From Bacilli bacterium (GTDB lineage Bacteria; Bacillota_I; Bacilli_A; ML615J-28; CAG-698): DNA of 52,549 nt. Both the position numbers and the translations under genes were made by a program. The notes under the pieces were generated by a model. That model searched no databases. It saw only the letters and a program-made list of their open reading frames with translations, and had not been told where the DNA came from. Location of the stretch: contig JAGCUR010000010.1 of the NCBI GenBank assembly GCA_017962745.1, positions 1 to 52,549 of the forward strand. The letters run 5' to 3'. This document shows positions 1-52,549 of this stretch, piece after piece. Positions within the stretch are counted from its first letter, which is position 1. Every line of letters begins with the position of its first letter.

Positions 1-976
1 CATCTAAAAGTAGGATTTTAGGCTTGTTAACAATCGCTCTTGCTATAGCAACTCTTTGTTGTTGCCCACCACTCATTTGATCGATTTTACGGTTTTCATA
101 GCCATCAAGTTTAACAAGTTTTAAAGCATTTAAAACAGCTTCTTTGATTTGCTTTTTAGTCATCATTAAAGATTTAGCGCTCTTTATTTCTTCTGCTTTA
201 TCTTTATGAGCTTGTTTTAATTCTTTTTCTAATCTTGTGAGTTCAGTCCAGTTAGCAACATTACGAAGCTTCTTTAATTCATTTTCATATTTTTTAGTCA
301 CTTTATTGCGACTTGCTCCATTTGCAACTTGGGCTTCGATATCTTCTTCAATTTCAGTAATACGCGCCTTTGCTTGTTTTACTTCATCATCTTTTTCCCA
401 TTCAATATCGATTTGCTTTTCTAGTTCTGGGATAATCTTTTCATATTTTTCTTCTACAGCAGCAAGTCTTTTTTCCACTAAAGCTTCTTTTTGTTCCCAA
501 ATTTCTTCATCGATTTGTTTATGTAATTCTTTAATTTGAATCTTAATTTCGGCCTTTTCTTCTTTAGAAATCTTTTTCTTTTGTAAAGCTTTAATTAATT
601 CTCTTCTTTTTGCTTCATGCGATTTACGAACATTACTCTTTAATTCTTCATAAACGCGATTAAAATTTCTAAGTCCAAAAGCTACATTATCAAATACATT
701 TAAGTGAGGGAATAATGCATATCTTTGGAATACAGTATTAATAGGTCTTTGATAAGGAGGTAAATTATTAACAATTTCACCATTTAAAATTATTTCACCT
801 GTATCAGGTGTTTCAAAGCCACCAATCATTCTAAGGGTAGTTGTCTTTCCGCAACCAGAAGGTCCAACAAATGTAATGAATTCATTATCATTAACATATA
901 AATTCATATCTTTTACTACCGTATTATCACCATAAATTTTAGTTATATGTTTTAGTTCAATAAGTTTTTTTGCCAT
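1..976 (-). CDS. potA: Polyamine-type ABC transporter ATPase with helical insertion (5' part, cut by window edge)
   Basis: ATP-binding subunit of an importer of the spermidine/putrescine (PotABCD) class, acting at the inner face of the membrane. About 325 residues are visible, from the ATG at 974-976 to the Walker B strand (ILLLD) at the window edge. Walker A GPSGCGKTT lies at residues 38-46, the Q-loop (TVFQRYALFPHLNVFDNVAFGLR) is typical of PotA, and the signature MSGGQQQR is near residue 300. In ordinary PotA the signature follows the FGLR segment by about 35-40 residues; here about 195 residues separate them, because a charged Lys/Glu-rich, probably coiled-coil stretch of about 160 residues (about 107-275) is inserted. 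The frame is open throughout and Walker B is intact, so it is not obviously broken. It follows the XRE-cupin regulator by 12 bases with an AAAGGA ribosome binding site, the usual arrangement for Firmicute pot operons. Substrate is inferred from ATPase family and regulator only. Confidence 0.85.
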   Translation of the reverse strand, partial: MAKKLIELKHITKIYGDNTVVKDMNLYVNDNEFITFVGPSGCGKTTTLRMIGGFETPDTGEIILNGEIVNNLPPYQRPINTVFQRYALFPHLNVFDNVAFGLRNFNRVYEELKSNVRKSHEAKRRELIKALQKKKISKEEKAEIKIQIKELHKQIDEEIWEQKEALVEKRLAAVEEKYEKIIPELEKQIDIEWEKDDEVKQAKARITEIEEDIEAQVANGASRNKVTKKYENELKKLRNVANWTELTRLEKELKQAHKDKAEEIKSAKSLMMTKKQIKEAVLNALKLVKLDGYENRKIDQMSGGQQQRVAIARAIVNKPKILLLD

Positions 977-988
977 AATTAATCCTTT

Positions 989-1522
989 CTAGAAATTCGG
1001 TGGACTCGATACCCAAATAATACAGGCGCTCTTATTAGTCCTATTCATAATATAGTGTTGTTTATCAGTTTCAAAATAAAAAGTTTCACCTTTTTTCAAA
1101 TTATAAGATTGTTTACCAACAACAAGGACAATCTCCCCATCAATCACATATCCAAACTCTTGACCATCGTGCGGATAATCAATTTCAGTTTGACTATGAG
1201 GTTTAAGCAACAACCTAATCGGTTCCATTTCATTTTTTTGCGCATTTGGAACTAGCCAGGTTATTAGGTGATCATTATTATCCTTTTCAAAATAATCATC
1301 TTCGCTAAACACAATCTTCTCATCATCTTCATCGCTAAAAAACTCTTTTAGGTTTGTTCCTAAAGCGCTTAAAATATCGACTAATGTAGCAATGGATGGA
1401 CTGGTAAGACCATTTTCAAGTTGGGATATATAACCTTTTGTTAACTCCGTCCTATCGGCTAATTCTTCTTGTGTCAAGCCATACAGAATTCTTAAACTCT
1501 TTATTTTTTCACCGATTTCCAT
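989..1522 (-). CDS. XRE-family regulator with C-terminal cupin domain
   Basis: Transcription regulator of the HTH-cupin type that commonly sits first in polyamine (pot/puu) operons and senses a small ligand through the cupin. The N-terminal HTH covers about residues 5-60 (LTQEELADRTELTKGYISQL is the classic XRE core), and a cupin_2 beta-barrel covers about 105-175 (PHDGQEFGYVIDGEIVLVVG, then a GETFYF strand). I chose the ATG at 1520-1522, because AGAGGTGA lies 5-6 bases upstream; a longer reading would need a TTG start that overlaps the ribosome binding site. The gene is headed by a consensus promoter and a palindrome, which suggests autoregulation together with potA. The ligand (polyamine) is inference from context. 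Confidence 0.88.
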   Translation of the reverse strand: MEIGEKIKSLRILYGLTQEELADRTELTKGYISQLENGLTSPSIATLVDILSALGTNLKEFFSDEDDEKIVFSEDDYFEKDNNDHLITWLVPNAQKNEMEPIRLLLKPHSQTEIDYPHDGQEFGYVIDGEIVLVVGKQSYNLKKGETFYFETDKQHYIMNRTNKSACIIWVSSPPNF

Positions 1523-1554
1523 GAATTCACCTCTCAATAAATTCTATTTTTGCC

Positions 1555-1585
1555 TAAACTTTAAGTTTATTTTTACTAAACTTAA
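1555..1585. promoter_or_regulatory. Palindromic operator candidate at the XRE-cupin/potA promoter
   Basis: Three copies of the half-site TAAACTT occur just downstream of the -10 box. Positions 1555-1561 and 1563-1569 form a perfect 7-1-7 palindrome (TAAACTTTAAGTTTA), and 1561-1569 with 1577-1585 form a perfect 9-bp inverted repeat (TTAAGTTTA / TAAACTTAA, 7-base spacer). Location at and after the predicted transcription start fits repression by the regulator encoded immediately downstream. Binding is inferred. Confidence 0.65.
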
Positions 1586-1589
1586 TAAC

Positions 1590-1618
1590 ATTATAAATAC
1601 GAATAGATATTTTGTCAA
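1590..1618 (-). promoter_or_regulatory. Sigma-A promoter of XRE-cupin/potA operon
   Basis: On the minus strand TTGACA (1613-1618), 17-base spacer, TATAAT (1590-1595): a full consensus match at both hexamers. It lies about 70 bases upstream of the regulator ATG. Confidence 0.85.
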
Positions 1619-1657
1619 TCAAATTAATCAATAATGGTTTGTAAAATGTTTTCATAT

Positions 1658-1687
1658 AAAAAAAGTCAAAAGATAAACCTTTGACTT
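1658..1687 (-). terminator. Rho-independent terminator after the DUF885 gene
   Basis: Stem AAGTCAAA (1663-1670) / TTTGACTT (1680-1687), followed on the minus-strand transcript by a run of U (A-run at 1658-1664 on plus). It lies 15 bases past the stop codon of the lipoprotein gene. Confidence 0.75.
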
Positions 1688-1701
1688 CTTTTTAATTTTT
1701 T

Positions 1702-4428
1702 TTATTCAGCACTACCATATAAGAATAATTGGTCAGCCACATATTCATTCATGATGTCTTTAATTGTCCAAAGATCAAACTGTCCATCTTCTAATAATAC
1801 GCGGTTGAAATCAACTTCATTATATAATGCACCTAATTTTTGTTCGCACTCAATGTGAGTGTCATACATATAAATTTGACCAAATCCATATGAATTATAT
1901 ACAACTGGATTTTCGATAACTGTACGGTATATTGATAGACCTGCAGATGCGCTATATCCCATGTCTTCTACATACTTAGATATTTCAGCGATTGATTTAT
2001 GTTCATAATGAGCCATTTCATCAACTTTACAATAAATTAAATAACCAGCAAATGAATTGCAAATTAAATATTCTATTGCAAGTTCCATTAAACGTTTATC
2101 AGATTGAGGGACATCAGAATGTTCAAGAATATATTGTTTTAAAACAAGCTCTACATATTTTGCCCAACCTTCACCAAATCCAGTTGAATCAAAGATCATA
2201 TTAATATAATGATAATCTGTATCTTTAATTAATACGTGAGCATATAAGTGTCCTGGATAACCTTCATGAGCCATTGTAGATAAAGTCTCATTGTAATCTG
2301 AACCTAATAATACAGGGTTTAATGTAATATGTTCATCAGTAAATTCATCAACAGGGCTATTATAATAATATGCTTGAGTTGTTGTTTGCTTGCCTTGAAT
2401 TGTATCCATATATTTAACAGATACATTAATATCGTTTTCAAATTGAGGAACGATATATTTTGCAAAATGTTTCAAATAAGCAACCATATCATCTGGATCT
2501 GTTACATTGACAAATGGTGTAGTACCTTCAATAAAACTAATCCACTTAGATTGATTCTTAGAATTCATCTTACGGTATTCTGCAATAATTTCATTAATAC
2601 GATCTGAATTACTCTTTAAATATTTATCTACATAGAATAAATATTCCTCAATTGTTAAATCAGGATTACCAATATTTGAACGCAATTTATTCAAATATCT
2701 TTCAGCACCATCATCATATTTAGCCCAGTAACCTTCATCATCTTCTTCAGTAATATGACCTTTTAAAGGAACTAAGGCTTCACTTAAGGCTTTAATTGCT
2801 GGGAAATAATCGTTTGTGAAAGCATCTTGTAATTGACTTACATAATTAGCTTTTTGTTCATCACTTAAGAATTCTACTGCATTAATATGATTAGTTAATA
2901 ATTCAACTAAGAAGTAATCTGTTTCACCTTTTCCAGGTTGTTCATGAGCCTTAGTAATTTCATCTAAGAATTTAATCATTTCAGTTAATGTGTAATCAGA
3001 CAATGGGAATCCAGCATCAATCTTAGCTTGTGCCCATACTACATAAGATGGGAAGCAAACTGATGCGCTCTTAATGTAGTTAATAATATCTTTTACTTCT
3101 TGTTCAGAATATAAAATATAGTTTTCTACAGAGCTATTTAAATTGCCTACATATCCACCATATGAATCAAGATATGTAATGTTTTCTAGGCCACCATTTA
3201 GATCGCCTTCCCAATCCAAATCTAATTCATCTAACAATTCTTTAGCGAAGTCATAACCAACTTGTTGAGCTAAAGAAAGAGTTGAACGATCAAATGCATT
3301 GAAATTAGCTCTGATTTCAGCTAATTCGGCTTTTGCTTCAGTTCTATTTTCTTCTGTAAGTGGTTCGTAAATGTACCATTCTGCATCGCCATATTCGCTT
3401 CTATCATAGCCTAATAATTCAGGATGTCTAACAAATGCGTTCCATGCAGTGAAATCATCTGCTAAATAATCGATTAATAATTGATCTAAGAATGCATTGA
3501 AAGCTTCATTCTTATGATAGTCAACTGTCCATACGCATTTAAGTGTTGCAGCTTCAGCGTTTGTTGAATCAAATACATGACAAACAACATGTTTTTTACC
3601 AGTTGTTGTAGCAGTATTATTTTCGTATGTAGCAGTATAGCCTTCAGGTAAGTTTTGAGCAACTAATGTTACACTTTCACCTTCTAAATATGATGTACAT
3701 GTTGAAGGGAAGATAATATCGAATGGATTGTGTTCTTCGATAATTACATTTACTTCATAGTGAGCACTTTCGTTATAATGTTCACTTGCTTCTGCATACA
3801 CTTCTACTAAATATTTACCAGGTTGGTAAATAGGGACATATGAAAGTGTTTGTTCTTCATTGTTTAAAGTATATGAAACATATTCAGCGCTATTAATTGT
3901 TTGATTATCAGAAATTGTTAAAACAGATTGTTGCTTTTCGATAATTATATTAGCTGAATATTCATAAATCATTCCATAATAATCGATTTTAGCTGTTACC
4001 TTTTGATTGCCAGGTTCTGTTCTACCATTATTCTCGTAAGTGACAGTTGCGTCTGTAGGTAAATTTGTAACTTCTATTGTATGTTCTGTACCATCATAAA
4101 CAAACTTTTGAGTTTCAAATCCAACAGTTGCTGGAAGCCTCTTTGTTGTAGATGTAAACTCTGCAGTATATGTTGCATCACCCGATGCTGGTGCTAAATC
4201 CGGAGTCCACTTACTAAATGTATAAGTAGTTCCGTTTGCACTGGCTTTTGTTGGCGTTTCACCATCAAATGATGGTGTTTCACCTTTTTTAACAGTTGTA
4301 GTCTTAACAGTTTCACCATTAACTACCCATGTGATTGTATATTCGCCATTAGACTCTGCACATGCGAATGATGAAAACATAACTAAAGATAGTAATAATA
4401 CTAAGATAATTTTTTTGAATAATTTCAT
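1702..4428 (-). CDS. Large DUF885-type metallopeptidase lipoprotein with bacterial Ig-like N-terminus
   Basis: Predicted surface-anchored peptidase of 908 residues. Residues 1-24 form a lipoprotein signal peptide ending in a lipobox (SFAC). About residues 28-95 resemble a Listeria-Bacteroides (Flg_new-like) repeat (ITWVVNGETV ... FSKWTPDL ... YTAEFTS). Two or three beta-rich Ig/MBG-like modules follow to about residue 305. The remainder is a DUF885 domain with the family hallmark HEGYPGH near residues 719-725, a zinc-site-like variant of HExxH. DUF885 proteins are uncharacterised or act as peptidases; the exact substrate is unknown. ATG at 4426-4428 follows AAGGAG closely. It sits downstream of the opp operon, so peptide generation outside the cell for Opp uptake is a reasonable inference. 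DUF885 proteins are usually about 550-600 residues; the extra length is the N-terminal stalk. Confidence 0.82.
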   Translation of the reverse strand: MKLFKKIILVLLLSLVMFSSFACAESNGEYTITWVVNGETVKTTTVKKGETPSFDGETPTKASANGTTYTFSKWTPDLAPASGDATYTAEFTSTTKRLPATVGFETQKFVYDGTEHTIEVTNLPTDATVTYENNGRTEPGNQKVTAKIDYYGMIYEYSANIIIEKQQSVLTISDNQTINSAEYVSYTLNNEEQTLSYVPIYQPGKYLVEVYAEASEHYNESAHYEVNVIIEEHNPFDIIFPSTCTSYLEGESVTLVAQNLPEGYTATYENNTATTTGKKHVVCHVFDSTNAEAATLKCVWTVDYHKNEAFNAFLDQLLIDYLADDFTAWNAFVRHPELLGYDRSEYGDAEWYIYEPLTEENRTEAKAELAEIRANFNAFDRSTLSLAQQVGYDFAKELLDELDLDWEGDLNGGLENITYLDSYGGYVGNLNSSVENYILYSEQEVKDIINYIKSASVCFPSYVVWAQAKIDAGFPLSDYTLTEMIKFLDEITKAHEQPGKGETDYFLVELLTNHINAVEFLSDEQKANYVSQLQDAFTNDYFPAIKALSEALVPLKGHITEEDDEGYWAKYDDGAERYLNKLRSNIGNPDLTIEEYLFYVDKYLKSNSDRINEIIAEYRKMNSKNQSKWISFIEGTTPFVNVTDPDDMVAYLKHFAKYIVPQFENDINVSVKYMDTIQGKQTTTQAYYYNSPVDEFTDEHITLNPVLLGSDYNETLSTMAHEGYPGHLYAHVLIKDTDYHYINMIFDSTGFGEGWAKYVELVLKQYILEHSDVPQSDKRLMELAIEYLICNSFAGYLIYCKVDEMAHYEHKSIAEISKYVEDMGYSASAGLSIYRTVIENPVVYNSYGFGQIYMYDTHIECEQKLGALYNEVDFNRVLLEDGQFDLWTIKDIMNEYVADQLFLYGSAE

Positions 4429-4453
4429 AAAAACTCCTTTTTCTTATTAAATA

Positions 4454-4489
4454 AATAGAAACACAAATCAATTGATCTGTGTTTCTATT
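4454..4489 (-). terminator. Long hairpin after the opp operon
   Basis: Perfect 12-bp stem AATAGAAACACA (4454-4465) / TGTGTTTCTATT (4478-4489), and the loop itself holds a TCAATTGA palindrome. It follows the DUF3899 gene by 15 bases. The U-tract after it is poor (UAUUUAAU), so it may only weaken transcription or act as a 3' stabiliser before the lipoprotein gene. Confidence 0.55.
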
Positions 4490-4503
4490 ATTCATAATTT
4501 CTT

Positions 4504-4896
4504 TTAAATAAATAATAGAAAAATTATTGATATTATTATGAAGCTAACTCCTACAATAATGAAATGTAAATATTTTTTTTGCTTTGCTAGTTTTTTTTCA
4601 CGATATTCACTATATGATAAACGCTGTTGAAAAGCTTTTTCCGATCTTCTCTTTTCAAAAAACATACGTCTAAAAGTAAATGTCAGTCCAATGAATGCTC
4701 CTTTATTTCCACACCAGATTAATAAACCTAGACATAAAATAATTCCGCCAACAGCAAAGAAGCTATTACATAAAGATGTAAATACGAGTTGCAATGTATT
4801 AGCGTTAAGTATTTTGAAAATGAATAAACAACCACCCACTAACAAAATACCTATGCAATACAATGTTATTAGCCTTTTCTTATCAATACTTTTCAT
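4504..4896 (-). CDS. Small DUF3899-like membrane protein at the end of the opp operon
   Basis: A 130-residue membrane protein with three hydrophobic segments (about residues 10-30, 38-62 and 108-130), and a basic cytoplasmic stretch (FRRMFFEKRRSEKAFQQR) between the second and third. The central pattern FFAVGGIILCLGLLIWCGNKGAF followed by an aromatic/basic segment resembles the DUF3899 family of Bacilli, whose function is unknown. Its ATG (4894-4896) overlaps the oppF stop codon by one base (TAATG), so it is translationally coupled to oppF and probably part of the transporter transcript. No function is assigned beyond a possible accessory role for peptide uptake (inference from position). Confidence 0.7.
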   Translation of the reverse strand: MKSIDKKRLITLYCIGILLVGGCLFIFKILNANTLQLVFTSLCNSFFAVGGIILCLGLLIWCGNKGAFIGLTFTFRRMFFEKRRSEKAFQQRLSYSEYREKKLAKQKKYLHFIIVGVSFIIISIIFLLFI

Positions 4897-6113
4897 TATT
4901 TTTGATACTCTTTAATAAACCTTTCACGTTCTTCATCATTGCATAATACAAGATGTCCTGGGAATACTTCTTGCATATATGGAGCTTGTTCACGATAATC
5001 ATGATCTCTTACAGGATTATAAATTAAACGTTTACGGTTCTTTTCATAATCTGGATCAGGAACTGGAATAGCTGACAATAATGCTTTCGTATATGGATGA
5101 CATGGACGAGCAAATAAATCGTCACTAGTTGTTAATTCAACCATCTTACCAAAGTACATTACACCAATTTTATCCGAGAAGTATTTAACAACAGACAAAT
5201 CATGAGCAATAAATAGAATTGCTAAATTAGTTTCATGTCTTAAGTCATCAAGTAAATTGATAACTTGAGCTTGAATTGAAACGTCTAATGCTGATACAGG
5301 CTCATCGGCAATGATTAGAGATGGTTTCATAGTCATGCTACGTGCAACACCAATTCTTTGTCTTTGACCACCTGAGAACTCATGTGGGTAACGATTAGCA
5401 TGCTGTTTAACTAAGCCAACTTTTTCTAATACGTCATAAACTGCTTCATCAATTACTTTTTTGTTCTTAACACCTTTTATAACTAAGCCTTCACTGATGA
5501 TTTCTCTAACAGTCATACGAGGGTCAAGAGATCCAATTGGATCTTGGAAAATCATTTGAATTCCATTAACAATTCTTTCTTTTTTGGCAACTTTTAAGTC
5601 ATGAGCGTATTCTTTTTTTAATTCTTTGACTTTTTCTTCATCACCGCTTGCTTCAGCTTCTTGAATTAAAGGAGTATACTTATTTTTAACTTCTTCAATA
5701 CACTTTTCAATATATGAAGCACTGCAATTTTTGCTATCAAATTTTGCACTTTTAATTTCAGAATTAGCTTTTTTAATACGATCTTCTAATTCTTTTCTTT
5801 CTTCTTCAGAAATTTCTTTATTTTTAAGTTTTTCTCTGCAAGATTTGATCTCTTCTTTATAATCACCAATACCAGCTACAATTCTTTGACCTTTAAAATA
5901 TACATTTCCACCAGTAGCATCGTACAATTTGATGATTGTACGACCAGTAGTTGTTTTTCCGCAACCACTTTCACCTACAAGACCGAAAACTTCTCCTTCG
6001 CAAATTTCAAAATTAACATGGTCTACAGCTTTTAACTTGTATGGACCCATCTTAAAATACATTGAAAGGTTATCGACTTTTAGAATAACTTTCTTTTCGT
6101 TATTAGTTTCCAT
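4896..6113 (-). CDS. oppF: Oligopeptide ABC transporter ATPase OppF with about 100-residue insertion
   Basis: Second ATPase of the Opp peptide importer. Walker A GESGCGKTT lies at residues 48-56, the Q-loop (IQMIFQDPIGSLDP) at 185-198, signature FSGGQRQR at 246-253, Walker B (LIIADEPVSALDV) at 267-279, and the C-terminal OppD/F extension with its paired cysteine position (HLVLC) is present. The product is 405 residues, against about 310-330 for typical OppF. The excess is a Lys/Glu-rich helical stretch, about residues 82-182, inserted between the first beta strands and the Q-loop. I chose ATG 6111-6113 because GGAGG lies 6 bases upstream; the longer frame from 6128 starts on codons that make up that ribosome binding site. 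It overlaps oppD by 11 bases. Confidence 0.92.
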   Translation of the reverse strand: METNNEKKVILKVDNLSMYFKMGPYKLKAVDHVNFEICEGEVFGLVGESGCGKTTTGRTIIKLYDATGGNVYFKGQRIVAGIGDYKEEIKSCREKLKNKEISEEERKELEDRIKKANSEIKSAKFDSKNCSASYIEKCIEEVKNKYTPLIQEAEASGDEEKVKELKKEYAHDLKVAKKERIVNGIQMIFQDPIGSLDPRMTVREIISEGLVIKGVKNKKVIDEAVYDVLEKVGLVKQHANRYPHEFSGGQRQRIGVARSMTMKPSLIIADEPVSALDVSIQAQVINLLDDLRHETNLAILFIAHDLSVVKYFSDKIGVMYFGKMVELTTSDDLFARPCHPYTKALLSAIPVPDPDYEKNRKRLIYNPVRDHDYREQAPYMQEVFPGHLVLCNDEERERFIKEYQK

Positions 6114-8310
6114 CGTGACCTCCTTCATGCATATTCTTAATACGATTGATACGAGTAGTTACAATCTTAGGAAGTTCAACTTTTGGAGCGTCTGGGTGTA
6201 ACAACCAAGTTGCAGCATAATGTGTATCAGATATTTTAAACATTGGTGGTTCTTTTTCAAAATCAATTTCCAATGCATATTTATTTCTTTGAGCAAAAGC
6301 ATCTCCAACTGGTGGATATATCATGTTAGGTGGAGTGCCTGGAATTGCTTCAAGCTTTTCTTTAGTCTCCAAATCTGGCATTGAAGCAAGTAATGCCCAA
6401 GTATATGGATGTCTAGGATCATAGAATATGTCTTGATCAGTACCAAACTCTACAATCTTACCAGCATACATAACTGCAATCTTATCAGCCATATTAGCAA
6501 CAACGCCTAAGTCGTGAGTAATAAAGATAATAGATAAGTTACGTTCTTTCTTAATCTTATTAATCAATTCTAGGATTTGCGCTTGAATAGTAACGTCAAG
6601 GGCAGTTGTAGGCTCATCACAAATTAAAATATCTGGGTCAGCAGCCAAAGCAATGGCGATAACGATTCTTTGTCTCATACCACCTGAAAATTCAAATGGA
6701 TATTGACGGAAACGTAATGTAGGTTCAGGAATACCTACTTCTTCCATTAGCTTAATAGCTTTAGCTCTTGCGCTTCCCTTAGTAATTTTATTAGCTACAC
6801 CTACTGCTTTTTCTTTGAAGAAATCAATTAAATCAACAGCTAATTTGTTGTAATCGCTAATTGGATTAGCTAAATGTTCTTCATATTTATCAACGATTCT
6901 TTGAAGAACTGTACGAATTTGTTCAAGTTGAACATCAAGATCAACTAGTGCAAGTGGTGAAACTTTATAGTTAAGCTGTTTTCCACGAGCAACTTTTGCT
7001 TCATATCTTGCAGTTTCACGATCAAATCGTTTTTGTTCAGCAGCATTAGCTTTAATTGATTCAAAATATTTGTTAACTGATACTTTAAATGTATATTTAA
7101 AAGTATAAGCTAAACTATCTTTAACAACAGATAAATAATTAATTGACGAAGCAACTAATTCATTTAATTCTTTAACTTTTGCATTGCAAGTTTTTTTATC
7201 GATATCGTGATTTGAGAAATATTTTAGTTCTTCATTGAAACGTTCAATTACGACTTTCTTATTAACATTAGCATTTTCTTCAGAATTATGAATTGCTTTT
7301 TCTGTCTTAAAAATAAATGCTAGCATGAAATCATTATCAATAAACTCACGTGAAACTCTATTTAGTTCTTCTACATCCATTCCATAAATATTTTCTTCTG
7401 GTTTTCTCATTACATAATAACCAACAGTAAAATAGTTAGGAACTGGTTTGTCCATAGCGTTATGAACAATATCAAGAGCTTTTTGAACGTTCTCTTTAAT
7501 TTTATTACGTTCATTAACTGCTTCATCGCTAAATGCAGTTTCTTTCTTATCAAAACCAGCAAGCTTGCCATCAGAATTACGTAATTTTTCAATAATTGGT
7601 TTGATATCTTCTTCCTTTACATAGAAAGGATGAATTGTATTTGTTAAACCAGCAATTGCACGCTTGATCATCTTACGATAATCAGTTTTTTGGTTTTTAT
7701 CGAAGAACAAAAGAATATCGGCTAAATCATTAACAACATCTTCACCCATATGTACAGCATTTAAATACTCATTTTCTAATTGAATATAAATTGTATTAAA
7801 TTTATCGAATGTTTCTGTTAATTCTTTATTCTTTTGTTCGTATTCTTGTTGATTCAAACCGGCTTTATTATCTACTTCGTTGAAGTTTTCAAGAAGTAAC
7901 GCAAGTTTTGTGTTAAAATCGTTTCTTGAATTCTTTCTAAAAGCACGATTCTTTAAAATCATCGCTTCAGTTAATTGCGTTCCAATACGAACGATTGGAT
8001 TTAAACTTGATAATGGATCTTGGAAGATCATCGCAATTTTATCGCCTCTGATCTTATGGAAATCATCTTCAGAAATTCTTAATAAATCTTGTCCATCATA
8101 TAAAATCTCTCCACCTTCAATTAGGGCATTTCCTGAAGAAATACCTAAGATGGCTTTAGATGTAACTGATTTGCCAGAACCTGATTCACCAACGATAGCA
8201 ACTGTTTCACCTTTATATAAATCGAAGCTTATATCTCTAACGGCTTGCACTTTGCCATCGACTGTCTTAAATGAAATAACTAGGTTTTTAACTTCTAACT
8301 TCTTTTCCAT
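6103..8310 (-). CDS. oppD: Oligopeptide ABC transporter ATPase OppD with about 395-residue insertion
   Basis: First ATPase of the Opp importer, 735 residues where 320-350 is usual. Walker A GESGSGKS is at residues 41-48, Q-loop MIFQDPLSSLNP at 94-105, then signature FSGGMRQR only near residues 541-548 and Walker B ILICDEPTTALDV near 562-574. In a normal OppD about 50-60 residues separate Q-loop and signature; here about 440 do. The insertion (about 120-515) is charged, mostly helical by composition, and contains no motif I recognise. After Walker B the H-loop (FITHDLGVV) and the C-terminal peptide-transporter extension (PRHPYTWALLASMPDLE) are normal, so the nucleotide-binding fold should be complete. 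Only 6 bases separate it from oppC. Extra helical domains also occur in some Mollicute Opp ATPases; the role here is unknown. Confidence 0.92.
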   Translation of the reverse strand: MEKKLEVKNLVISFKTVDGKVQAVRDISFDLYKGETVAIVGESGSGKSVTSKAILGISSGNALIEGGEILYDGQDLLRISEDDFHKIRGDKIAMIFQDPLSSLNPIVRIGTQLTEAMILKNRAFRKNSRNDFNTKLALLLENFNEVDNKAGLNQQEYEQKNKELTETFDKFNTIYIQLENEYLNAVHMGEDVVNDLADILLFFDKNQKTDYRKMIKRAIAGLTNTIHPFYVKEEDIKPIIEKLRNSDGKLAGFDKKETAFSDEAVNERNKIKENVQKALDIVHNAMDKPVPNYFTVGYYVMRKPEENIYGMDVEELNRVSREFIDNDFMLAFIFKTEKAIHNSEENANVNKKVVIERFNEELKYFSNHDIDKKTCNAKVKELNELVASSINYLSVVKDSLAYTFKYTFKVSVNKYFESIKANAAEQKRFDRETARYEAKVARGKQLNYKVSPLALVDLDVQLEQIRTVLQRIVDKYEEHLANPISDYNKLAVDLIDFFKEKAVGVANKITKGSARAKAIKLMEEVGIPEPTLRFRQYPFEFSGGMRQRIVIAIALAADPDILICDEPTTALDVTIQAQILELINKIKKERNLSIIFITHDLGVVANMADKIAVMYAGKIVEFGTDQDIFYDPRHPYTWALLASMPDLETKEKLEAIPGTPPNMIYPPVGDAFAQRNKYALEIDFEKEPPMFKISDTHYAATWLLHPDAPKVELPKIVTTRINRIKNMHEGGHDGN

Positions 8311-8316
8311 AAACTA

Positions 8317-9936
8317 TCACTCTGACCCTCTCAATGATGGGTTAAAGGCATCTCTTAAGCCATTACCGAATAAGTTAAATGAAATTTCAAGTAGTGAAAT
8401 AAAAATTGCTGGGAAGAAAATGATGTGTGGGAATGTTTGTAAGAAATCTTTACCCAACGCAAGCATTGTACCAACACTTGTCCACTTACTTGCTTCCAAG
8501 TTAATAATACCTAAATATGTTAATGATGATTCACTAAAGATTACACTAGGGATAACAAGCACTGTACTTGTGACAATAGTACCTAAGGCATTAGGGAATA
8601 TGTGTTTAAACATAATTCTGAAGTCCTTAGCACCAAGTGTACGAGCAGCTAAAATGTATTCTTGGTTTTTGAAACGATAGAATTGCATACGAACAGTACC
8701 AGACATTCCTATCCAGCCTGTCGCGACGAATGCAAAGAGTAGGGCACCTACTACACCAACGTGTTTTGCTAAATGTAATTGGAACAAAGTTGTAACAACA
8801 ATAAATGGAATACCACCTAGTATTTCTACAATTCTTTCCATAATCATATCGGTGGCTCTACCATAATAACCTTCTACAGCACCATAGAATGCACCAATAG
8901 TTAAGTTAATTGCAGATACAAATATAGCAAGAACAAATGAGAATCTAGCACCTTGAGCTAAACGTACGAAAATGTCATGGCCTCTGTCGTTAGTACCGAA
9001 AATGAATGAAGGTTCGAATCCATATTTATATTGGAAATAGAAATATTTAGAAACTCTACAAACATATCCGATTCCATCGCCAACAAGATAGCCTTCTTCA
9101 TCATAATAGATATGACCTTCTTCATCTAGATCAGCTGCACCAGTTAAGTTAGCATATTGGTATTGAGGTCCATTAGGATCTTCTATTCTTAGAGATGTAT
9201 AGTTATCCTTACCGTTTGATAACATATAGCAATTTGTAAAAGTACAATTGCCGTTTTCATCCATTGTATAAATTGGAGAACCTTTTTTGTTAACTTTATA
9301 CCAAATATTAGGATTTGTTCTAACCTTACCAGCAATAGCATTAGGTAATTCTGCAGTTAACTCATTATAATCAACATATGGATAAATAACTTGAATTCCT
9401 GTTTCATTTTGATATCTTTGAATATCTTTGTATTCATTTTTTGTTAACGTCATAGTTTTCATACCTAAATCAGTGTATGAATCTACTAAACATTTGTATG
9501 AAACCCCGCCGTCAGGAGCGATAATTTTTGTCCAATTAGAAACAACAACAGTATTTGTTTCGATACCAATTGCTTGTTTCTTAACAAAACTAATGTTATC
9601 TAGCGTATTTGTTTTCTTTCCATCCCAACCTAGCCATTGGAAAATATGTGTTTTAGGTAATAGTTTTCCATAATCTAGGTATGTGTTGTCACCAATTGAA
9701 GAGTTATAATTATTCTTAAAAACAATTGGAACAAAAATAGCATATAAGACTAAGAGTAAAATTATAAATGAAGCTACAACAGAACTCTTATTCTTCTTGA
9801 AACGTATCATTGCATCTTTAAAGAATCCAATCGGTTTTGTTTCTAATTCTTTATCATGAATAACACGATCAGCATTTGCAAATTTAAATTTTTCTTTAGG
9901 GATATCTAAATATAGATTTTTGTTTTCATTTTCCAT
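8317..9936 (-). CDS. oppC: Oligopeptide ABC transporter permease OppC with large extracytoplasmic insertion
   Basis: Inner-membrane permease of the Opp importer, 539 residues versus about 300 for the family. An N-terminal cytoplasmic tail and TM1 (about residues 52-75) are followed by an approximately 230-residue hydrophilic segment rich in Tyr, Asn, Asp and Gly, then the usual five C-terminal membrane segments starting around the family motif FGTNDRGHDIF (about 315). The EAA loop that contacts the ATPases is visible around residues 420-450 (ILAARTLGAKDFRIMFKHIF). The inserted segment sits between TM1 and TM2 and so should face outside, where it could contact the enlarged substrate-binding protein. 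It ends with TGA directly followed by TAG. The start is one base from the oppB stop. Confidence 0.92.
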   Translation of the reverse strand: MENENKNLYLDIPKEKFKFANADRVIHDKELETKPIGFFKDAMIRFKKNKSSVVASFIILLLVLYAIFVPIVFKNNYNSSIGDNTYLDYGKLLPKTHIFQWLGWDGKKTNTLDNISFVKKQAIGIETNTVVVSNWTKIIAPDGGVSYKCLVDSYTDLGMKTMTLTKNEYKDIQRYQNETGIQVIYPYVDYNELTAELPNAIAGKVRTNPNIWYKVNKKGSPIYTMDENGNCTFTNCYMLSNGKDNYTSLRIEDPNGPQYQYANLTGAADLDEEGHIYYDEEGYLVGDGIGYVCRVSKYFYFQYKYGFEPSFIFGTNDRGHDIFVRLAQGARFSFVLAIFVSAINLTIGAFYGAVEGYYGRATDMIMERIVEILGGIPFIVVTTLFQLHLAKHVGVVGALLFAFVATGWIGMSGTVRMQFYRFKNQEYILAARTLGAKDFRIMFKHIFPNALGTIVTSTVLVIPSVIFSESSLTYLGIINLEASKWTSVGTMLALGKDFLQTFPHIIFFPAIFISLLEISFNLFGNGLRDAFNPSLRGSE

Positions 9937-9937
9937 A

Positions 9938-10900
9938 TTATCTTTCCCCCATTCTGATTCTAGGATCTATTACACCATAGCTAATATCGATTACGATACT
10001 ACCTAGTAATCCTATTAATGTGTAAAATGCTGAGATTAATAAGAAGAAATTATAATCTGGATTTCCAGCTTTTCCTGTAACGGCTCTAACATATAATCCA
10101 CCTACACCAGGAATTCCAAAGATTGATTCAATAATTAGAGATCCAGAAAGGATACTAATGAATCCACCGATAATTGATGGGAAAATCGGAACCATTGCAT
10201 TCTTTAATGCATGGCGTGTAGTGGCTTGAGCTTTTGTTAAACCTTTTGTACGAGCAAGAAGCATAAAATCACTAGTTAATACTTCTGTTAATTCAGCACG
10301 TGTATATCTTGTTAGACTAGCAATTTCACCAAATGATAATGATAGAATTGCTGGAACAAGAGAAACAAACATCTTCCAGCTAAAGTAATCAGTTCCATTT
10401 TCCATTAAGAATGGGAACCATTGTAGCTGATAGCATAAGAAATACTGAACTAAAAACGCATATACATATGATGGCACTGATACAACAACCATTACTAATG
10501 TAGAGATTAAACTATCTTGCCATCTATTTTTTTTCAAAGCAGCATATATACCAAAAGCAATTCCAATCGGAACTGAAAAAATCATTGCATATAAGTTTAC
10601 TAGAATTGTTGGTGGAAGCATTAAGACGAATGTATCCCATACATCTTTGCCTTGATAAATAACTTCACCAACACCCCAATCTCCGCCAATTAGTGTTTTG
10701 GTAATAAATATCCAGTATTGCTTAGGAAGAGGATCGTAGTACCCTAGAGCCTCACGTCTTTTTATAATCAGTGTCATATCTTGACCAAATTGATCTGGGT
10801 CACTAATAGGTAGTAACTTAACAAATATAAAGCATAAAGATATGATTATAAAAAACGTAAATAGGGATAAGAATAATCTTTTTAAAATATATTTAAACAT
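9938..10900 (-). CDS. oppB: Oligopeptide ABC transporter permease OppB
   Basis: Six-helix permease partner of OppC, 320 residues, normal family length. N-terminal TM1 (FKYILKRLFLSLFTFFIIIS), a periplasmic loop with the family DP...YG/GYYDPLP pattern, and the EAA loop TRAELTEVLTSDFMLLARTKGL near residues 200-222 are all visible, followed by the conserved IESIFGIPGVGGLYV. The spacing to oppA (102 bases) contains a strong hairpin that probably lowers oppBCDF expression relative to oppA. Ribosome binding site is GGAAGGAG a few bases before the ATG. Confidence 0.95.
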   Translation of the reverse strand: MFKYILKRLFLSLFTFFIIISLCFIFVKLLPISDPDQFGQDMTLIIKRREALGYYDPLPKQYWIFITKTLIGGDWGVGEVIYQGKDVWDTFVLMLPPTILVNLYAMIFSVPIGIAFGIYAALKKNRWQDSLISTLVMVVVSVPSYVYAFLVQYFLCYQLQWFPFLMENGTDYFSWKMFVSLVPAILSLSFGEIASLTRYTRAELTEVLTSDFMLLARTKGLTKAQATTRHALKNAMVPIFPSIIGGFISILSGSLIIESIFGIPGVGGLYVRAVTGKAGNPDYNFFLLISAFYTLIGLLGSIVIDISYGVIDPRIRMGER

Positions 10901-10926
10901 ATTTCATTCTCCTTCCTCTATTTTTT

Positions 10927-10984
10927 ATACACATAATATGTGTATATACTGTTAAAATTGCAGGGGATTTTTATTCCCCTGCAA
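10927..10984 (-). terminator. Attenuating hairpins between oppA and oppB
   Basis: A perfect 10-bp GC-rich stem TTGCAGGGGA (10958-10967) / TCCCCTGCAA (10975-10984), followed on the transcript by a short UUUU tract. A second 8-bp stem ATACACAT (10927-10934) / ATGTGTAT (10938-10945) lies just downstream. Stem-loops between a binding-protein gene and its permease genes usually set the excess of binding protein by partial termination and 3'-end protection. Confidence 0.65.
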
Positions 10985-11002
10985 AATGTAGTTTTTTAAT
11001 GA

Positions 11003-13891
11003 TTATTCTGCATCAGAAACTTTATAATTCAATTTACCGCCTTGTGATGCTACAAACGCAGCCCATTCACTATCATTATAGTTAAATGTCATGTATTTAA
11101 TACCACCACGGCCAACACCATATACGTATTCTTCAGTATAGAAGTTAACTTTCATACCTTTTAATGATGCACTTGAATCATAAGCGATAGGAATCATTTC
11201 ATATTGTTCTAGAGCACATACTTCGATAGCAGCTAATACTAATCCACGGATTGAGTAATCAACTGTTGTACCAAATGATACATTTTCGAATACTAATGGA
11301 TCGCCATCTTCAACTTCTCTAGTAACTTTAATTTTTCCACCTTTTAATGCGTCAGTCCAATCAGCAGCACTTGCTTTATATGTGCGAATTTCTTCGCCAG
11401 CTTCTTCGCCTTCAACATATTTAGCAGGTAGATCTACTGTCATATCAATCTTAGTGAAGTCTTCAGCAGGATTGTAACGGTTATAGTATGTTGTATATAC
11501 TTCAATTAGACCATAAGGGTTAAGTGCGTTTCCTGTCCAACCAACACCAAATAACATATCAACGCTATTATCTCTTAAACGATCACCGAATTTGTTACCT
11601 AAAGTTCCATCACGTTCGAATGCAATTCTGCCTTCAAGTGGTGTGCCTTTAACAGCATCAGTATAGCAGTTCTTTAAGAATTCATAACCTTTGTTATAGT
11701 ATGTAGATGTTAAGTTTGGAGTACCAATTAAGATTGTAACTACATCATCAGCATCAATATATCCAGCTTCTACTGCTTTTTCATAAGCAGTTGTGAAGTA
11801 TTGCTTAGCCATAGCTAAGTTATAACCTGTAATTGAATCGATTGCTTCATCAATAGTAGCATATAATTTGCCTTCACCGATTTGATCAGCTAAGCCCCAG
11901 AATTTAACGATAGCTTCTTTTGCAGGAGCAGTGTTACGGTAAACTGTACCATTTTCAGGGTCAGAAATAATCATTGGTGAGAATAATGCTTTAGCAACGT
12001 TACCAGTTGGGTCACATGCTAATTCATATGCAGCTCTATCTAAAGCGAATGATAATGCTTGACGGAATTCTTTAATGTACATGATTTGTTTATCAATGTT
12101 CTTATGAGTTCCACGTGAGCCATCATCATTTAAGTTGTATTCAGCAGCTTCATATGCGCTAAGATCAGGGTTTAGAGCAATGAACCATGTAGAATCACCA
12201 TCAGTAAAGTAAGTATACTTACTATCTTGGTAATCTGCCATATCATCTGAAGTTAATCCATAAGAATCAAATAAACCAGATAAGAACATTTGTAATCTTG
12301 TAGAAGCTGAATCAGCTTTAGTATAAACTACAGCAGTAGTTTGATATAAACCTTGTTTATCAGCGTCTTTGAATTCCCAATAATTAGCATTCTTTTCAAA
12401 TCTGAAGTATTTGTCTAATTGGTAAGCAACTAGTTTGTATGGACCATATGATGGAGAGTTAGTAGCATCTGTACAATATGTAGAATGATATACTTCTCCT
12501 TCAGGTAAATTACCATTAGCATCTAAGTTATTGCATGCATCATAAACATCAGCTTTTACAAGATATGTAGATAAAGAGTATTTTAGATAGAATCCAGATA
12601 ATTCTTGATCTAAGATATAAACGATCTTGTAAGGAGCAGATTTAATGATACCAACATTATCCCAAGATAATTCAGGATAAGCAATTGGAACTGCGAAGAA
12701 ATATGGAACATAATCATCACCAGTTTCGCCTTCATCAAAGAAATCTAAGCAGTTATTCCAATCTGCGATAACTTCATCAGTTGCAACGAGACGGTTTCCT
12801 TTATCTGAATCCCAGATATCACCGTATTTTTCAAAGAAGATAACGTTATTGCCAGCAGCATCTTTAGCAGGTTCACCAGTTTCAGGATCATAAATTACGA
12901 ACCATGAATTGTAATATGAAGCATAAGACTTCTTTAAAGTACTTAGTGAAACACCAACAATTTCTTCAAATACTGGATCTAAGGCATTTAAATCTAAGTA
13001 AATAGTCTTGCCATCAGCTTTTGCAGCAGCAGCATCATCATAGTAATCGCCTAAAGTCATGTATTGATCAGAACCTTGTAAAATATAGTTCTTAGCATTG
13101 TGAACAACGAAATCTCCACCATAAGTGTAGTCGTCAGCACGTGAGTTCATAGCTTTAGGGTTTAATAGACGTTTAGCACTTTCAACAAAGTCGTCTGCAG
13201 TGATTGGAGTACCATCATCCCAGCATAAGTCGTTGCGGATTTCGATTTCCCATGCTCTAGCAGTATCGCCTTCTTCGATTCCCCATTGTTCGCCAACATA
13301 GTTAGCAGTAACATCTTTTGGTTCAGCAACAGCCATATTATTAACCCATTTGTATCCATCTTTATTTTCGTTATAATCGAAATCATAGAATCCAGATGAA
13401 AGATAGCCTAAAACAGTTGAATCTGTAGCTGTTTCATAAATGTGTGAATTCCAAGTAGTAGGGAATTCAGTGATTGAGTAATTTAAAGTATAGCCAGTAC
13501 CAGTGGCCATTTCTTGAAAATACGCAAAATTCTTGTCTTCAGCAAATAATTCTAAATCACCAGTAACGCTTGCTTCTGAATCGTATGCATTAGCATCTTT
13601 ATCAACTTCTTTAGAAGTGAAATATTTAGGTGCGATATATTTGCTACCATCAGCAGCAACAGCAACACCAGAGATCTTGCCGTTCTTTTCTACTTCTTCT
13701 TTACCTACTTCTTTTACTTCATAAGTAGTAGCAGGTACTGTGCCTTCAGGGGCATCTGCAGGTAAAGCTTCTTTGCCTAATGTTACTTGATAGTAAGTTA
13801 CAGTGAATTTTTTATTCTTCTTACAAGCAGCAACGCTAAATACGCAAAGAACAAGTAAAGCAACTAAAAATAATTGTTTGAACTTTTTCAT
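11003..13891 (-). CDS. oppA: Oligopeptide-binding lipoprotein OppA (SBP family 5), enlarged
   Basis: Extracellular, membrane-anchored peptide-binding protein that delivers substrate to OppBC. The signal peptide KKFKQLFLVALLVLCVFSVAAC ends with a lipobox (VAAC) at about residues 20-23. The SBP_bac_5 fold is supported by NDLCWDDGTPITADDFVES near residue 230 and FRQALSFALDRAAYE near 600. At 962 residues it is about 400 longer than the E. coli or Bacillus type; extra sequence lies both in the first 100 residues and within the domain. I chose ATG 13889-13891 with AGGAGG 6 bases upstream; the longer reading (8 more codons) would place the ribosome binding site inside the gene. A dedicated promoter precedes it, so oppA heads the operon oppA-B-C-D-F-DUF3899. 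Confidence 0.93.
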   Translation of the reverse strand: MKKFKQLFLVALLVLCVFSVAACKKNKKFTVTYYQVTLGKEALPADAPEGTVPATTYEVKEVGKEEVEKNGKISGVAVAADGSKYIAPKYFTSKEVDKDANAYDSEASVTGDLELFAEDKNFAYFQEMATGTGYTLNYSITEFPTTWNSHIYETATDSTVLGYLSSGFYDFDYNENKDGYKWVNNMAVAEPKDVTANYVGEQWGIEEGDTARAWEIEIRNDLCWDDGTPITADDFVESAKRLLNPKAMNSRADDYTYGGDFVVHNAKNYILQGSDQYMTLGDYYDDAAAAKADGKTIYLDLNALDPVFEEIVGVSLSTLKKSYASYYNSWFVIYDPETGEPAKDAAGNNVIFFEKYGDIWDSDKGNRLVATDEVIADWNNCLDFFDEGETGDDYVPYFFAVPIAYPELSWDNVGIIKSAPYKIVYILDQELSGFYLKYSLSTYLVKADVYDACNNLDANGNLPEGEVYHSTYCTDATNSPSYGPYKLVAYQLDKYFRFEKNANYWEFKDADKQGLYQTTAVVYTKADSASTRLQMFLSGLFDSYGLTSDDMADYQDSKYTYFTDGDSTWFIALNPDLSAYEAAEYNLNDDGSRGTHKNIDKQIMYIKEFRQALSFALDRAAYELACDPTGNVAKALFSPMIISDPENGTVYRNTAPAKEAIVKFWGLADQIGEGKLYATIDEAIDSITGYNLAMAKQYFTTAYEKAVEAGYIDADDVVTILIGTPNLTSTYYNKGYEFLKNCYTDAVKGTPLEGRIAFERDGTLGNKFGDRLRDNSVDMLFGVGWTGNALNPYGLIEVYTTYYNRYNPAEDFTKIDMTVDLPAKYVEGEEAGEEIRTYKASAADWTDALKGGKIKVTREVEDGDPLVFENVSFGTTVDYSIRGLVLAAIEVCALEQYEMIPIAYDSSASLKGMKVNFYTEEYVYGVGRGGIKYMTFNYNDSEWAAFVASQGGKLNYKVSDAE

Positions 13892-13954
13892 TTTTTCCTC
13901 CTGTTTTTTTGACAATTAAAATAGCATTAGCTAAAAATCCTTGTCTTTTTTAAC

Positions 13955-13983
13955 ATTATATATAAACTTTTTTTACAAATCAA
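13955..13983 (-). promoter_or_regulatory. Sigma-A promoter of the opp operon
   Basis: Minus strand TTGATT (13978-13983), 17-base spacer, TATAAT (13955-13960), about 65 bases upstream of the oppA ATG. Confidence 0.75.
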
Positions 13984-14003
13984 GAATTTTCACTATGTAA
14001 AAA

Positions 14004-14123
14004 AAGAAAACGATTTCAAGTAAGTCCAAATTCGAGCTTTTTTTGAAAATTGCTTCGTGTAAAGCGCTTACATTTCGCTTTCATTTCGAAATTGCACAAG
14101 AATTCACTTATAATCGTTTTCTT
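14004..14123. promoter_or_regulatory. Evenly spaced operator-like sites upstream of oppA
   Basis: A perfect 12-bp inverted pair, AAGAAAACGATT (14004-14015) and AATCGTTTTCTT (14112-14123), flanks a near-palindrome TGTAAAGCGCTTACA (14058-14072) that lies almost midway (centres about 55 and 53 bases apart). On the minus strand the first site reads TGAAATCGTTTTCT, close to a catabolite-responsive element (TGWAANCGNTNWCA), and the middle one resembles a cre with one extra base. The sites lie upstream of the opp -35 box, where a CcpA/LacI-type protein would loop DNA or activate. The regulator is not encoded nearby; this is inference from sequence. Confidence 0.5.
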
Positions 14124-14165
14124 ATATTATTTATATTAAATTTTTATAGTTTTATAAAATGGTGA

Positions 14166-15077
14166 TTAATGCTTGTTAATCCACTCTAAAACATTAGCAT
14201 ATACTTCATCTTTATTGATTTCGTTTAGCATTTCATGTCTTCCATCTGGATATAGTTTTAATTCTACATCCCCAATTTCATTTTTCTTATATTCTTCTGC
14301 TAAAGCTTTAGTAGCTTTCCCCATTGAACCAACTGGGTCTTTATCTCCACTCATAATATAAATTGGTAAATCTTTTCTAACTTTATCAAAATCATTTTGC
14401 ATTACTAAGAATAAATGAATCATATCCATAAAGAATGATACAGTAAATAATGTTCCGCAATATGGATCAGCAATATATTTATCGACATTTTCTTCGTTTC
14501 TACTTAACCAATCATATTCAGTACGATTTGGTTTAAACTTTTTGTTGTATGAACCAAATGACATATTGTTCATTAATTCAGATTGATATTTTCTACCATG
14601 CTTTTTACAAATACTTTTAGCTAGTTTATAACCAACTTTAAATAATAAACCTTTATTTAAAGCAGATCCTGATAAAATAACACCATCGATTGTATCTGAA
14701 TATAGTTGAATATATCTTTGAGAAACAAATGATCCCATTGAATGTCCAAATAAGAATACTTTCATATCAGGATATTTTTCTTTAATCATCTTATTAGTTT
14801 CATGTAAGTCTTCTACAAGTGCTACAAAGTTGTCATCATCTGACATATAACCTAAGTTTTCTACACTTCCAGCAGTTTCTCCATGCCCTCTTTGGTCATA
14901 ACCAACTACTGTATAGTTGTTTTTTGCTAAAAAGCAAGCAAAATCGTCATAACGCGCAATATGTTCCGCCATACCATGGCATAACATCACGATTGCTTTA
15001 GGTGCATCTGCTTCCCAAATGTGTCCTTTTAAAACATATCCTTCGCTAACTGGTAATTCGTAATCAATTTTTTTCAT
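14166..15077 (-). CDS. Alpha/beta hydrolase, lysophospholipase / monoacylglycerol lipase type
   Basis: Hydrolase_4 (PldB-like) serine hydrolase of 303 residues, no signal peptide, so cytoplasmic. Oxyanion-region HGMAEHIARYD lies at about residues 34-44, nucleophile elbow GHSMGS at 111-116 (Ser113), acid residue in SGDKDPVG near 250, and catalytic His in GRHEML near 285. The family cleaves acyl chains from lysophospholipids or monoglycerides, but the substrate cannot be told from sequence. It lies 13 bases downstream of deoB and may be transcribed with it. No terminator is obvious in the 270 bases between its stop and oppA. Confidence 0.88.
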   Translation of the reverse strand: MKKIDYELPVSEGYVLKGHIWEADAPKAIVMLCHGMAEHIARYDDFACFLAKNNYTVVGYDQRGHGETAGSVENLGYMSDDDNFVALVEDLHETNKMIKEKYPDMKVFLFGHSMGSFVSQRYIQLYSDTIDGVILSGSALNKGLLFKVGYKLAKSICKKHGRKYQSELMNNMSFGSYNKKFKPNRTEYDWLSRNEENVDKYIADPYCGTLFTVSFFMDMIHLFLVMQNDFDKVRKDLPIYIMSGDKDPVGSMGKATKALAEEYKKNEIGDVELKLYPDGRHEMLNEINKDEVYANVLEWINKH

Positions 15078-15090
15078 TTATAACTCCCTT

Positions 15091-16263
15091 CTATTTAAAA
15101 AATGATTTCCCAAATTTATTAATTTCTAAACCAAAGTTTTCTTCAATTGTGGCACCAATGTCTGCAAAACTATCTCTAATGCCTAAATCTAAGCCTTTTA
15201 AGTTTTTATTATAAACTAAAATCGGTACATCTTCTCTAGTATGATCAGTTCCTGTATGGATTGGATCATTACCATGGTCAGCTGTAATCATTAATAGATC
15301 ATCTTCACCAAGTAATGGTAATAATTCACCAAGTTTTTGATCAAACTCTTCTAAGCACTCTGCATATCCTGGTGCATTTCTTCTATGGCCATATACGGCA
15401 TCAAAATCAACTAAGTTTACATAACATAAACCAGTAAAGTCTTTTTTCGCATAATCAATTGTATGATTCATTCCATCCACATTCGATTTGTTCTTAACAA
15501 ATTCTGTAATTCCTACACCATTAAAGATATCATTGATCTTACCAACGCCGATTACACTGAATCCTTTATCTTTTAGTCTTTCTAAGGTAGTAACGCCACT
15601 TGGACTAACTGCGTAATCGTGTCTATTTGGTGTACGCATAAAATTATCTTTATTTGTTCCTAGATATGGTCTTGCTATAATTCTACCTACACCCCAAGCA
15701 GGGTTTTCCAAAGTAATCTTACGTGAGAATTCACAAATTCTATATAATTCATCAAGCGGAATAATCTCTTCATGAGCAGCAATTTGTAAAACTGAATCAG
15801 CTGAAGTGTAAACGATTAATTCGCCAGTTTTCATTTGTCTTTCGCCTAAATCATGAATGATTTCAGTACCTGATGCATTACAGTTACCAATTACACCTCT
15901 TCCTGAGAAATCTTCAATCTTTTTAATTAATTCATCAGGAAAACCAGTATCAGTAAAACTAGGGAATGGACTAGTAACATTAAGTCCCATCATTTCCCAG
16001 TGACCAGTTAGTGTATCTTTACCCACACTAATCTCTTGCATCTTACCAAATGAAGCTAGTGGATTGTTAGTAGCTGGCGTATTGTTAATATCTGTAATAT
16101 TACCAATACCTAATTTTGCTAAATTAGGAATATTAAAATCTTTCTTTGCATAAGATGCATGCTTTAAAGTGTTAGTTCCACTATCACCATAATTAGCAGC
16201 ATTTTTTGCGGCTCCAGCGCCAACTGAATCAATTACAATTACAAAAATTCTTTTAAATATCAT
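15091..16263 (-). CDS. deoB: Phosphopentomutase DeoB
   Basis: Interconverts ribose-1-phosphate or deoxyribose-1-phosphate with the 5-phosphates in nucleoside salvage; a metal-dependent enzyme of the alkaline phosphatase superfamily. 390 residues, the normal length. Metal-site motifs are visible: [10 protein letters not shown] near the N-terminus, the catalytic Thr region DSGTNTLKH at about 27-35, [10 protein letters not shown] near 325 and [10 protein letters not shown] near 337. The start overlaps the end of xerD by 11 bases. The xerD-deoB pair is conserved in Bacilli (ripX-drm in Bacillus subtilis), which supports both calls. Confidence 0.96.
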
Positions 16264-17170
16264 TCTTTTCCCTTTCTTTATTTCTTGGATGATTTTCCAA
16301 ATATGTTTTAACTAATTTTGGATTAGATATATGCGTATAAATCTCAGTTGTAGAGATATTTTCATGGCCTAATAATTCTTGAATCATTCTTAAATCTAGT
16401 CCTCTTTCTAATAAATGACTAGCAAATGAGTGACGGAGCTTATGCGGAGAAACTTTTTTCATGATACCAGCATCTTTAGCTTGCTTCTTGATCATAATAA
16501 AGAAGTTTTCTCTAGTCATTGCTTCGCCCGTTTTCGAGCTTAAAAAGACATAATCTGATGGCTTTTTAGCAAGATACGGTCTTCCATTTTTTAAATAATA
16601 CTCAACTGAATCAGTTGCCATTTCGCCAAGCGGAATAATACGTTCTTTACTACCTTTACCAAGCACTTTAATAAATCCTAAATCTAGATGAATATCATTC
16701 ATTTTAAGATTTACAAGTTCGCTAACACGCAGTCCACATGAATAAGTAATATCAATCATCGCTTTATTACGCATATCTTTTGGCGTATCGAGCGATAAGC
16801 TATTAAGTAGCATATCTACTTCTTCAATAGTTAAGACCGTTGGTAGCTTCTTTTCTAGCTTTGGATTACTTACAGCCACTGTCACATTAGTCTTTGTATA
16901 CTTTTCTATCATCAAAAATTTATGGAACTTTTTAATGGCTGATAATTTCCTAGATTGACTAGATGCAGCTAAATGTCTTCTTTTTAATGCGGCAAAGTAT
17001 GCTCTAATATCTTCTACCGTTATATCTTCAGGCTCAGCTACATTTCTAACATCTTCTAAATACTTAACATAATCATTAACATCTCTTAAATATGCATCAG
17101 CCGTATTAGTAGATTTATGTAATTCACCTTTAATATAATTCTTAAATTCAGTTACATAACCTTTCATCAT
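16253..17170 (-). CDS. xerD: Tyrosine recombinase XerD
   Basis: Site-specific recombinase that resolves chromosome dimers at dif, 305 residues. The N-terminal SAM-like core-binding domain spans about residues 6-95 and the catalytic domain 108-290, with all active-site residues visible: Arg148 (CGLRVSEL), Lys172 (GKGSKER), His243 and Arg246 ([14 protein letters not shown]), His269 ([15 protein letters not shown]) and Tyr278. It is the chromosomal housekeeping enzyme rather than a mobile-element integrase, judging from its fixed place before deoB and the absence of any phage genes or att repeats. Start is the first of two adjacent ATG codons, 8 bases after AGGT. Confidence 0.93.
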
Positions 17171-17180
17171 ATAGGTTTAC

Positions 17181-17492
17181 CTATTTTCTTTTCTTCTCTG
17201 GAAGCTCGCTCCACATACTATCAATTAATTCTTTTAAGAATTGCCTATCATCCACATTATCAACTAATAGCATTGGTTTAGCTCCATCATATGGGATATC
17301 TTCATCAGCATTAGGCATTAACTCTTTAGATGTTTTAGTAATCTTTACTAAAAATCGATCATCATAAATGCCACCAAATATTCTATCCTTATAATACAAA
17401 ATATATTCACCCATCATCGGAACATATCTAATATCATCTAGATAACTAAGTTGGTCTAAAATAAACTCTAAATACTCTCTACTTGATGCCAT
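17181..17492 (-). CDS. TfoX N-terminal domain protein
   Basis: A 103-residue single-domain protein matching the TfoX/Sxy N-terminal domain (MASSREYLEFILDQL ... VPMMGEYILYYKDRIFGGIYDDRFLVKIT). In Proteobacteria full TfoX controls competence genes, but stand-alone N-domains in Firmicutes have no established role. It precedes xerD by 10 bases and is probably cotranscribed. The C-terminus ends in a basic tail (PEKKRK). Confidence 0.82.
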   Translation of the reverse strand: MASSREYLEFILDQLSYLDDIRYVPMMGEYILYYKDRIFGGIYDDRFLVKITKTSKELMPNADEDIPYDGAKPMLLVDNVDDRQFLKELIDSMWSELPEKKRK

Positions 17493-17551
17493 AAATATCC
17501 TCTTCTAATATAATTTTAACTTATTAAAATATACTTGTAAATTATTATGTT

Positions 17552-17583
17552 AAATAAAAAACTAGAATCATTTGATTCTAGTT
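17552..17583 (-). terminator. Rho-independent terminator after the 17578 membrane protein
   Basis: Perfect 11-bp stem AACTAGAATCA (17560-17570) / TGATTCTAGTT (17573-17583), followed on the minus transcript by UUUUUAUUU. The stop codon TAG (17578-17580) lies inside the stem. Confidence 0.85.
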
Positions 17584-18192
17584 TATTTCTATAACTTCGG
17601 CATCAATTGTTTCTTCTTCCTTATTTGGCATATTCAATCTTGGAAAATATACATAAATCAATATTACAGAACTACCAATTATATGATTAATTAATAGAAA
17701 AGTAACTACATAATGGTCAGGCATAATTTTAAATTTAGTCACTTCGCTAAATGTTAAATAATGATCTTTCGTTTCAAATATACGCACATTACTTGTGCCA
17801 TATGTGTATACAAATCGATGTAGTTTCCTTCCTTCTATTGTAGCGGTATAACCGCTATCGTAGATATCGCACTCTCTTAAAGATACATCGCCAAGATGAA
17901 AGCCTTTAAGGTTATTCTCATAGTCGCCATAGTAATCTCCACCAACTATTTTCCCTTCAGTTGAAATGCCATTTTCTTTGCATTCCTCCATATATGCCTT
18001 GGAAATATAATTTGTTGGTAATTCGTGATATTTTTTTAAATATAAAGCGACATCATACTTGTCAGTATATTCTTTTCCGATACGAACTCTTCTTTTTGAC
18101 GCAATCGATGCAATAGAAAAAAAGACAAATATTATGCATAACATTATCAGAAAAAACTGCTGATTTTTCTTAAAACCCTCTCTAAATGCCAT
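17578..18192 (-). CDS. Hypothetical protein with N- and C-terminal membrane helices
   Basis: I do not recognise this 204-residue protein. Residues 12-30 (QQFFLIMLCIIFVFFSIASI) form a membrane helix, about residues 160-184 form a second one, and the 120 residues between them (with a Tyr- and Gly-rich part and several Cys) probably lie outside the cell. The C-terminal 15 residues are acidic and cytoplasmic (EEETIDAEVIEIN). It follows hemW by 9 bases, so it likely belongs to the lepA-hemW transcript. No function is proposed. Confidence 0.7.
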   Translation of the reverse strand: MAFREGFKKNQQFFLIMLCIIFVFFSIASIASKRRVRIGKEYTDKYDVALYLKKYHELPTNYISKAYMEECKENGISTEGKIVGGDYYGDYENNLKGFHLGDVSLRECDIYDSGYTATIEGRKLHRFVYTYGTSNVRIFETKDHYLTFSEVTKFKIMPDHYVVTFLLINHIIGSSVILIYVYFPRLNMPNKEEETIDAEVIEIN

Positions 18193-18201
18193 CTTTTTCT
18201 C

Positions 18202-19344
18202 CTAAATAAATTTAGACATTATTGAATTTGATATAAATAATTTATTTTCTGGTATCTTTAAATAACTATTATTAACAATAACTAATAGTTTTTTATTAAT
18301 TAAATCATTAATAATATCTCCAAATGCATCATAAATTGTCATACCAAATTTATGACTAAATCTAATAATATCTACGCCTTTTACTTTTCTTAGGCCTAGG
18401 ATTATTTCTTCTTTCATTTGATCTAAATTAGATAATTTGCTTTCCTCAAAATATTCTAACTTGAGATTATCAATTCCTTCATAATACTTCTTTAAATTAT
18501 GAATATTTGTATATCTTACATTATCAAAATAATAAGAACTACTAGCACCAATTGCCATATAATATTCATTATTCCAATAAGTTAAATTATGAATTGATTC
18601 ATATCCATCCCTAGCATAATTAGATATTTCATAATGATTATAGCCATATTTAGCTAAATATTTATTAGTTTTATAATAAATCTTAGCTTGGATGTCTTCA
18701 TCAAGTTCAGAGTATTTACCTTCTTTATAATATTTATAAAGTATTGTATGTTCTTCTAGTATTAATGCATAACATGAAATATGATTTACACCAAGTTTTG
18801 CTGCTTCTACTAAATCCTTTTTAAAGATTGAAAACTTATCATTAGGTAAAGCATAAATTAAATCGATATTGATGTTTTTAATGCCACTTTTCTTTAAATT
18901 TTTTACGGCATCATATGCATCGGTTTTAGTATGAATTCTACCTAAGAATTTTAGTCTCTCTTTATTAAAACTTTGAACGCCGACGCTTACACGATTAATA
19001 TGATATTTTTTAAGCAAATTACATTTAATCAAATTTAAATCAAGCGGATTTGCTTCAATTGAATATTCAATAACTTTACTTAAATCTACTCTTTTTTCGA
19101 TAGCTTCAAGTAATCTTTCTAATAAATCATTATCTAAGCTAGTTGGTGTACCACCACCAATATAAATAGTTTTAATGCTAGATAAATATGGCTTTCTTAA
19201 GTCTAATTCCTTGATTAAATAATCAATATATTTAGCTTTAGCATCATATTTAGCTAACATTTTATAGAAGTCACAATAAGTACAAATACGATTACAAAAA
19301 GGAATATGGATATATAATGCTTCAATTTCTTTAAATCTCGCCAT
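18202..19344 (-). CDS. hemW: Radical SAM heme chaperone HemW
   Basis: HemN/HemW-family radical SAM protein of 380 residues. The [4Fe-4S] cluster motif CNRICTYCDFYK (C-x3-C-x2-C) starts near residue 17, and GGGTPTSLD near residue 64 is the SAM-binding glycine motif. HemW, as opposed to the coproporphyrinogen dehydrogenase HemN, lacks the fourth cysteine (CDF rather than CxC) and binds heme for insertion into respiratory enzymes. No heme synthesis genes are near. The lepA-hemW neighbourhood is conserved across Firmicutes and supports HemW. Four bases separate it from lepA. Confidence 0.9.
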   Translation of the reverse strand: MARFKEIEALYIHIPFCNRICTYCDFYKMLAKYDAKAKYIDYLIKELDLRKPYLSSIKTIYIGGGTPTSLDNDLLERLLEAIEKRVDLSKVIEYSIEANPLDLNLIKCNLLKKYHINRVSVGVQSFNKERLKFLGRIHTKTDAYDAVKNLKKSGIKNINIDLIYALPNDKFSIFKKDLVEAAKLGVNHISCYALILEEHTILYKYYKEGKYSELDEDIQAKIYYKTNKYLAKYGYNHYEISNYARDGYESIHNLTYWNNEYYMAIGASSSYYFDNVRYTNIHNLKKYYEGIDNLKLEYFEESKLSNLDQMKEEIILGLRKVKGVDIIRFSHKFGMTIYDAFGDIINDLINKKLLVIVNNSYLKIPENKLFISNSIMSKFI

Positions 19345-19348
19345 ATCC

Positions 19349-21187
19349 TTATTCCTTATCTAAACTTAAGACGCTCATGAAAGCTTCTTGAGGTATTTCT
19401 ACACTACCGACTGCTTTCATACGCTTCTTACCTTCTTTTTGTTTTTCTAGTAATTTCTTCTTACGCGTAATATCGCCACCATAACATTTAGCAAGCACAT
19501 CCTTCTGCATTGCTTTAATGTTAGTTCTAGCAATAATCTTACCGCCAACTGCTGCTTGAATTGGTACTTCAAACATTTGACGTGGGATTACTTCTTTTAG
19601 TTTTTGCGTCATCTTAACAGCGCGATGATATGTATAATCGCGGTGAACGATGATACTTAAAGCATCAATCTTTTCTCCATTTAATAAGATATCCATTCTA
19701 ACTAAAGGTGATACTTTATAATCGCTTAATACATAATCTAAAGATGCATACCCTTTTGTAGATGACTTTAGGCGATCAAAGAAATCATAAATGATTTCTG
19801 ATAACGGAATATCATAAACAAGTGATACCCTTGTCTTATCTACATATTCCATATTCTTAAATGTACCACGCTTTTGTTGACAAATTTCCATTACCGAGCC
19901 TACATATTCGTTAGGTAACATAACAGTTGCCTTAACGTAAGGCTCTTCTACGCTTTTAATACGAGCAGCATCTGGTAAGCGCGATGGATTATCAATTGTA
20001 ATTTGTAATCCATCTGTTAAATTAACTTTATAATTAACGCTTGGAGCTGTTGCAATAATATCGATATGGAATTCTCTTTCAATTCTTTCTTGGATGATAT
20101 CCATATGAAGTAGACCTAAAAAGCCGATACGAAAACCAAATCCTAAAGCTTGGCTGGTTTCTGGTTCATAAGTTAGAGCCGCATCATTTAATTTTAGTTT
20201 TTCTAATGCTTCTTTTAAGTCTTTATAATCTTCATTAGCTACAGGGAATACACCACAGAATACCATTGGATTAAGTTTTCTATAACCTGGTAAGGCTGCT
20301 TCAGCTGGTTCATTAGCATCAGTAATTGTATCACCAACATGAACCATACTAATTTCTTTAATGGCTGCACAGATGTAGCCTACATCTCCAGCTGCTAAAT
20401 AATCTTTTTTCTTTTCTTTTGGTGTATATACGCCAACTTCCGTAACTTCGTATGTGGCTCCTGTTGCCATCATCTTAATCATATCGCCTCTTTTAACTGT
20501 ACCATCAACTACTCTAATTGAAGGCACAATGCCACGATATTGATCATAATACGAATCAAATATTAAAGCTTTTAAAGGTTTAGCAGGATCACCTGTTGGA
20601 GCTGGCACTTTATAGACGATTTGTTCTAAGATATCTTTAATACCAATTCCTTGTTTAGCACTAGCTAAGACTGCATCAGTTGCATCTAAGCCAACGATTC
20701 TTTCAATTTCTTCTTTTACTTTATCAGGATCAGCACTAGGTAAGTCAATCTTATTAATTAGTGGTAAAATCTCTAAATCATTATCAATAGCTAAATATGC
20801 ATTAGCTAGTGTTTGGGCTTCGATTCCTTGCGCAGCATCAACAACTAAAATTGCCCCTTCACATGCTGCAAGGGATCTTGATACTTCATATGTAAAGTCT
20901 ACATGACCCGGAGTATCGATTAAGTGGAATGTATAATGTTCACCGTCTACTGAAGTATATTCTAGTTCAACAGCGTTAAGTTTTATTGTAATTCCTCTTT
21001 CACGCTCTAAATCCATCGTATCAAGTAATTGATCTTTCATTTCTCTAGCATCAACTGTATTAGTTAATTCTAGAATTCGGTCAGCAAGCGTAGATTTACC
21101 GTGATCGATATGCGCAATTATTGAAAAGTTACGAATATGCTTTTGACGCATCTTTAATTCATTTAAGACTTTTTCATCAGTAATCAT
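19349..21187 (-). CDS. lepA: Elongation factor 4 (LepA), ribosome-associated GTPase
   Basis: Translational GTPase of 612 residues (normal about 600). G-domain motifs: [14 protein letters not shown] (G1, about residues 25-38), RERGITIK (G2), DTPGHVDF (G3, about 88-95) and NKIDLP (G4). The LepA-specific C-terminus is present ([26 protein letters not shown]). It acts at the ribosome during stalled or early translation. Ribosome binding site GGGAGG precedes the ATG. The 132 bases upstream (21188-21319) are AT-rich with several TATAAT-like boxes but no clearly paired -35, so its promoter is uncertain. Confidence 0.97.
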
Positions 21188-21319
21188 TCGCTTTACCTCC
21201 CTTTCTGAAATAATTATTTTTATAATGAATGCATAAATCTTTAAATAATTATATTCTAAACTTAAATATGAATATATTTAAAATAAGTTTTAAGATAAGT
21301 AATTTCAAAAATCCCGAAA

Positions 21320-22006
21320 TTATTGATTATTTTCCTCATTTTCAGGCTTTTCTGCTTCCACATCTACATTCTTCTTATTCTTTTTAGTAATTAGATCAAT
21401 TAGTTTATTAAATAAAGCAATTAGTGGTCCCGTTAATAATACCGCAATCACTGATCCAATTCCCACTACTGCTCCCATCACATACCCAATTAAGAATAAT
21501 GCTGCATCATAAATAATTCTAACAATCCAAAACTTAATGTGAATAATATCACAAAGAAATAATGAAACTCCATCATAGGGGCTAGCACCAATATTAGATT
21601 TAATAACTAGTGATGCTCCTAGTGAATTCAAGACTGTAGCAATAACAGAATATAGATAGCAAATAAATAAACTATCGCTTTCTTTTAATATTCCTTTATC
21701 TACGAATAATCCGCACACTGGTCCAATTAGCACTACTGCTACTATCGTTCCGATGTTTAAATACTTACGCGCACATATTAATAGAATAATAGCTAGTATT
21801 GCACTACCAATTGTTATTCCAATACTAGTCGATACTTCATAATCAAATATTTGGGTAAGCAGTGATGAAATACCAAAACTAAATGTATTAATGGAATTAG
21901 AACCCACCATACTAACCACATAGAAAGCGGCGCTAATACCAATTATAATTGTTCCTAGTAACATTACGATAAATCGTAAGTAATACTTTTTTATAAACTC
22001 TTTCAT
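21320..22006 (-). CDS. YczE/YitT-like multi-pass membrane protein
   Basis: A 228-residue integral membrane protein with five hydrophobic helices, matching the YczE/YyaS/YitT family (patterns GIGISAAFYVVSMVGSNSIN-like N-terminus, SNIGASPYDGVSLFL near 145, and LTGPLIALFNKLID at about 190-203). The family's biochemical role is unknown; YczE has been linked to surfactin production in Bacillus. The C-terminus is charged and cytoplasmic. It has its own promoter divergent from recU. Confidence 0.75.
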   Translation of the reverse strand: MKEFIKKYYLRFIVMLLGTIIIGISAAFYVVSMVGSNSINTFSFGISSLLTQIFDYEVSTSIGITIGSAILAIILLICARKYLNIGTIVAVVLIGPVCGLFVDKGILKESDSLFICYLYSVIATVLNSLGASLVIKSNIGASPYDGVSLFLCDIIHIKFWIVRIIYDAALFLIGYVMGAVVGIGSVIAVLLTGPLIALFNKLIDLITKKNKKNVDVEAEKPENEENNQ

Positions 22007-22036
22007 ATAACTTTATTTTTCCCTTATACTTTACGG

Positions 22037-22065
22037 ATTATACCATAAATAGCGCTTTTTTTAAA
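22037..22065 (-). promoter_or_regulatory. Promoter of the YczE-like gene
   Basis: Minus strand TTTAAA (22060-22065), 17-base spacer, TATAAT (22037-22042). It is back-to-back with the recU promoter. Confidence 0.65.
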
Positions 22066-22083
22066 GAATAAAAAAAGGCATTA

Positions 22084-22112
22084 TTGAAAAATAGACATAA
22101 ATTTAATATAAT
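22084..22112 (+). promoter_or_regulatory. Promoter of recU
   Basis: TTGAAA (22084-22089), 17-base spacer, TATAAT (22107-22112), followed by AAAGAGGTAAATT and the ATG at 22135. Confidence 0.78.
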
Positions 22113-22134
22113 CTATATATAAAAGAGGTAAATT

Positions 22135-22752
22135 ATGAAAGTAAATTATCCAATTCCTCATAAAGAAAACACTGTAGTTAACCATAATTCGGGTGAAGTT
22201 AAACAAGTTAAAGTTAAAAAGTCACTTCATTCCCATGGTATGCTATTTGAAAATGAATTAAATCTATCTAACGAATATTATCGTAACATCGGTAAAGCAC
22301 TAATTTATAAAAAACCAACACCAGTGCAAATCGTAAAAGTAGATTATCCATCACGTAGTAAAGCTAAGATTGTGGAAGGATATTATAAAACTCCTTCTAC
22401 TACTGACTACAATGGTATCTATAGAGGTAAATACATCGACTACGAAGCTAAAGAAACTAATAATCTATCATTTGACTTTAAACATATCTTTGAGCATCAA
22501 GTTGAACACTTACATAAAGTTGCCGATATGGGAGGAATTGCATTTGTTATTATCTACTTTAAGAAAGTTGACGAAGTAATAATAATGGATATCGCTGATT
22601 TCTATAAATTATGGATTGAAGGTGCCAAAGGAGGCCGTAAATCAATTAAACTTGAAACATTTAGGGAATTAGGCGTTCTAGTTAATAGAGGCTATAACCC
22701 AACTTTAAAATATTTAGATGCCGTAGACTATAAATATTTTGAAAATAACTAA
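22135..22752 (+). CDS. recU: Holliday junction resolvase RecU
   Basis: Structure-specific endonuclease of Firmicutes that cleaves Holliday junctions with RuvAB and modulates RecA. 205 residues, the usual size. Visible motifs: GMLFENELNLSNEYYRNIG near residues 35-53 (catalytic Glu), the metal-site stretch YRGKYIDYEAKETN near 95-108 (Asp and E-x-K), then FKHIFEHQVEHL and GGIAFVIIYF. It is one of only three plus-strand genes in the window and has its own promoter and terminator. In many Bacilli recU is paired with pbp1; that partner is absent here. Confidence 0.94.
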   Translation: MKVNYPIPHKENTVVNHNSGEVKQVKVKKSLHSHGMLFENELNLSNEYYRNIGKALIYKKPTPVQIVKVDYPSRSKAKIVEGYYKTPSTTDYNGIYRGKYIDYEAKETNNLSFDFKHIFEHQVEHLHKVADMGGIAFVIIYFKKVDEVIIMDIADFYKLWIEGAKGGRKSIKLETFRELGVLVNRGYNPTLKYLDAVDYKYFENN

Positions 22753-22777
22753 TCTAGAAATAGATTAGTTATTTTTC
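22744..22777. terminator. Bidirectional terminator between recU and thiT
   Basis: Perfect 13-bp stem AATAACTAATCTA (22744-22756) / TAGATTAGTTATT (22761-22773) with a GAAA loop and U-tracts in both directions. The recU stop codon (22750-22752) is in the stem. Confidence 0.85.
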
Positions 22778-22779
22778 AT

Positions 22780-23400
22780 TTATTCATTTACTTGTTCTTG
22801 TTCTGCTTCTTTTTTTGTTTTACCATTTAAATATGCTGTTGGATATTGGTTATTAATAGCAAGTAATGCTGGTAGTAAAACATATAAGAATATAACTAAA
22901 GCAGCACAAGTAGCTGGTACATAAGTTGCTTGGTATGCAATACCAGCAGCTAAAGTTGCATGATAAACTAATACAGAGCTAATAGTCGATGACGCAAATC
23001 TTATTACTCCATGAATTAAAACTGTTGCAAGTATTAAAAGTAATGAAATGATTTTTGATTTAGCCCCTGGTTCTTTTACGTATCTGTAAATCATTTTACC
23101 AAACAGGCCCGCAATACCGATTGATCCAAAAGCAAAAAAGTAATCAAATGGATAAGTAATTAAGCCATAGCCATCAAATACACAAGTAATGAAACCATAT
23201 ACAATAGCAGATGCAATAAATCCTTTGAACCAACCATGACGATAACTAATGATAAATAGTGGTAAACAAGCTATGCCAACACTTCCCCCATTTGCTTGTA
23301 CTTTAACATTTAAAACTTGGTCAATAGCTATGGCCAAAGCACACATTACCGCAATTTCACAAATATCTCTAACGCTAAATTTAAATAAACCTTTATTCAT
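22780..23400 (-). CDS. thiT: Thiamine ECF transporter substrate-binding subunit ThiT
   Basis: S-component of an energy-coupling factor importer for thiamine, 206 residues with six membrane helices. The ThiT signature (VKVQANGGSVGIACLPLFII, then YRHGWFKGF, and DYFFAFGSIGIAGL) matches the substrate-site and EcfT-docking regions. The TPP riboswitch directly upstream confirms the thiamine link. The shared ECF ATPases and EcfT must be encoded elsewhere. Ribosome binding site GGAGG lies at 23406-23410, immediately after the riboswitch terminator. Confidence 0.92.
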   Translation of the reverse strand: MNKGLFKFSVRDICEIAVMCALAIAIDQVLNVKVQANGGSVGIACLPLFIISYRHGWFKGFIASAIVYGFITCVFDGYGLITYPFDYFFAFGSIGIAGLFGKMIYRYVKEPGAKSKIISLLLILATVLIHGVIRFASSTISSVLVYHATLAAGIAYQATYVPATCAALVIFLYVLLPALLAINNQYPTAYLNGKTKKEAEQEQVNE

Positions 23401-23411
23401 AATATCCTCCC

Positions 23412-23459
23412 AAAATAAAAAAGCAAAGAACTAGCGTTAAAAAAAGTTCTTTGCTTTTT
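23412..23459 (-). terminator. Riboswitch-controlled terminator before thiT
   Basis: Perfect 15-bp stem AAAAAGCAAAGAACT (23418-23432) / AGTTCTTTGCTTTTT (23445-23459), U-run on the minus transcript. The loop and 3' arm carry AACGCTAGT, exactly complementary to ACTAGCGTT-like sequence at the 3' end of the TPP aptamer (ACTAGCGT at 23472-23479), so an antiterminator pairing is available when TPP is absent. Confidence 0.88.
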
Positions 23460-23464
23460 AATTA

Positions 23465-23545
23465 ACTTCCTACGCTAGTATTATCTAGATCAGGTCAAGG
23501 GTCTAAAAGTGTAAACTTTAATCTCAGCTTGCGCTCCCCTGTAAT
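23465..23545 (-). ncRNA. TPP (THI-box) riboswitch controlling thiT
   Basis: All conserved TPP aptamer blocks are present in order on the minus strand: AGGGGAGC, GCTGAGAT, GACCC, TTGACCTGATCTAGATAAT, then ACTAGCGTAGGAAGT. P1 can close through AATTA / TAATT. Followed by an intrinsic terminator, so the switch acts by transcription termination on TPP binding. The aptamer begins only 2-3 bases past the ntdP stop, so thiT is either read through from ntdP or uses a promoter inside the end of ntdP (weak TTAGAA-17-ATAATA). Confidence 0.96.
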
Positions 23546-23547
23546 TA

Positions 23548-24075
23548 TTATTTCTTATTTTCTTGTTGTTCTAAATCTAAATATTTAGAATACCAACTGT
23601 AAACACAGTTGTTATTAAAAGGGTCTTCCCTTTTATCTATCATTGCTAATAGTTTTTTCATATTATCATCGATTATTTTAATAATCTTATCTGAATAATG
23701 ATAATACTTAATATTAAAATCATATTCATCGCGGTCTAGTTCTAATACTTCTCCATCCGGAAATAGTTTAATATCTAGATCATAATCAATATATTTTAAT
23801 CCTTCTTTATCAATTACATAAGGTGAGGATAAGTTGCAATAATATTGAACATTTTCCTTTCTTAGCATGCAAATAACATTGAACCAATGTTTTTTAAAGA
23901 AATAACAAACGGCTGGTTCTCTTGTTTTCCACTTACGTCCATCACCATCAATAACGTCTACTTCGTTATTAATTAATACTGTAATTTCACTATCTTCAAA
24001 TAACTTTACTACATTCCTCCAAACACGATGCAATTGTCCATCATGCTTATAACTTATAATATCCATATATTCCAT
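23548..24075 (-). CDS. ntdP: Nucleoside tri-/diphosphate phosphatase (DUF402, YgaC/Ntdp type)
   Basis: DUF402 barrel protein of 175 residues closely resembling Bacillus YgaC and Staphylococcus Ntdp, which hydrolyse NTPs and NDPs. The typical start (YKHDGQLHRVW) and the middle block (REPAVCYFFKKHWFNVICML, then YYCNLSSPYVID) and the Asp/Tyr-rich metal region DYDLDIKLFPDGEVLELDRDEY-like are visible. Cytoplasmic. Start ATG 24073-24075 is placed 9 bases from AGGT; a second ATG three codons later is too far from it. Confidence 0.88.
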   Translation of the reverse strand: MEYMDIISYKHDGQLHRVWRNVVKLFEDSEITVLINNEVDVIDGDGRKWKTREPAVCYFFKKHWFNVICMLRKENVQYYCNLSSPYVIDKEGLKYIDYDLDIKLFPDGEVLELDRDEYDFNIKYYHYSDKIIKIIDDNMKKLLAMIDKREDPFNNNCVYSWYSKYLDLEQQENKK

Positions 24076-24092
24076 GATAAGTACCTAACACG

Positions 24093-24121
24093 ATTATATC
24101 ATTTATATAGATAAAAATAAA
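24093..24121 (-). promoter_or_regulatory. Candidate promoter of ntdP
   Basis: TATAAT (24093-24098, minus) with a 17-base spacer to a weak -35 TTTATT (24116-24121). The -10 is perfect, the -35 poor. Confidence 0.5.
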
Positions 24122-24132
24122 GGACAAGTTAT

Positions 24133-24678
24133 TTATTTATCGCGCGGATTAATTAAATAATAATACATTAAATCATTATATTTATCGTGATAATATACTT
24201 CATCTTTCTTAATACCTTCATACATCATTTCACATTTTTCCATAACGCGTTTCGATGCAACATTTTCTAAAAAGCATGAAGCAGTTACTTTATGGATACC
24301 TAAAGAAAACATAAAATCAATAAAGATATCTAATGCTTCAGATGTATAACCTTTATTCCAATGCTTTTTACCAATAGCATAACCAACTTCAGTTGTATTA
24401 AACATCTCAGTTGGAGTGCTACACTGTAAAATCATACCAATAGTTTCATTGGTTTCTTTTAAGACAATGGCAAATAAGTATCTTTCATTTTTCAAACAAA
24501 AATCAATTGTTTTATCAAGCCTTGATTCTTCTTCTTGTTCTAAATATTTATCAATGAAGTATTTTAAAACATCTTTATCATGACTGATATTTACAAAAAT
24601 ATCGTGTTTATCTGTAAAGCGCATATAGCGAAGAATTAATCTAGGGGTTTCTAAAATAATATCAGGATTAAATACCAT
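24133..24678 (-). CDS. GNAT-family N-acetyltransferase (RimJ/RimL type)
   Basis: 181-residue acetyltransferase of the Acetyltransf_3 group: ETPRLILRYMRFTDKHDIF at the N-terminus, then the acetyl-CoA pocket (EVGYAIGKKHWNKGYTSEAL at about 97-116), and CFLENVASKRVMEKCEMMYEG near 140-160. The family acetylates protein N-termini or small molecules; the substrate cannot be inferred. Ribosome binding site AAAAGGAG comes directly after a terminator hairpin, so the gene probably has a promoter in or near the preceding genes, or relies on read-through. Confidence 0.87.
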   Translation of the reverse strand: MVFNPDIILETPRLILRYMRFTDKHDIFVNISHDKDVLKYFIDKYLEQEEESRLDKTIDFCLKNERYLFAIVLKETNETIGMILQCSTPTEMFNTTEVGYAIGKKHWNKGYTSEALDIFIDFMFSLGIHKVTASCFLENVASKRVMEKCEMMYEGIKKDEVYYHDKYNDLMYYYLINPRDK

Positions 24679-24690
24679 ATGTTCTCCTTT

Positions 24691-24719
24691 TTAAAAATAG
24701 CATAGCAATTGCTATGCTA
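24691..24719 (-). terminator. Rho-independent terminator after the small lipoprotein
   Basis: A perfect 22-bp palindrome (arms TAGCATAGCAA / TTGCTATGCTA, 24698-24719), followed on the minus transcript by UUUUUAA. It separates the zinc-ribbon/lipoprotein cluster from the GNAT gene. Confidence 0.8.
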
Positions 24720-24728
24720 CTTTATTAT

Positions 24729-24857
24729 TTATTTAAAAATATAATCATTTAAGATAGTTGTTTCACCATCAGGCGCTGGAGTCACATTTATCTCACAACC
24801 AAATAAAAAAAGTAATAGTACTAATAAAAGAATTAAAACTAATACTTTTTTATTTAT
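24729..24857 (-). CDS. Tiny lipoprotein-like ORF with ATA in the start position
   Basis: An open frame of 42 codons, too short for usual gene callers and without ATG, GTG or TTG. It begins ATA-AAT-AAA-AAA-GTA directly after AAAAGGAG, 8 bases past the stop of the zinc-ribbon gene, and ends TAA at 24729-24731 just before a strong terminator. Read with ATA as initiator it encodes (M)NKK, a 15-residue hydrophobic core, FLFGC as a lipobox, then a short polar tail (EINVTPAPDGETTILNDY). The signal-peptide layout, ribosome binding site and tight spacing between a stop and a terminator argue for a real gene. Either ATA initiates, an ATG was lost by mutation (recent pseudogene), or the assembly carries a base error. 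Confidence 0.55.
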   Translation of the reverse strand: MNKKVLVLILLLVLLLFLFGCEINVTPAPDGETTILNDYIFK

Positions 24858-24865
24858 ATCTCCTT

Positions 24866-25276
24866 TTATCTACCTATAATTGTAACAGCTGCTACAAACA
24901 TTAATACATAATCAATAATTAATATACCTAAGCTAACCCAACTTATGACTTTAATGCCTCTAGTTGTATTAGAATGTCTACCAAATGCGGTTAACACCAT
25001 TGCTAGTATTCCAAGAGGTAATAATAATAAGAATATGATGTAATCACCAAAGCCAATAAATAGGTTATATAGCTTAACCATTAAGAAGCTAGCGGCATAT
25101 AAACCAATTGCAATACCAAATCCGGCTGTTGGGACAGTTGGATTTACGCTATTTTCTTCTTTTGGTTTATCTTCAATTACTACTTCTTCAATTTCGTTTG
25201 CTTCTACTTTTTCTCCACAATATGGACAAAATAAAGCACTATCTTCAATTTCTTTTCCACATTTAACACATTTCAT
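24866..25276 (-). CDS. Zinc-ribbon membrane protein
   Basis: 136 residues. The N-terminus is a zinc ribbon (MKCVKCGKEIEDSALFCPYC, two CxxC knuckles 14 residues apart), then an acidic linker to about residue 50 and three membrane segments (about 55-75, 80-102, 112-134). Such zinc_ribbon_2 membrane proteins are common in gut Firmicutes and have no defined function. I chose ATG 25274-25276, 6 bases after GGAGGAG; the longer reading runs back into the preceding gene. Its membrane part is related to the neighbouring gene at 25288: both share FGRHS-x(3)-GIK-x(3)-W-[IV]-S-x-G near the same place. Confidence 0.78.
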   Translation of the reverse strand: MKCVKCGKEIEDSALFCPYCGEKVEANEIEEVVIEDKPKEENSVNPTVPTAGFGIAIGLYAASFLMVKLYNLFIGFGDYIIFLLLLPLGILAMVLTAFGRHSNTTRGIKVISWVSLGILIIDYVLMFVAAVTIIGR

Positions 25277-25287
25277 TTTTTCTCCTC

Positions 25288-25578
25288 CTATATTGCTGCT
25301 ATAAATAAGCAACAAGTTAAAAATGTCTCTACAATTAAAAAGCCAAATGATATCCAGCCCATTATTTTAATACCTTTTGAAAAACTAGAATGTCTTCCAA
25401 ACCAAGTAAATATTCCTGCCATTAATTCTAGTGGCAGTAAGCCAAGAATTGAAATATCTGCTAGATAATTTACAAAAAATTCTACATTTCTAAGGATTAT
25501 ATATATGGCAATATATAAAACCATCGAAATACTGAAACCAATTATTGTTAATCTTTTATTTGATTCTTTATTTTCCAT
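25288..25578 (-). CDS. Small membrane protein, paralogue of the zinc-ribbon protein's membrane part
   Basis: 96 residues with three membrane segments, and no zinc ribbon. Residues about 57-76 (TWFGRHSSFSKGIKIMGWIS) align with AFGRHSNTTRGIKVISWVS of the next gene, so the two are diverged tandem copies. It is preceded by the hexosaminidase gene with 9 bases between them, so the cluster may be one transcript from the GH20 promoter. Function unknown. Confidence 0.7.
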   Translation of the reverse strand: MENKESNKRLTIIGFSISMVLYIAIYIILRNVEFFVNYLADISILGLLPLELMAGIFTWFGRHSSFSKGIKIMGWISFGFLIVETFLTCCLFIAAI

Positions 25579-25587
25579 AAATAATCC

Positions 25588-27216
25588 TTACATCCAACAA
25601 TCATTATCATTAGTCCATTCCTTACCGATATGCTTCATATATTTAGCAACTTCACGGTTAGGATCTTTACCAAATAATTTATAAGCATCCTGAATTGAAA
25701 TCTTCTTCTTTGGATTAAAAATCGATTTTGGTGGATAAATTATATCGTGAGCATCTAACATTTTACCAAAGTTAATAACTCTTTTCTCAAAATCATTATA
25801 ATCCTTTAGCTCTTTTTTAGTCCAGTTAATTTCACTAATCGCCATTAATCTTGGATATTGATTAAATTCCATCTTGCGGCGATTGCGAATGTACTCTGTC
25901 CAAACTGGTGCTTCAATGCCCTTGATTTGCTTTTCGTATTTGGCATCAATGCCAAGTAAATCTAAATCAACTGAATAAAACGTTGGTAAATCTTTTTGAC
26001 TATATAAATGATTCATATATAAATGGTCATGACTAGAAATAACAATATTATTACCTTTATCAAGCCAATCTAAGACACCATTTTCTTTTAGATCACCAAT
26101 CCAATATTGAATTAGAGTATTACCATCTAAGTTTGATGCTTCAATTGCTTCATTCCAAGCAACCATTGTCTTACCTTTTTTATTTAAATAAGCTAAAACT
26201 TGATTATTAAAGTAACCTTGAAGGTCATTTTCCGATTTCAAGCCTAATTCTTTAATCTTAGCTTGACATTTAGGGCACACTTTCCAAGCATCTTTTGGTA
26301 CTTCATCACCACCAATATGGAAATATGGACCAGGAAATACTTCTACTAATTCATCAATAATATCATAAATGAATTTATAAAGTTCTTCTCCTCCGCAACA
26401 ACCAATGGTTTTACTAACTCCATATCTACTCCAAACTTTAGTTGCTTTTCCTTCACATGAAATTTCAGGATATGATGCAATTGCAGCTACTAAATGACCA
26501 GGCATTTCAATTTCTGGGACTACTGTGATATGAAGCCTCTTAGCGTATTCTACAATCTCTTTCGCATCTTCTTGCGTATAATATTTACCTCTACCATATT
26601 CATGATTATCATATGGCTCTTTTCCTTCATAATAGCCAACTAAATTTAGCGCTACTTTTTCTCTAATTGAGCCAACTTCTGCTAGCTTTGGATACTTCTT
26701 AATCTCAATACGCCAGCCTTGGTCATCCGTAAAGTGCCAATGGAAGCGATTAAGCTTAAGTAGTGCCATCATATCTAGTTGTCTTTTAATCATAGCAACA
26801 CTTGAAAAGTGGCGTGAACAGTCAAGCATAAACCCACGATATGCAAATCTTGGTTCATCATGAATATATACTGCGGGTATTTTAATAGCATCGCTTCCTT
26901 TAAGTGTATCAAGTAGTGCTACTTGTCTTAAAGATTGAATCGCATAAAAAGCGCCGACTTCACTAGTTGCCACAATTTTAATTTGATGAGGCGTAATATT
27001 TAATTCATATTCTTCTTCTTTAAAATTCTTATCAAGAACAAACTTAATATCACCAAGGCGATTTGTATTTAGTCTAAATCCTAAATATTCATCTAGTAAA
27101 TCATTAAAGTATTCTTGGGTTTTTGAAAACTTTCCGCTCATTTGGCATTCACTACTAAGAATAAATGCGCCTTGTTTTCTTTTTAGCTCTATTGGTTTCG
27201 GAATAATGTTAATCAT
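25588..27216 (-). CDS. Beta-N-acetylhexosaminidase, GH20, intracellular
   Basis: Glycoside hydrolase that removes terminal GlcNAc/GalNAc by substrate-assisted catalysis. 542 residues: a GH20b-like N-terminal domain (about 1-120), then the catalytic barrel from RGFMLDCSRHF (about 125) through FHWHFTDDQGWRIEI (about 155-169) to the catalytic pair in HIGGDEVPKDAW near residue 295, and later YWIGD and the W-rich C-terminal loops. There is no signal peptide, so it should act on imported oligosaccharides, for example from host glycans or peptidoglycan. It has its own consensus-like promoter, divergent from the glycerophosphodiesterase. Confidence 0.92.
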   Translation of the reverse strand: MINIIPKPIELKRKQGAFILSSECQMSGKFSKTQEYFNDLLDEYLGFRLNTNRLGDIKFVLDKNFKEEEYELNITPHQIKIVATSEVGAFYAIQSLRQVALLDTLKGSDAIKIPAVYIHDEPRFAYRGFMLDCSRHFSSVAMIKRQLDMMALLKLNRFHWHFTDDQGWRIEIKKYPKLAEVGSIREKVALNLVGYYEGKEPYDNHEYGRGKYYTQEDAKEIVEYAKRLHITVVPEIEMPGHLVAAIASYPEISCEGKATKVWSRYGVSKTIGCCGGEELYKFIYDIIDELVEVFPGPYFHIGGDEVPKDAWKVCPKCQAKIKELGLKSENDLQGYFNNQVLAYLNKKGKTMVAWNEAIEASNLDGNTLIQYWIGDLKENGVLDWLDKGNNIVISSHDHLYMNHLYSQKDLPTFYSVDLDLLGIDAKYEKQIKGIEAPVWTEYIRNRRKMEFNQYPRLMAISEINWTKKELKDYNDFEKRVINFGKMLDAHDIIYPPKSIFNPKKKISIQDAYKLFGKDPNREVAKYMKHIGKEWTNDNDCWM

Positions 27217-27243
27217 AAAGAACTCCTTAATAAATACAATAAG

Positions 27244-27272
27244 ATTATACTTTTTTTTATTTTTTTATTCAA
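27244..27272 (-). promoter_or_regulatory. Promoter of the GH20 gene
   Basis: Minus strand TTGAAT (27267-27272), 17-base A-rich spacer, TATAAT (27244-27249). Confidence 0.78.
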
Positions 27273-27276
27273 TAAA

Positions 27277-27305
27277 TTGAGAAATAAAGCGTTTTAGTTT
27301 ATAAT
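27277..27305 (+). promoter_or_regulatory. Promoter of the glycerophosphodiesterase gene
   Basis: TTGAGA (27277-27282), 17-base spacer, TATAAT (27300-27305), then AAGGAG and ATG at 27330. Its -35 is only 4 bases from the -35 of the divergent GH20 promoter, so the two probably compete for polymerase. Confidence 0.78.
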
Positions 27306-27329
27306 CTAGATATACATAAGGAGAAATTT

Positions 27330-28088
27330 ATGGAAAAAAGAAATTTATATGGCACATGGGTTACCACAAAACTAATCGCGCATCGTGGCTTTCACGATAA
27401 TAATTCTGATGCACCTGAAAACTCCCTTGCAGCATTCAAATTAGCAATTGAAAATGGCTATGCAATGGAAATGGATGTGCAAATGAGTAGTGATGGCGTC
27501 TTAGTAGTATTTCACGATGATACTTTGAATCGCGTTTGTGGAGTAGATGGTAAAATTGCCGCTACCCCAATTGAAGAATTAAAGAAACTTCATTTATATA
27601 ATTCTAATGAACAAATCCCAACTATGGAAGAATTCTTGAATTTAGTAGATGGAAAAGAGCCAATTTTAATCGAAGTAAAAGATCATGCAAATATTGGTGA
27701 ATTAGAACAAAAATTAACTGATATGTTACATAATTATAAAGGTGAATTCATTATTGAATCATTTAATCCATTCATTATTAAATGGTTCTACCAAAATGCA
27801 CCTGAATTTGTAAGAGGTCAGCTATCAACTGACTTCAAGAATGAGAAAATGGCTTGGTATAAAAAGTTCTTACTTCGCCATATGATATTTAATAAATCAA
27901 ATCATTCTGAATTCATTGCATATGATGTAAGAGATATTAAGCGTCCGCAAATCAAACGCATTAAGAAGAAAATGCCAGTTTTAATGTGGACAGTAAGAAA
28001 ACCAGAAGAAATTAATGAATATCGTGAATATTTCGATAACATCATCTTCCAAGATTTTAAACCACGTGACTTTTTTAATGAAAAATAA
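27330..28088 (+). CDS. Glycerophosphodiester phosphodiesterase
   Basis: Cytoplasmic GDPD (UgpQ/GlpQ type), 252 residues, no signal peptide. It splits glycerophosphodiesters to glycerol-3-phosphate and an alcohol. Catalytic motifs: IAHRGF (His near residue 17), SDAPENSLAAF, EMDVQMSSDGVLVVFHDDTL (metal Glu and Asp, general His near 60), and IEVKD near 110. Followed by a strong terminator shared with the opposite-strand gene. Confidence 0.92.
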   Translation: MEKRNLYGTWVTTKLIAHRGFHDNNSDAPENSLAAFKLAIENGYAMEMDVQMSSDGVLVVFHDDTLNRVCGVDGKIAATPIEELKKLHLYNSNEQIPTMEEFLNLVDGKEPILIEVKDHANIGELEQKLTDMLHNYKGEFIIESFNPFIIKWFYQNAPEFVRGQLSTDFKNEKMAWYKKFLLRHMIFNKSNHSEFIAYDVRDIKRPQIKRIKKKMPVLMWTVRKPEEINEYREYFDNIIFQDFKPRDFFNEK

Positions 28089-28121
28089 AACAAAGGGCGA
28101 ATAATATCGCCCTTTATTTTT
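28085..28121. terminator. Bidirectional terminator
   Basis: Stem AAAGGGCGA (28092-28100) / TCGCCCTTT (28107-28115) with T-rich tails on both sides; serves the plus-strand GDPD gene and the minus-strand repeat protein. Confidence 0.88.
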
Positions 28122-28863
28122 ACTTATTATCTTTACTAATAATATATTTAAAGATCTTTTTAATATCTTTAGCATCCATAAATGGATATAAATGATCAAT
28201 GTTTACATATTGATATTTTCCTTTTATGTATTCATCCGCAAACTTTGATAAGCATTCTTGTGATACAAATGGTGCCATCTTTTTTAGCACTTTATTCTTT
28301 TCATGCTTTTCAATAGCATTAATGAATAATAAATCACAATCATCTGTGCATAAGAATGGTGCAATGATGACTAAATTAATATTTTTATATTCTTCATCAC
28401 CATCAAGAATCTTTTCTACCACTTCATGTAAGTCATCTTTATCCATATAAGGTAACATACGGTAAATTCTTGATGCTTTTGATTTAGGATTAGATGTTTC
28501 ATCTTTAAAGAAATCGGCTACTTGGGAAAAAGTTGCTTTGATTTCTTCTTTATTGATTCTTTTTTCGATTTGTTCACCAAGTTTATTGATCTTACGTTCT
28601 AATTTCTTGAAGAACTTTTCATCATCTTTAGCATCTTCTGCTTCAGCTTCATATACTTCTTCATCTTCATCTAATTCTTCATCATCTTCGTCTTCATCAT
28701 CATCAACATCTGCTTCTAATTCATCAAGATAATCATAGAAATCATCTTTTTCATCTTCATCAGTGAAAATTAGACCCGTTTTATCTTCAATATTAACAGC
28801 TTCATCAAAACTTATTTCTTTATAAATTACTTTTCCATCGACAATAGTTCTATTTAAAATCAT
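28120..28863 (-). CDS. Acidic linker protein with C-terminal tandem helical repeats, partner of XRE regulator
   Basis: I do not recognise this 247-residue soluble protein. Residues about 35-75 are extremely acidic (long Asp/Glu runs), followed by a charged helix (FFKKLERKINKLGEQIEKR) to about 115. From about residue 132 to the end I see four tandem units of about 28 residues, each with a hydrophobic-x-P-[FY] start and two helices: MLPYMDKDDLHEVVEKIL, IIAPFLCTDDCDLLFINAI, KMAPFVSQECLSKFADEYI and HLYPFMDAKDIKKIFKYII. The start codon overlaps the stop of the upstream XRE regulator by four bases (ATGA), so translation is coupled. The regulator's C-terminus seems to carry related units. A cofactor or antagonist of that regulator is a reasonable guess, not shown. 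Confidence 0.72.
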   Translation of the reverse strand: MILNRTIVDGKVIYKEISFDEAVNIEDKTGLIFTDEDEKDDFYDYLDELEADVDDDEDEDDEELDEDEEVYEAEAEDAKDDEKFFKKLERKINKLGEQIEKRINKEEIKATFSQVADFFKDETSNPKSKASRIYRMLPYMDKDDLHEVVEKILDGDEEYKNINLVIIAPFLCTDDCDLLFINAIEKHEKNKVLKKMAPFVSQECLSKFADEYIKGKYQYVNIDHLYPFMDAKDIKKIFKYIISKDNK

Positions 28864-29312
28864 TTTTGTGCTCCTTTAACTATATATTTTTGCTCTGTTG
28901 GAGTGAGTTTAGGATATAATTCGGTAAGGTCAGTATTTAATTTATCTTCATTAATTGCTTTTAGAATCATCATTCGCTCTAGTGGAGATAATTGATAAAA
29001 GATATTCGGAATATTAACAATTAACTTATTATTAATTATTGATTCAATAATAAATAATCTATTTTGTCCCTTAAATATATCATTTTCGTCCACATCGATA
29101 TCTTCATCTAAACAAAGCAAATCATCGATCGATATTTTAAATATCTTAGACATCGCAATCAAATCATCAGTTGATGGGATACCAATTCCGGTCTCCCATT
29201 TACTAACAAGTTGACGGGTGACAAACAACTTTTCGGCTAAATCGTCTTGCGTTAAGGCAAGTTTTTTACGGTTAGCCGTTATTTTTTTACCAACCTTTAC
29301 AAAATCTATCAT
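28860..29312 (-). CDS. XRE-family transcription regulator
   Basis: 150 residues. HTH at about 5-62 (RKKLALTQDDLAEKLFVTRQLVSKWETG, the common Firmicute HTH_3 type). After a short acidic hinge (DEDIDVDEND), the C-terminal 65 residues are helical; LSPLERMMILKAINEDKLN and LYPKLTPTEQKYIVKGAQK resemble the repeat unit of the downstream protein. Its own promoter is at 29335-29363. The target genes are unknown; autoregulation of the two-gene unit is likely but not visible as a clear palindrome. Confidence 0.85.
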   Translation of the reverse strand: MIDFVKVGKKITANRKKLALTQDDLAEKLFVTRQLVSKWETGIGIPSTDDLIAMSKIFKISIDDLLCLDEDIDVDENDIFKGQNRLFIIESIINNKLIVNIPNIFYQLSPLERMMILKAINEDKLNTDLTELYPKLTPTEQKYIVKGAQK

Positions 29313-29334
29313 CCTTTTACCCTCTTACAACTCC

Positions 29335-29363
29335 ATTATACGCATCTAATTAAAAGGAGTCAC
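29335..29363 (-). promoter_or_regulatory. Promoter of the XRE / repeat protein pair
   Basis: Minus strand GTGACT (29358-29363), 17-base spacer, TATAAT (29335-29340). Confidence 0.6.
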
Positions 29364-29385
29364 GCAACGCTAAGTTGCATATCAT

Positions 29386-30654
29386 TTATGATACTTTACA
29401 CATCGCTGCAACCGCTGCACCGATTAAATTACGACCTCTTCCATCGATTAAGCGGTAGTATATATGATATTTATCTAATATTTCTTTTAAATAGTCATTA
29501 AATGATTCTTTAAATGTTGGGAGCTTATAGAATGTGGAACCTTCTAAGATGATACCAATCTTATCTACTCCAGATTTAATAGCAAAAGCACCGATTGTTG
29601 TTGCTACAATCTTACTTGCGCGATTGATTAAAGCATAACTAATCTCTTTAAATGTCTCAATATCATCTGAAGAGGCAAAACATTCATCTAAATCATTATG
29701 TAGACCTGCTAAATACATACTAACAAATGATAGTTTAAAGCCTTTATAATCAGGAAGTTTAGTATCTTTAGAAAGTAGGCCATCTTCTACTGCTTTAAGC
29801 GTTGCTTTATAAATAAGACTAGCTAAATATCTTCCACTACTCATCTTTTCAGTTAGAGCTTCATTCTTTAATGCTGATTCATTAGTTAATTCATCATCAA
29901 ATAAACCTCTTGTAAAGCCATTAAAGTTACCAGTTTCCGTATTAATAATCATATCACCTGATAAATTATCAAACTTCTTAATGTTTTTAGAATCTTCAAT
30001 ATAGCAACAATTAAAACCAGTGCCATAAATTGCGCCAACATACTTTTTAAATTCGTGGTCATAATCTAGCATTTTACCACCTAGTAATACAGCAGTTGTA
30101 TCATTTAAAACCACGATCTTTCTCTCAACTGGTGAATATTTCTTAATAGCATCAAGTAAACTCTTACCGACATATTTACCAACTACTTCGATTGCTTTGA
30201 TTTCTTTAGCCCAAGCAACTAGTTTTCCATCTAAGCTAGCATCCATTGCTACTTGATATGAAAAACAAAATCCAATATTAGTTGCTTGATCTAAATATGG
30301 AATACACCTTATAGCGATATAGTCAAAGAATTCATTAGCCGAATATTCTCTATCAACAGCTGGCATTTTATCTTCCGTGCAATCTGTTACTTCAAAGTCT
30401 TTCCCATCATATTTCGCAATGCCTACTCTTAAGTTTGTACCACCAGCATCTACTACGATTACTTTTTCACCCTTTTTTAAGTCAATATTAGGGTTTAAAA
30501 AAGTTGGGATCATTGGAATTGAGCATTCATCAATCGTATTAAAGCGAGCTAAACCTTTATTTATTTCTAAAGTGAACTTATTTAAAGCATCATCAATATT
30601 GATGTTTGAAGCATCCATTTGATATTTCTTTAAAAATTCATTTACTTTACTCAT
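29386..30654 (-). CDS. Hexokinase of the eukaryotic-like (Hexokinase_1/2) family
   Basis: ATP-dependent sugar kinase, 422 residues, of the family typical of eukaryotes rather than bacterial glucokinase/ROK. ATP site VIVVDAGGTNLRVGIAKYDG near residues 65-84, conserved SYQVAMDASLDGKLVAWAKE (sugar-loop region, about 140-160), NDTTAV catalytic Asp near 190, YGTGFNCCYIE near 215, INTETGNFNGF near 240 and EKMSSGRYLASLI near 275 all align with the hexokinase order. Start ATG 30652-30654 is 8 bases after GAGGAG; five more upstream codons would overlap the esterase end. It overlaps the upstream gene by 8 bases. Probably phosphorylates glucose or a related hexose. Confidence 0.85.
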   Translation of the reverse strand: MSKVNEFLKKYQMDASNINIDDALNKFTLEINKGLARFNTIDECSIPMIPTFLNPNIDLKKGEKVIVVDAGGTNLRVGIAKYDGKDFEVTDCTEDKMPAVDREYSANEFFDYIAIRCIPYLDQATNIGFCFSYQVAMDASLDGKLVAWAKEIKAIEVVGKYVGKSLLDAIKKYSPVERKIVVLNDTTAVLLGGKMLDYDHEFKKYVGAIYGTGFNCCYIEDSKNIKKFDNLSGDMIINTETGNFNGFTRGLFDDELTNESALKNEALTEKMSSGRYLASLIYKATLKAVEDGLLSKDTKLPDYKGFKLSFVSMYLAGLHNDLDECFASSDDIETFKEISYALINRASKIVATTIGAFAIKSGVDKIGIILEGSTFYKLPTFKESFNDYLKEILDKYHIYYRLIDGRGRNLIGAAVAAMCKVS

Positions 30655-31645
30655 GAATAATCTCCTCAATCATTTTAATTAACTTAGAAGCAATTTCTTG
30701 ATGGCTCGCTTTACTTGGGTGGGTTGAAACTCCTTTTACATCGCCTTCTAAAAATGCTTCGTGAAGATTAAAGTGATCTTTTTCTTTCATAAATAATTCA
30801 TGCATATTTTTATAATTTAGGGCCTCTTGCATGACACCATAAATTAAAAATATTGGAACATTTGGATATAAATTAGAAAGCTTTACTAATAATTTATGGT
30901 AATCATTTTGAAATTCATCTAATAATTCGCTATTAGTTTTACCTTCTTCACCTGTATAAGTATAGTAATGGAAATCATTACAACCTAAACTAATTAGGAT
31001 AACTTTTGGTTTAACTTGCGTTAAATCATAATCGATAGTCTCAATTACTGCTACTTTATCGATGAATTTAAGCATTGGGCGCCTCATTGGCGTTGTCCAA
31101 GGCGAAAAAGTTAGGCCCCAGCCACTGCCACTTAGAATATTAGGGCTCCAGTTAAAATGTTTAGCAGTTAAATATGCAAAACCATTTAGCCCGTCCGTAT
31201 CAAATAGCGTCTTTTCATCATCTACTTTGCCTAAATTACCGAAAGCAGATACAGTAGAATCCCCAAATACTAATAAATCATATTTATAGACTGGTTTATC
31301 TAAAAATGTGCCTTTTATTTTTAAATCAGTAATAATTACGTGTGATTCAATGGCTTCACTGGCTTTTAATACCTTAATATTGTGAATTTCATCTAAATCG
31401 CTATCAACTAGCGTAAATTCTTCGTTTTGCACCCCAAATTTAAGCTCAATTGCGTTTTTATCGTCATTATCAATAATTACTCGCATCCACGCCTGGTCAG
31501 TTTGACCGATTTTGGCTTGAAGCGAAATAGCGGCAAATTTGCCCTTAAAATTGAATTCAATACCACTTGCGGTGTTATAAATGTATAATTTATCATCGTT
31601 ATAGTAATAACGACCATGAATATAAATATTATTTAATTCAATCAT
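30647..31645 (-). CDS. SGNH/GDSL esterase, CE2-like two-domain
   Basis: 332 residues: an N-terminal beta-sandwich (about 1-118, starting IHGRYYYNDDKLYIYNTASG) then an SGNH hydrolase domain with nucleophile Ser in VFGDSTVSAFG (about 128), the Gly block GSGWGLTFSP, the Asn block LGCNDFHYY and the catalytic His in STHPSKASHQ near the end. This layout fits carbohydrate esterase family 2 (deacetylases of O-acetylated sugars). There is no signal peptide, so it should act in the cytoplasm on imported acetylated glycans. It overlaps mutS2 by 4 bases and is followed directly by the hexokinase, which suggests that the two act in sequence on a sugar (inference). Confidence 0.82.
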   Translation of the reverse strand: MIELNNIYIHGRYYYNDDKLYIYNTASGIEFNFKGKFAAISLQAKIGQTDQAWMRVIIDNDDKNAIELKFGVQNEEFTLVDSDLDEIHNIKVLKASEAIESHVIITDLKIKGTFLDKPVYKYDLLVFGDSTVSAFGNLGKVDDEKTLFDTDGLNGFAYLTAKHFNWSPNILSGSGWGLTFSPWTTPMRRPMLKFIDKVAVIETIDYDLTQVKPKVILISLGCNDFHYYTYTGEEGKTNSELLDEFQNDYHKLLVKLSNLYPNVPIFLIYGVMQEALNYKNMHELFMKEKDHFNLHEAFLEGDVKGVSTHPSKASHQEIASKLIKMIEEIIHE

Positions 31646-33969
31646 TCTTTAAACTCCACAATTGTAGCGCCTTGACCGCCTTCACCATCTTGCCCATAGC
31701 GAAAACTAGCTACATTTTTATTTTCTTTTAAACGTTCTTGCACTAACTTACGGACAGTTCCGGTGCCAAAGCCATGAATAATTGTTACTTGGTGAAGACC
31801 AGAATACATTGCTTCATCTAAATAAGCATCAATTTTATCTTTGGCTTCTTCATACCTCATACCTCTTAAGTCAAGTTTCAAAGAAACTTGCTTACGTGGA
31901 ATGAATGTAGAAGCGGGTTTAGTCTTAACATCGATTTCCGAATCGACTTTCGTTAATCTTAAATCCGATTTAGATAGTTTCATTGTAGCATTACCGATAG
32001 AAACATTATATTTATCATTACCTAAATCTTTAATAACTTTACCATAGCATTCATATGACTTAACATAGACATTATCGCCTACTTTAATTTCTTCTTTCTT
32101 TGGTAAGTCGTTTGATGCGATATATCCCTCTTCTAACATATTAGCTTTATGCTTTAAGTTAGCTAGTTCTGGTAAGGTAACTTTTTTAACTGTCTTTAAT
32201 TCGTCAATTAAATCATTTACTTCTTCCATCTTAGCTTCAATCATCGCTTTAACTTCTTTGTTAGCTTTCGCAATAATTGCTTCTTTAGACTCTTCAATAT
32301 CTTCTAGTTTCTTTGTTTGATCTTCTAGTTTTTGCTTTAATTCTTTTTTCGTATTATCCAATTCTTGGATCTTTTCATCCATCATCTTTGATTGCTTAAC
32401 TAGTTTATCAAGCATCACATTTAAATCATCGCTTCTTGAGAATACATAATCTTCAGCTTTAGCGATAACATCTTTATTTAGACCTAGATTTCTAGCGATA
32501 TTGATCGCATTACTCATACCCGGTACACCAATTAAGAGTCTATAAGTTGGTTTTAGCGTTACTTCATCAAACTCAACGCTTGCGTTGATGATATCTGATG
32601 AATTATAAGCATGCATTTTTAGTTCTGAATAGTGGGATGTAGCGATAACTAGGCAGTTCTTCTTTAATAAAAAGTCAAAGATCGAAATGGCTAAACTAGA
32701 TCCTTCAAGTGGATCAGTTCCACTTCCTAACTCATCTAGTACAACTAGCGAATTATTAGTAACATTATCCATAATGTCGATTACATTCTTTAAGTGCGAT
32801 GAGAATGTAGAAAGGTTGGCTTCGATGCTTTGTTCATCACCGATATCCGCATAAACATTATCAAAAATCATAATGTCAGAATCCGCTTCACATGGTAGTA
32901 ACATGCCAAATTTGACCATTAAAGAAAGTAGGCCAATAGTTTTTAGTAATACTGTTTTACCACCAGTATTAGGACCAGTAATGATAATACCTTTATAATC
33001 TTTACCAATTATAATGTTATTGGCAACCACTTTTGCCACATTCAATAATGGATGTTTAGCACCAATTAAATTAACTATACCATTAGAATTGATATTTGGT
33101 TTTGTACAGTTTAGCCTAATTGCATATTTTGCTTTCGCAAATACGATATCAAGTTTCACAATCTCTTCATATGAGAATGATAATTCATCATAATACGACG
33201 CAATTTTGAAAGATACACTTCTTAAGATGTTATAAATTTCATCTTTTTCTTCTTCATACAAGTGGTTTAGTTTATTTGATGCCTCAAATACACTCAATGG
33301 TTCGATAAATACTGTCTCCCCTGAAGATGATTGGTCGTGAATAATACCTTTGATACTATTTTTATAATCATTTTTAACTGGTATTACATAGCGATCATTT
33401 CTAACAGTTACGATTGATTGGCTAAGTTTATCGCCATTTTTAGAGATGAATTCTTGAAGTTTTGCTTTAATAGCGTTATCTGCTTCTTTAATCTTCTTAC
33501 GAATATCTTTTAAAGCAGGGCTAGCTGAATCTTTAATCTCTCCATATGGCGTAATGATTTCTTTAATACGTAAATTTAAATCTTTTGGATAAGTAATCGA
33601 TTTAATTACCGCACTAAATAGAGGGCTTTCGATTTTGAAATTATCTAGTTTTTCATTGTAAACAAATAAATCTCTAATTGTATCTAAAAAGTTAGATACA
33701 CATGCTAGTTCGTGTTCACTTAAAACGCCTGCTTTATTTACTTTTGATAAGTATAAGCCAACATCATCACTAAAATGGATGGGTATTGATCCCATCCTAT
33801 TCTTTAAAATCACGGCTTCATCGGCGATATCTAGTTTATATTTAAGGATATCAAGTTCAGTTGATAATTCACCTTCTAGAATAATATCCTTACTTTTAGA
33901 TAAAACCGCTTCTTCCGCCACTTGACTTAAGATTTTATCAAATTCTAATAGCTTTGCATACTTATCCAT
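31642..33969 (-). CDS. mutS2: MutS2 ATPase with Smr nuclease domain
   Basis: 775-residue MutS2: N-terminal core/clamp coiled coils, ATPase with Walker A GPNTGGKTVLLKTIG near residue 325 and Walker B region LVVLDELGSGTDPLEGS near 405-420, a long coiled coil (about 505-620), and a C-terminal Smr domain (LDLRGMRYEEAKDKID ... IIHGFGTGTVRK). In Bacilli MutS2 splits collided ribosomes and affects recombination. I chose ATG 33967-33969, 7 bases after GTGAGGT; the longer frame starts in the promoter region. TATAAT boxes lie upstream but no good -35. It ends in TGA, overlapping the esterase ATG. Confidence 0.94.
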   Translation of the reverse strand: MDKYAKLLEFDKILSQVAEEAVLSKSKDIILEGELSTELDILKYKLDIADEAVILKNRMGSIPIHFSDDVGLYLSKVNKAGVLSEHELACVSNFLDTIRDLFVYNEKLDNFKIESPLFSAVIKSITYPKDLNLRIKEIITPYGEIKDSASPALKDIRKKIKEADNAIKAKLQEFISKNGDKLSQSIVTVRNDRYVIPVKNDYKNSIKGIIHDQSSSGETVFIEPLSVFEASNKLNHLYEEEKDEIYNILRSVSFKIASYYDELSFSYEEIVKLDIVFAKAKYAIRLNCTKPNINSNGIVNLIGAKHPLLNVAKVVANNIIIGKDYKGIIITGPNTGGKTVLLKTIGLLSLMVKFGMLLPCEADSDIMIFDNVYADIGDEQSIEANLSTFSSHLKNVIDIMDNVTNNSLVVLDELGSGTDPLEGSSLAISIFDFLLKKNCLVIATSHYSELKMHAYNSSDIINASVEFDEVTLKPTYRLLIGVPGMSNAINIARNLGLNKDVIAKAEDYVFSRSDDLNVMLDKLVKQSKMMDEKIQELDNTKKELKQKLEDQTKKLEDIEESKEAIIAKANKEVKAMIEAKMEEVNDLIDELKTVKKVTLPELANLKHKANMLEEGYIASNDLPKKEEIKVGDNVYVKSYECYGKVIKDLGNDKYNVSIGNATMKLSKSDLRLTKVDSEIDVKTKPASTFIPRKQVSLKLDLRGMRYEEAKDKIDAYLDEAMYSGLHQVTIIHGFGTGTVRKLVQERLKENKNVASFRYGQDGEGGQGATIVEFKE

Positions 33970-34039
33970 ACAATACCTCACTATATAACCATTATACATT
34001 ATATGAAAACATTTTTCATCTACGTTTTATAAATTGGCT

Positions 34040-34068
34040 TTGAAATTATTAGCCCTTTCTTATATAAT
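34040..34068 (+). promoter_or_regulatory. Promoter of rnhC
   Basis: TTGAAA (34040-34045), 17-base spacer, TATAAT (34063-34068), then GAGAGGTAAG before the ATG at 34088. Confidence 0.8.
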
Positions 34069-34087
34069 TTAATTAGAGAGGTAAGTT

Positions 34088-34999
34088 ATGACATATACGC
34101 TTGATTTAGAAGACAATCAAATAGAGCTTTTAATCGATAAGTATAATGACTATAGACTTGAAAATACTAACGAATACACGATTTTTAGAGCTAAAGTAGC
34201 TACTACTACTATTACAGTATTCAATACTAATAAAGTAGTATTGCAAGGTAATAATGCTTACAAAGCGTATGTAACGATTTGTAATGCTTTTGATATACCG
34301 GTAATGAGTGAAGAAAAAGCCAAAGCCGAGATTCTAGAAGTCAATTCATTTAACTTATCAATCGCGGGATCTGATGAAGTAGGAACAGGCGATTACTTCG
34401 GACCAATTGTGGTATCTGCTTGTTTTGTTCCAAAAGAATCGATTTTAGAATTAAAAAGATTAGGGGTTAAAGATTCAAAAAAACTTGATGATAATAAAAT
34501 TATAGAACTTGCTAAAGTCATTAAAGCTAAAACTGTTAATGCATCAGTAATTCTATCTAACGATAAGTTTAATTCCATTATGAATCAACCTAATATGAAT
34601 ATGAATAAGATTAAAGCAATTCTTCATAACAAGGCTTTATCTAATTTATTAGCTAAAGGAATTAATCCTGATGCAATCGTAATCGATGGCTTTACAACTC
34701 AAGATAAATATTTTGCTTATTTAGCTGATAAAGATGATGTAGTTAAAGAAAACGTCAGAGTTATCGAAAAAGCTGAAGATAAATATATATCAGTTGGAGC
34801 AGCATCAATTCTTGCTCGCGCATACTTCTTAAAGAGTTTTAATGAATTATGCGAAAAGTATGGCTATAACCTACCAAAAGGCGCTGGGCCTAATGTCGAT
34901 AAGATGATTTATACAATTATTACCCAAGGTAAAAAAGATATTTTAAAAGATATCGCTAAAGTATCTTTCAAAAATACATATAAAATTAAAAATGACTAG
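34088..34999 (+). CDS. rnhC: Ribonuclease HIII
   Basis: Cleaves RNA in RNA/DNA hybrids. 303 residues: an N-terminal TBP-like substrate-binding domain (about 1-80) and the type 2 RNase H catalytic domain starting GSDEVGTGDYFGPIVVSA near residue 96, where Asp-Glu-(V)-Gly is the family active-site signature; further metal residues in VIDGF near 200 and in the ASILAR helix near 240. The HIII rather than HII call rests on the N-domain and the GSDEVGTGDYFGP variant. Divergent from mutS2, a pairing also found in Bacillus (rnhC ... mutS2). Confidence 0.95.
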   Translation: MTYTLDLEDNQIELLIDKYNDYRLENTNEYTIFRAKVATTTITVFNTNKVVLQGNNAYKAYVTICNAFDIPVMSEEKAKAEILEVNSFNLSIAGSDEVGTGDYFGPIVVSACFVPKESILELKRLGVKDSKKLDDNKIIELAKVIKAKTVNASVILSNDKFNSIMNQPNMNMNKIKAILHNKALSNLLAKGINPDAIVIDGFTTQDKYFAYLADKDDVVKENVRVIEKAEDKYISVGAASILARAYFLKSFNELCEKYGYNLPKGAGPNVDKMIYTIITQGKKDILKDIAKVSFKNTYKIKND

Positions 35000-35029
35000 T
35001 AAAACAAATTTAGTTTTACTAGTCTTTTT
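34994..35029. terminator. Bidirectional terminator between rnhC and rpsU
   Basis: 12-bp stem GACTAGTAAAAC (34994-35005) / GTTTTACTAGTC (35013-35024), TTTTT after it on plus. The rnhC stop (34997-34999) is in the stem. Confidence 0.87.
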
Positions 35030-35031
35030 AA

Positions 35032-35217
35032 TTAAAATGATTTACGATAACCACCTTTTTTAGCTGCACGTTTCTTCATTTTACGAATATCGCTTGGCTT
35101 TAAAAAGTGTTCACGTTTACGTACTTCGGCAAGTGTACCTGCTCTAGAGACATCACGTTTAAAACGCTTTAATGCATCTTCGATTGATTCATTTTCACGA
35201 ACGATTGTTTTAGGCAT
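35032..35217 (-). CDS. rpsU: 30S ribosomal protein S21
   Basis: 61 residues, full length: [20 protein letters not shown] start and a basic C-terminal helix ([16 protein letters not shown]). Part of the 30S platform near the anti-Shine-Dalgarno region. Ribosome binding site GGAAGGAGG is strong. It has its own promoter with an inverted repeat around the -10 and is monocistronic (terminator 2 bases past the stop). Confidence 0.97.
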
Positions 35218-35243
35218 ACTGTTTCTCGCCTCCTTCCGTTTTT

Positions 35244-35285
35244 TACTTACTTGTACATTATACTATAAGTAAGTAGAAATGTAAA
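35244..35285 (-). promoter_or_regulatory. Promoter of rpsU with inverted repeat over the -10
   Basis: TTTACA (35280-35285 minus), 17-base spacer, TATAAT (35257-35262). A perfect 9-bp inverted repeat TACTTACTT (35244-35252) / AAGTAAGTA (35267-35275) brackets the -10 box with a 14-base gap, so a dimeric repressor could sit on the promoter; the repeat in the transcript half would not form a compact hairpin. Regulator unknown. Confidence 0.7.
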
Positions 35286-35293
35286 GCAAAATA

Positions 35294-35890
35294 TTACTTT
35301 TTTGCCTTCCAGAAGGCGCAAAAGCTATTAAAAGCATTCGCACGATGGGACATTTTATTCTTAATATCTTCACCTAAAGTCGCAAAAGACTCTATTTTTC
35401 CTTCATATTCAACTAGAAAAATTGGATCATATCCAAACCCATTTTCACCAGTTTCTTTAGTGTCAATTGCCCCATTTACTCTACCTTCAAAATAGTTAGC
35501 TTTTCCTTCTTCATCAATATAACAAATTACACAAGTAAAATGAGCATTGCGCCTATTAACACCATCAAGTAACTTTAGTACTTTTTTGATGTTTTCTTTT
35601 GGACCTAATCCCGAAAACCTCGCGCTATTAATACCAGGGGCTCCGCCTAACGCATCAATACATAATCCTGAATCATCACTAATAGCAGGTAGATGATACT
35701 TTTGATAATAATAATTAGCTTTAATAAAGGCATTTTCTTTAAAACTAGTTCCATTTTCTTCTACTTCATCATTATCGTCTAGATCAAATAAAGATATTAG
35801 TTTAATATCGATATTATATGAATTAAAGAGTTCTTCGAACTCTTTAACTTTACCTTTATTTTTAGTACACAAAATTACTTTTTTGGTCAT
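35294..35890 (-). CDS. rdgB: dITP/XTP pyrophosphatase RdgB (HAM1)
   Basis: Hydrolyses non-canonical purine nucleoside triphosphates to monophosphates. 198 residues, normal length. Motifs: CTKNKGKVKEF (substrate Lys, about 8-18), SFKENAFIKA near 49, ISDDSGLCIDALGGAPGINSAR (about 70-91, catalytic Asp), GFGYDPIF near 152 and MSHRANAF near 183. It overlaps the SNase gene by 4 bases (ATGA). Confidence 0.96.
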   Translation of the reverse strand: MTKKVILCTKNKGKVKEFEELFNSYNIDIKLISLFDLDDNDEVEENGTSFKENAFIKANYYYQKYHLPAISDDSGLCIDALGGAPGINSARFSGLGPKENIKKVLKLLDGVNRRNAHFTCVICYIDEEGKANYFEGRVNGAIDTKETGENGFGYDPIFLVEYEGKIESFATLGEDIKNKMSHRANAFNSFCAFWKAKK

Positions 35891-36972
35891 TCGCTTATCT
35901 CCAAATCGCCTTCTACTTCATTACAAAATACAAATAGAGGGCTTCTATCTTCATTAAATGTTTTACGATAACTAATAATACCTACTACTAGATTATACAT
36001 ATTACCTTTTTTGAAATTAGATTTCTTTAATGAAGTTATTACGCTTTCGGTCATTTTAATCTTAATATTATCTTTACCATGAATCCCATCCACATAATAA
36101 GATTTCGAAAATCTTTTAATGTTTTCGGTTGCCATACAGTAAAAATAATTAAGCTTTACAACTTGTCCGTGATATAAATTATAATTTTCGCTATTATTAA
36201 TTTCAGGTATAACTATCTTACAGCCTTGTTTTAGGACTTCTACTCCTCTAATATTTGCTAGTTGTGCCCCATATACATTATCAATTGAAAACTGACCAAC
36301 TAGCTTAATCTTATCACCGATATCAAATTTAGAAATATCGTAGTGTGTATTATACACATATATTCCTTTTTGATTATCGCTCATAAAGAATGATTTAGAT
36401 AATTTACGGACTACAATTCCTTCAATACTAACCGTTTTTGCATCATACTCGTTAGCATTATTCACCAATTCACTAATAGTTATGCTACTTGCAATGCTAT
36501 AAAAATCTTCTTGAATAGGACCGTGAACGCCTACTCCTCCCGCCTTAGCGATTTTATATGCTGCTTCAAATTCTTCATTATAACGGTTAACGTTATTCAT
36601 GATTAATAGTTTAGCAAGCGATGCTTCAATTAGTTCTAAATTTAAAAGTTTAAGATTAGTTGTATCGCCATACCAAACGTATGCTAGATAGCGCGATCTC
36701 GTGCTATCAAGTTCTGCGATATTAGTATCAGCTTCAATTACAATAGTCTTTGCATTTTTTAGTCTTTCAGTTACAAAATTGAGCGCTTCTTTACCGAATG
36801 GCTCGATTTTTTTAGTACATTCCGGTGTATTAATAGCTAAAAAGCGGGTATTGATTGATGATCCGTCTTTTAAAAGAAAACTAGCGGTATCACCATCATA
36901 CACTTGAAGAAGTTTTACTTCTTCAACTCCGTCCGCAAAAAAGGTTTTATTGAGATAGCGGTACGGTTCCAT
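35887..36972 (-). CDS. Intracellular SNase-domain nuclease with OB-fold C-terminus
   Basis: 361 residues. N-terminal staphylococcal-nuclease domain (about 15-150) with recognisable catalytic and Ca positions: YDGDTA (Asp26, Asp28, Thr29), TRFLAINTPEC (Arg43, Glu51) and TRSRYLAYVW (Arg94). About residues 165-250 resemble the OB-fold of YhcR-type nucleases (ITISELVNNA ... KTVSIEGIVV ... KIKLVGQFSIDNVYG), and a second OB-like part continues to the end. No signal peptide or membrane anchor, unlike secreted thermonucleases, so it probably works inside the cell on nucleic acid. The start lies 26 bases inside hup, after AAAGGA, and the end overlaps rdgB. Confidence 0.83.
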   Translation of the reverse strand: MEPYRYLNKTFFADGVEEVKLLQVYDGDTASFLLKDGSSINTRFLAINTPECTKKIEPFGKEALNFVTERLKNAKTIVIEADTNIAELDSTRSRYLAYVWYGDTTNLKLLNLELIEASLAKLLIMNNVNRYNEEFEAAYKIAKAGGVGVHGPIQEDFYSIASSITISELVNNANEYDAKTVSIEGIVVRKLSKSFFMSDNQKGIYVYNTHYDISKFDIGDKIKLVGQFSIDNVYGAQLANIRGVEVLKQGCKIVIPEINNSENYNLYHGQVVKLNYFYCMATENIKRFSKSYYVDGIHGKDNIKIKMTESVITSLKKSNFKKGNMYNLVVGIISYRKTFNEDRSPLFVFCNEVEGDLEISE

Positions 36973-37243
36973 TTTTCACTTTTTCCTTTAAATAGTCGCT
37001 ACTTCGAAAATGAATTCTAAAGCTTTCTACTGCCTTTAGGGTCTTTCCGTCATATGGAGAAAAGATGTCACGAGTAGCAACTTTATTTACATCTAAAACA
37101 CCAAAATTAGATAAAACTACTTTATCACCTTTAGCTAGACAATCACATACATCATCTAAAAATGTATCAATTACTAGTTTTACATCCTTTTTTGTTAAGT
37201 TTGTTTTCTCGCTTACTAAATCAATGAAATCTTTTTTATTCAT
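36947..37243 (-). CDS. hup: HU-family nucleoid protein
   Basis: 98 residues: MNKKDFIDLVSEKTNLTKKD, helical dimer half, then the beta-arm region (VVLSNFGVLDVNKVATRDIFSPYDGKTLKA) and FRIHFRSSDYLKEKV. The DNA-bending arm lacks the exact consensus RxPRNPQTG and reads TRDIFSPYDGKTLKA, so this is a diverged HU/IHF paralogue and perhaps not the main nucleoid HU. I chose ATG 37241-37243, 7 bases after GAGGTGG. It overlaps the nuclease gene by 26 bases, so hup-SNase-rdgB form one transcript. Confidence 0.88.
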   Translation of the reverse strand: MNKKDFIDLVSEKTNLTKKDVKLVIDTFLDDVCDCLAKGDKVVLSNFGVLDVNKVATRDIFSPYDGKTLKAVESFRIHFRSSDYLKEKVKNGTVPLSQ

Positions 37244-37262
37244 AATATCCACCTCTAATTAA

Positions 37263-37292
37263 ATTATACTAAAAGGTTATTTTAAAAAGCAA
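37263..37292 (-). promoter_or_regulatory. Promoter of hup-SNase-rdgB
   Basis: Minus strand TTGCTT (37287-37292), 18-base spacer, TATAAT (37263-37268). Confidence 0.6.
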
Positions 37293-37301
37293 ATAAAATT
37301 T

Positions 37302-37336
37302 AAAAAGCGTAAACCATTTTTATAAGGGTTTACGCT
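37302..37336 (-). terminator. Rho-independent terminator after yqeK-rsfS
   Basis: 10-bp stem AGCGTAAACC (37306-37315) / GGTTTACGCT (37327-37336), followed by UUUUUAAA on the minus transcript. Confidence 0.88.
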
Positions 37337-37345
37337 AACTTTTTA

Positions 37346-38305
37346 TTATATTTCAATTCTATTTGCACCGCTTAAGATGCGATCGATATTATACTCACTT
37401 CTGGCATCAGCTGTGAATACATGAAGAATGCAGTCATTTAAATCAACTAATGTCCACATTTCCCCTTCTTCCACATTCCTCAAATCAAATTCAGCTCTTA
37501 AATATGAAATTACCGCATCTTTTGATTTATTAGATATAGCAGTTGTGACAATTACATAATCATATAGAGGGCTTCTATCCCTTACATCATAAATAAAAAT
37601 ATCTTTAACTAAGTTATGATCGATTGCTCTTAAGATTTGTTTACATCTATCAAGCGGATTATCTAAATAATCTTTATATTTTAAATAAGCATAATATGTT
37701 TCATTAACTAAACTAAAGCCTCTAGCTTTAATGTGTTTAATTTTAGATGATAAGATGTAACATAATGCTTTTTTAATATTAATTGGATCATTTGATTCAT
37801 ATAAAATGCTACGAGCATTTTTAAATGAATCGCCTTCTCTAGTCTCTTCCGTATAATCAGCTAACATTAAAACTTCGGCGTAAATATCTGGGTCTTTAGA
37901 ACCAGTTGAGTGATATTTAATCGCATTTAAAATGATGCTATCAGTTATTCCTAATTCTTTTTTTAAAGCAAGATCACCAAGTAATGCATGGTGTACTTTT
38001 GAAGAATAAGTTAAGTAGTTTTCATCAGTAGCGCTTGGATAAATTTCAAGTAACTTTTTATAATCATCGACTGTTAAGAATTTAGAATAATCATGAAGAA
38101 GCCCCATTTCGATTAACATATCTTTATTTAATCCTAAATTAAAGAATTCATTAATCTGTAAGCAAGCATTTTTAACACCGATTGAATGATTATATCTTTC
38201 ATTTACTTCTTCATCGGTTGCTTCCATATTATATGTTTGGCATTCTTTATATTTATCCTTTAATATCTCTAACAATTCTTCTTCTTTATAAAGTTTACTC
38301 TTCAT
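37346..38305 (-). CDS. YqeK HD-domain hydrolase fused to ribosomal silencing factor RsfS
   Basis: 319 residues holding two proteins that are normally separate. Residues about 1-205 are YqeK: NHSIGVKNACLQI (His), LLHDYSKFL (HD near residue 72), HHALLGDLAL and ADYTEETREG are the family's metal and substrate motifs; YqeK hydrolyses Ap4A. Residues about 212-319 are RsfS/YbeB: VKDIFIYDVRDRSPLYDYVIVTTAIS and GEMWTLVDLNDCILHVF are typical of the factor that binds L14 and blocks 30S joining. The frame is continuous with no stop or restart between them. In Bacillus, yqeK and rsfS (yqeL) are adjacent genes after yqeH, aroD, yhbY and nadD. Here yqeH precedes directly with a one-base overlap. Confidence 0.92.
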   Translation of the reverse strand: MKSKLYKEEELLEILKDKYKECQTYNMEATDEEVNERYNHSIGVKNACLQINEFFNLGLNKDMLIEMGLLHDYSKFLTVDDYKKLLEIYPSATDENYLTYSSKVHHALLGDLALKKELGITDSIILNAIKYHSTGSKDPDIYAEVLMLADYTEETREGDSFKNARSILYESNDPINIKKALCYILSSKIKHIKARGFSLVNETYYAYLKYKDYLDNPLDRCKQILRAIDHNLVKDIFIYDVRDRSPLYDYVIVTTAISNKSKDAVISYLRAEFDLRNVEEGEMWTLVDLNDCILHVFTADARSEYNIDRILSGANRIEI

Positions 38306-39408
38306 TAAAATATTGCCTTTCTTATTACTACTTTTATTTTTGAGAAATACTTAAGTTCGATTTCACCTTCACCACTTAGACTAATAAAGCCAAGTCCGGC
38401 ATATGATATATCGGTTTTAACTCCCGCTTTTAAAATAATCTTACGCGTATGGATTTCACCTAAAGAATTACGCTCTTTTTTGGTTGGGAATAACAAAATA
38501 TCATCTTTATGTTCTTCATAAAACTTATCAGCGTTTTCTAACTTTGTCCTATGAATTACAACCCCATCACCAAAATAACATATAAATGATGATTTAACTC
38601 CACTTAAAAAATCAAGTCTTAAAAAGCCACCGATAAATAGAGATTGCTCTGGATCAAGCTGATAATTCTTTGGTCTAATATAATTAGATGGCATAATCTT
38701 TTTTAAACTATCTTCTTCTAAGTAATAAACTAAATTATTGTGATTAATAATACCAGGAGTATCTACGATATAGCTTTTATCATCGAGTGGAATATAAATA
38801 TTAGCAAGTGTAGTATTGATTGTATTACTAACCGTAATTACATCATCTTCACCAGTATAATTAGCGATGATTTTATTGATGATTGTCGACTTACCAACGT
38901 TAGTCATCCCGACAAAATAAACGTTTTTGCCATTGCGCAAAGCGTTTATTTTTCCGATTAGTTCTTCAATTCCTAATCCTTTTTTAGCACTTACTAAAAC
39001 TAAATCTTTAATTTTAATGTTATTTTTCTTTAAATATAATCTTAAATAATCTAATAATTTATTTAAATTTAAATCTTTAATGTATAAATCATATTTATTT
39101 AAGACTAGTAAAATATTATTTGATTCTAGTAAATCATTGATATGCGGATGAATTGTTCCTTCAAAATCAAAACTATCAGCTACTAAGCAAATTAATCCTT
39201 TATCTTTTTTAATAACTTCGGTTTCTTGTTTTAAAATACTTTCATCTAACTCAATACGATTATTTTTAGAATAATGTCTTAAATTAAAACATCTTTTACA
39301 ATAAAACTCTTCTTGATGTTTTTCTAATACTTTCGGATCAATAAATCCTTGTTTTGCTTCATCTTTAGTTTGGATTATTGCTCCACAGCCCATACATTTA
39401 ATATCCAT
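38305..39408 (-). CDS. yqeH: Circularly permuted ribosome-assembly GTPase YqeH
   Basis: GTPase needed for 30S assembly, 367 residues. N-terminal zinc finger (CMGCGAIIQ ... FYCKRCFNLRHY), then GTPase motifs in permuted order: G4 NKYDLY near residue 107, G5 SAKKGLG near 147, G1 GMTNVGKSTIINKI near 172, G3 DTPGII near 220. The C-terminal domain (about 240-367) is the RNA/treble-clef region. Start and stop overlap both neighbours by one base (TAATG), so yqeG-yqeH-yqeK/rsfS are coupled. The intervening Bacillus genes aroE, yhbY and nadD are missing here. Confidence 0.95.
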   Translation of the reverse strand: MDIKCMGCGAIIQTKDEAKQGFIDPKVLEKHQEEFYCKRCFNLRHYSKNNRIELDESILKQETEVIKKDKGLICLVADSFDFEGTIHPHINDLLESNNILLVLNKYDLYIKDLNLNKLLDYLRLYLKKNNIKIKDLVLVSAKKGLGIEELIGKINALRNGKNVYFVGMTNVGKSTIINKIIANYTGEDDVITVSNTINTTLANIYIPLDDKSYIVDTPGIINHNNLVYYLEEDSLKKIMPSNYIRPKNYQLDPEQSLFIGGFLRLDFLSGVKSSFICYFGDGVVIHRTKLENADKFYEEHKDDILLFPTKKERNSLGEIHTRKIILKAGVKTDISYAGLGFISLSGEGEIELKYFSKIKVVIRKAIF

Positions 39409-39962
39409 TATTCTAGACTCCTTATTAAATCATAAGTATCAGGATATTTCTTCTTCATCTTGCGCATAATGCTATCTGCCATATTTCGGCTAGCACGAGT
39501 GTACCATTTTTCATCTTTCTTTTCGATTGGTTTAACTAAAATACAGTTAATACCTAAACGGTTAGATAATAAGATATCAGTCATTAACTGGTCACCAACT
39601 GATATACAAATAGATGAATCAATATGGCCATTCTTTCTTAAATACTTTTTAAAACCCGTTTTAAATGGTTTACGAGCTGAATAAATATATTCACTATTTA
39701 GGAATGATGCATATCTAGAAACCCTTGGGGCATGATTATTTGACCATACAATTGTTCTAAAGCCCATTTCTTGTAACTTTTTAAATAGATTAATGGCATC
39801 TTCATTAGGTTCATCTTTAGAATATGGGCCAACCGTATTATCGATATCAAATAAGATTACCCTTTTGCCTTGCTTAAAGTATGCTAAGTAATCAATATCA
39901 AATATTGTTTTCTTAACATCATAGGGAATATATTTTTCAAGTTTAAAAAGATGTTGGAACAT
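39408..39962 (-). CDS. yqeG: YqeG-family HAD (IIIA) phosphatase
   Basis: 184-residue HAD-family phosphatase of the YqeG (HAD-IIIA, phosphatidylglycerophosphatase-like) type. Motif I FDIDNTVGPY (about 38-47, nucleophile Asp and Asp+2), motif II WSNNH near 76, Lys in KPFKTGF near 98 and motif III VGDQLMTDI near 120-128. First gene of the yqeGHK-rsfS unit. Family members dephosphorylate phosphatidylglycerophosphate in some bacteria and chloroplasts; in Firmicutes the role is not settled. Confidence 0.92.
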   Translation of the reverse strand: MFQHLFKLEKYIPYDVKKTIFDIDYLAYFKQGKRVILFDIDNTVGPYSKDEPNEDAINLFKKLQEMGFRTIVWSNNHAPRVSRYASFLNSEYIYSARKPFKTGFKKYLRKNGHIDSSICISVGDQLMTDILLSNRLGINCILVKPIEKKDEKWYTRASRNMADSIMRKMKKKYPDTYDLIRSLE

Positions 39963-39983
39963 TTTAACTCCTTGATACTTAAA

Positions 39984-40018
39984 TTATAAAAACTATTGGA
40001 GCACAATAGTTTTTATAA
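39984..40018 (-). terminator. Hairpin between the ROK gene and yqeG
   Basis: Perfect 15-bp stem TTATAAAAACTATTG (39984-39998) / CAATAGTTTTTATAA (40004-40018), 5-base loop. On the minus transcript the 3' arm carries UUUUU; the tail after it is only AU-rich (AUUUAAG). Confidence 0.75.
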
Positions 40019-40025
40019 ATCGATA

Positions 40026-41390
40026 TTATTCTACAACTGGTAAGCTTGCGGCTGCGATTGATTGGCCAACACGGCGGCTCTTTTCATCTGGCATATGAAG
40101 CTTAATGTGTTTTAAATTAGGAAATTCAGAATATAATACTTCTTCTGCCTTAGCTAGAATTGTATTTCCGCCTTTACCACTTACGACACGTCCTAATAAT
40201 AATACGTGTTTTAGTTCATAAAACATGGCGTAATAGGCAATTGTATAACCTAGATAAATTCCGATATCTTCGAATACGGCATTAGCAATCTTGCTTCCTT
40301 GTTCGTTTAATTCTTGAACAACTTTAAGTTTGCGAGCAGGTGAATCTTCAGGATCTAGTTTTATTCCTGCCATACTAGCTAGTTTAATAACTGAATCCTG
40401 AGAGAAATATTTAACACCGCAACCTCTATCTAGGCTCCATTCGTCCATCATAGCGTCTTTATTAAAATCAACTGGGGCAAATGCTAGTTCGTTTAGCCAG
40501 CCAAGTAGATACATATCTTTACCGATATAGCCACCAGCTTCACTAGTTCCCATCGCAATTCCTAAAACTGAATCATCTTCTAAATCCATAGCACCAGCTA
40601 GAGCTGTTACATCACCATCGTTTGCTACGATTAGCGGACAATCATTATATAGTTTAGCAATACGTTTATAAACACCAGTTGCTTTGCTATCTAGTTTTTC
40701 TTCAGGAACTTTATAATAAATTGAAGATACCATTAGTTCGTTATCGACACAAATACCAGCAGTTGATACACCGATTGCATCAACACGCGGCATATATTTA
40801 GCAGCACGTGAAATAGAATCTAAGATTCCTTCATAATGATATTCAGGATCTTCATTGATTTTAGGGAACCATACAGTTTCATCAGAGAATACTACTTCAC
40901 CATCAATTACAGCTGATACTTTACGGTCAGATCCACCAGCATCAAACCCAATTCTACAGCCATTTAAGCTATTCTTCATTGGAATCTTTTCTTCATTTAA
41001 TTCCGGAAATGCTGTATCAGTATAAACTACTTCAAATTCATGATGATAAACTTTGCTCATAAATTTGTAATCAAAAGCTCTTGCACCATCAGGTGAATAA
41101 TCTTTAGCAAGTTGTTCATAGATTTTTAACGATCCACTAATATAAAACTTATATCCACCAGCAAACCATAGCATTGTTTTCGCAATTCTCTCCACAATTC
41201 TATAGTTTTCTTCATCATGACCAGTATTATCTTTAAATGTTTCTATTTCATATATATAGTTTTTAGAATTTAATCTTTCTAAACAAATCTTAACTAATTG
41301 TTTTTGGCTAGCTTTGCTAACTTCTTCTTTAAATTTATTAATAACTACTGCACATGGCATAAAGCCTTTATCGATTGTAGGGACGAACAT
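40026..41390 (-). CDS. ROK/ASKHA-type kinase-like protein with N-terminal extension
   Basis: 454 residues. The first about 135 residues form a separate domain I do not recognise (starting MFVPTIDKGFMPCAVVINKF). From about 140 an ASKHA fold begins: phosphate-1 loop CRIGFDAGGSDRKVSAVIDG, DAIGVSTAGICVDNEL near 210, VANDGDVTALAGAMD near 260 (base-type Asp), and GIAMGTSEAGGYIG near 285, all in the order seen in ROK sugar kinases. A DRGCGVKYF segment sits where ROK proteins carry the zinc Cys cluster, but only one Cys is present. A sugar or amino-sugar kinase is likely; substrate unknown. Monocistronic with own promoter and terminator. Confidence 0.72.
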   Translation of the reverse strand: MFVPTIDKGFMPCAVVINKFKEEVSKASQKQLVKICLERLNSKNYIYEIETFKDNTGHDEENYRIVERIAKTMLWFAGGYKFYISGSLKIYEQLAKDYSPDGARAFDYKFMSKVYHHEFEVVYTDTAFPELNEEKIPMKNSLNGCRIGFDAGGSDRKVSAVIDGEVVFSDETVWFPKINEDPEYHYEGILDSISRAAKYMPRVDAIGVSTAGICVDNELMVSSIYYKVPEEKLDSKATGVYKRIAKLYNDCPLIVANDGDVTALAGAMDLEDDSVLGIAMGTSEAGGYIGKDMYLLGWLNELAFAPVDFNKDAMMDEWSLDRGCGVKYFSQDSVIKLASMAGIKLDPEDSPARKLKVVQELNEQGSKIANAVFEDIGIYLGYTIAYYAMFYELKHVLLLGRVVSGKGGNTILAKAEEVLYSEFPNLKHIKLHMPDEKSRRVGQSIAAASLPVVE

Positions 41391-41418
41391 AATTTACCTC
41401 CAAAATTATACTAAATAG

Positions 41419-41447
41419 ATTATAACACTAAAAAAATCAAGTTTCAA
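41419..41447 (-). promoter_or_regulatory. Promoter of the ROK-like gene
   Basis: Minus strand TTGAAA (41442-41447), 17-base spacer, TATAAT (41419-41424); GGAGGT ribosome binding site follows before ATG 41388-41390. Confidence 0.82.
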
Positions 41448-41461
41448 TAAATGCAACCGTT

Positions 41462-41493
41462 TTAAAAAAAATAGTCTACAGTGTAGACTATTT
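41462..41493 (-). terminator. Rho-independent terminator of greA
   Basis: Perfect 12-bp stem AAATAGTCTACA (41469-41480) / TGTAGACTATTT (41482-41493) with a 1-base centre, U-run after it on the minus transcript. The greA stop codon TAG (41488-41490) lies within the stem. Confidence 0.88.
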
Positions 41494-41931
41494 GCTTTCT
41501 TTAATATCTTCGATGATAATATCGAAATCTCTTCCGTTAGCATGAACTGTAACGCGGTCGCCAATTCCTTTACCTTCAATTGCTTTACCAATTGGCGATT
41601 CGTTAGAGATTCTCTTTTCTCTTGGATTAGATTCTACTGTACCAACAATTTCAAATGTTTCAGTCATATTACGATCGATAAAATGAATTGTATAATACTT
41701 AGCATTGATTAATTCATGGTTTTCTAAGATTTGACGGTATTCCGCAATCTTAGCTTCGATTTCTACTTGACGATCTCTAGCAGCATGGTAATCAGCATTT
41801 TCACTTAAGTCACCTTGAGCTCTAGCTTCTTGAATGTCATTGATGTTCTTTTGACGTTCTACAGTTTCAAGTTCTTCTAACTTCTTTTTAATGCTATTTA
41901 AATATTCTTGAGTTACTTTTTTCTTTTCCAT
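41488..41931 (-). CDS. greA: Transcription elongation factor GreA
   Basis: Rescues backtracked RNA polymerase by stimulating transcript cleavage. 147 residues: N-terminal coiled coil with the catalytic acidic tip (QGDLSENADYHAARDRQ, about 40-56) and C-terminal FKBP-like domain (IVGTVESNPREKRISNESPIGKAIEGK). It has its own promoter but follows the trmR-trhP1-trhP2 genes, as in Bacillus where udk lies between; udk is absent here. Confidence 0.97.
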   Translation of the reverse strand: MEKKKVTQEYLNSIKKKLEELETVERQKNINDIQEARAQGDLSENADYHAARDRQVEIEAKIAEYRQILENHELINAKYYTIHFIDRNMTETFEIVGTVESNPREKRISNESPIGKAIEGKGIGDRVTVHANGRDFDIIIEDIKESK

Positions 41932-41958
41932 ATTAATTTCTCCTATATTTCTTAATAG

Positions 41959-41987
41959 ATTATACTAGAAGAAAACTAATTTATCAA
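41959..41987 (-). promoter_or_regulatory. Promoter of greA
   Basis: Minus strand TTGATA (41982-41987), 17-base spacer, TATAAT (41959-41964). A small hairpin TTATCAA (41981-41987) / TTGATAA (41993-41999) overlaps the -35 and directly follows the trhP2 stop, so it may end the upstream transcript. Confidence 0.75.
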
Positions 41988-42000
41988 GTAATTTGATAAA

Positions 42001-43215
42001 CTAGTTATCCATCTTCTTTCTAATCATATCACCTTTTGTTACTAAAAAATCAGTCTTAAGTAGTAATACTTGCCTTGGATGAGGGGCAACACTAACAGCT
42101 TCCCCATCTTGAGTAGTCATTTCTTTTACCAAATATAAAGTGTTTTCTAAATGCGGGCCGAAGAATTCAAGCATATCGCCCACTTTAAAATTATTTCTTT
42201 GCTCGATTGTAGCGATCTTTGAGTCTTCATCATAACCTAACACATAACCCACAAATTCTTTTGTTGGGTGGTCATTAGAATCATATAACTGTTCAGTAAG
42301 CGTTACATCGCCTTTTAAAAAGCCGGTTGATGTTTCGCGGTTTTCAGCCTTTTTAATCTCTTCTAAATAATAATTATAATCAATATCTTCATTATTATAA
42401 ATCGCATCAATTAGTTTTCGGTAACATCTAACTACAGTTGCAATATAGTATTCAGATTTCATACGGCCTTCAATCTTTAGTGACTCGACACCTGCTTCAA
42501 TTAAATCTTTAATTAAAGTAACGGCACATAAATCTTTAGATGCGATATTGAAATAGCCTTCTTTATTAACTAATTTTTCTTTAAAGATGCCTTTTTTATA
42601 CAAATCGTAATTCCATCTACAAGAATGAGCGCATCCGCCACGGTTAGCATCGCGATTGACATAATAATTGCTTAACATGCATCTACCCGAAAAGCTTGAG
42701 CACATTCCCCCGTGAATAAATACTTCTAAGCCTACTTTGGCTTTCTTAGTTAAAACTTTAATTTGTTCTAAATTAACTTCACGGGCTAGCACTACTCTTT
42801 TAATTCCTAAATCTGCATAATAATTTACTGAATCACTATTAGTAATCGATGCTTGCGTAGATAAATGTACTTCTAAATTAGGCGTATGATTTAGTGCAAA
42901 GCTTGCTATATACATACTAGATACAATAATTCCATCTACATGAATACTTTGTAAATACTTTAAATATTCTTCTAGATCGCATTCATTAAAATCTTCTTCC
43001 CTCGCTGCTACATTCATCGTTACATATACCCTAGCTTTATGTTGATGAGCAAAATCTACTCCTTCTTTTAAATCATCTAAAGTAAAGTTATTTGCTCTTG
43101 CGCGTAAACTAAAGAATTTGCCACCGATATAAACCGCATCAGCTCCATACATTACCGCAATCTTTAATTTTTCAATTGATCCGGCAGGTGCAAGTAATTC
43201 AATTCTATTTTTCAT
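42001..43215 (-). CDS. trhP2: U32 peptidase-family tRNA hydroxylation protein TrhP2 (YrrO)
   Basis: 404 residues of the U32 family. LLAPAGSIEKLKIAVMYGADAVYIGG at the N-terminus, VHLSTQASITNSDSV near 128, then the signature HGGMCSSFSGRCMLSNYYVNRDANRGGCAHSCRW near 184-217 with the Cys set that binds an iron-sulphur cluster, and IEGRMKS near 263. In Bacillus, YrrN and YrrO together make 5-hydroxyuridine at tRNA position 34 using prephenate. It overlaps trhP1 by 11 bases and is followed by greA. Confidence 0.9.
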   Translation of the reverse strand: MKNRIELLAPAGSIEKLKIAVMYGADAVYIGGKFFSLRARANNFTLDDLKEGVDFAHQHKARVYVTMNVAAREEDFNECDLEEYLKYLQSIHVDGIIVSSMYIASFALNHTPNLEVHLSTQASITNSDSVNYYADLGIKRVVLAREVNLEQIKVLTKKAKVGLEVFIHGGMCSSFSGRCMLSNYYVNRDANRGGCAHSCRWNYDLYKKGIFKEKLVNKEGYFNIASKDLCAVTLIKDLIEAGVESLKIEGRMKSEYYIATVVRCYRKLIDAIYNNEDIDYNYYLEEIKKAENRETSTGFLKGDVTLTEQLYDSNDHPTKEFVGYVLGYDEDSKIATIEQRNNFKVGDMLEFFGPHLENTLYLVKEMTTQDGEAVSVAPHPRQVLLLKTDFLVTKGDMIRKKMDN

Positions 43216-44083
43216 TTAGAATACCTGCCTTTTTGTATAAGAATCCCGATGATACATTACCATTAATATCTAGTAACTTATCATAGCCATCCCCTGTTGG
43301 TCCATTTTCAATTGCATCTTTATAGATTTCAATAATTTTAAATAAATCCGCTTTTTTAATATTAAATGAGTTAATCTTTAAAAACTTAGGACAAATCACA
43401 TCTAACTCACGATATAGTAAGTATACAAAGTCAGAGAAAATAAAAGATCCGTTTTTATTTTCTAAAATCACATTCTTTTCTTCTCTATTTTGTTCGATAA
43501 TTTCATATTTAGCATCTTTAGAAAGTTTATCTTTACCGATATGTTCTAAATATAAAGATATTAGTTTCCTTTTTGAATAAAAGATATCTAAATAGCCGTA
43601 GCAAGTTATACAAATATTAGGTAAGCTACATATCTTTTTAATCTCTTCTAAACTTATTTCACTTGAAGCTACAACGTTTACGCCTAAATTTTCATAAAAT
43701 GATGCTTCATTAAATGATGCTATCATTTTAGATGAAGCATAAATCAGTTTAGATTGCTTGTTTAGTTTAGAAAAATAAGCTAAGACTGATGCATCAGTGT
43801 ACATATAATAATCAATATCTAGTGATTCTAAATAATCTAACACTTTATATAGATTCTCTAGTTCTTCTTCCATAATAATCTTATCCATTTTAGCGATTAC
43901 TAATTTATTATTATCTTTACACCAATTATTAATAATCTTAACATCATCTAAAGCAAAAGTTCTAGCGTCAATTGATGCAAAACCTTCAATAGGCACCAAA
44001 AAAGCATCTAGATTTTTATAATTAATTAAATCTAGATCGAGCAATTCAGCTATTAATAAAGGCTTGCATACTTTTTCGCTCAT
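43205..44083 (-). CDS. trhP1: U32 peptidase-family tRNA hydroxylation protein TrhP1 (YrrN)
   Basis: 292 residues, the diverged and shorter U32 partner encoded next to YrrO in Bacilli. The barrel is recognisable (LDAFLVPIEGFASIDARTFALDDV, YTDASVLAYFSKLN, LGVNVVASSEISLEEIKKI), but the Cys cluster of TrhP2 is absent, as expected for YrrN. Identification relies on gene order trmR-trhP1-trhP2-greA. Start codon overlaps the trmR TGA (ATGA). Confidence 0.8.
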   Translation of the reverse strand: MSEKVCKPLLIAELLDLDLINYKNLDAFLVPIEGFASIDARTFALDDVKIINNWCKDNNKLVIAKMDKIIMEEELENLYKVLDYLESLDIDYYMYTDASVLAYFSKLNKQSKLIYASSKMIASFNEASFYENLGVNVVASSEISLEEIKKICSLPNICITCYGYLDIFYSKRKLISLYLEHIGKDKLSKDAKYEIIEQNREEKNVILENKNGSFIFSDFVYLLYRELDVICPKFLKINSFNIKKADLFKIIEIYKDAIENGPTGDGYDKLLDINGNVSSGFLYKKAGILNEK

Positions 44084-44733
44084 AGTTTAGTACTTACTGA
44101 CATTCCATCACCGATTTTTAGGAAATCGGTTTTATATCCTTTCTGTTTTGATAACCAATCATTAAATTCTTCAATTTTTCTGACTAATCCTTTTAAGTTT
44201 TTAGTTGTGATATTCTTTTCTTTTTCTTCAGCAGATAATCCCACTAGCCCATGGAATAACAAATTATCACAAACTACGATTCCCCCTTTTTTTAAATAAG
44301 GGGTAAATAAGTTAAAGAAGTTTTTATATTGGGCTTTAGCCGCATCGATAAAAATTAAATCATATTCGTATGAGGCAATCCCCATTAAATCCATCTTAGT
44401 TACTTCTAAGCCATCTTTTAACACTACATGAATGTTATCGTTTAATTTGGCTTTATTGATATTACTAATGGCAATATTATAAGAATCAATATCCCTCTCG
44501 ATAGTATCGATATGGATATCTTTACTAATACTTGCCATTTGAATAGCACTGTAACCTATTGCTGTACCGACTTCTAAGATTTTCTTCGCATTAGTTAACC
44601 TAATTAGTTGAAGTAAATAAATAAGTCCTTCATCGCTAATGATTGGTACATCATTAGCTTTCGCATATTGATACATTTCTTTAATTAGTTTGGTATTATT
44701 CGTGCTATTTAAATTAAGAAAGTAATCATTCAT
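44080..44733 (-). CDS. trmR: tRNA 5-hydroxyuridine methyltransferase TrmR (YrrM)
   Basis: SAM-dependent O-methyltransferase (Methyltransf_3 family), 217 residues, which turns ho5U34 into mo5U34 in tRNA. SAM-site motif ILEVGTAIGYSAIQMA near residues 58-73, IDTIERD near 82-88, FIDAAKAQYKNFF near 133-145 and VVCDNLLFHGLV near 160. The substrate hydroxyl is made by the two downstream U32 proteins, so the three genes complete the wobble-modification pathway. Strong GGGAGGG ribosome binding site. Confidence 0.93.
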   Translation of the reverse strand: MNDYFLNLNSTNNTKLIKEMYQYAKANDVPIISDEGLIYLLQLIRLTNAKKILEVGTAIGYSAIQMASISKDIHIDTIERDIDSYNIAISNINKAKLNDNIHVVLKDGLEVTKMDLMGIASYEYDLIFIDAAKAQYKNFFNLFTPYLKKGGIVVCDNLLFHGLVGLSAEEKEKNITTKNLKGLVRKIEEFNDWLSKQKGYKTDFLKIGDGMSVSTKL

Positions 44734-44758
44734 ATAATATTGCCCTCCCTAAGTAAAA

Positions 44759-46048
44759 TTAATTAAAAGTTCTATCGTTCTTGGCGATTAGGTAAGCTTC
44801 CTTATAACGAGTCATCGAGCCAAGCAAATCGAACAAGTGATGTGAATAAATATATGAATATAGACGATGTTGATAAGAGCGGTCATATTTAAGCGCGGTA
44901 TCGCGGATAAAATCGACTAAATCTTCTTTTGCTTCGCCCTTTAATTCAAGTTGCATTAACTTAATAAAGTTACAGTCGATTACATTTTGATGATTTTTTT
45001 CCATCTTGTCAACTAAGTTATTCATATAAATAATCATTTTTGATGGTAATCTCTTTGATAATGGTTCACCTTGCTTACTATCAGTGCTTACTGCTTGCTT
45101 CCAAGCAGCATAAACATATAAAGCTACAAATCTAGAATTACTCAATTCATATTTAGTGATTAGTTGAATTGCTTCATGATATTCACCAATTTTAATTAAA
45201 CATATACAATAAGTATACCAATATTCTTCAATATATTCTGGTGGCATCATGTCATCTAACATATTCTTTAGTTCACTAATTGTATCGTTTGAAGAAAATA
45301 ATTCTAAATAATGTAGTTTATCGAAGAATAATCTCTTCTTCGGATAACCATTATCAAATTCTTTTTCTAATAATTTATAAGCGTTAAATGATTCACTCTT
45401 TAGCTCTAGATTAAAGAATATAATAAATCTTTGTTCTAGATGAAGATGTTTTAAATCTTTAAAGCTTATATCATATTTGAATTTCTCGATAAAATGATAG
45501 GCTTTTAGGAATTGATTTGTTCTAATGTAGTATTCACAAATACAAATAGCGAAAGTGCAAAATTCGTATTCAGATAAAGACGATCTAACGCGGTCAATAT
45601 CTACGATTAACTCTTCGCATTTAGTATAATTACCTAATACTAAATTATTAAGTAATTCTAAAAGCTTGTTACTAGCAATAAAACAATCAAAATCCATGGT
45701 TTTTACTAAGCCATCAATTTGATCAAATTGGTTGTAGAGAAACATACGTACTCCCTGAACCAAACTATTATCGTGATTTAGATTTTTGACTCTGTCATAA
45801 TCTAAATCAACTCGCTCACATAACACCCTTACAACTTTATCATCCATCATCAGTTGATTGTTTTCAAACTTACACAAATAAGCTTTTGAACAAATATCTT
45901 TTGTTGCTTCGCTTAATGTCATGTTAAGTTGCAATCTTTTACTTTTGAAGGCGGTTGCTAAGATATTATTTTGGGTTTTTAACGCAATTACGTTCCTTCT
46001 TTCGGAAAACTCGCAAAACTTTTGCGGGTCAAAAATATCATTTGCCAT
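44759..46048 (-). CDS. HTH regulator with long helical (TPR-like) C-terminus, Rgg/RRNPP-like architecture
   Basis: 429 residues. An XRE-type HTH (about 28-85: AFKSKRLQLNMTLSEATKDICSKAYLCKFENN) is followed by about 340 residues of paired amphipathic helices with repeating Tyr/Leu/Phe pattern, like the TPR arrays of Rgg/PlcR/ComR peptide-sensing regulators. I cannot identify the subfamily. No small peptide gene is obvious beside it. It is 25 bases upstream of trmR and 33 bases downstream of the DUF45 gene, so it may share a transcript with the tRNA modification genes. GGAGG lies 4 bases before the ATG. Confidence 0.7.
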   Translation of the reverse strand: MANDIFDPQKFCEFSERRNVIALKTQNNILATAFKSKRLQLNMTLSEATKDICSKAYLCKFENNQLMMDDKVVRVLCERVDLDYDRVKNLNHDNSLVQGVRMFLYNQFDQIDGLVKTMDFDCFIASNKLLELLNNLVLGNYTKCEELIVDIDRVRSSLSEYEFCTFAICICEYYIRTNQFLKAYHFIEKFKYDISFKDLKHLHLEQRFIIFFNLELKSESFNAYKLLEKEFDNGYPKKRLFFDKLHYLELFSSNDTISELKNMLDDMMPPEYIEEYWYTYCICLIKIGEYHEAIQLITKYELSNSRFVALYVYAAWKQAVSTDSKQGEPLSKRLPSKMIIYMNNLVDKMEKNHQNVIDCNFIKLMQLELKGEAKEDLVDFIRDTALKYDRSYQHRLYSYIYSHHLFDLLGSMTRYKEAYLIAKNDRTFN

Positions 46049-46081
46049 GTATCCTCCATATTTTTAACCCACGCCCGTCTA

Positions 46082-46708
46082 CTATACGATATCACTATAC
46101 TTCTTAATTGCCTTCCTAGCTACTAAATAATCAGGATATAACTTAGCTAATTGATTATAAAACTCTTTACTATGATTAAATACATAGTGATGAGTCAACT
46201 CATGACATATTACATAATCAATTAGTTCATTAGGTAAGATAACTAACCATTTGTTTAAAGTAATAACTTTTTTGGCTTTGTTATAACTTCCCCATCTTGA
46301 TTTCATCTTTCTAAACTTTAAACTAACCCCTTCTACTCCCGCAAGATCCGCAAAATAATAATATCTAGTAATGATATTCTTAATTTCTTTTTCAAACCTT
46401 TCGCTAAATTCGGTTGTAGAGACGATTTCCCCATGAAGCATTGCTTCACCATCCTTCAAAACTAACATCTTTTCTTTTTTAGTTAGTTGTGACTCAATCC
46501 ATCTAGCATGGCTATCAATAATTTTAGCTACTTCATTTTGTGTAAGTTTTCTAGGTGAAGAGAAATTAATATCATATGAATCCCATTGGCGATTATAACT
46601 TCCCACGCTTAAGCGCCAATACCTCGTTTTTGTTCGATAGACATTAATAATATGACTCTTTCCTAAAATATTATAATTAAAACTATAATCTAAAGTCTTC
46701 TTTTTCAT
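46082..46708 (-). CDS. YgjP/DUF45 zinc metallopeptidase, probably leaderless
   Basis: M48-like YgjP domain, 208 residues, cytoplasmic. The zinc motif HELTHHYVFNHSKEFY (His-Glu-x-x-His, third ligand His about 10 residues on) lies near residues 167-182, after KSRWGSYNKAKKVITLNKWLV, the family signature. The substrate of this family is unknown. No ribosome binding site precedes the ATG at 46706-46708; instead a -10 box ends 6 bases before it, so the mRNA probably begins at the A of the ATG. A TTG six codons earlier is possible but sits inside that promoter. Confidence 0.82.
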   Translation of the reverse strand: MKKKTLDYSFNYNILGKSHIINVYRTKTRYWRLSVGSYNRQWDSYDINFSSPRKLTQNEVAKIIDSHARWIESQLTKKEKMLVLKDGEAMLHGEIVSTTEFSERFEKEIKNIITRYYYFADLAGVEGVSLKFRKMKSRWGSYNKAKKVITLNKWLVILPNELIDYVICHELTHHYVFNHSKEFYNQLAKLYPDYLVARKAIKKYSDIV

Positions 46709-46714
46709 ATAAAC

Positions 46715-46743
46715 ATTATAATACAAATTAATATGTTTTTAAA
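46715..46743 (-). promoter_or_regulatory. Promoter directly abutting the DUF45 start codon
   Basis: Minus strand TTTAAA (46738-46743), 17-base spacer, TATAAT (46715-46720). With the usual 7-base distance, +1 falls on 46708, the A of the ATG. Confidence 0.65.
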
Positions 46744-46745
46744 GA

Positions 46746-47432
46746 TTAGACTTTAAAACATTTACATTCACAAATTGAATAGTAACTATTCTTCCCCAAA
46801 ACTAAATGGTCCAAAAACATAATACCAACCGCTTGACAGCTAAAGATAATATCATCTGTTGCCCTAAGGTCTTCTACGCTAGCAATGCATTCACCACTAG
46901 GATGGTTATGGCAGATTGCAATAGCGTAGGCAGAATACTTAAGCGCCCACCTGATGATATCCCGCGGCTGAAAAGCGGTTGAATTAAGCGTACCAACTGA
47001 TATTATTTTCTTACCAATAACATTATTCTTAAAATCGAGAAATATGGCTAGTAATATTTCTTGCTTCTCGTTTCCGATTAATTTACTAGCATAGTAATAT
47101 ATATCTTTGGCATTCTTAATCTTAACTTGGGTGCTACTAGTTAAAATAGCGCGCCTGCCTAATTCTAAAGCCGATAAGATGCTAATCGCTTTGGCATTAC
47201 CAATTCCACTAAACTCTTTTAGTTCCGTTATGGTTAAATCTAGTAAACTAGTAAGGCTACCTGCTTCGATTAGTAGTTTTTTAGATAAATCTAGGACATC
47301 TAAATCTCTTGATCCCGTCCCTAAAATGATAGCAAGCAACTCATAATCTGCTAGATTGCTAACGCCAACTTCCATCGCACGTTCTCGTGGTTTAGAAAAA
47401 TCAGGCATTTCTTTTAGTTTAATATCTTTCAT
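46746..47432 (-). CDS. radC: RadC/DUF2466 JAB-domain protein
   Basis: 228 residues. N-terminal helix-hairpin-helix (LKEFSGIGNAKAISILSALELGR, about 65-88) and C-terminal JAB/MPN metalloprotease-like domain with the zinc motif CHNHPSGECIASVEDLRATDDI near 173-194. Despite its name RadC is not an established repair protein; links to DNA damage or mobile DNA are weak. I used ATG 47430-47432, which matches the conserved MKDI start; there is no good ribosome binding site, and in-frame TTG and GTG precede it. Confidence 0.88.
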   Translation of the reverse strand: MKDIKLKEMPDFSKPRERAMEVGVSNLADYELLAIILGTGSRDLDVLDLSKKLLIEAGSLTSLLDLTITELKEFSGIGNAKAISILSALELGRRAILTSSTQVKIKNAKDIYYYASKLIGNEKQEILLAIFLDFKNNVIGKKIISVGTLNSTAFQPRDIIRWALKYSAYAIAICHNHPSGECIASVEDLRATDDIIFSCQAVGIMFLDHLVLGKNSYYSICECKCFKV

Positions 47433-47499
47433 CACCAATATATTTATCTAGAAATACTTATTTTTCTTAAAAACTTATGGAAACTTTTTAAAAAAAACA

Positions 47500-47535
47500 T
47501 AAATAAAAAGAGGAAACTTTAAAAAGTTTCCTCTT
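47500..47535 (-). terminator. Rho-independent terminator of the flavodiiron gene
   Basis: 12-bp stem AAGAGGAAACTT (47508-47519) / AAGTTTCCTCTT (47524-47535), followed by UUUUUAUUU on the minus transcript. Confidence 0.88.
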
Positions 47536-47543
47536 CTTGCGAT

Positions 47544-49328
47544 CTATAATCTTTCAAAATCATCTTTTCCGTGTTTACATAATGGACAAATGAAGTCATC
47601 TGGTAATTCTTCACCTTCATATACGTAACCACATACTTTACATACCCAACCTTTTTTCTTTTGTTCAGGTTTTGGTTTTACATTAGCTTGATAATAATTA
47701 TATGTCATCGTTTCTACTTGGTTGATTACTTTAGAATCCACTACTTTACAAATAAACATACCATGGCTTCCTAGATCCACATAGTTTTCTACTTCAAGTG
47801 ACATATAAGCATTAATGTATTTAGGTAGTACTGCTAGACCATTTGAAGAATGCCATGCATCAATTCCTTCAAATTTATTAGCATCTCTTCCTGATCTAAA
47901 ACCGAAGTTTTGGAATACACTAAATGGTGCTTCAATACTTAATACATTAACATTAAGTTTCTTCGTAGTTTTGATTGTAGAATGAGAATAGTTGGCCTTG
48001 TTGATGTTAACTGCAACTCGATATGGGTTATCAGTAAGTTGAACTACGGTATTAACGATACAGCCATTATCGCGATTGCCATCATTAGATGTAACTACAT
48101 ATAAACCATAGCCAATCTTGAATAAAGCTTTTGGATCAATCATATCTTTTTCAAGTTCTTGCTTAGCTTTATATTCTTGGCAAAGTTCGCTTACTACTTT
48201 ATCCATTTGGGCGATATTTTCTTCATTCATGCTTGATGCAATAGAGATTACTGGATCAATAAATGTAATATTCTTAGATCCCGCAAACTTTTCTTTGATA
48301 ACACGAGCGGCCATTGGTGCCCATGTTCCATTTTCAATAATTGCAATCTTCTTGTTTTGGTAATTTCTTTCCGTTAGGTGATTGATAAATTCATTCATGA
48401 ATGGGAAAATACCAGCGTTATATGTAGTAGTAGCTAAAACAATCTTGCCATATCTAAATGCATCTTCTACAGCTTCTGCCATATCTTCTCTTGCTAAATC
48501 GCAAAATACAACTTTTGGTGCGCCAGCTTCTTCAAACTTCCCCGCTAGCATCTTAGCAGCAGCTTTTGTATGACCATAAACTGATGTATAGAATATGGCG
48601 ATACCATCAGATTCTGATTGATAGCTTGACCAAATATTATATAACCCTAAATAGTAACCTAGGTTTTCGTCTAGGATTGGTCCGTGAAGCGGACAAATCA
48701 TCTTAATATCAAGGCTTGCTGCTTTTTTAAGTAAGTTTTGTACTTGAGCACCATACTTACCAACGATTCCAAAATAATAACGTCTAGCTTCGCATGCCCA
48801 TTCTTCTTCGATATCTAAGGCTCCAAACTTACCAAAGCCATCAGCACTAAATAATACTTTATTAGTTTCATCATAAGTTACCATTACTTCTGGCCAGTGA
48901 ACCATTGGTGCAAAGACAAATGTTAAGATGTGACTACCTAAATCAAGAGTAGATCCATCACTTACTACTAATTTCTTTTCAATATCTTTACCAAAGAATT
49001 GTTCAATCATCTTAAAAGTCTTTTGATTGCCAACTACGAATGTATTTGGATAAACATCTAAAAACTTCATGATGTTAGCAGAATGATCTGGTTCCATATG
49101 TTGAACAATTAAGTAGTTAGGTAAATCTTTACCTAATACTTCTTTAATATTAGCCATCCACTCATCAAAAAAGTTAGCATCTACTGTATCCATAACAGCA
49201 ATTAACTCATCTTTAATGATGTATGAATTATAAGCCATACCATTAGGTACTATATATTGTCCTTCAAAAAGGTCTACTTTATGATCGTTTACACCAACAT
49301 AAAATAAGTCATTATTGATTTTTTTCAT
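47544..49328 (-). CDS. Flavodiiron protein fused to flavin reductase and rubredoxin
   Basis: 594-residue oxygen (or NO) reductase of anaerobes, with electron-transfer modules fused on. Domains in order: metallo-beta-lactamase-type diiron domain (1 to about 245; diiron ligands in HMEPDHSANI near 77-86 and the later His/Asp residues around HWPEVMVTY and CPLHGPIL), flavodoxin domain (about 252-395, FYTSVYGHTKAAAKML FMN loop), flavin-reductase-like domain (about 405-550), and C-terminal rubredoxin (WVCKVCGYVYEGEE ... CPLCKHGKDDF). This makes a chain from NAD(P)H-reduced flavin to O2 without separate partners. It follows the flavodoxin gene with no gap and ends at a terminator. Confidence 0.93.
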   Translation of the reverse strand: MKKINNDLFYVGVNDHKVDLFEGQYIVPNGMAYNSYIIKDELIAVMDTVDANFFDEWMANIKEVLGKDLPNYLIVQHMEPDHSANIMKFLDVYPNTFVVGNQKTFKMIEQFFGKDIEKKLVVSDGSTLDLGSHILTFVFAPMVHWPEVMVTYDETNKVLFSADGFGKFGALDIEEEWACEARRYYFGIVGKYGAQVQNLLKKAASLDIKMICPLHGPILDENLGYYLGLYNIWSSYQSESDGIAIFYTSVYGHTKAAAKMLAGKFEEAGAPKVVFCDLAREDMAEAVEDAFRYGKIVLATTTYNAGIFPFMNEFINHLTERNYQNKKIAIIENGTWAPMAARVIKEKFAGSKNITFIDPVISIASSMNEENIAQMDKVVSELCQEYKAKQELEKDMIDPKALFKIGYGLYVVTSNDGNRDNGCIVNTVVQLTDNPYRVAVNINKANYSHSTIKTTKKLNVNVLSIEAPFSVFQNFGFRSGRDANKFEGIDAWHSSNGLAVLPKYINAYMSLEVENYVDLGSHGMFICKVVDSKVINQVETMTYNYYQANVKPKPEQKKKGWVCKVCGYVYEGEELPDDFICPLCKHGKDDFERL

Positions 49329-49841
49329 CTATAATACTTCCTTTAACCATTTTTGAATCTTTTCATCGCATGTTGGAGCATTGTAACCACGTTCTGCAAA
49401 TCCAGTCTTAATAATTGCACCTTTTACGCTTGATCTTAATTCTAATTCACCAATACCTAAAGCACCTTCTTCATTTGTGCAGAATGGAATAACAGTTTTA
49501 CCTACCCATTGTCCACGTCTATCTAAAATAAACTTAGCAACTACTCTTGGGTAAGATCTATACCAGTTAGGAAAACCAATAAAAATCACATCGTAATTTT
49601 CAATTGAAAAATAACTATGTAAATATTCAGCTTCACTAACGCTTTCTTTTCTAGCTCTATCTACGCATTCAGCGTAGTTATATGGATAAGGCTTAACTGG
49701 TTCAATCTTAAAAATATCAGCTTCAGCGTATTTAGCAATCTTTTCAGCTACGATTTCAGTATATCCTTTTTCAATAACTTCAATCTGTCCATTGACTGAA
49801 TTTTCTCCAGTTCTAGAAAAATAAACAACTAATTTTTTCAT
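49329..49841 (-). CDS. Flavodoxin-family protein (Flavodoxin_4)
   Basis: 170 residues with the FMN-binding start KKLVVYFSRTGENSV and the Flavodoxin_4 patterns EIVAEKIAKYAEADIFKIEP and DVIFIGFPNWYRSYPRVVAKFI. Members of this group bind FMN and act as NAD(P)H:quinone or electron carriers. Start ATG 49839-49841 follows AAGGAG. Adjacent and upstream of the flavodiiron fusion, so it may supply electrons or share the oxygen-stress response. Upstream AT-rich DNA has a weak TTGTAT-16-GATAAT. Confidence 0.85.
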   Translation of the reverse strand: MKKLVVYFSRTGENSVNGQIEVIEKGYTEIVAEKIAKYAEADIFKIEPVKPYPYNYAECVDRARKESVSEAEYLHSYFSIENYDVIFIGFPNWYRSYPRVVAKFILDRRGQWVGKTVIPFCTNEEGALGIGELELRSSVKGAIIKTGFAERGYNAPTCDEKIQKWLKEVL

Positions 49842-49903
49842 ATATTGCTCCTTTTCGTATTTATACAATATCATTATCGCATATTTAAATTTAAATACAA
49901 TAT

Positions 49904-51175
49904 CTATTTAAACTTCTTACGCATTTCACTTACAAAATATAAGCTACCAAATAAAATATTATCATGTTTCTTATCAGCCATAATGTAATCTTTAATTTGG
50001 TCTTCATTTTCCATTAACTTCTTCTTTGGATGATTACTTAACTCATACAAATGGCAAGCAGTATCACTGCGTTTATAATTGAACTGACTGTAAATCACTT
50101 CACTTGCAAGTGGTTCGATAATCTTAATCATCTTTTCAACTTCTTTGTTTGCACTAATAGCGATAACTAGGCGCAATGGTTTTTTGAATTTATACATTTT
50201 AATAAACTCATATAGCCTGTTTATTGCGTCCACATTATGAGCACCATCTAAGAATACTAATGGGTTCTCACTTACCATTTCTAATCTACCTGGCCAAAAT
50301 GCATTAAGTAATCCCGCTCTAACTACATCAAGTTTAATATTTAAATCTAATACTTCATTTAAAATATTAATCGCTTCTATTGCTAAGCAGGCATTTTCAG
50401 CTTGATATTTACCAAGTAAATTAATTTTATAGTCTTTAGTACCTAAATAATCAAAAATAGTTTGATTATTGATAATCCTTACATTAGAACATGAATCTTT
50501 ATTTACTAATCTAAGTTTACCTAAACTCTTTTGTTCTTTAGCTCTATTAATAACTAAATCATCATATTTAGATTTAAAACAAATAAATGGGGTATTTGGT
50601 TTTAAAATACCTAATTTATTTTGCCAAATCTCTTCTAATGAGTTGCCTAAAATACTCATATGGTCATAATCAACATTAGTAATTATGCTAACAAGAGGAC
50701 TACATACATTAGTGCTATCATATATTCCACCCATTCCGACTTCTAAAACTACAAAATCAACCTTTTTAGCTAAATATAAATCTTTAAAATATAAAAAGGC
50801 GATTATTGTAATGAAGTCAAAGAAGGCTGGTAAATCTAAGTTATTATCTTTACATTTATCGATTACTAAATTACCGTATTTTAGTAAGTCATCATCACTA
50901 ATGTAATCATTATTAATGCTTATTCTTTCGTTAAAGCATACTACATATGGGGAAATGAAGCTACCTACATTAAATCCTGCTTCCATTAAAATGGATTTAA
51001 TATAAGTAACTGTACTCCCTTTGCCATTTGTTCCGCCAACGTGGATAAATGGCATCCCGATTTCGGGATTACCAAAGAGACTACATAAAGAGGACATCTT
51101 TTCTAAAGATGTCTTCTTTTCTTGTCTTTTACTACCTTCAATCAAGGCAATTAATTCATTAACATCATTAATCAT
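49904..51175 (-). CDS. folC: Folylpolyglutamate synthase / dihydrofolate synthase FolC
   Basis: Mur-ligase-family enzyme that adds glutamates to folates, 423 residues. ATP loop HVGGTNGKGSTVTYIKS near residues 46-62, then ISPYVVCFNERISIN, EVGMGGIYDSTN near 150 and FLDGAHNVDAINRLYEF near 305-320. It follows valS with 2 bases between them, the order known from Bacillus (valS-folC). Whether it also has dihydrofolate synthase activity cannot be told. Confidence 0.94.
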   Translation of the reverse strand: MINDVNELIALIEGSKRQEKKTSLEKMSSLCSLFGNPEIGMPFIHVGGTNGKGSTVTYIKSILMEAGFNVGSFISPYVVCFNERISINNDYISDDDLLKYGNLVIDKCKDNNLDLPAFFDFITIIAFLYFKDLYLAKKVDFVVLEVGMGGIYDSTNVCSPLVSIITNVDYDHMSILGNSLEEIWQNKLGILKPNTPFICFKSKYDDLVINRAKEQKSLGKLRLVNKDSCSNVRIINNQTIFDYLGTKDYKINLLGKYQAENACLAIEAINILNEVLDLNIKLDVVRAGLLNAFWPGRLEMVSENPLVFLDGAHNVDAINRLYEFIKMYKFKKPLRLVIAISANKEVEKMIKIIEPLASEVIYSQFNYKRSDTACHLYELSNHPKKKLMENEDQIKDYIMADKKHDNILFGSLYFVSEMRKKFK

Positions 51176-51177
51176 TA

Positions 51178-52549
51178 TTATAAATCGGCAAGAAGTTTTT
51201 TAATGCTTGCAAGTCTTTCCTCATAATTATTTAGTTTAGCTTTTTCTTCTTCGATTTTTGCGGCAGGGGCACGAGAAATAAATCCTGGATTATTAAGCAT
51301 GCCATTACATCTAGCTATTTCTGCTTCCATCTTCTTAAGTTCAGCTTGTAATTTAGCTCTTTCTTCATCTAAGTTAACTAGCGTAGCTAGTGGAACATAG
51401 ATATTTAAGCCATCTACTACTTTCATTACGCATTTTTCACTGTTTACATCGCTAGATGTATAAGTGATATGTTCGTAATTAGTAAACTTTTGTAAGTAAT
51501 GATCGTTTTCTTTTAAGAATGCTAAATCGGCTTCATCTTTAGCTTCTAAAATAATATCAATCTTCTTCGATGGAGCAACGTTTTTCTCGGCTCTAATATT
51601 TCTAATTGAAGTAATAATATCAAAGATTAGGCTAACGCCTTTTGCTTCTTTGAAGTTATATTCTTTTTTAATAGTAGGCCATTCAGAGATACAAATTGAA
51701 CCATCATTATATGCTTTATAAATGTCTTCGGTAACAAATGGCATAAATGGATGAAGTAATTTAATAATTGCGGTTAAGCAATAATTTAATACGGCGCAAG
51801 TATTGATCTTTTCTGCTTGTGGTTTAGCTTCATTTGTTAGAACAACTTTTGTCATCTCTAAATACCAACTAGCAAAATCATTCCATACAAAGTTATATAA
51901 GTTTTTAGCTACTTCACCGAAATCATACTTTTCGTAGTTACGATCAGCATCTTTAATTTCTTCATTTAATCTTAGTAAGATCCATTTATCCATTATATTT
52001 AATAGTTTTGGATCAATTGCTTCACCATTATAGTGGTTATTATCCATAGTTAAGCCAATATAACGAGCAATATTCCATAACTTATTAATATAATTCCAAC
52101 TTGCTTCCATCTTAGTATCTGAATATCTAATATCCATACCAGGTGAAGTTGTTGTTGTTAAGAAATAACGAAGGGCATCGATGCCATATTGGTTAACGGC
52201 ATCCATCATATCTACACCATTATTTAGTGATTTAGATACTTTACGACCTAATTCATCACGAATAATACCATGAATTAATACGTCTTTAAATGGACGGCTT
52301 CCCGTTAAGTACTTAGATTGGAATGCCATTCTTGCTACCCAGAAGAAAATAATATCATATCCCGTAACTAGAGTATCAGTTGGGAAGAAATGATTAAAGT
52401 CAGGTGTCTTATCTGGCCAGCCTAATGTGCTAAATGGCCATAAGGCACTTGAAAACCAAGTATCTAGTGCATCTTCATCTCTAACCCAGCCATCTTCTTT
52501 AGGGGCTTCCATACCAACATATACCTCATCCCCCTTATACCAAGCAGGG
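51178..52549 (-). CDS. valS: Valyl-tRNA synthetase (C-terminal part, cut by window edge)
   Basis: About 457 C-terminal residues; the reading frame is open through the right edge (PAWYKGDEVYVG precedes the first internal Met). Class I signature region DEDALDTWFSSALWPFSTLGWPD and the motif-2 lysine loop GRKVSKSLNNGVD are present; the family usually has KMSKS, and here the second residue is Val. Anticodon-binding domain (YNFVWNDFASWYLEMTK) and a C-terminal coiled-coil arm (about the last 65 residues, EERAKLQAELKKMEAEI) complete the enzyme. The HIGH motif lies outside the window. Cotranscribed with folC. Confidence 0.95.
   Translation of the reverse strand, partial: PAWYKGDEVYVGMEAPKEDGWVRDEDALDTWFSSALWPFSTLGWPDKTPDFNHFFPTDTLVTGYDIIFFWVARMAFQSKYLTGSRPFKDVLIHGIIRDELGRKVSKSLNNGVDMMDAVNQYGIDALRYFLTTTTSPGMDIRYSDTKMEASWNYINKLWNIARYIGLTMDNNHYNGEAIDPKLLNIMDKWILLRLNEEIKDADRNYEKYDFGEVAKNLYNFVWNDFASWYLEMTKVVLTNEAKPQAEKINTCAVLNYCLTAIIKLLHPFMPFVTEDIYKAYNDGSICISEWPTIKKEYNFKEAKGVSLIFDIITSIRNIRAEKNVAPSKKIDIILEAKDEADLAFLKENDHYLQKFTNYEHITYTSSDVNSEKCVMKVVDGLNIYVPLATLVNLDEERAKLQAELKKMEAEIARCNGMLNNPGFISRAPAAKIEEEKAKLNNYEERLASIKKLLADL

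Follow-up and report, generated by a model that had tools for sequence, protein, structure and literature searches.

In many Mollicutes-related bacteria there is a conserved, unnamed control module, composed of an XRE regulator and a co-translated acidic solenoid partner, whose probable targets are its own operon and, in several species, ABC export pumps. The module was recovered from the window, i.e. the whole stretch of DNA analyzed here (1-52,549; 52,549 nucleotides), where all of its parts lie on the minus strand. The regulator gene (28860..29312; 150 aa) is present in the list of open reading frames, matches HTH_3 and is kept together with the partner gene (28120..28863; 247 aa). The regulator stop and the partner start share an ATGA, upholding the coordinates and the translational coupling put forward in an earlier note on this DNA. 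With a promoter on the 5' side (GTGACT-17-TATAAT, 29335..29363) and a terminator-like hairpin 3' of the partner gene (28087..28120), the two genes look like a complete two-gene operon, neighbored by a glucokinase-like gene and a convergent phosphodiesterase-like gene, both functions as read from translations. Immediately upstream of the promoter is a candidate operator, the inverted repeat GCAAC-TTAGC-GTTGC (29364..29378), which is followed by GTGA (to 29360).

The regulator is of the XRE type, as HTH_3 of Pfam scores 48.6 bits in the window protein, versus a cut-off of 23. Its Cro/CI-type HTH domain, supported by the HTH_3 match and AlphaFold2, spans residues 4-65 (29118..29303) and contains the recognition helix VTRQLVSKW. 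Foldseek returned mainly HTH relatives, with P22 c2 at a TMt of 0.84 and the SinR/SinI complex 1b0n among the HTH-level fold matches; outside the HTH, no match was found in Pfam, NCBIfam or the PDB. In the AlphaFold2 model (pLDDT 90.8) the HTH is succeeded by a lone helix and two hairpins (101-107/110-121 and 129-135/138-149) placed 28 residues apart, and profiles together with the model identify this C-terminus (residues 85-149; 28866..29060) as the lone helix and two hairpins of a repeat shared with the partner. The hairpins are not always required, as HTH-only regulators exist: those of one lineage comprise 72 aa (L046, L048 and L051), and L040, of 76 aa, is also of this kind.

The partner was modelled by AlphaFold2 from an alignment of 38 homologues at a mean pLDDT of 87.7. 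It opens with a folded strand/helix domain (residues 1-54; 28702..28863), continues with a hyperacidic linker of low confidence (residues 50-76; 28636..28716) and with helices at 78-123, and ends in four helical-hairpin units (residues 129-246; 28126..28479), defined by model and alignment and reaching a pLDDT of about 91-98. These are indeed the four units starting with hydrophobic-x-P-[FY] that had been recognized from the sequence, and LPY, APF, APF and YPF each fall on a modelled hairpin. The N-terminal domain is present in a subset of relatives and, in a search of the window's own genome, occurs a single time, whereas most partners are the four-unit solenoid alone. Invariant residues correspond to structural P/F positions, and a catalytic pattern is absent. 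The repeat is not recognized by Pfam, NCBIfam, PHROGs, PADLOC or the PDB. In overall shape, a helical-hairpin superhelix, the partner resembles PUF, MgtE-N and HEAT-like alpha solenoids, which are the weak matches retrieved by Foldseek; none of the Foldseek matches is below E 0.4, however, no close solved relative was retrieved, and HEAT, PUF and MgtE_N were found neither as Pfam models in the partners scanned nor in the PDB profile search.

That the two proteins share a helical repeat had been proposed from a comparison of two strings, which would not have convinced by itself. Using profiles, hhalign aligns the partner with the regulator profile at a probability of 93% (E 2.8e-7), and 38 partners with 40 regulator C-termini at 96% (E 3.8e-9, score 52.5), while the best of 150 column-shuffled decoys reaches a score of 18.6, the reversed C-terminus 15.1 and the HTH part 13.9. 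Congruent with this, the partner profile directly matches C-termini of regulators from relatives in genome searches and the locus scan, at E 1e-3 to 1e-5. An HMM of one unit, applied to the window regulator by itself, is however not significant (-1.0 bits, shuffle p 0.36), and the claim thus rests on the family profiles: it stands at the family level, through the profiles and the AlphaFold2 hairpins, but not for the window regulator searched with a single unit.

The pair is conserved well outside this genome, a point that the earlier note had asked to be checked, and occurs in many families. A match at E<=0.001 was obtained in 15 of 100 relatives and in 58 of 394 sampled genomes of the class, with Candidatus Izimaplasma ZiA1, Acholeplasmatales, Haloplasmataceae and 'Mollicutes' MAGs among the named carriers. 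For 44 of 47 distinct partner genes an XRE gene is located directly upstream on the same strand, frequently overlapping; the remaining three are the second partner of a tandem (L050), a broken gene (L053) and a gene at a contig edge (L061). In the first of these cases (G362) the partner gene is tandemly duplicated, and the first copy has more than four units. Distances among regulators and among partners correlate (r 0.62, permutation maximum 0.15). Moreover, HTH and repeat are fused in a single open reading frame in 11 distinct proteins, such as L011 (342 aa), and these natural single chains support that regulator and partner work together. Neighboring genes are kept within families, which suggests vertical chromosomal inheritance: L006, L008 and L010 have flanking transporter and membrane-protein genes in common, and L009, L012 and L013 adjoin the same ribosomal-protein-like gene (all names as read from translations). 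A phage origin was considered and rejected, as the window partner has no relative in IMG/VR and another partner none in INPHARED. Plasmids searched with a fused protein yielded partial matches of less than 60% identity, the best of which span the HTH and some of the following sequence. No earlier description of the pair was found in the open-access literature, in line with what had been supposed.

Upstream regions of the pair operons contain the inverted repeat GCAAC-N5-GTTGC. The form CAAY-N5-RTTG is found ahead of 38 of the 45 pair operons, where first-order Markov resampling predicts 0.5, and the strict form ahead of 28 of the 45, with 0.005 expected by the same procedure. In most operons the start of the -35 hexamer lies 14 nt after the first C, and a 16-17 bp spacer separates the hexamer from the -10 box, placing the operator center, reckoned from the -10 box, at about -43. 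The region near -43 is where CI-type activators sit, as at lambda PRM, and repression from there is possible as well. Judged by position, the candidate operator would suit activation no less than repression, and the partner could consequently be a co-factor, a sensor or an anti-activator. Across 40 pair-bearing genomes CAAC-N5-GTTGC-K-TG occurs 49 times, compared to 2 for a backward control, and the phased pattern gives about 95 matches versus 22 for its control in 38 of these genomes. Exact sites in the window genome are limited to the module's own operon and a zinc-ribbon XRE gene at a contig end. The idea that the operator is specific to the pair was rejected, since zinc-ribbon XRE genes are also preceded by it; members of this XRE family, which has Zn_ribbon_2 at the C-terminus, were seen with the pair's operator, mostly in phase, at L109:3638 (G000 contig C6:168637), L144, L145, L147 and L168. 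The pair regulators and the zinc-ribbon XRE family may read one DNA site and cross-talk.

The phased operator also precedes seven exporter operons, a small sample, in six pair-bearing genomes other than that of the window. Two-gene heterodimeric ABC exporter operons are found in G019 (L187), G050 (L123), G053 (L186) and G155 (L183), and twice in G076 (L185 and L181), and an ABC-2 exporter operon in G150 (L188). Pfam detects ABC_tran and ABC2_membrane_6 in exporter operons (L123, L131, L134, L138 and L127), the exporters at L181 and L183 being recognized by similarity of their translations to Pfam-scanned ones; of the exporter operons, L183 has the poorest promoter match. Further candidate targets comprise a membrane protease of the CAAX type (L133), a small membrane protein (L122) and an MFS-like transporter (L182), and other phased sites are self sites or lie inside genes. 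Many pair-bearing genomes have the self site only, and in the window genome the search likewise gave no exporter site. At 40 sites inspected in further genomes, most of which fall within genes or ahead of zinc-ribbon XRE genes, no such exporter was present; one of them (L178) is situated 116 bp ahead of the gene of an unrelated ABC ATPase and has no good promoter match. The tail bases of the exporter operators (GTGA or TTG) match the genome's own operator in G050, G150, G053 and one of the G076 operons, and differ from it in G019.

The conserved pair, the shared repeat, the fusions, the phased operator and its placement before exporters are established at the level of sequence, and we lean, if only slightly, towards interpreting the module as a split, autoregulated transcription factor, an XRE regulator whose activity would be set by the co-translated solenoid partner. 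The XRE protein is predicted to bind the GCAAC-N5-GTTGC palindrome that adjoins the -35 box of its own operon on the upstream side; in several relatives it would also bind the same palindrome at export-pump operons. Its C-terminal hairpins would bind the co-translated partner, which is of the same hairpin type, in a direct contact probably mediated by the shared repeat, the two parts being joined in one chain in other species. From the operator center at about -43 and the imperfect -35 boxes we infer activation rather than repression. The partner would represent the regulatory half, deciding whether the DNA-bound regulator is active, and probably answers a signal, be it a compound or peptide that the pumps handle or the state of the envelope, that may be sensed via the solenoid or the variable N-terminal domain. 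Sensing of pump substrates is suggested here by analogy with TipA/AlbA (PMC6078987). As a wider proposal, which we offer tentatively and with less than even confidence, XRE protein and alpha-solenoid sensor may constitute a new family of split one-component regulators, with the repeat on either chain or fused and forming a joint superhelix, where an antimicrobial or envelope signal turns on ABC exporters in wall-less-related Bacilli.

Other readings overlap with that of a split regulator, and the likelihoods we attach to them are not mutually exclusive. As other XRE genes have a similar recognition helix and the same operator, the exporter sites could belong to a paralogue: XRE proteins with the same recognition helix would read them, and the pair would regulate itself only and have its role elsewhere. 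The pair's operator ahead of zinc-ribbon XRE genes and the window genome lacking an exporter site agree with such a division, yet we consider it rather unlikely, as exporter sites turned up exclusively in pair-bearing genomes, zinc-ribbon XRE genes are also present in pairless genomes, where the inspected sites had no such exporter, and most exporter-operator tails follow the genome's own operator. SinR/SinI of Bacillus subtilis offers a different precedent, with adjacent genes and an XRE HTH protein whose C-terminal helical element is common to the partner. By such a scheme the regulator would assemble into homodimers or higher oligomers by way of its C-terminal hairpins, and the partner, built of the same hairpins, would compete for that surface and remove the regulator from DNA, the operon thereby limiting its own repression or activation. 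Indeed, the regulator's C-terminal element is present in the partner (E 3.8e-9), the genes are adjacent and coupled, a candidate autoregulatory operator is available, and 1b0n is among the HTH-level matches. Fused HTH-repeat chains are nevertheless hard to square with a purely dissociating antagonist, the HTH-only regulators L046, L048 and L051 offer no hairpins to compete for, and a sequence relation to SinI was not found in Pfam, NCBIfam or the PDB, making the scheme unlikely in our view. Unlike in SinR/SinI, the element shared here is a hairpin of about 28 residues that is repeated, a larger partner is encoded downstream, and fusions of the two occur.

The acidity of the partner had also prompted the idea of DNA mimicry, according to which its acidic stretch would occupy the DNA-binding face of the regulator. 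The stretch, described as 40 residues long, is real, with D or E at 17 of 20 positions (50-69) of the window partner, but its dense part falls short of that length; overall acidity is common to all partners, with pI values of 4.2-5.2. Against mimicry, a run of at least 16 acidic residues in 20 is present in only 5 of 38 partners, AlphaFold2 models the stretch as a low-confidence linker rather than a conserved, folded surface, and the majority of partners lack anything but the solenoid. The hyperacidic stretch is a lineage decoration, and mimicry is very improbable. We judge it just as improbable that the module is a type II toxin-antitoxin system with the partner as toxin of an XRE antitoxin: the order of antitoxin and then partner, the overlap, the candidate autoregulatory operator and the type of regulator would all suit it, but the partner has no toxin-family match, its invariant P/F residues are structural and form no catalytic pattern, the neighborhood is kept within families, and single-chain fusions exist. 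Anti-phage defense was likewise tried and rejected, PADLOC matching only the HTH and nothing in the partner.

Returning to the split regulator, lambda CI activates PRM from an operator just upstream of -35, where the candidate operator is located here too. Regulators of the lambda CI and P22 c2 type are the closest HTH relatives by structure and sequence; in contrast to these, the present regulator has a hairpin-solenoid C-terminus and a partner protein, and it is chromosomal, with no phage relative found in IMG/VR or INPHARED. TipA/AlbA combines a MerR-like HTH with a helical-repeat drug-binding domain and has an HTH-less short form (PMC6078987). The module likewise pairs an HTH protein with an HTH-less one built from the same helical repeat, and a link to drug response is a further point of likeness. 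However, the HTH is of the MerR type there and XRE here, the short form is an in-frame product whereas the partner has a separate gene, and the repeat described here lacks a sequence match to any solved structure.

Four elements go beyond the earlier note: the operator, the exporter regulon, the fusion of both proteins into one chain, and a folded domain at the N-terminus of the partner. This regulatory module is common yet unannotated, and because its operator is readable the regulon is directly predictable. The operator ties the module to heterodimeric ABC exporters in Mollicutes relatives, where efflux regulation is little studied, and a repeat that moves between two chains provides a clean natural example in which to study how one-component regulators come apart into pairs.

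Several variations of the arrangement were also encountered. In the window genome GCAAC-N5-GTTGC with mismatches in the tail precedes two other XRE genes (L110:3654 and L111:2207), one of which precedes an MFS-like transporter gene. One genus (L054, L056, L058, L059 and L060) is without the operator and has small lysine-rich open reading frames immediately upstream of the regulator. At L160 (G216 contig C10:12226) the pair's promoter and operator remain without a full regulator reading frame, apparently a relic of the module. Finally, G019 (L116/L119; contig C22:120949) has a second exact operator some 190 bp farther upstream than that of the regulator, immediately ahead of a short basic open reading frame of about 30 aa (MRKNFKKKTKRYY...).
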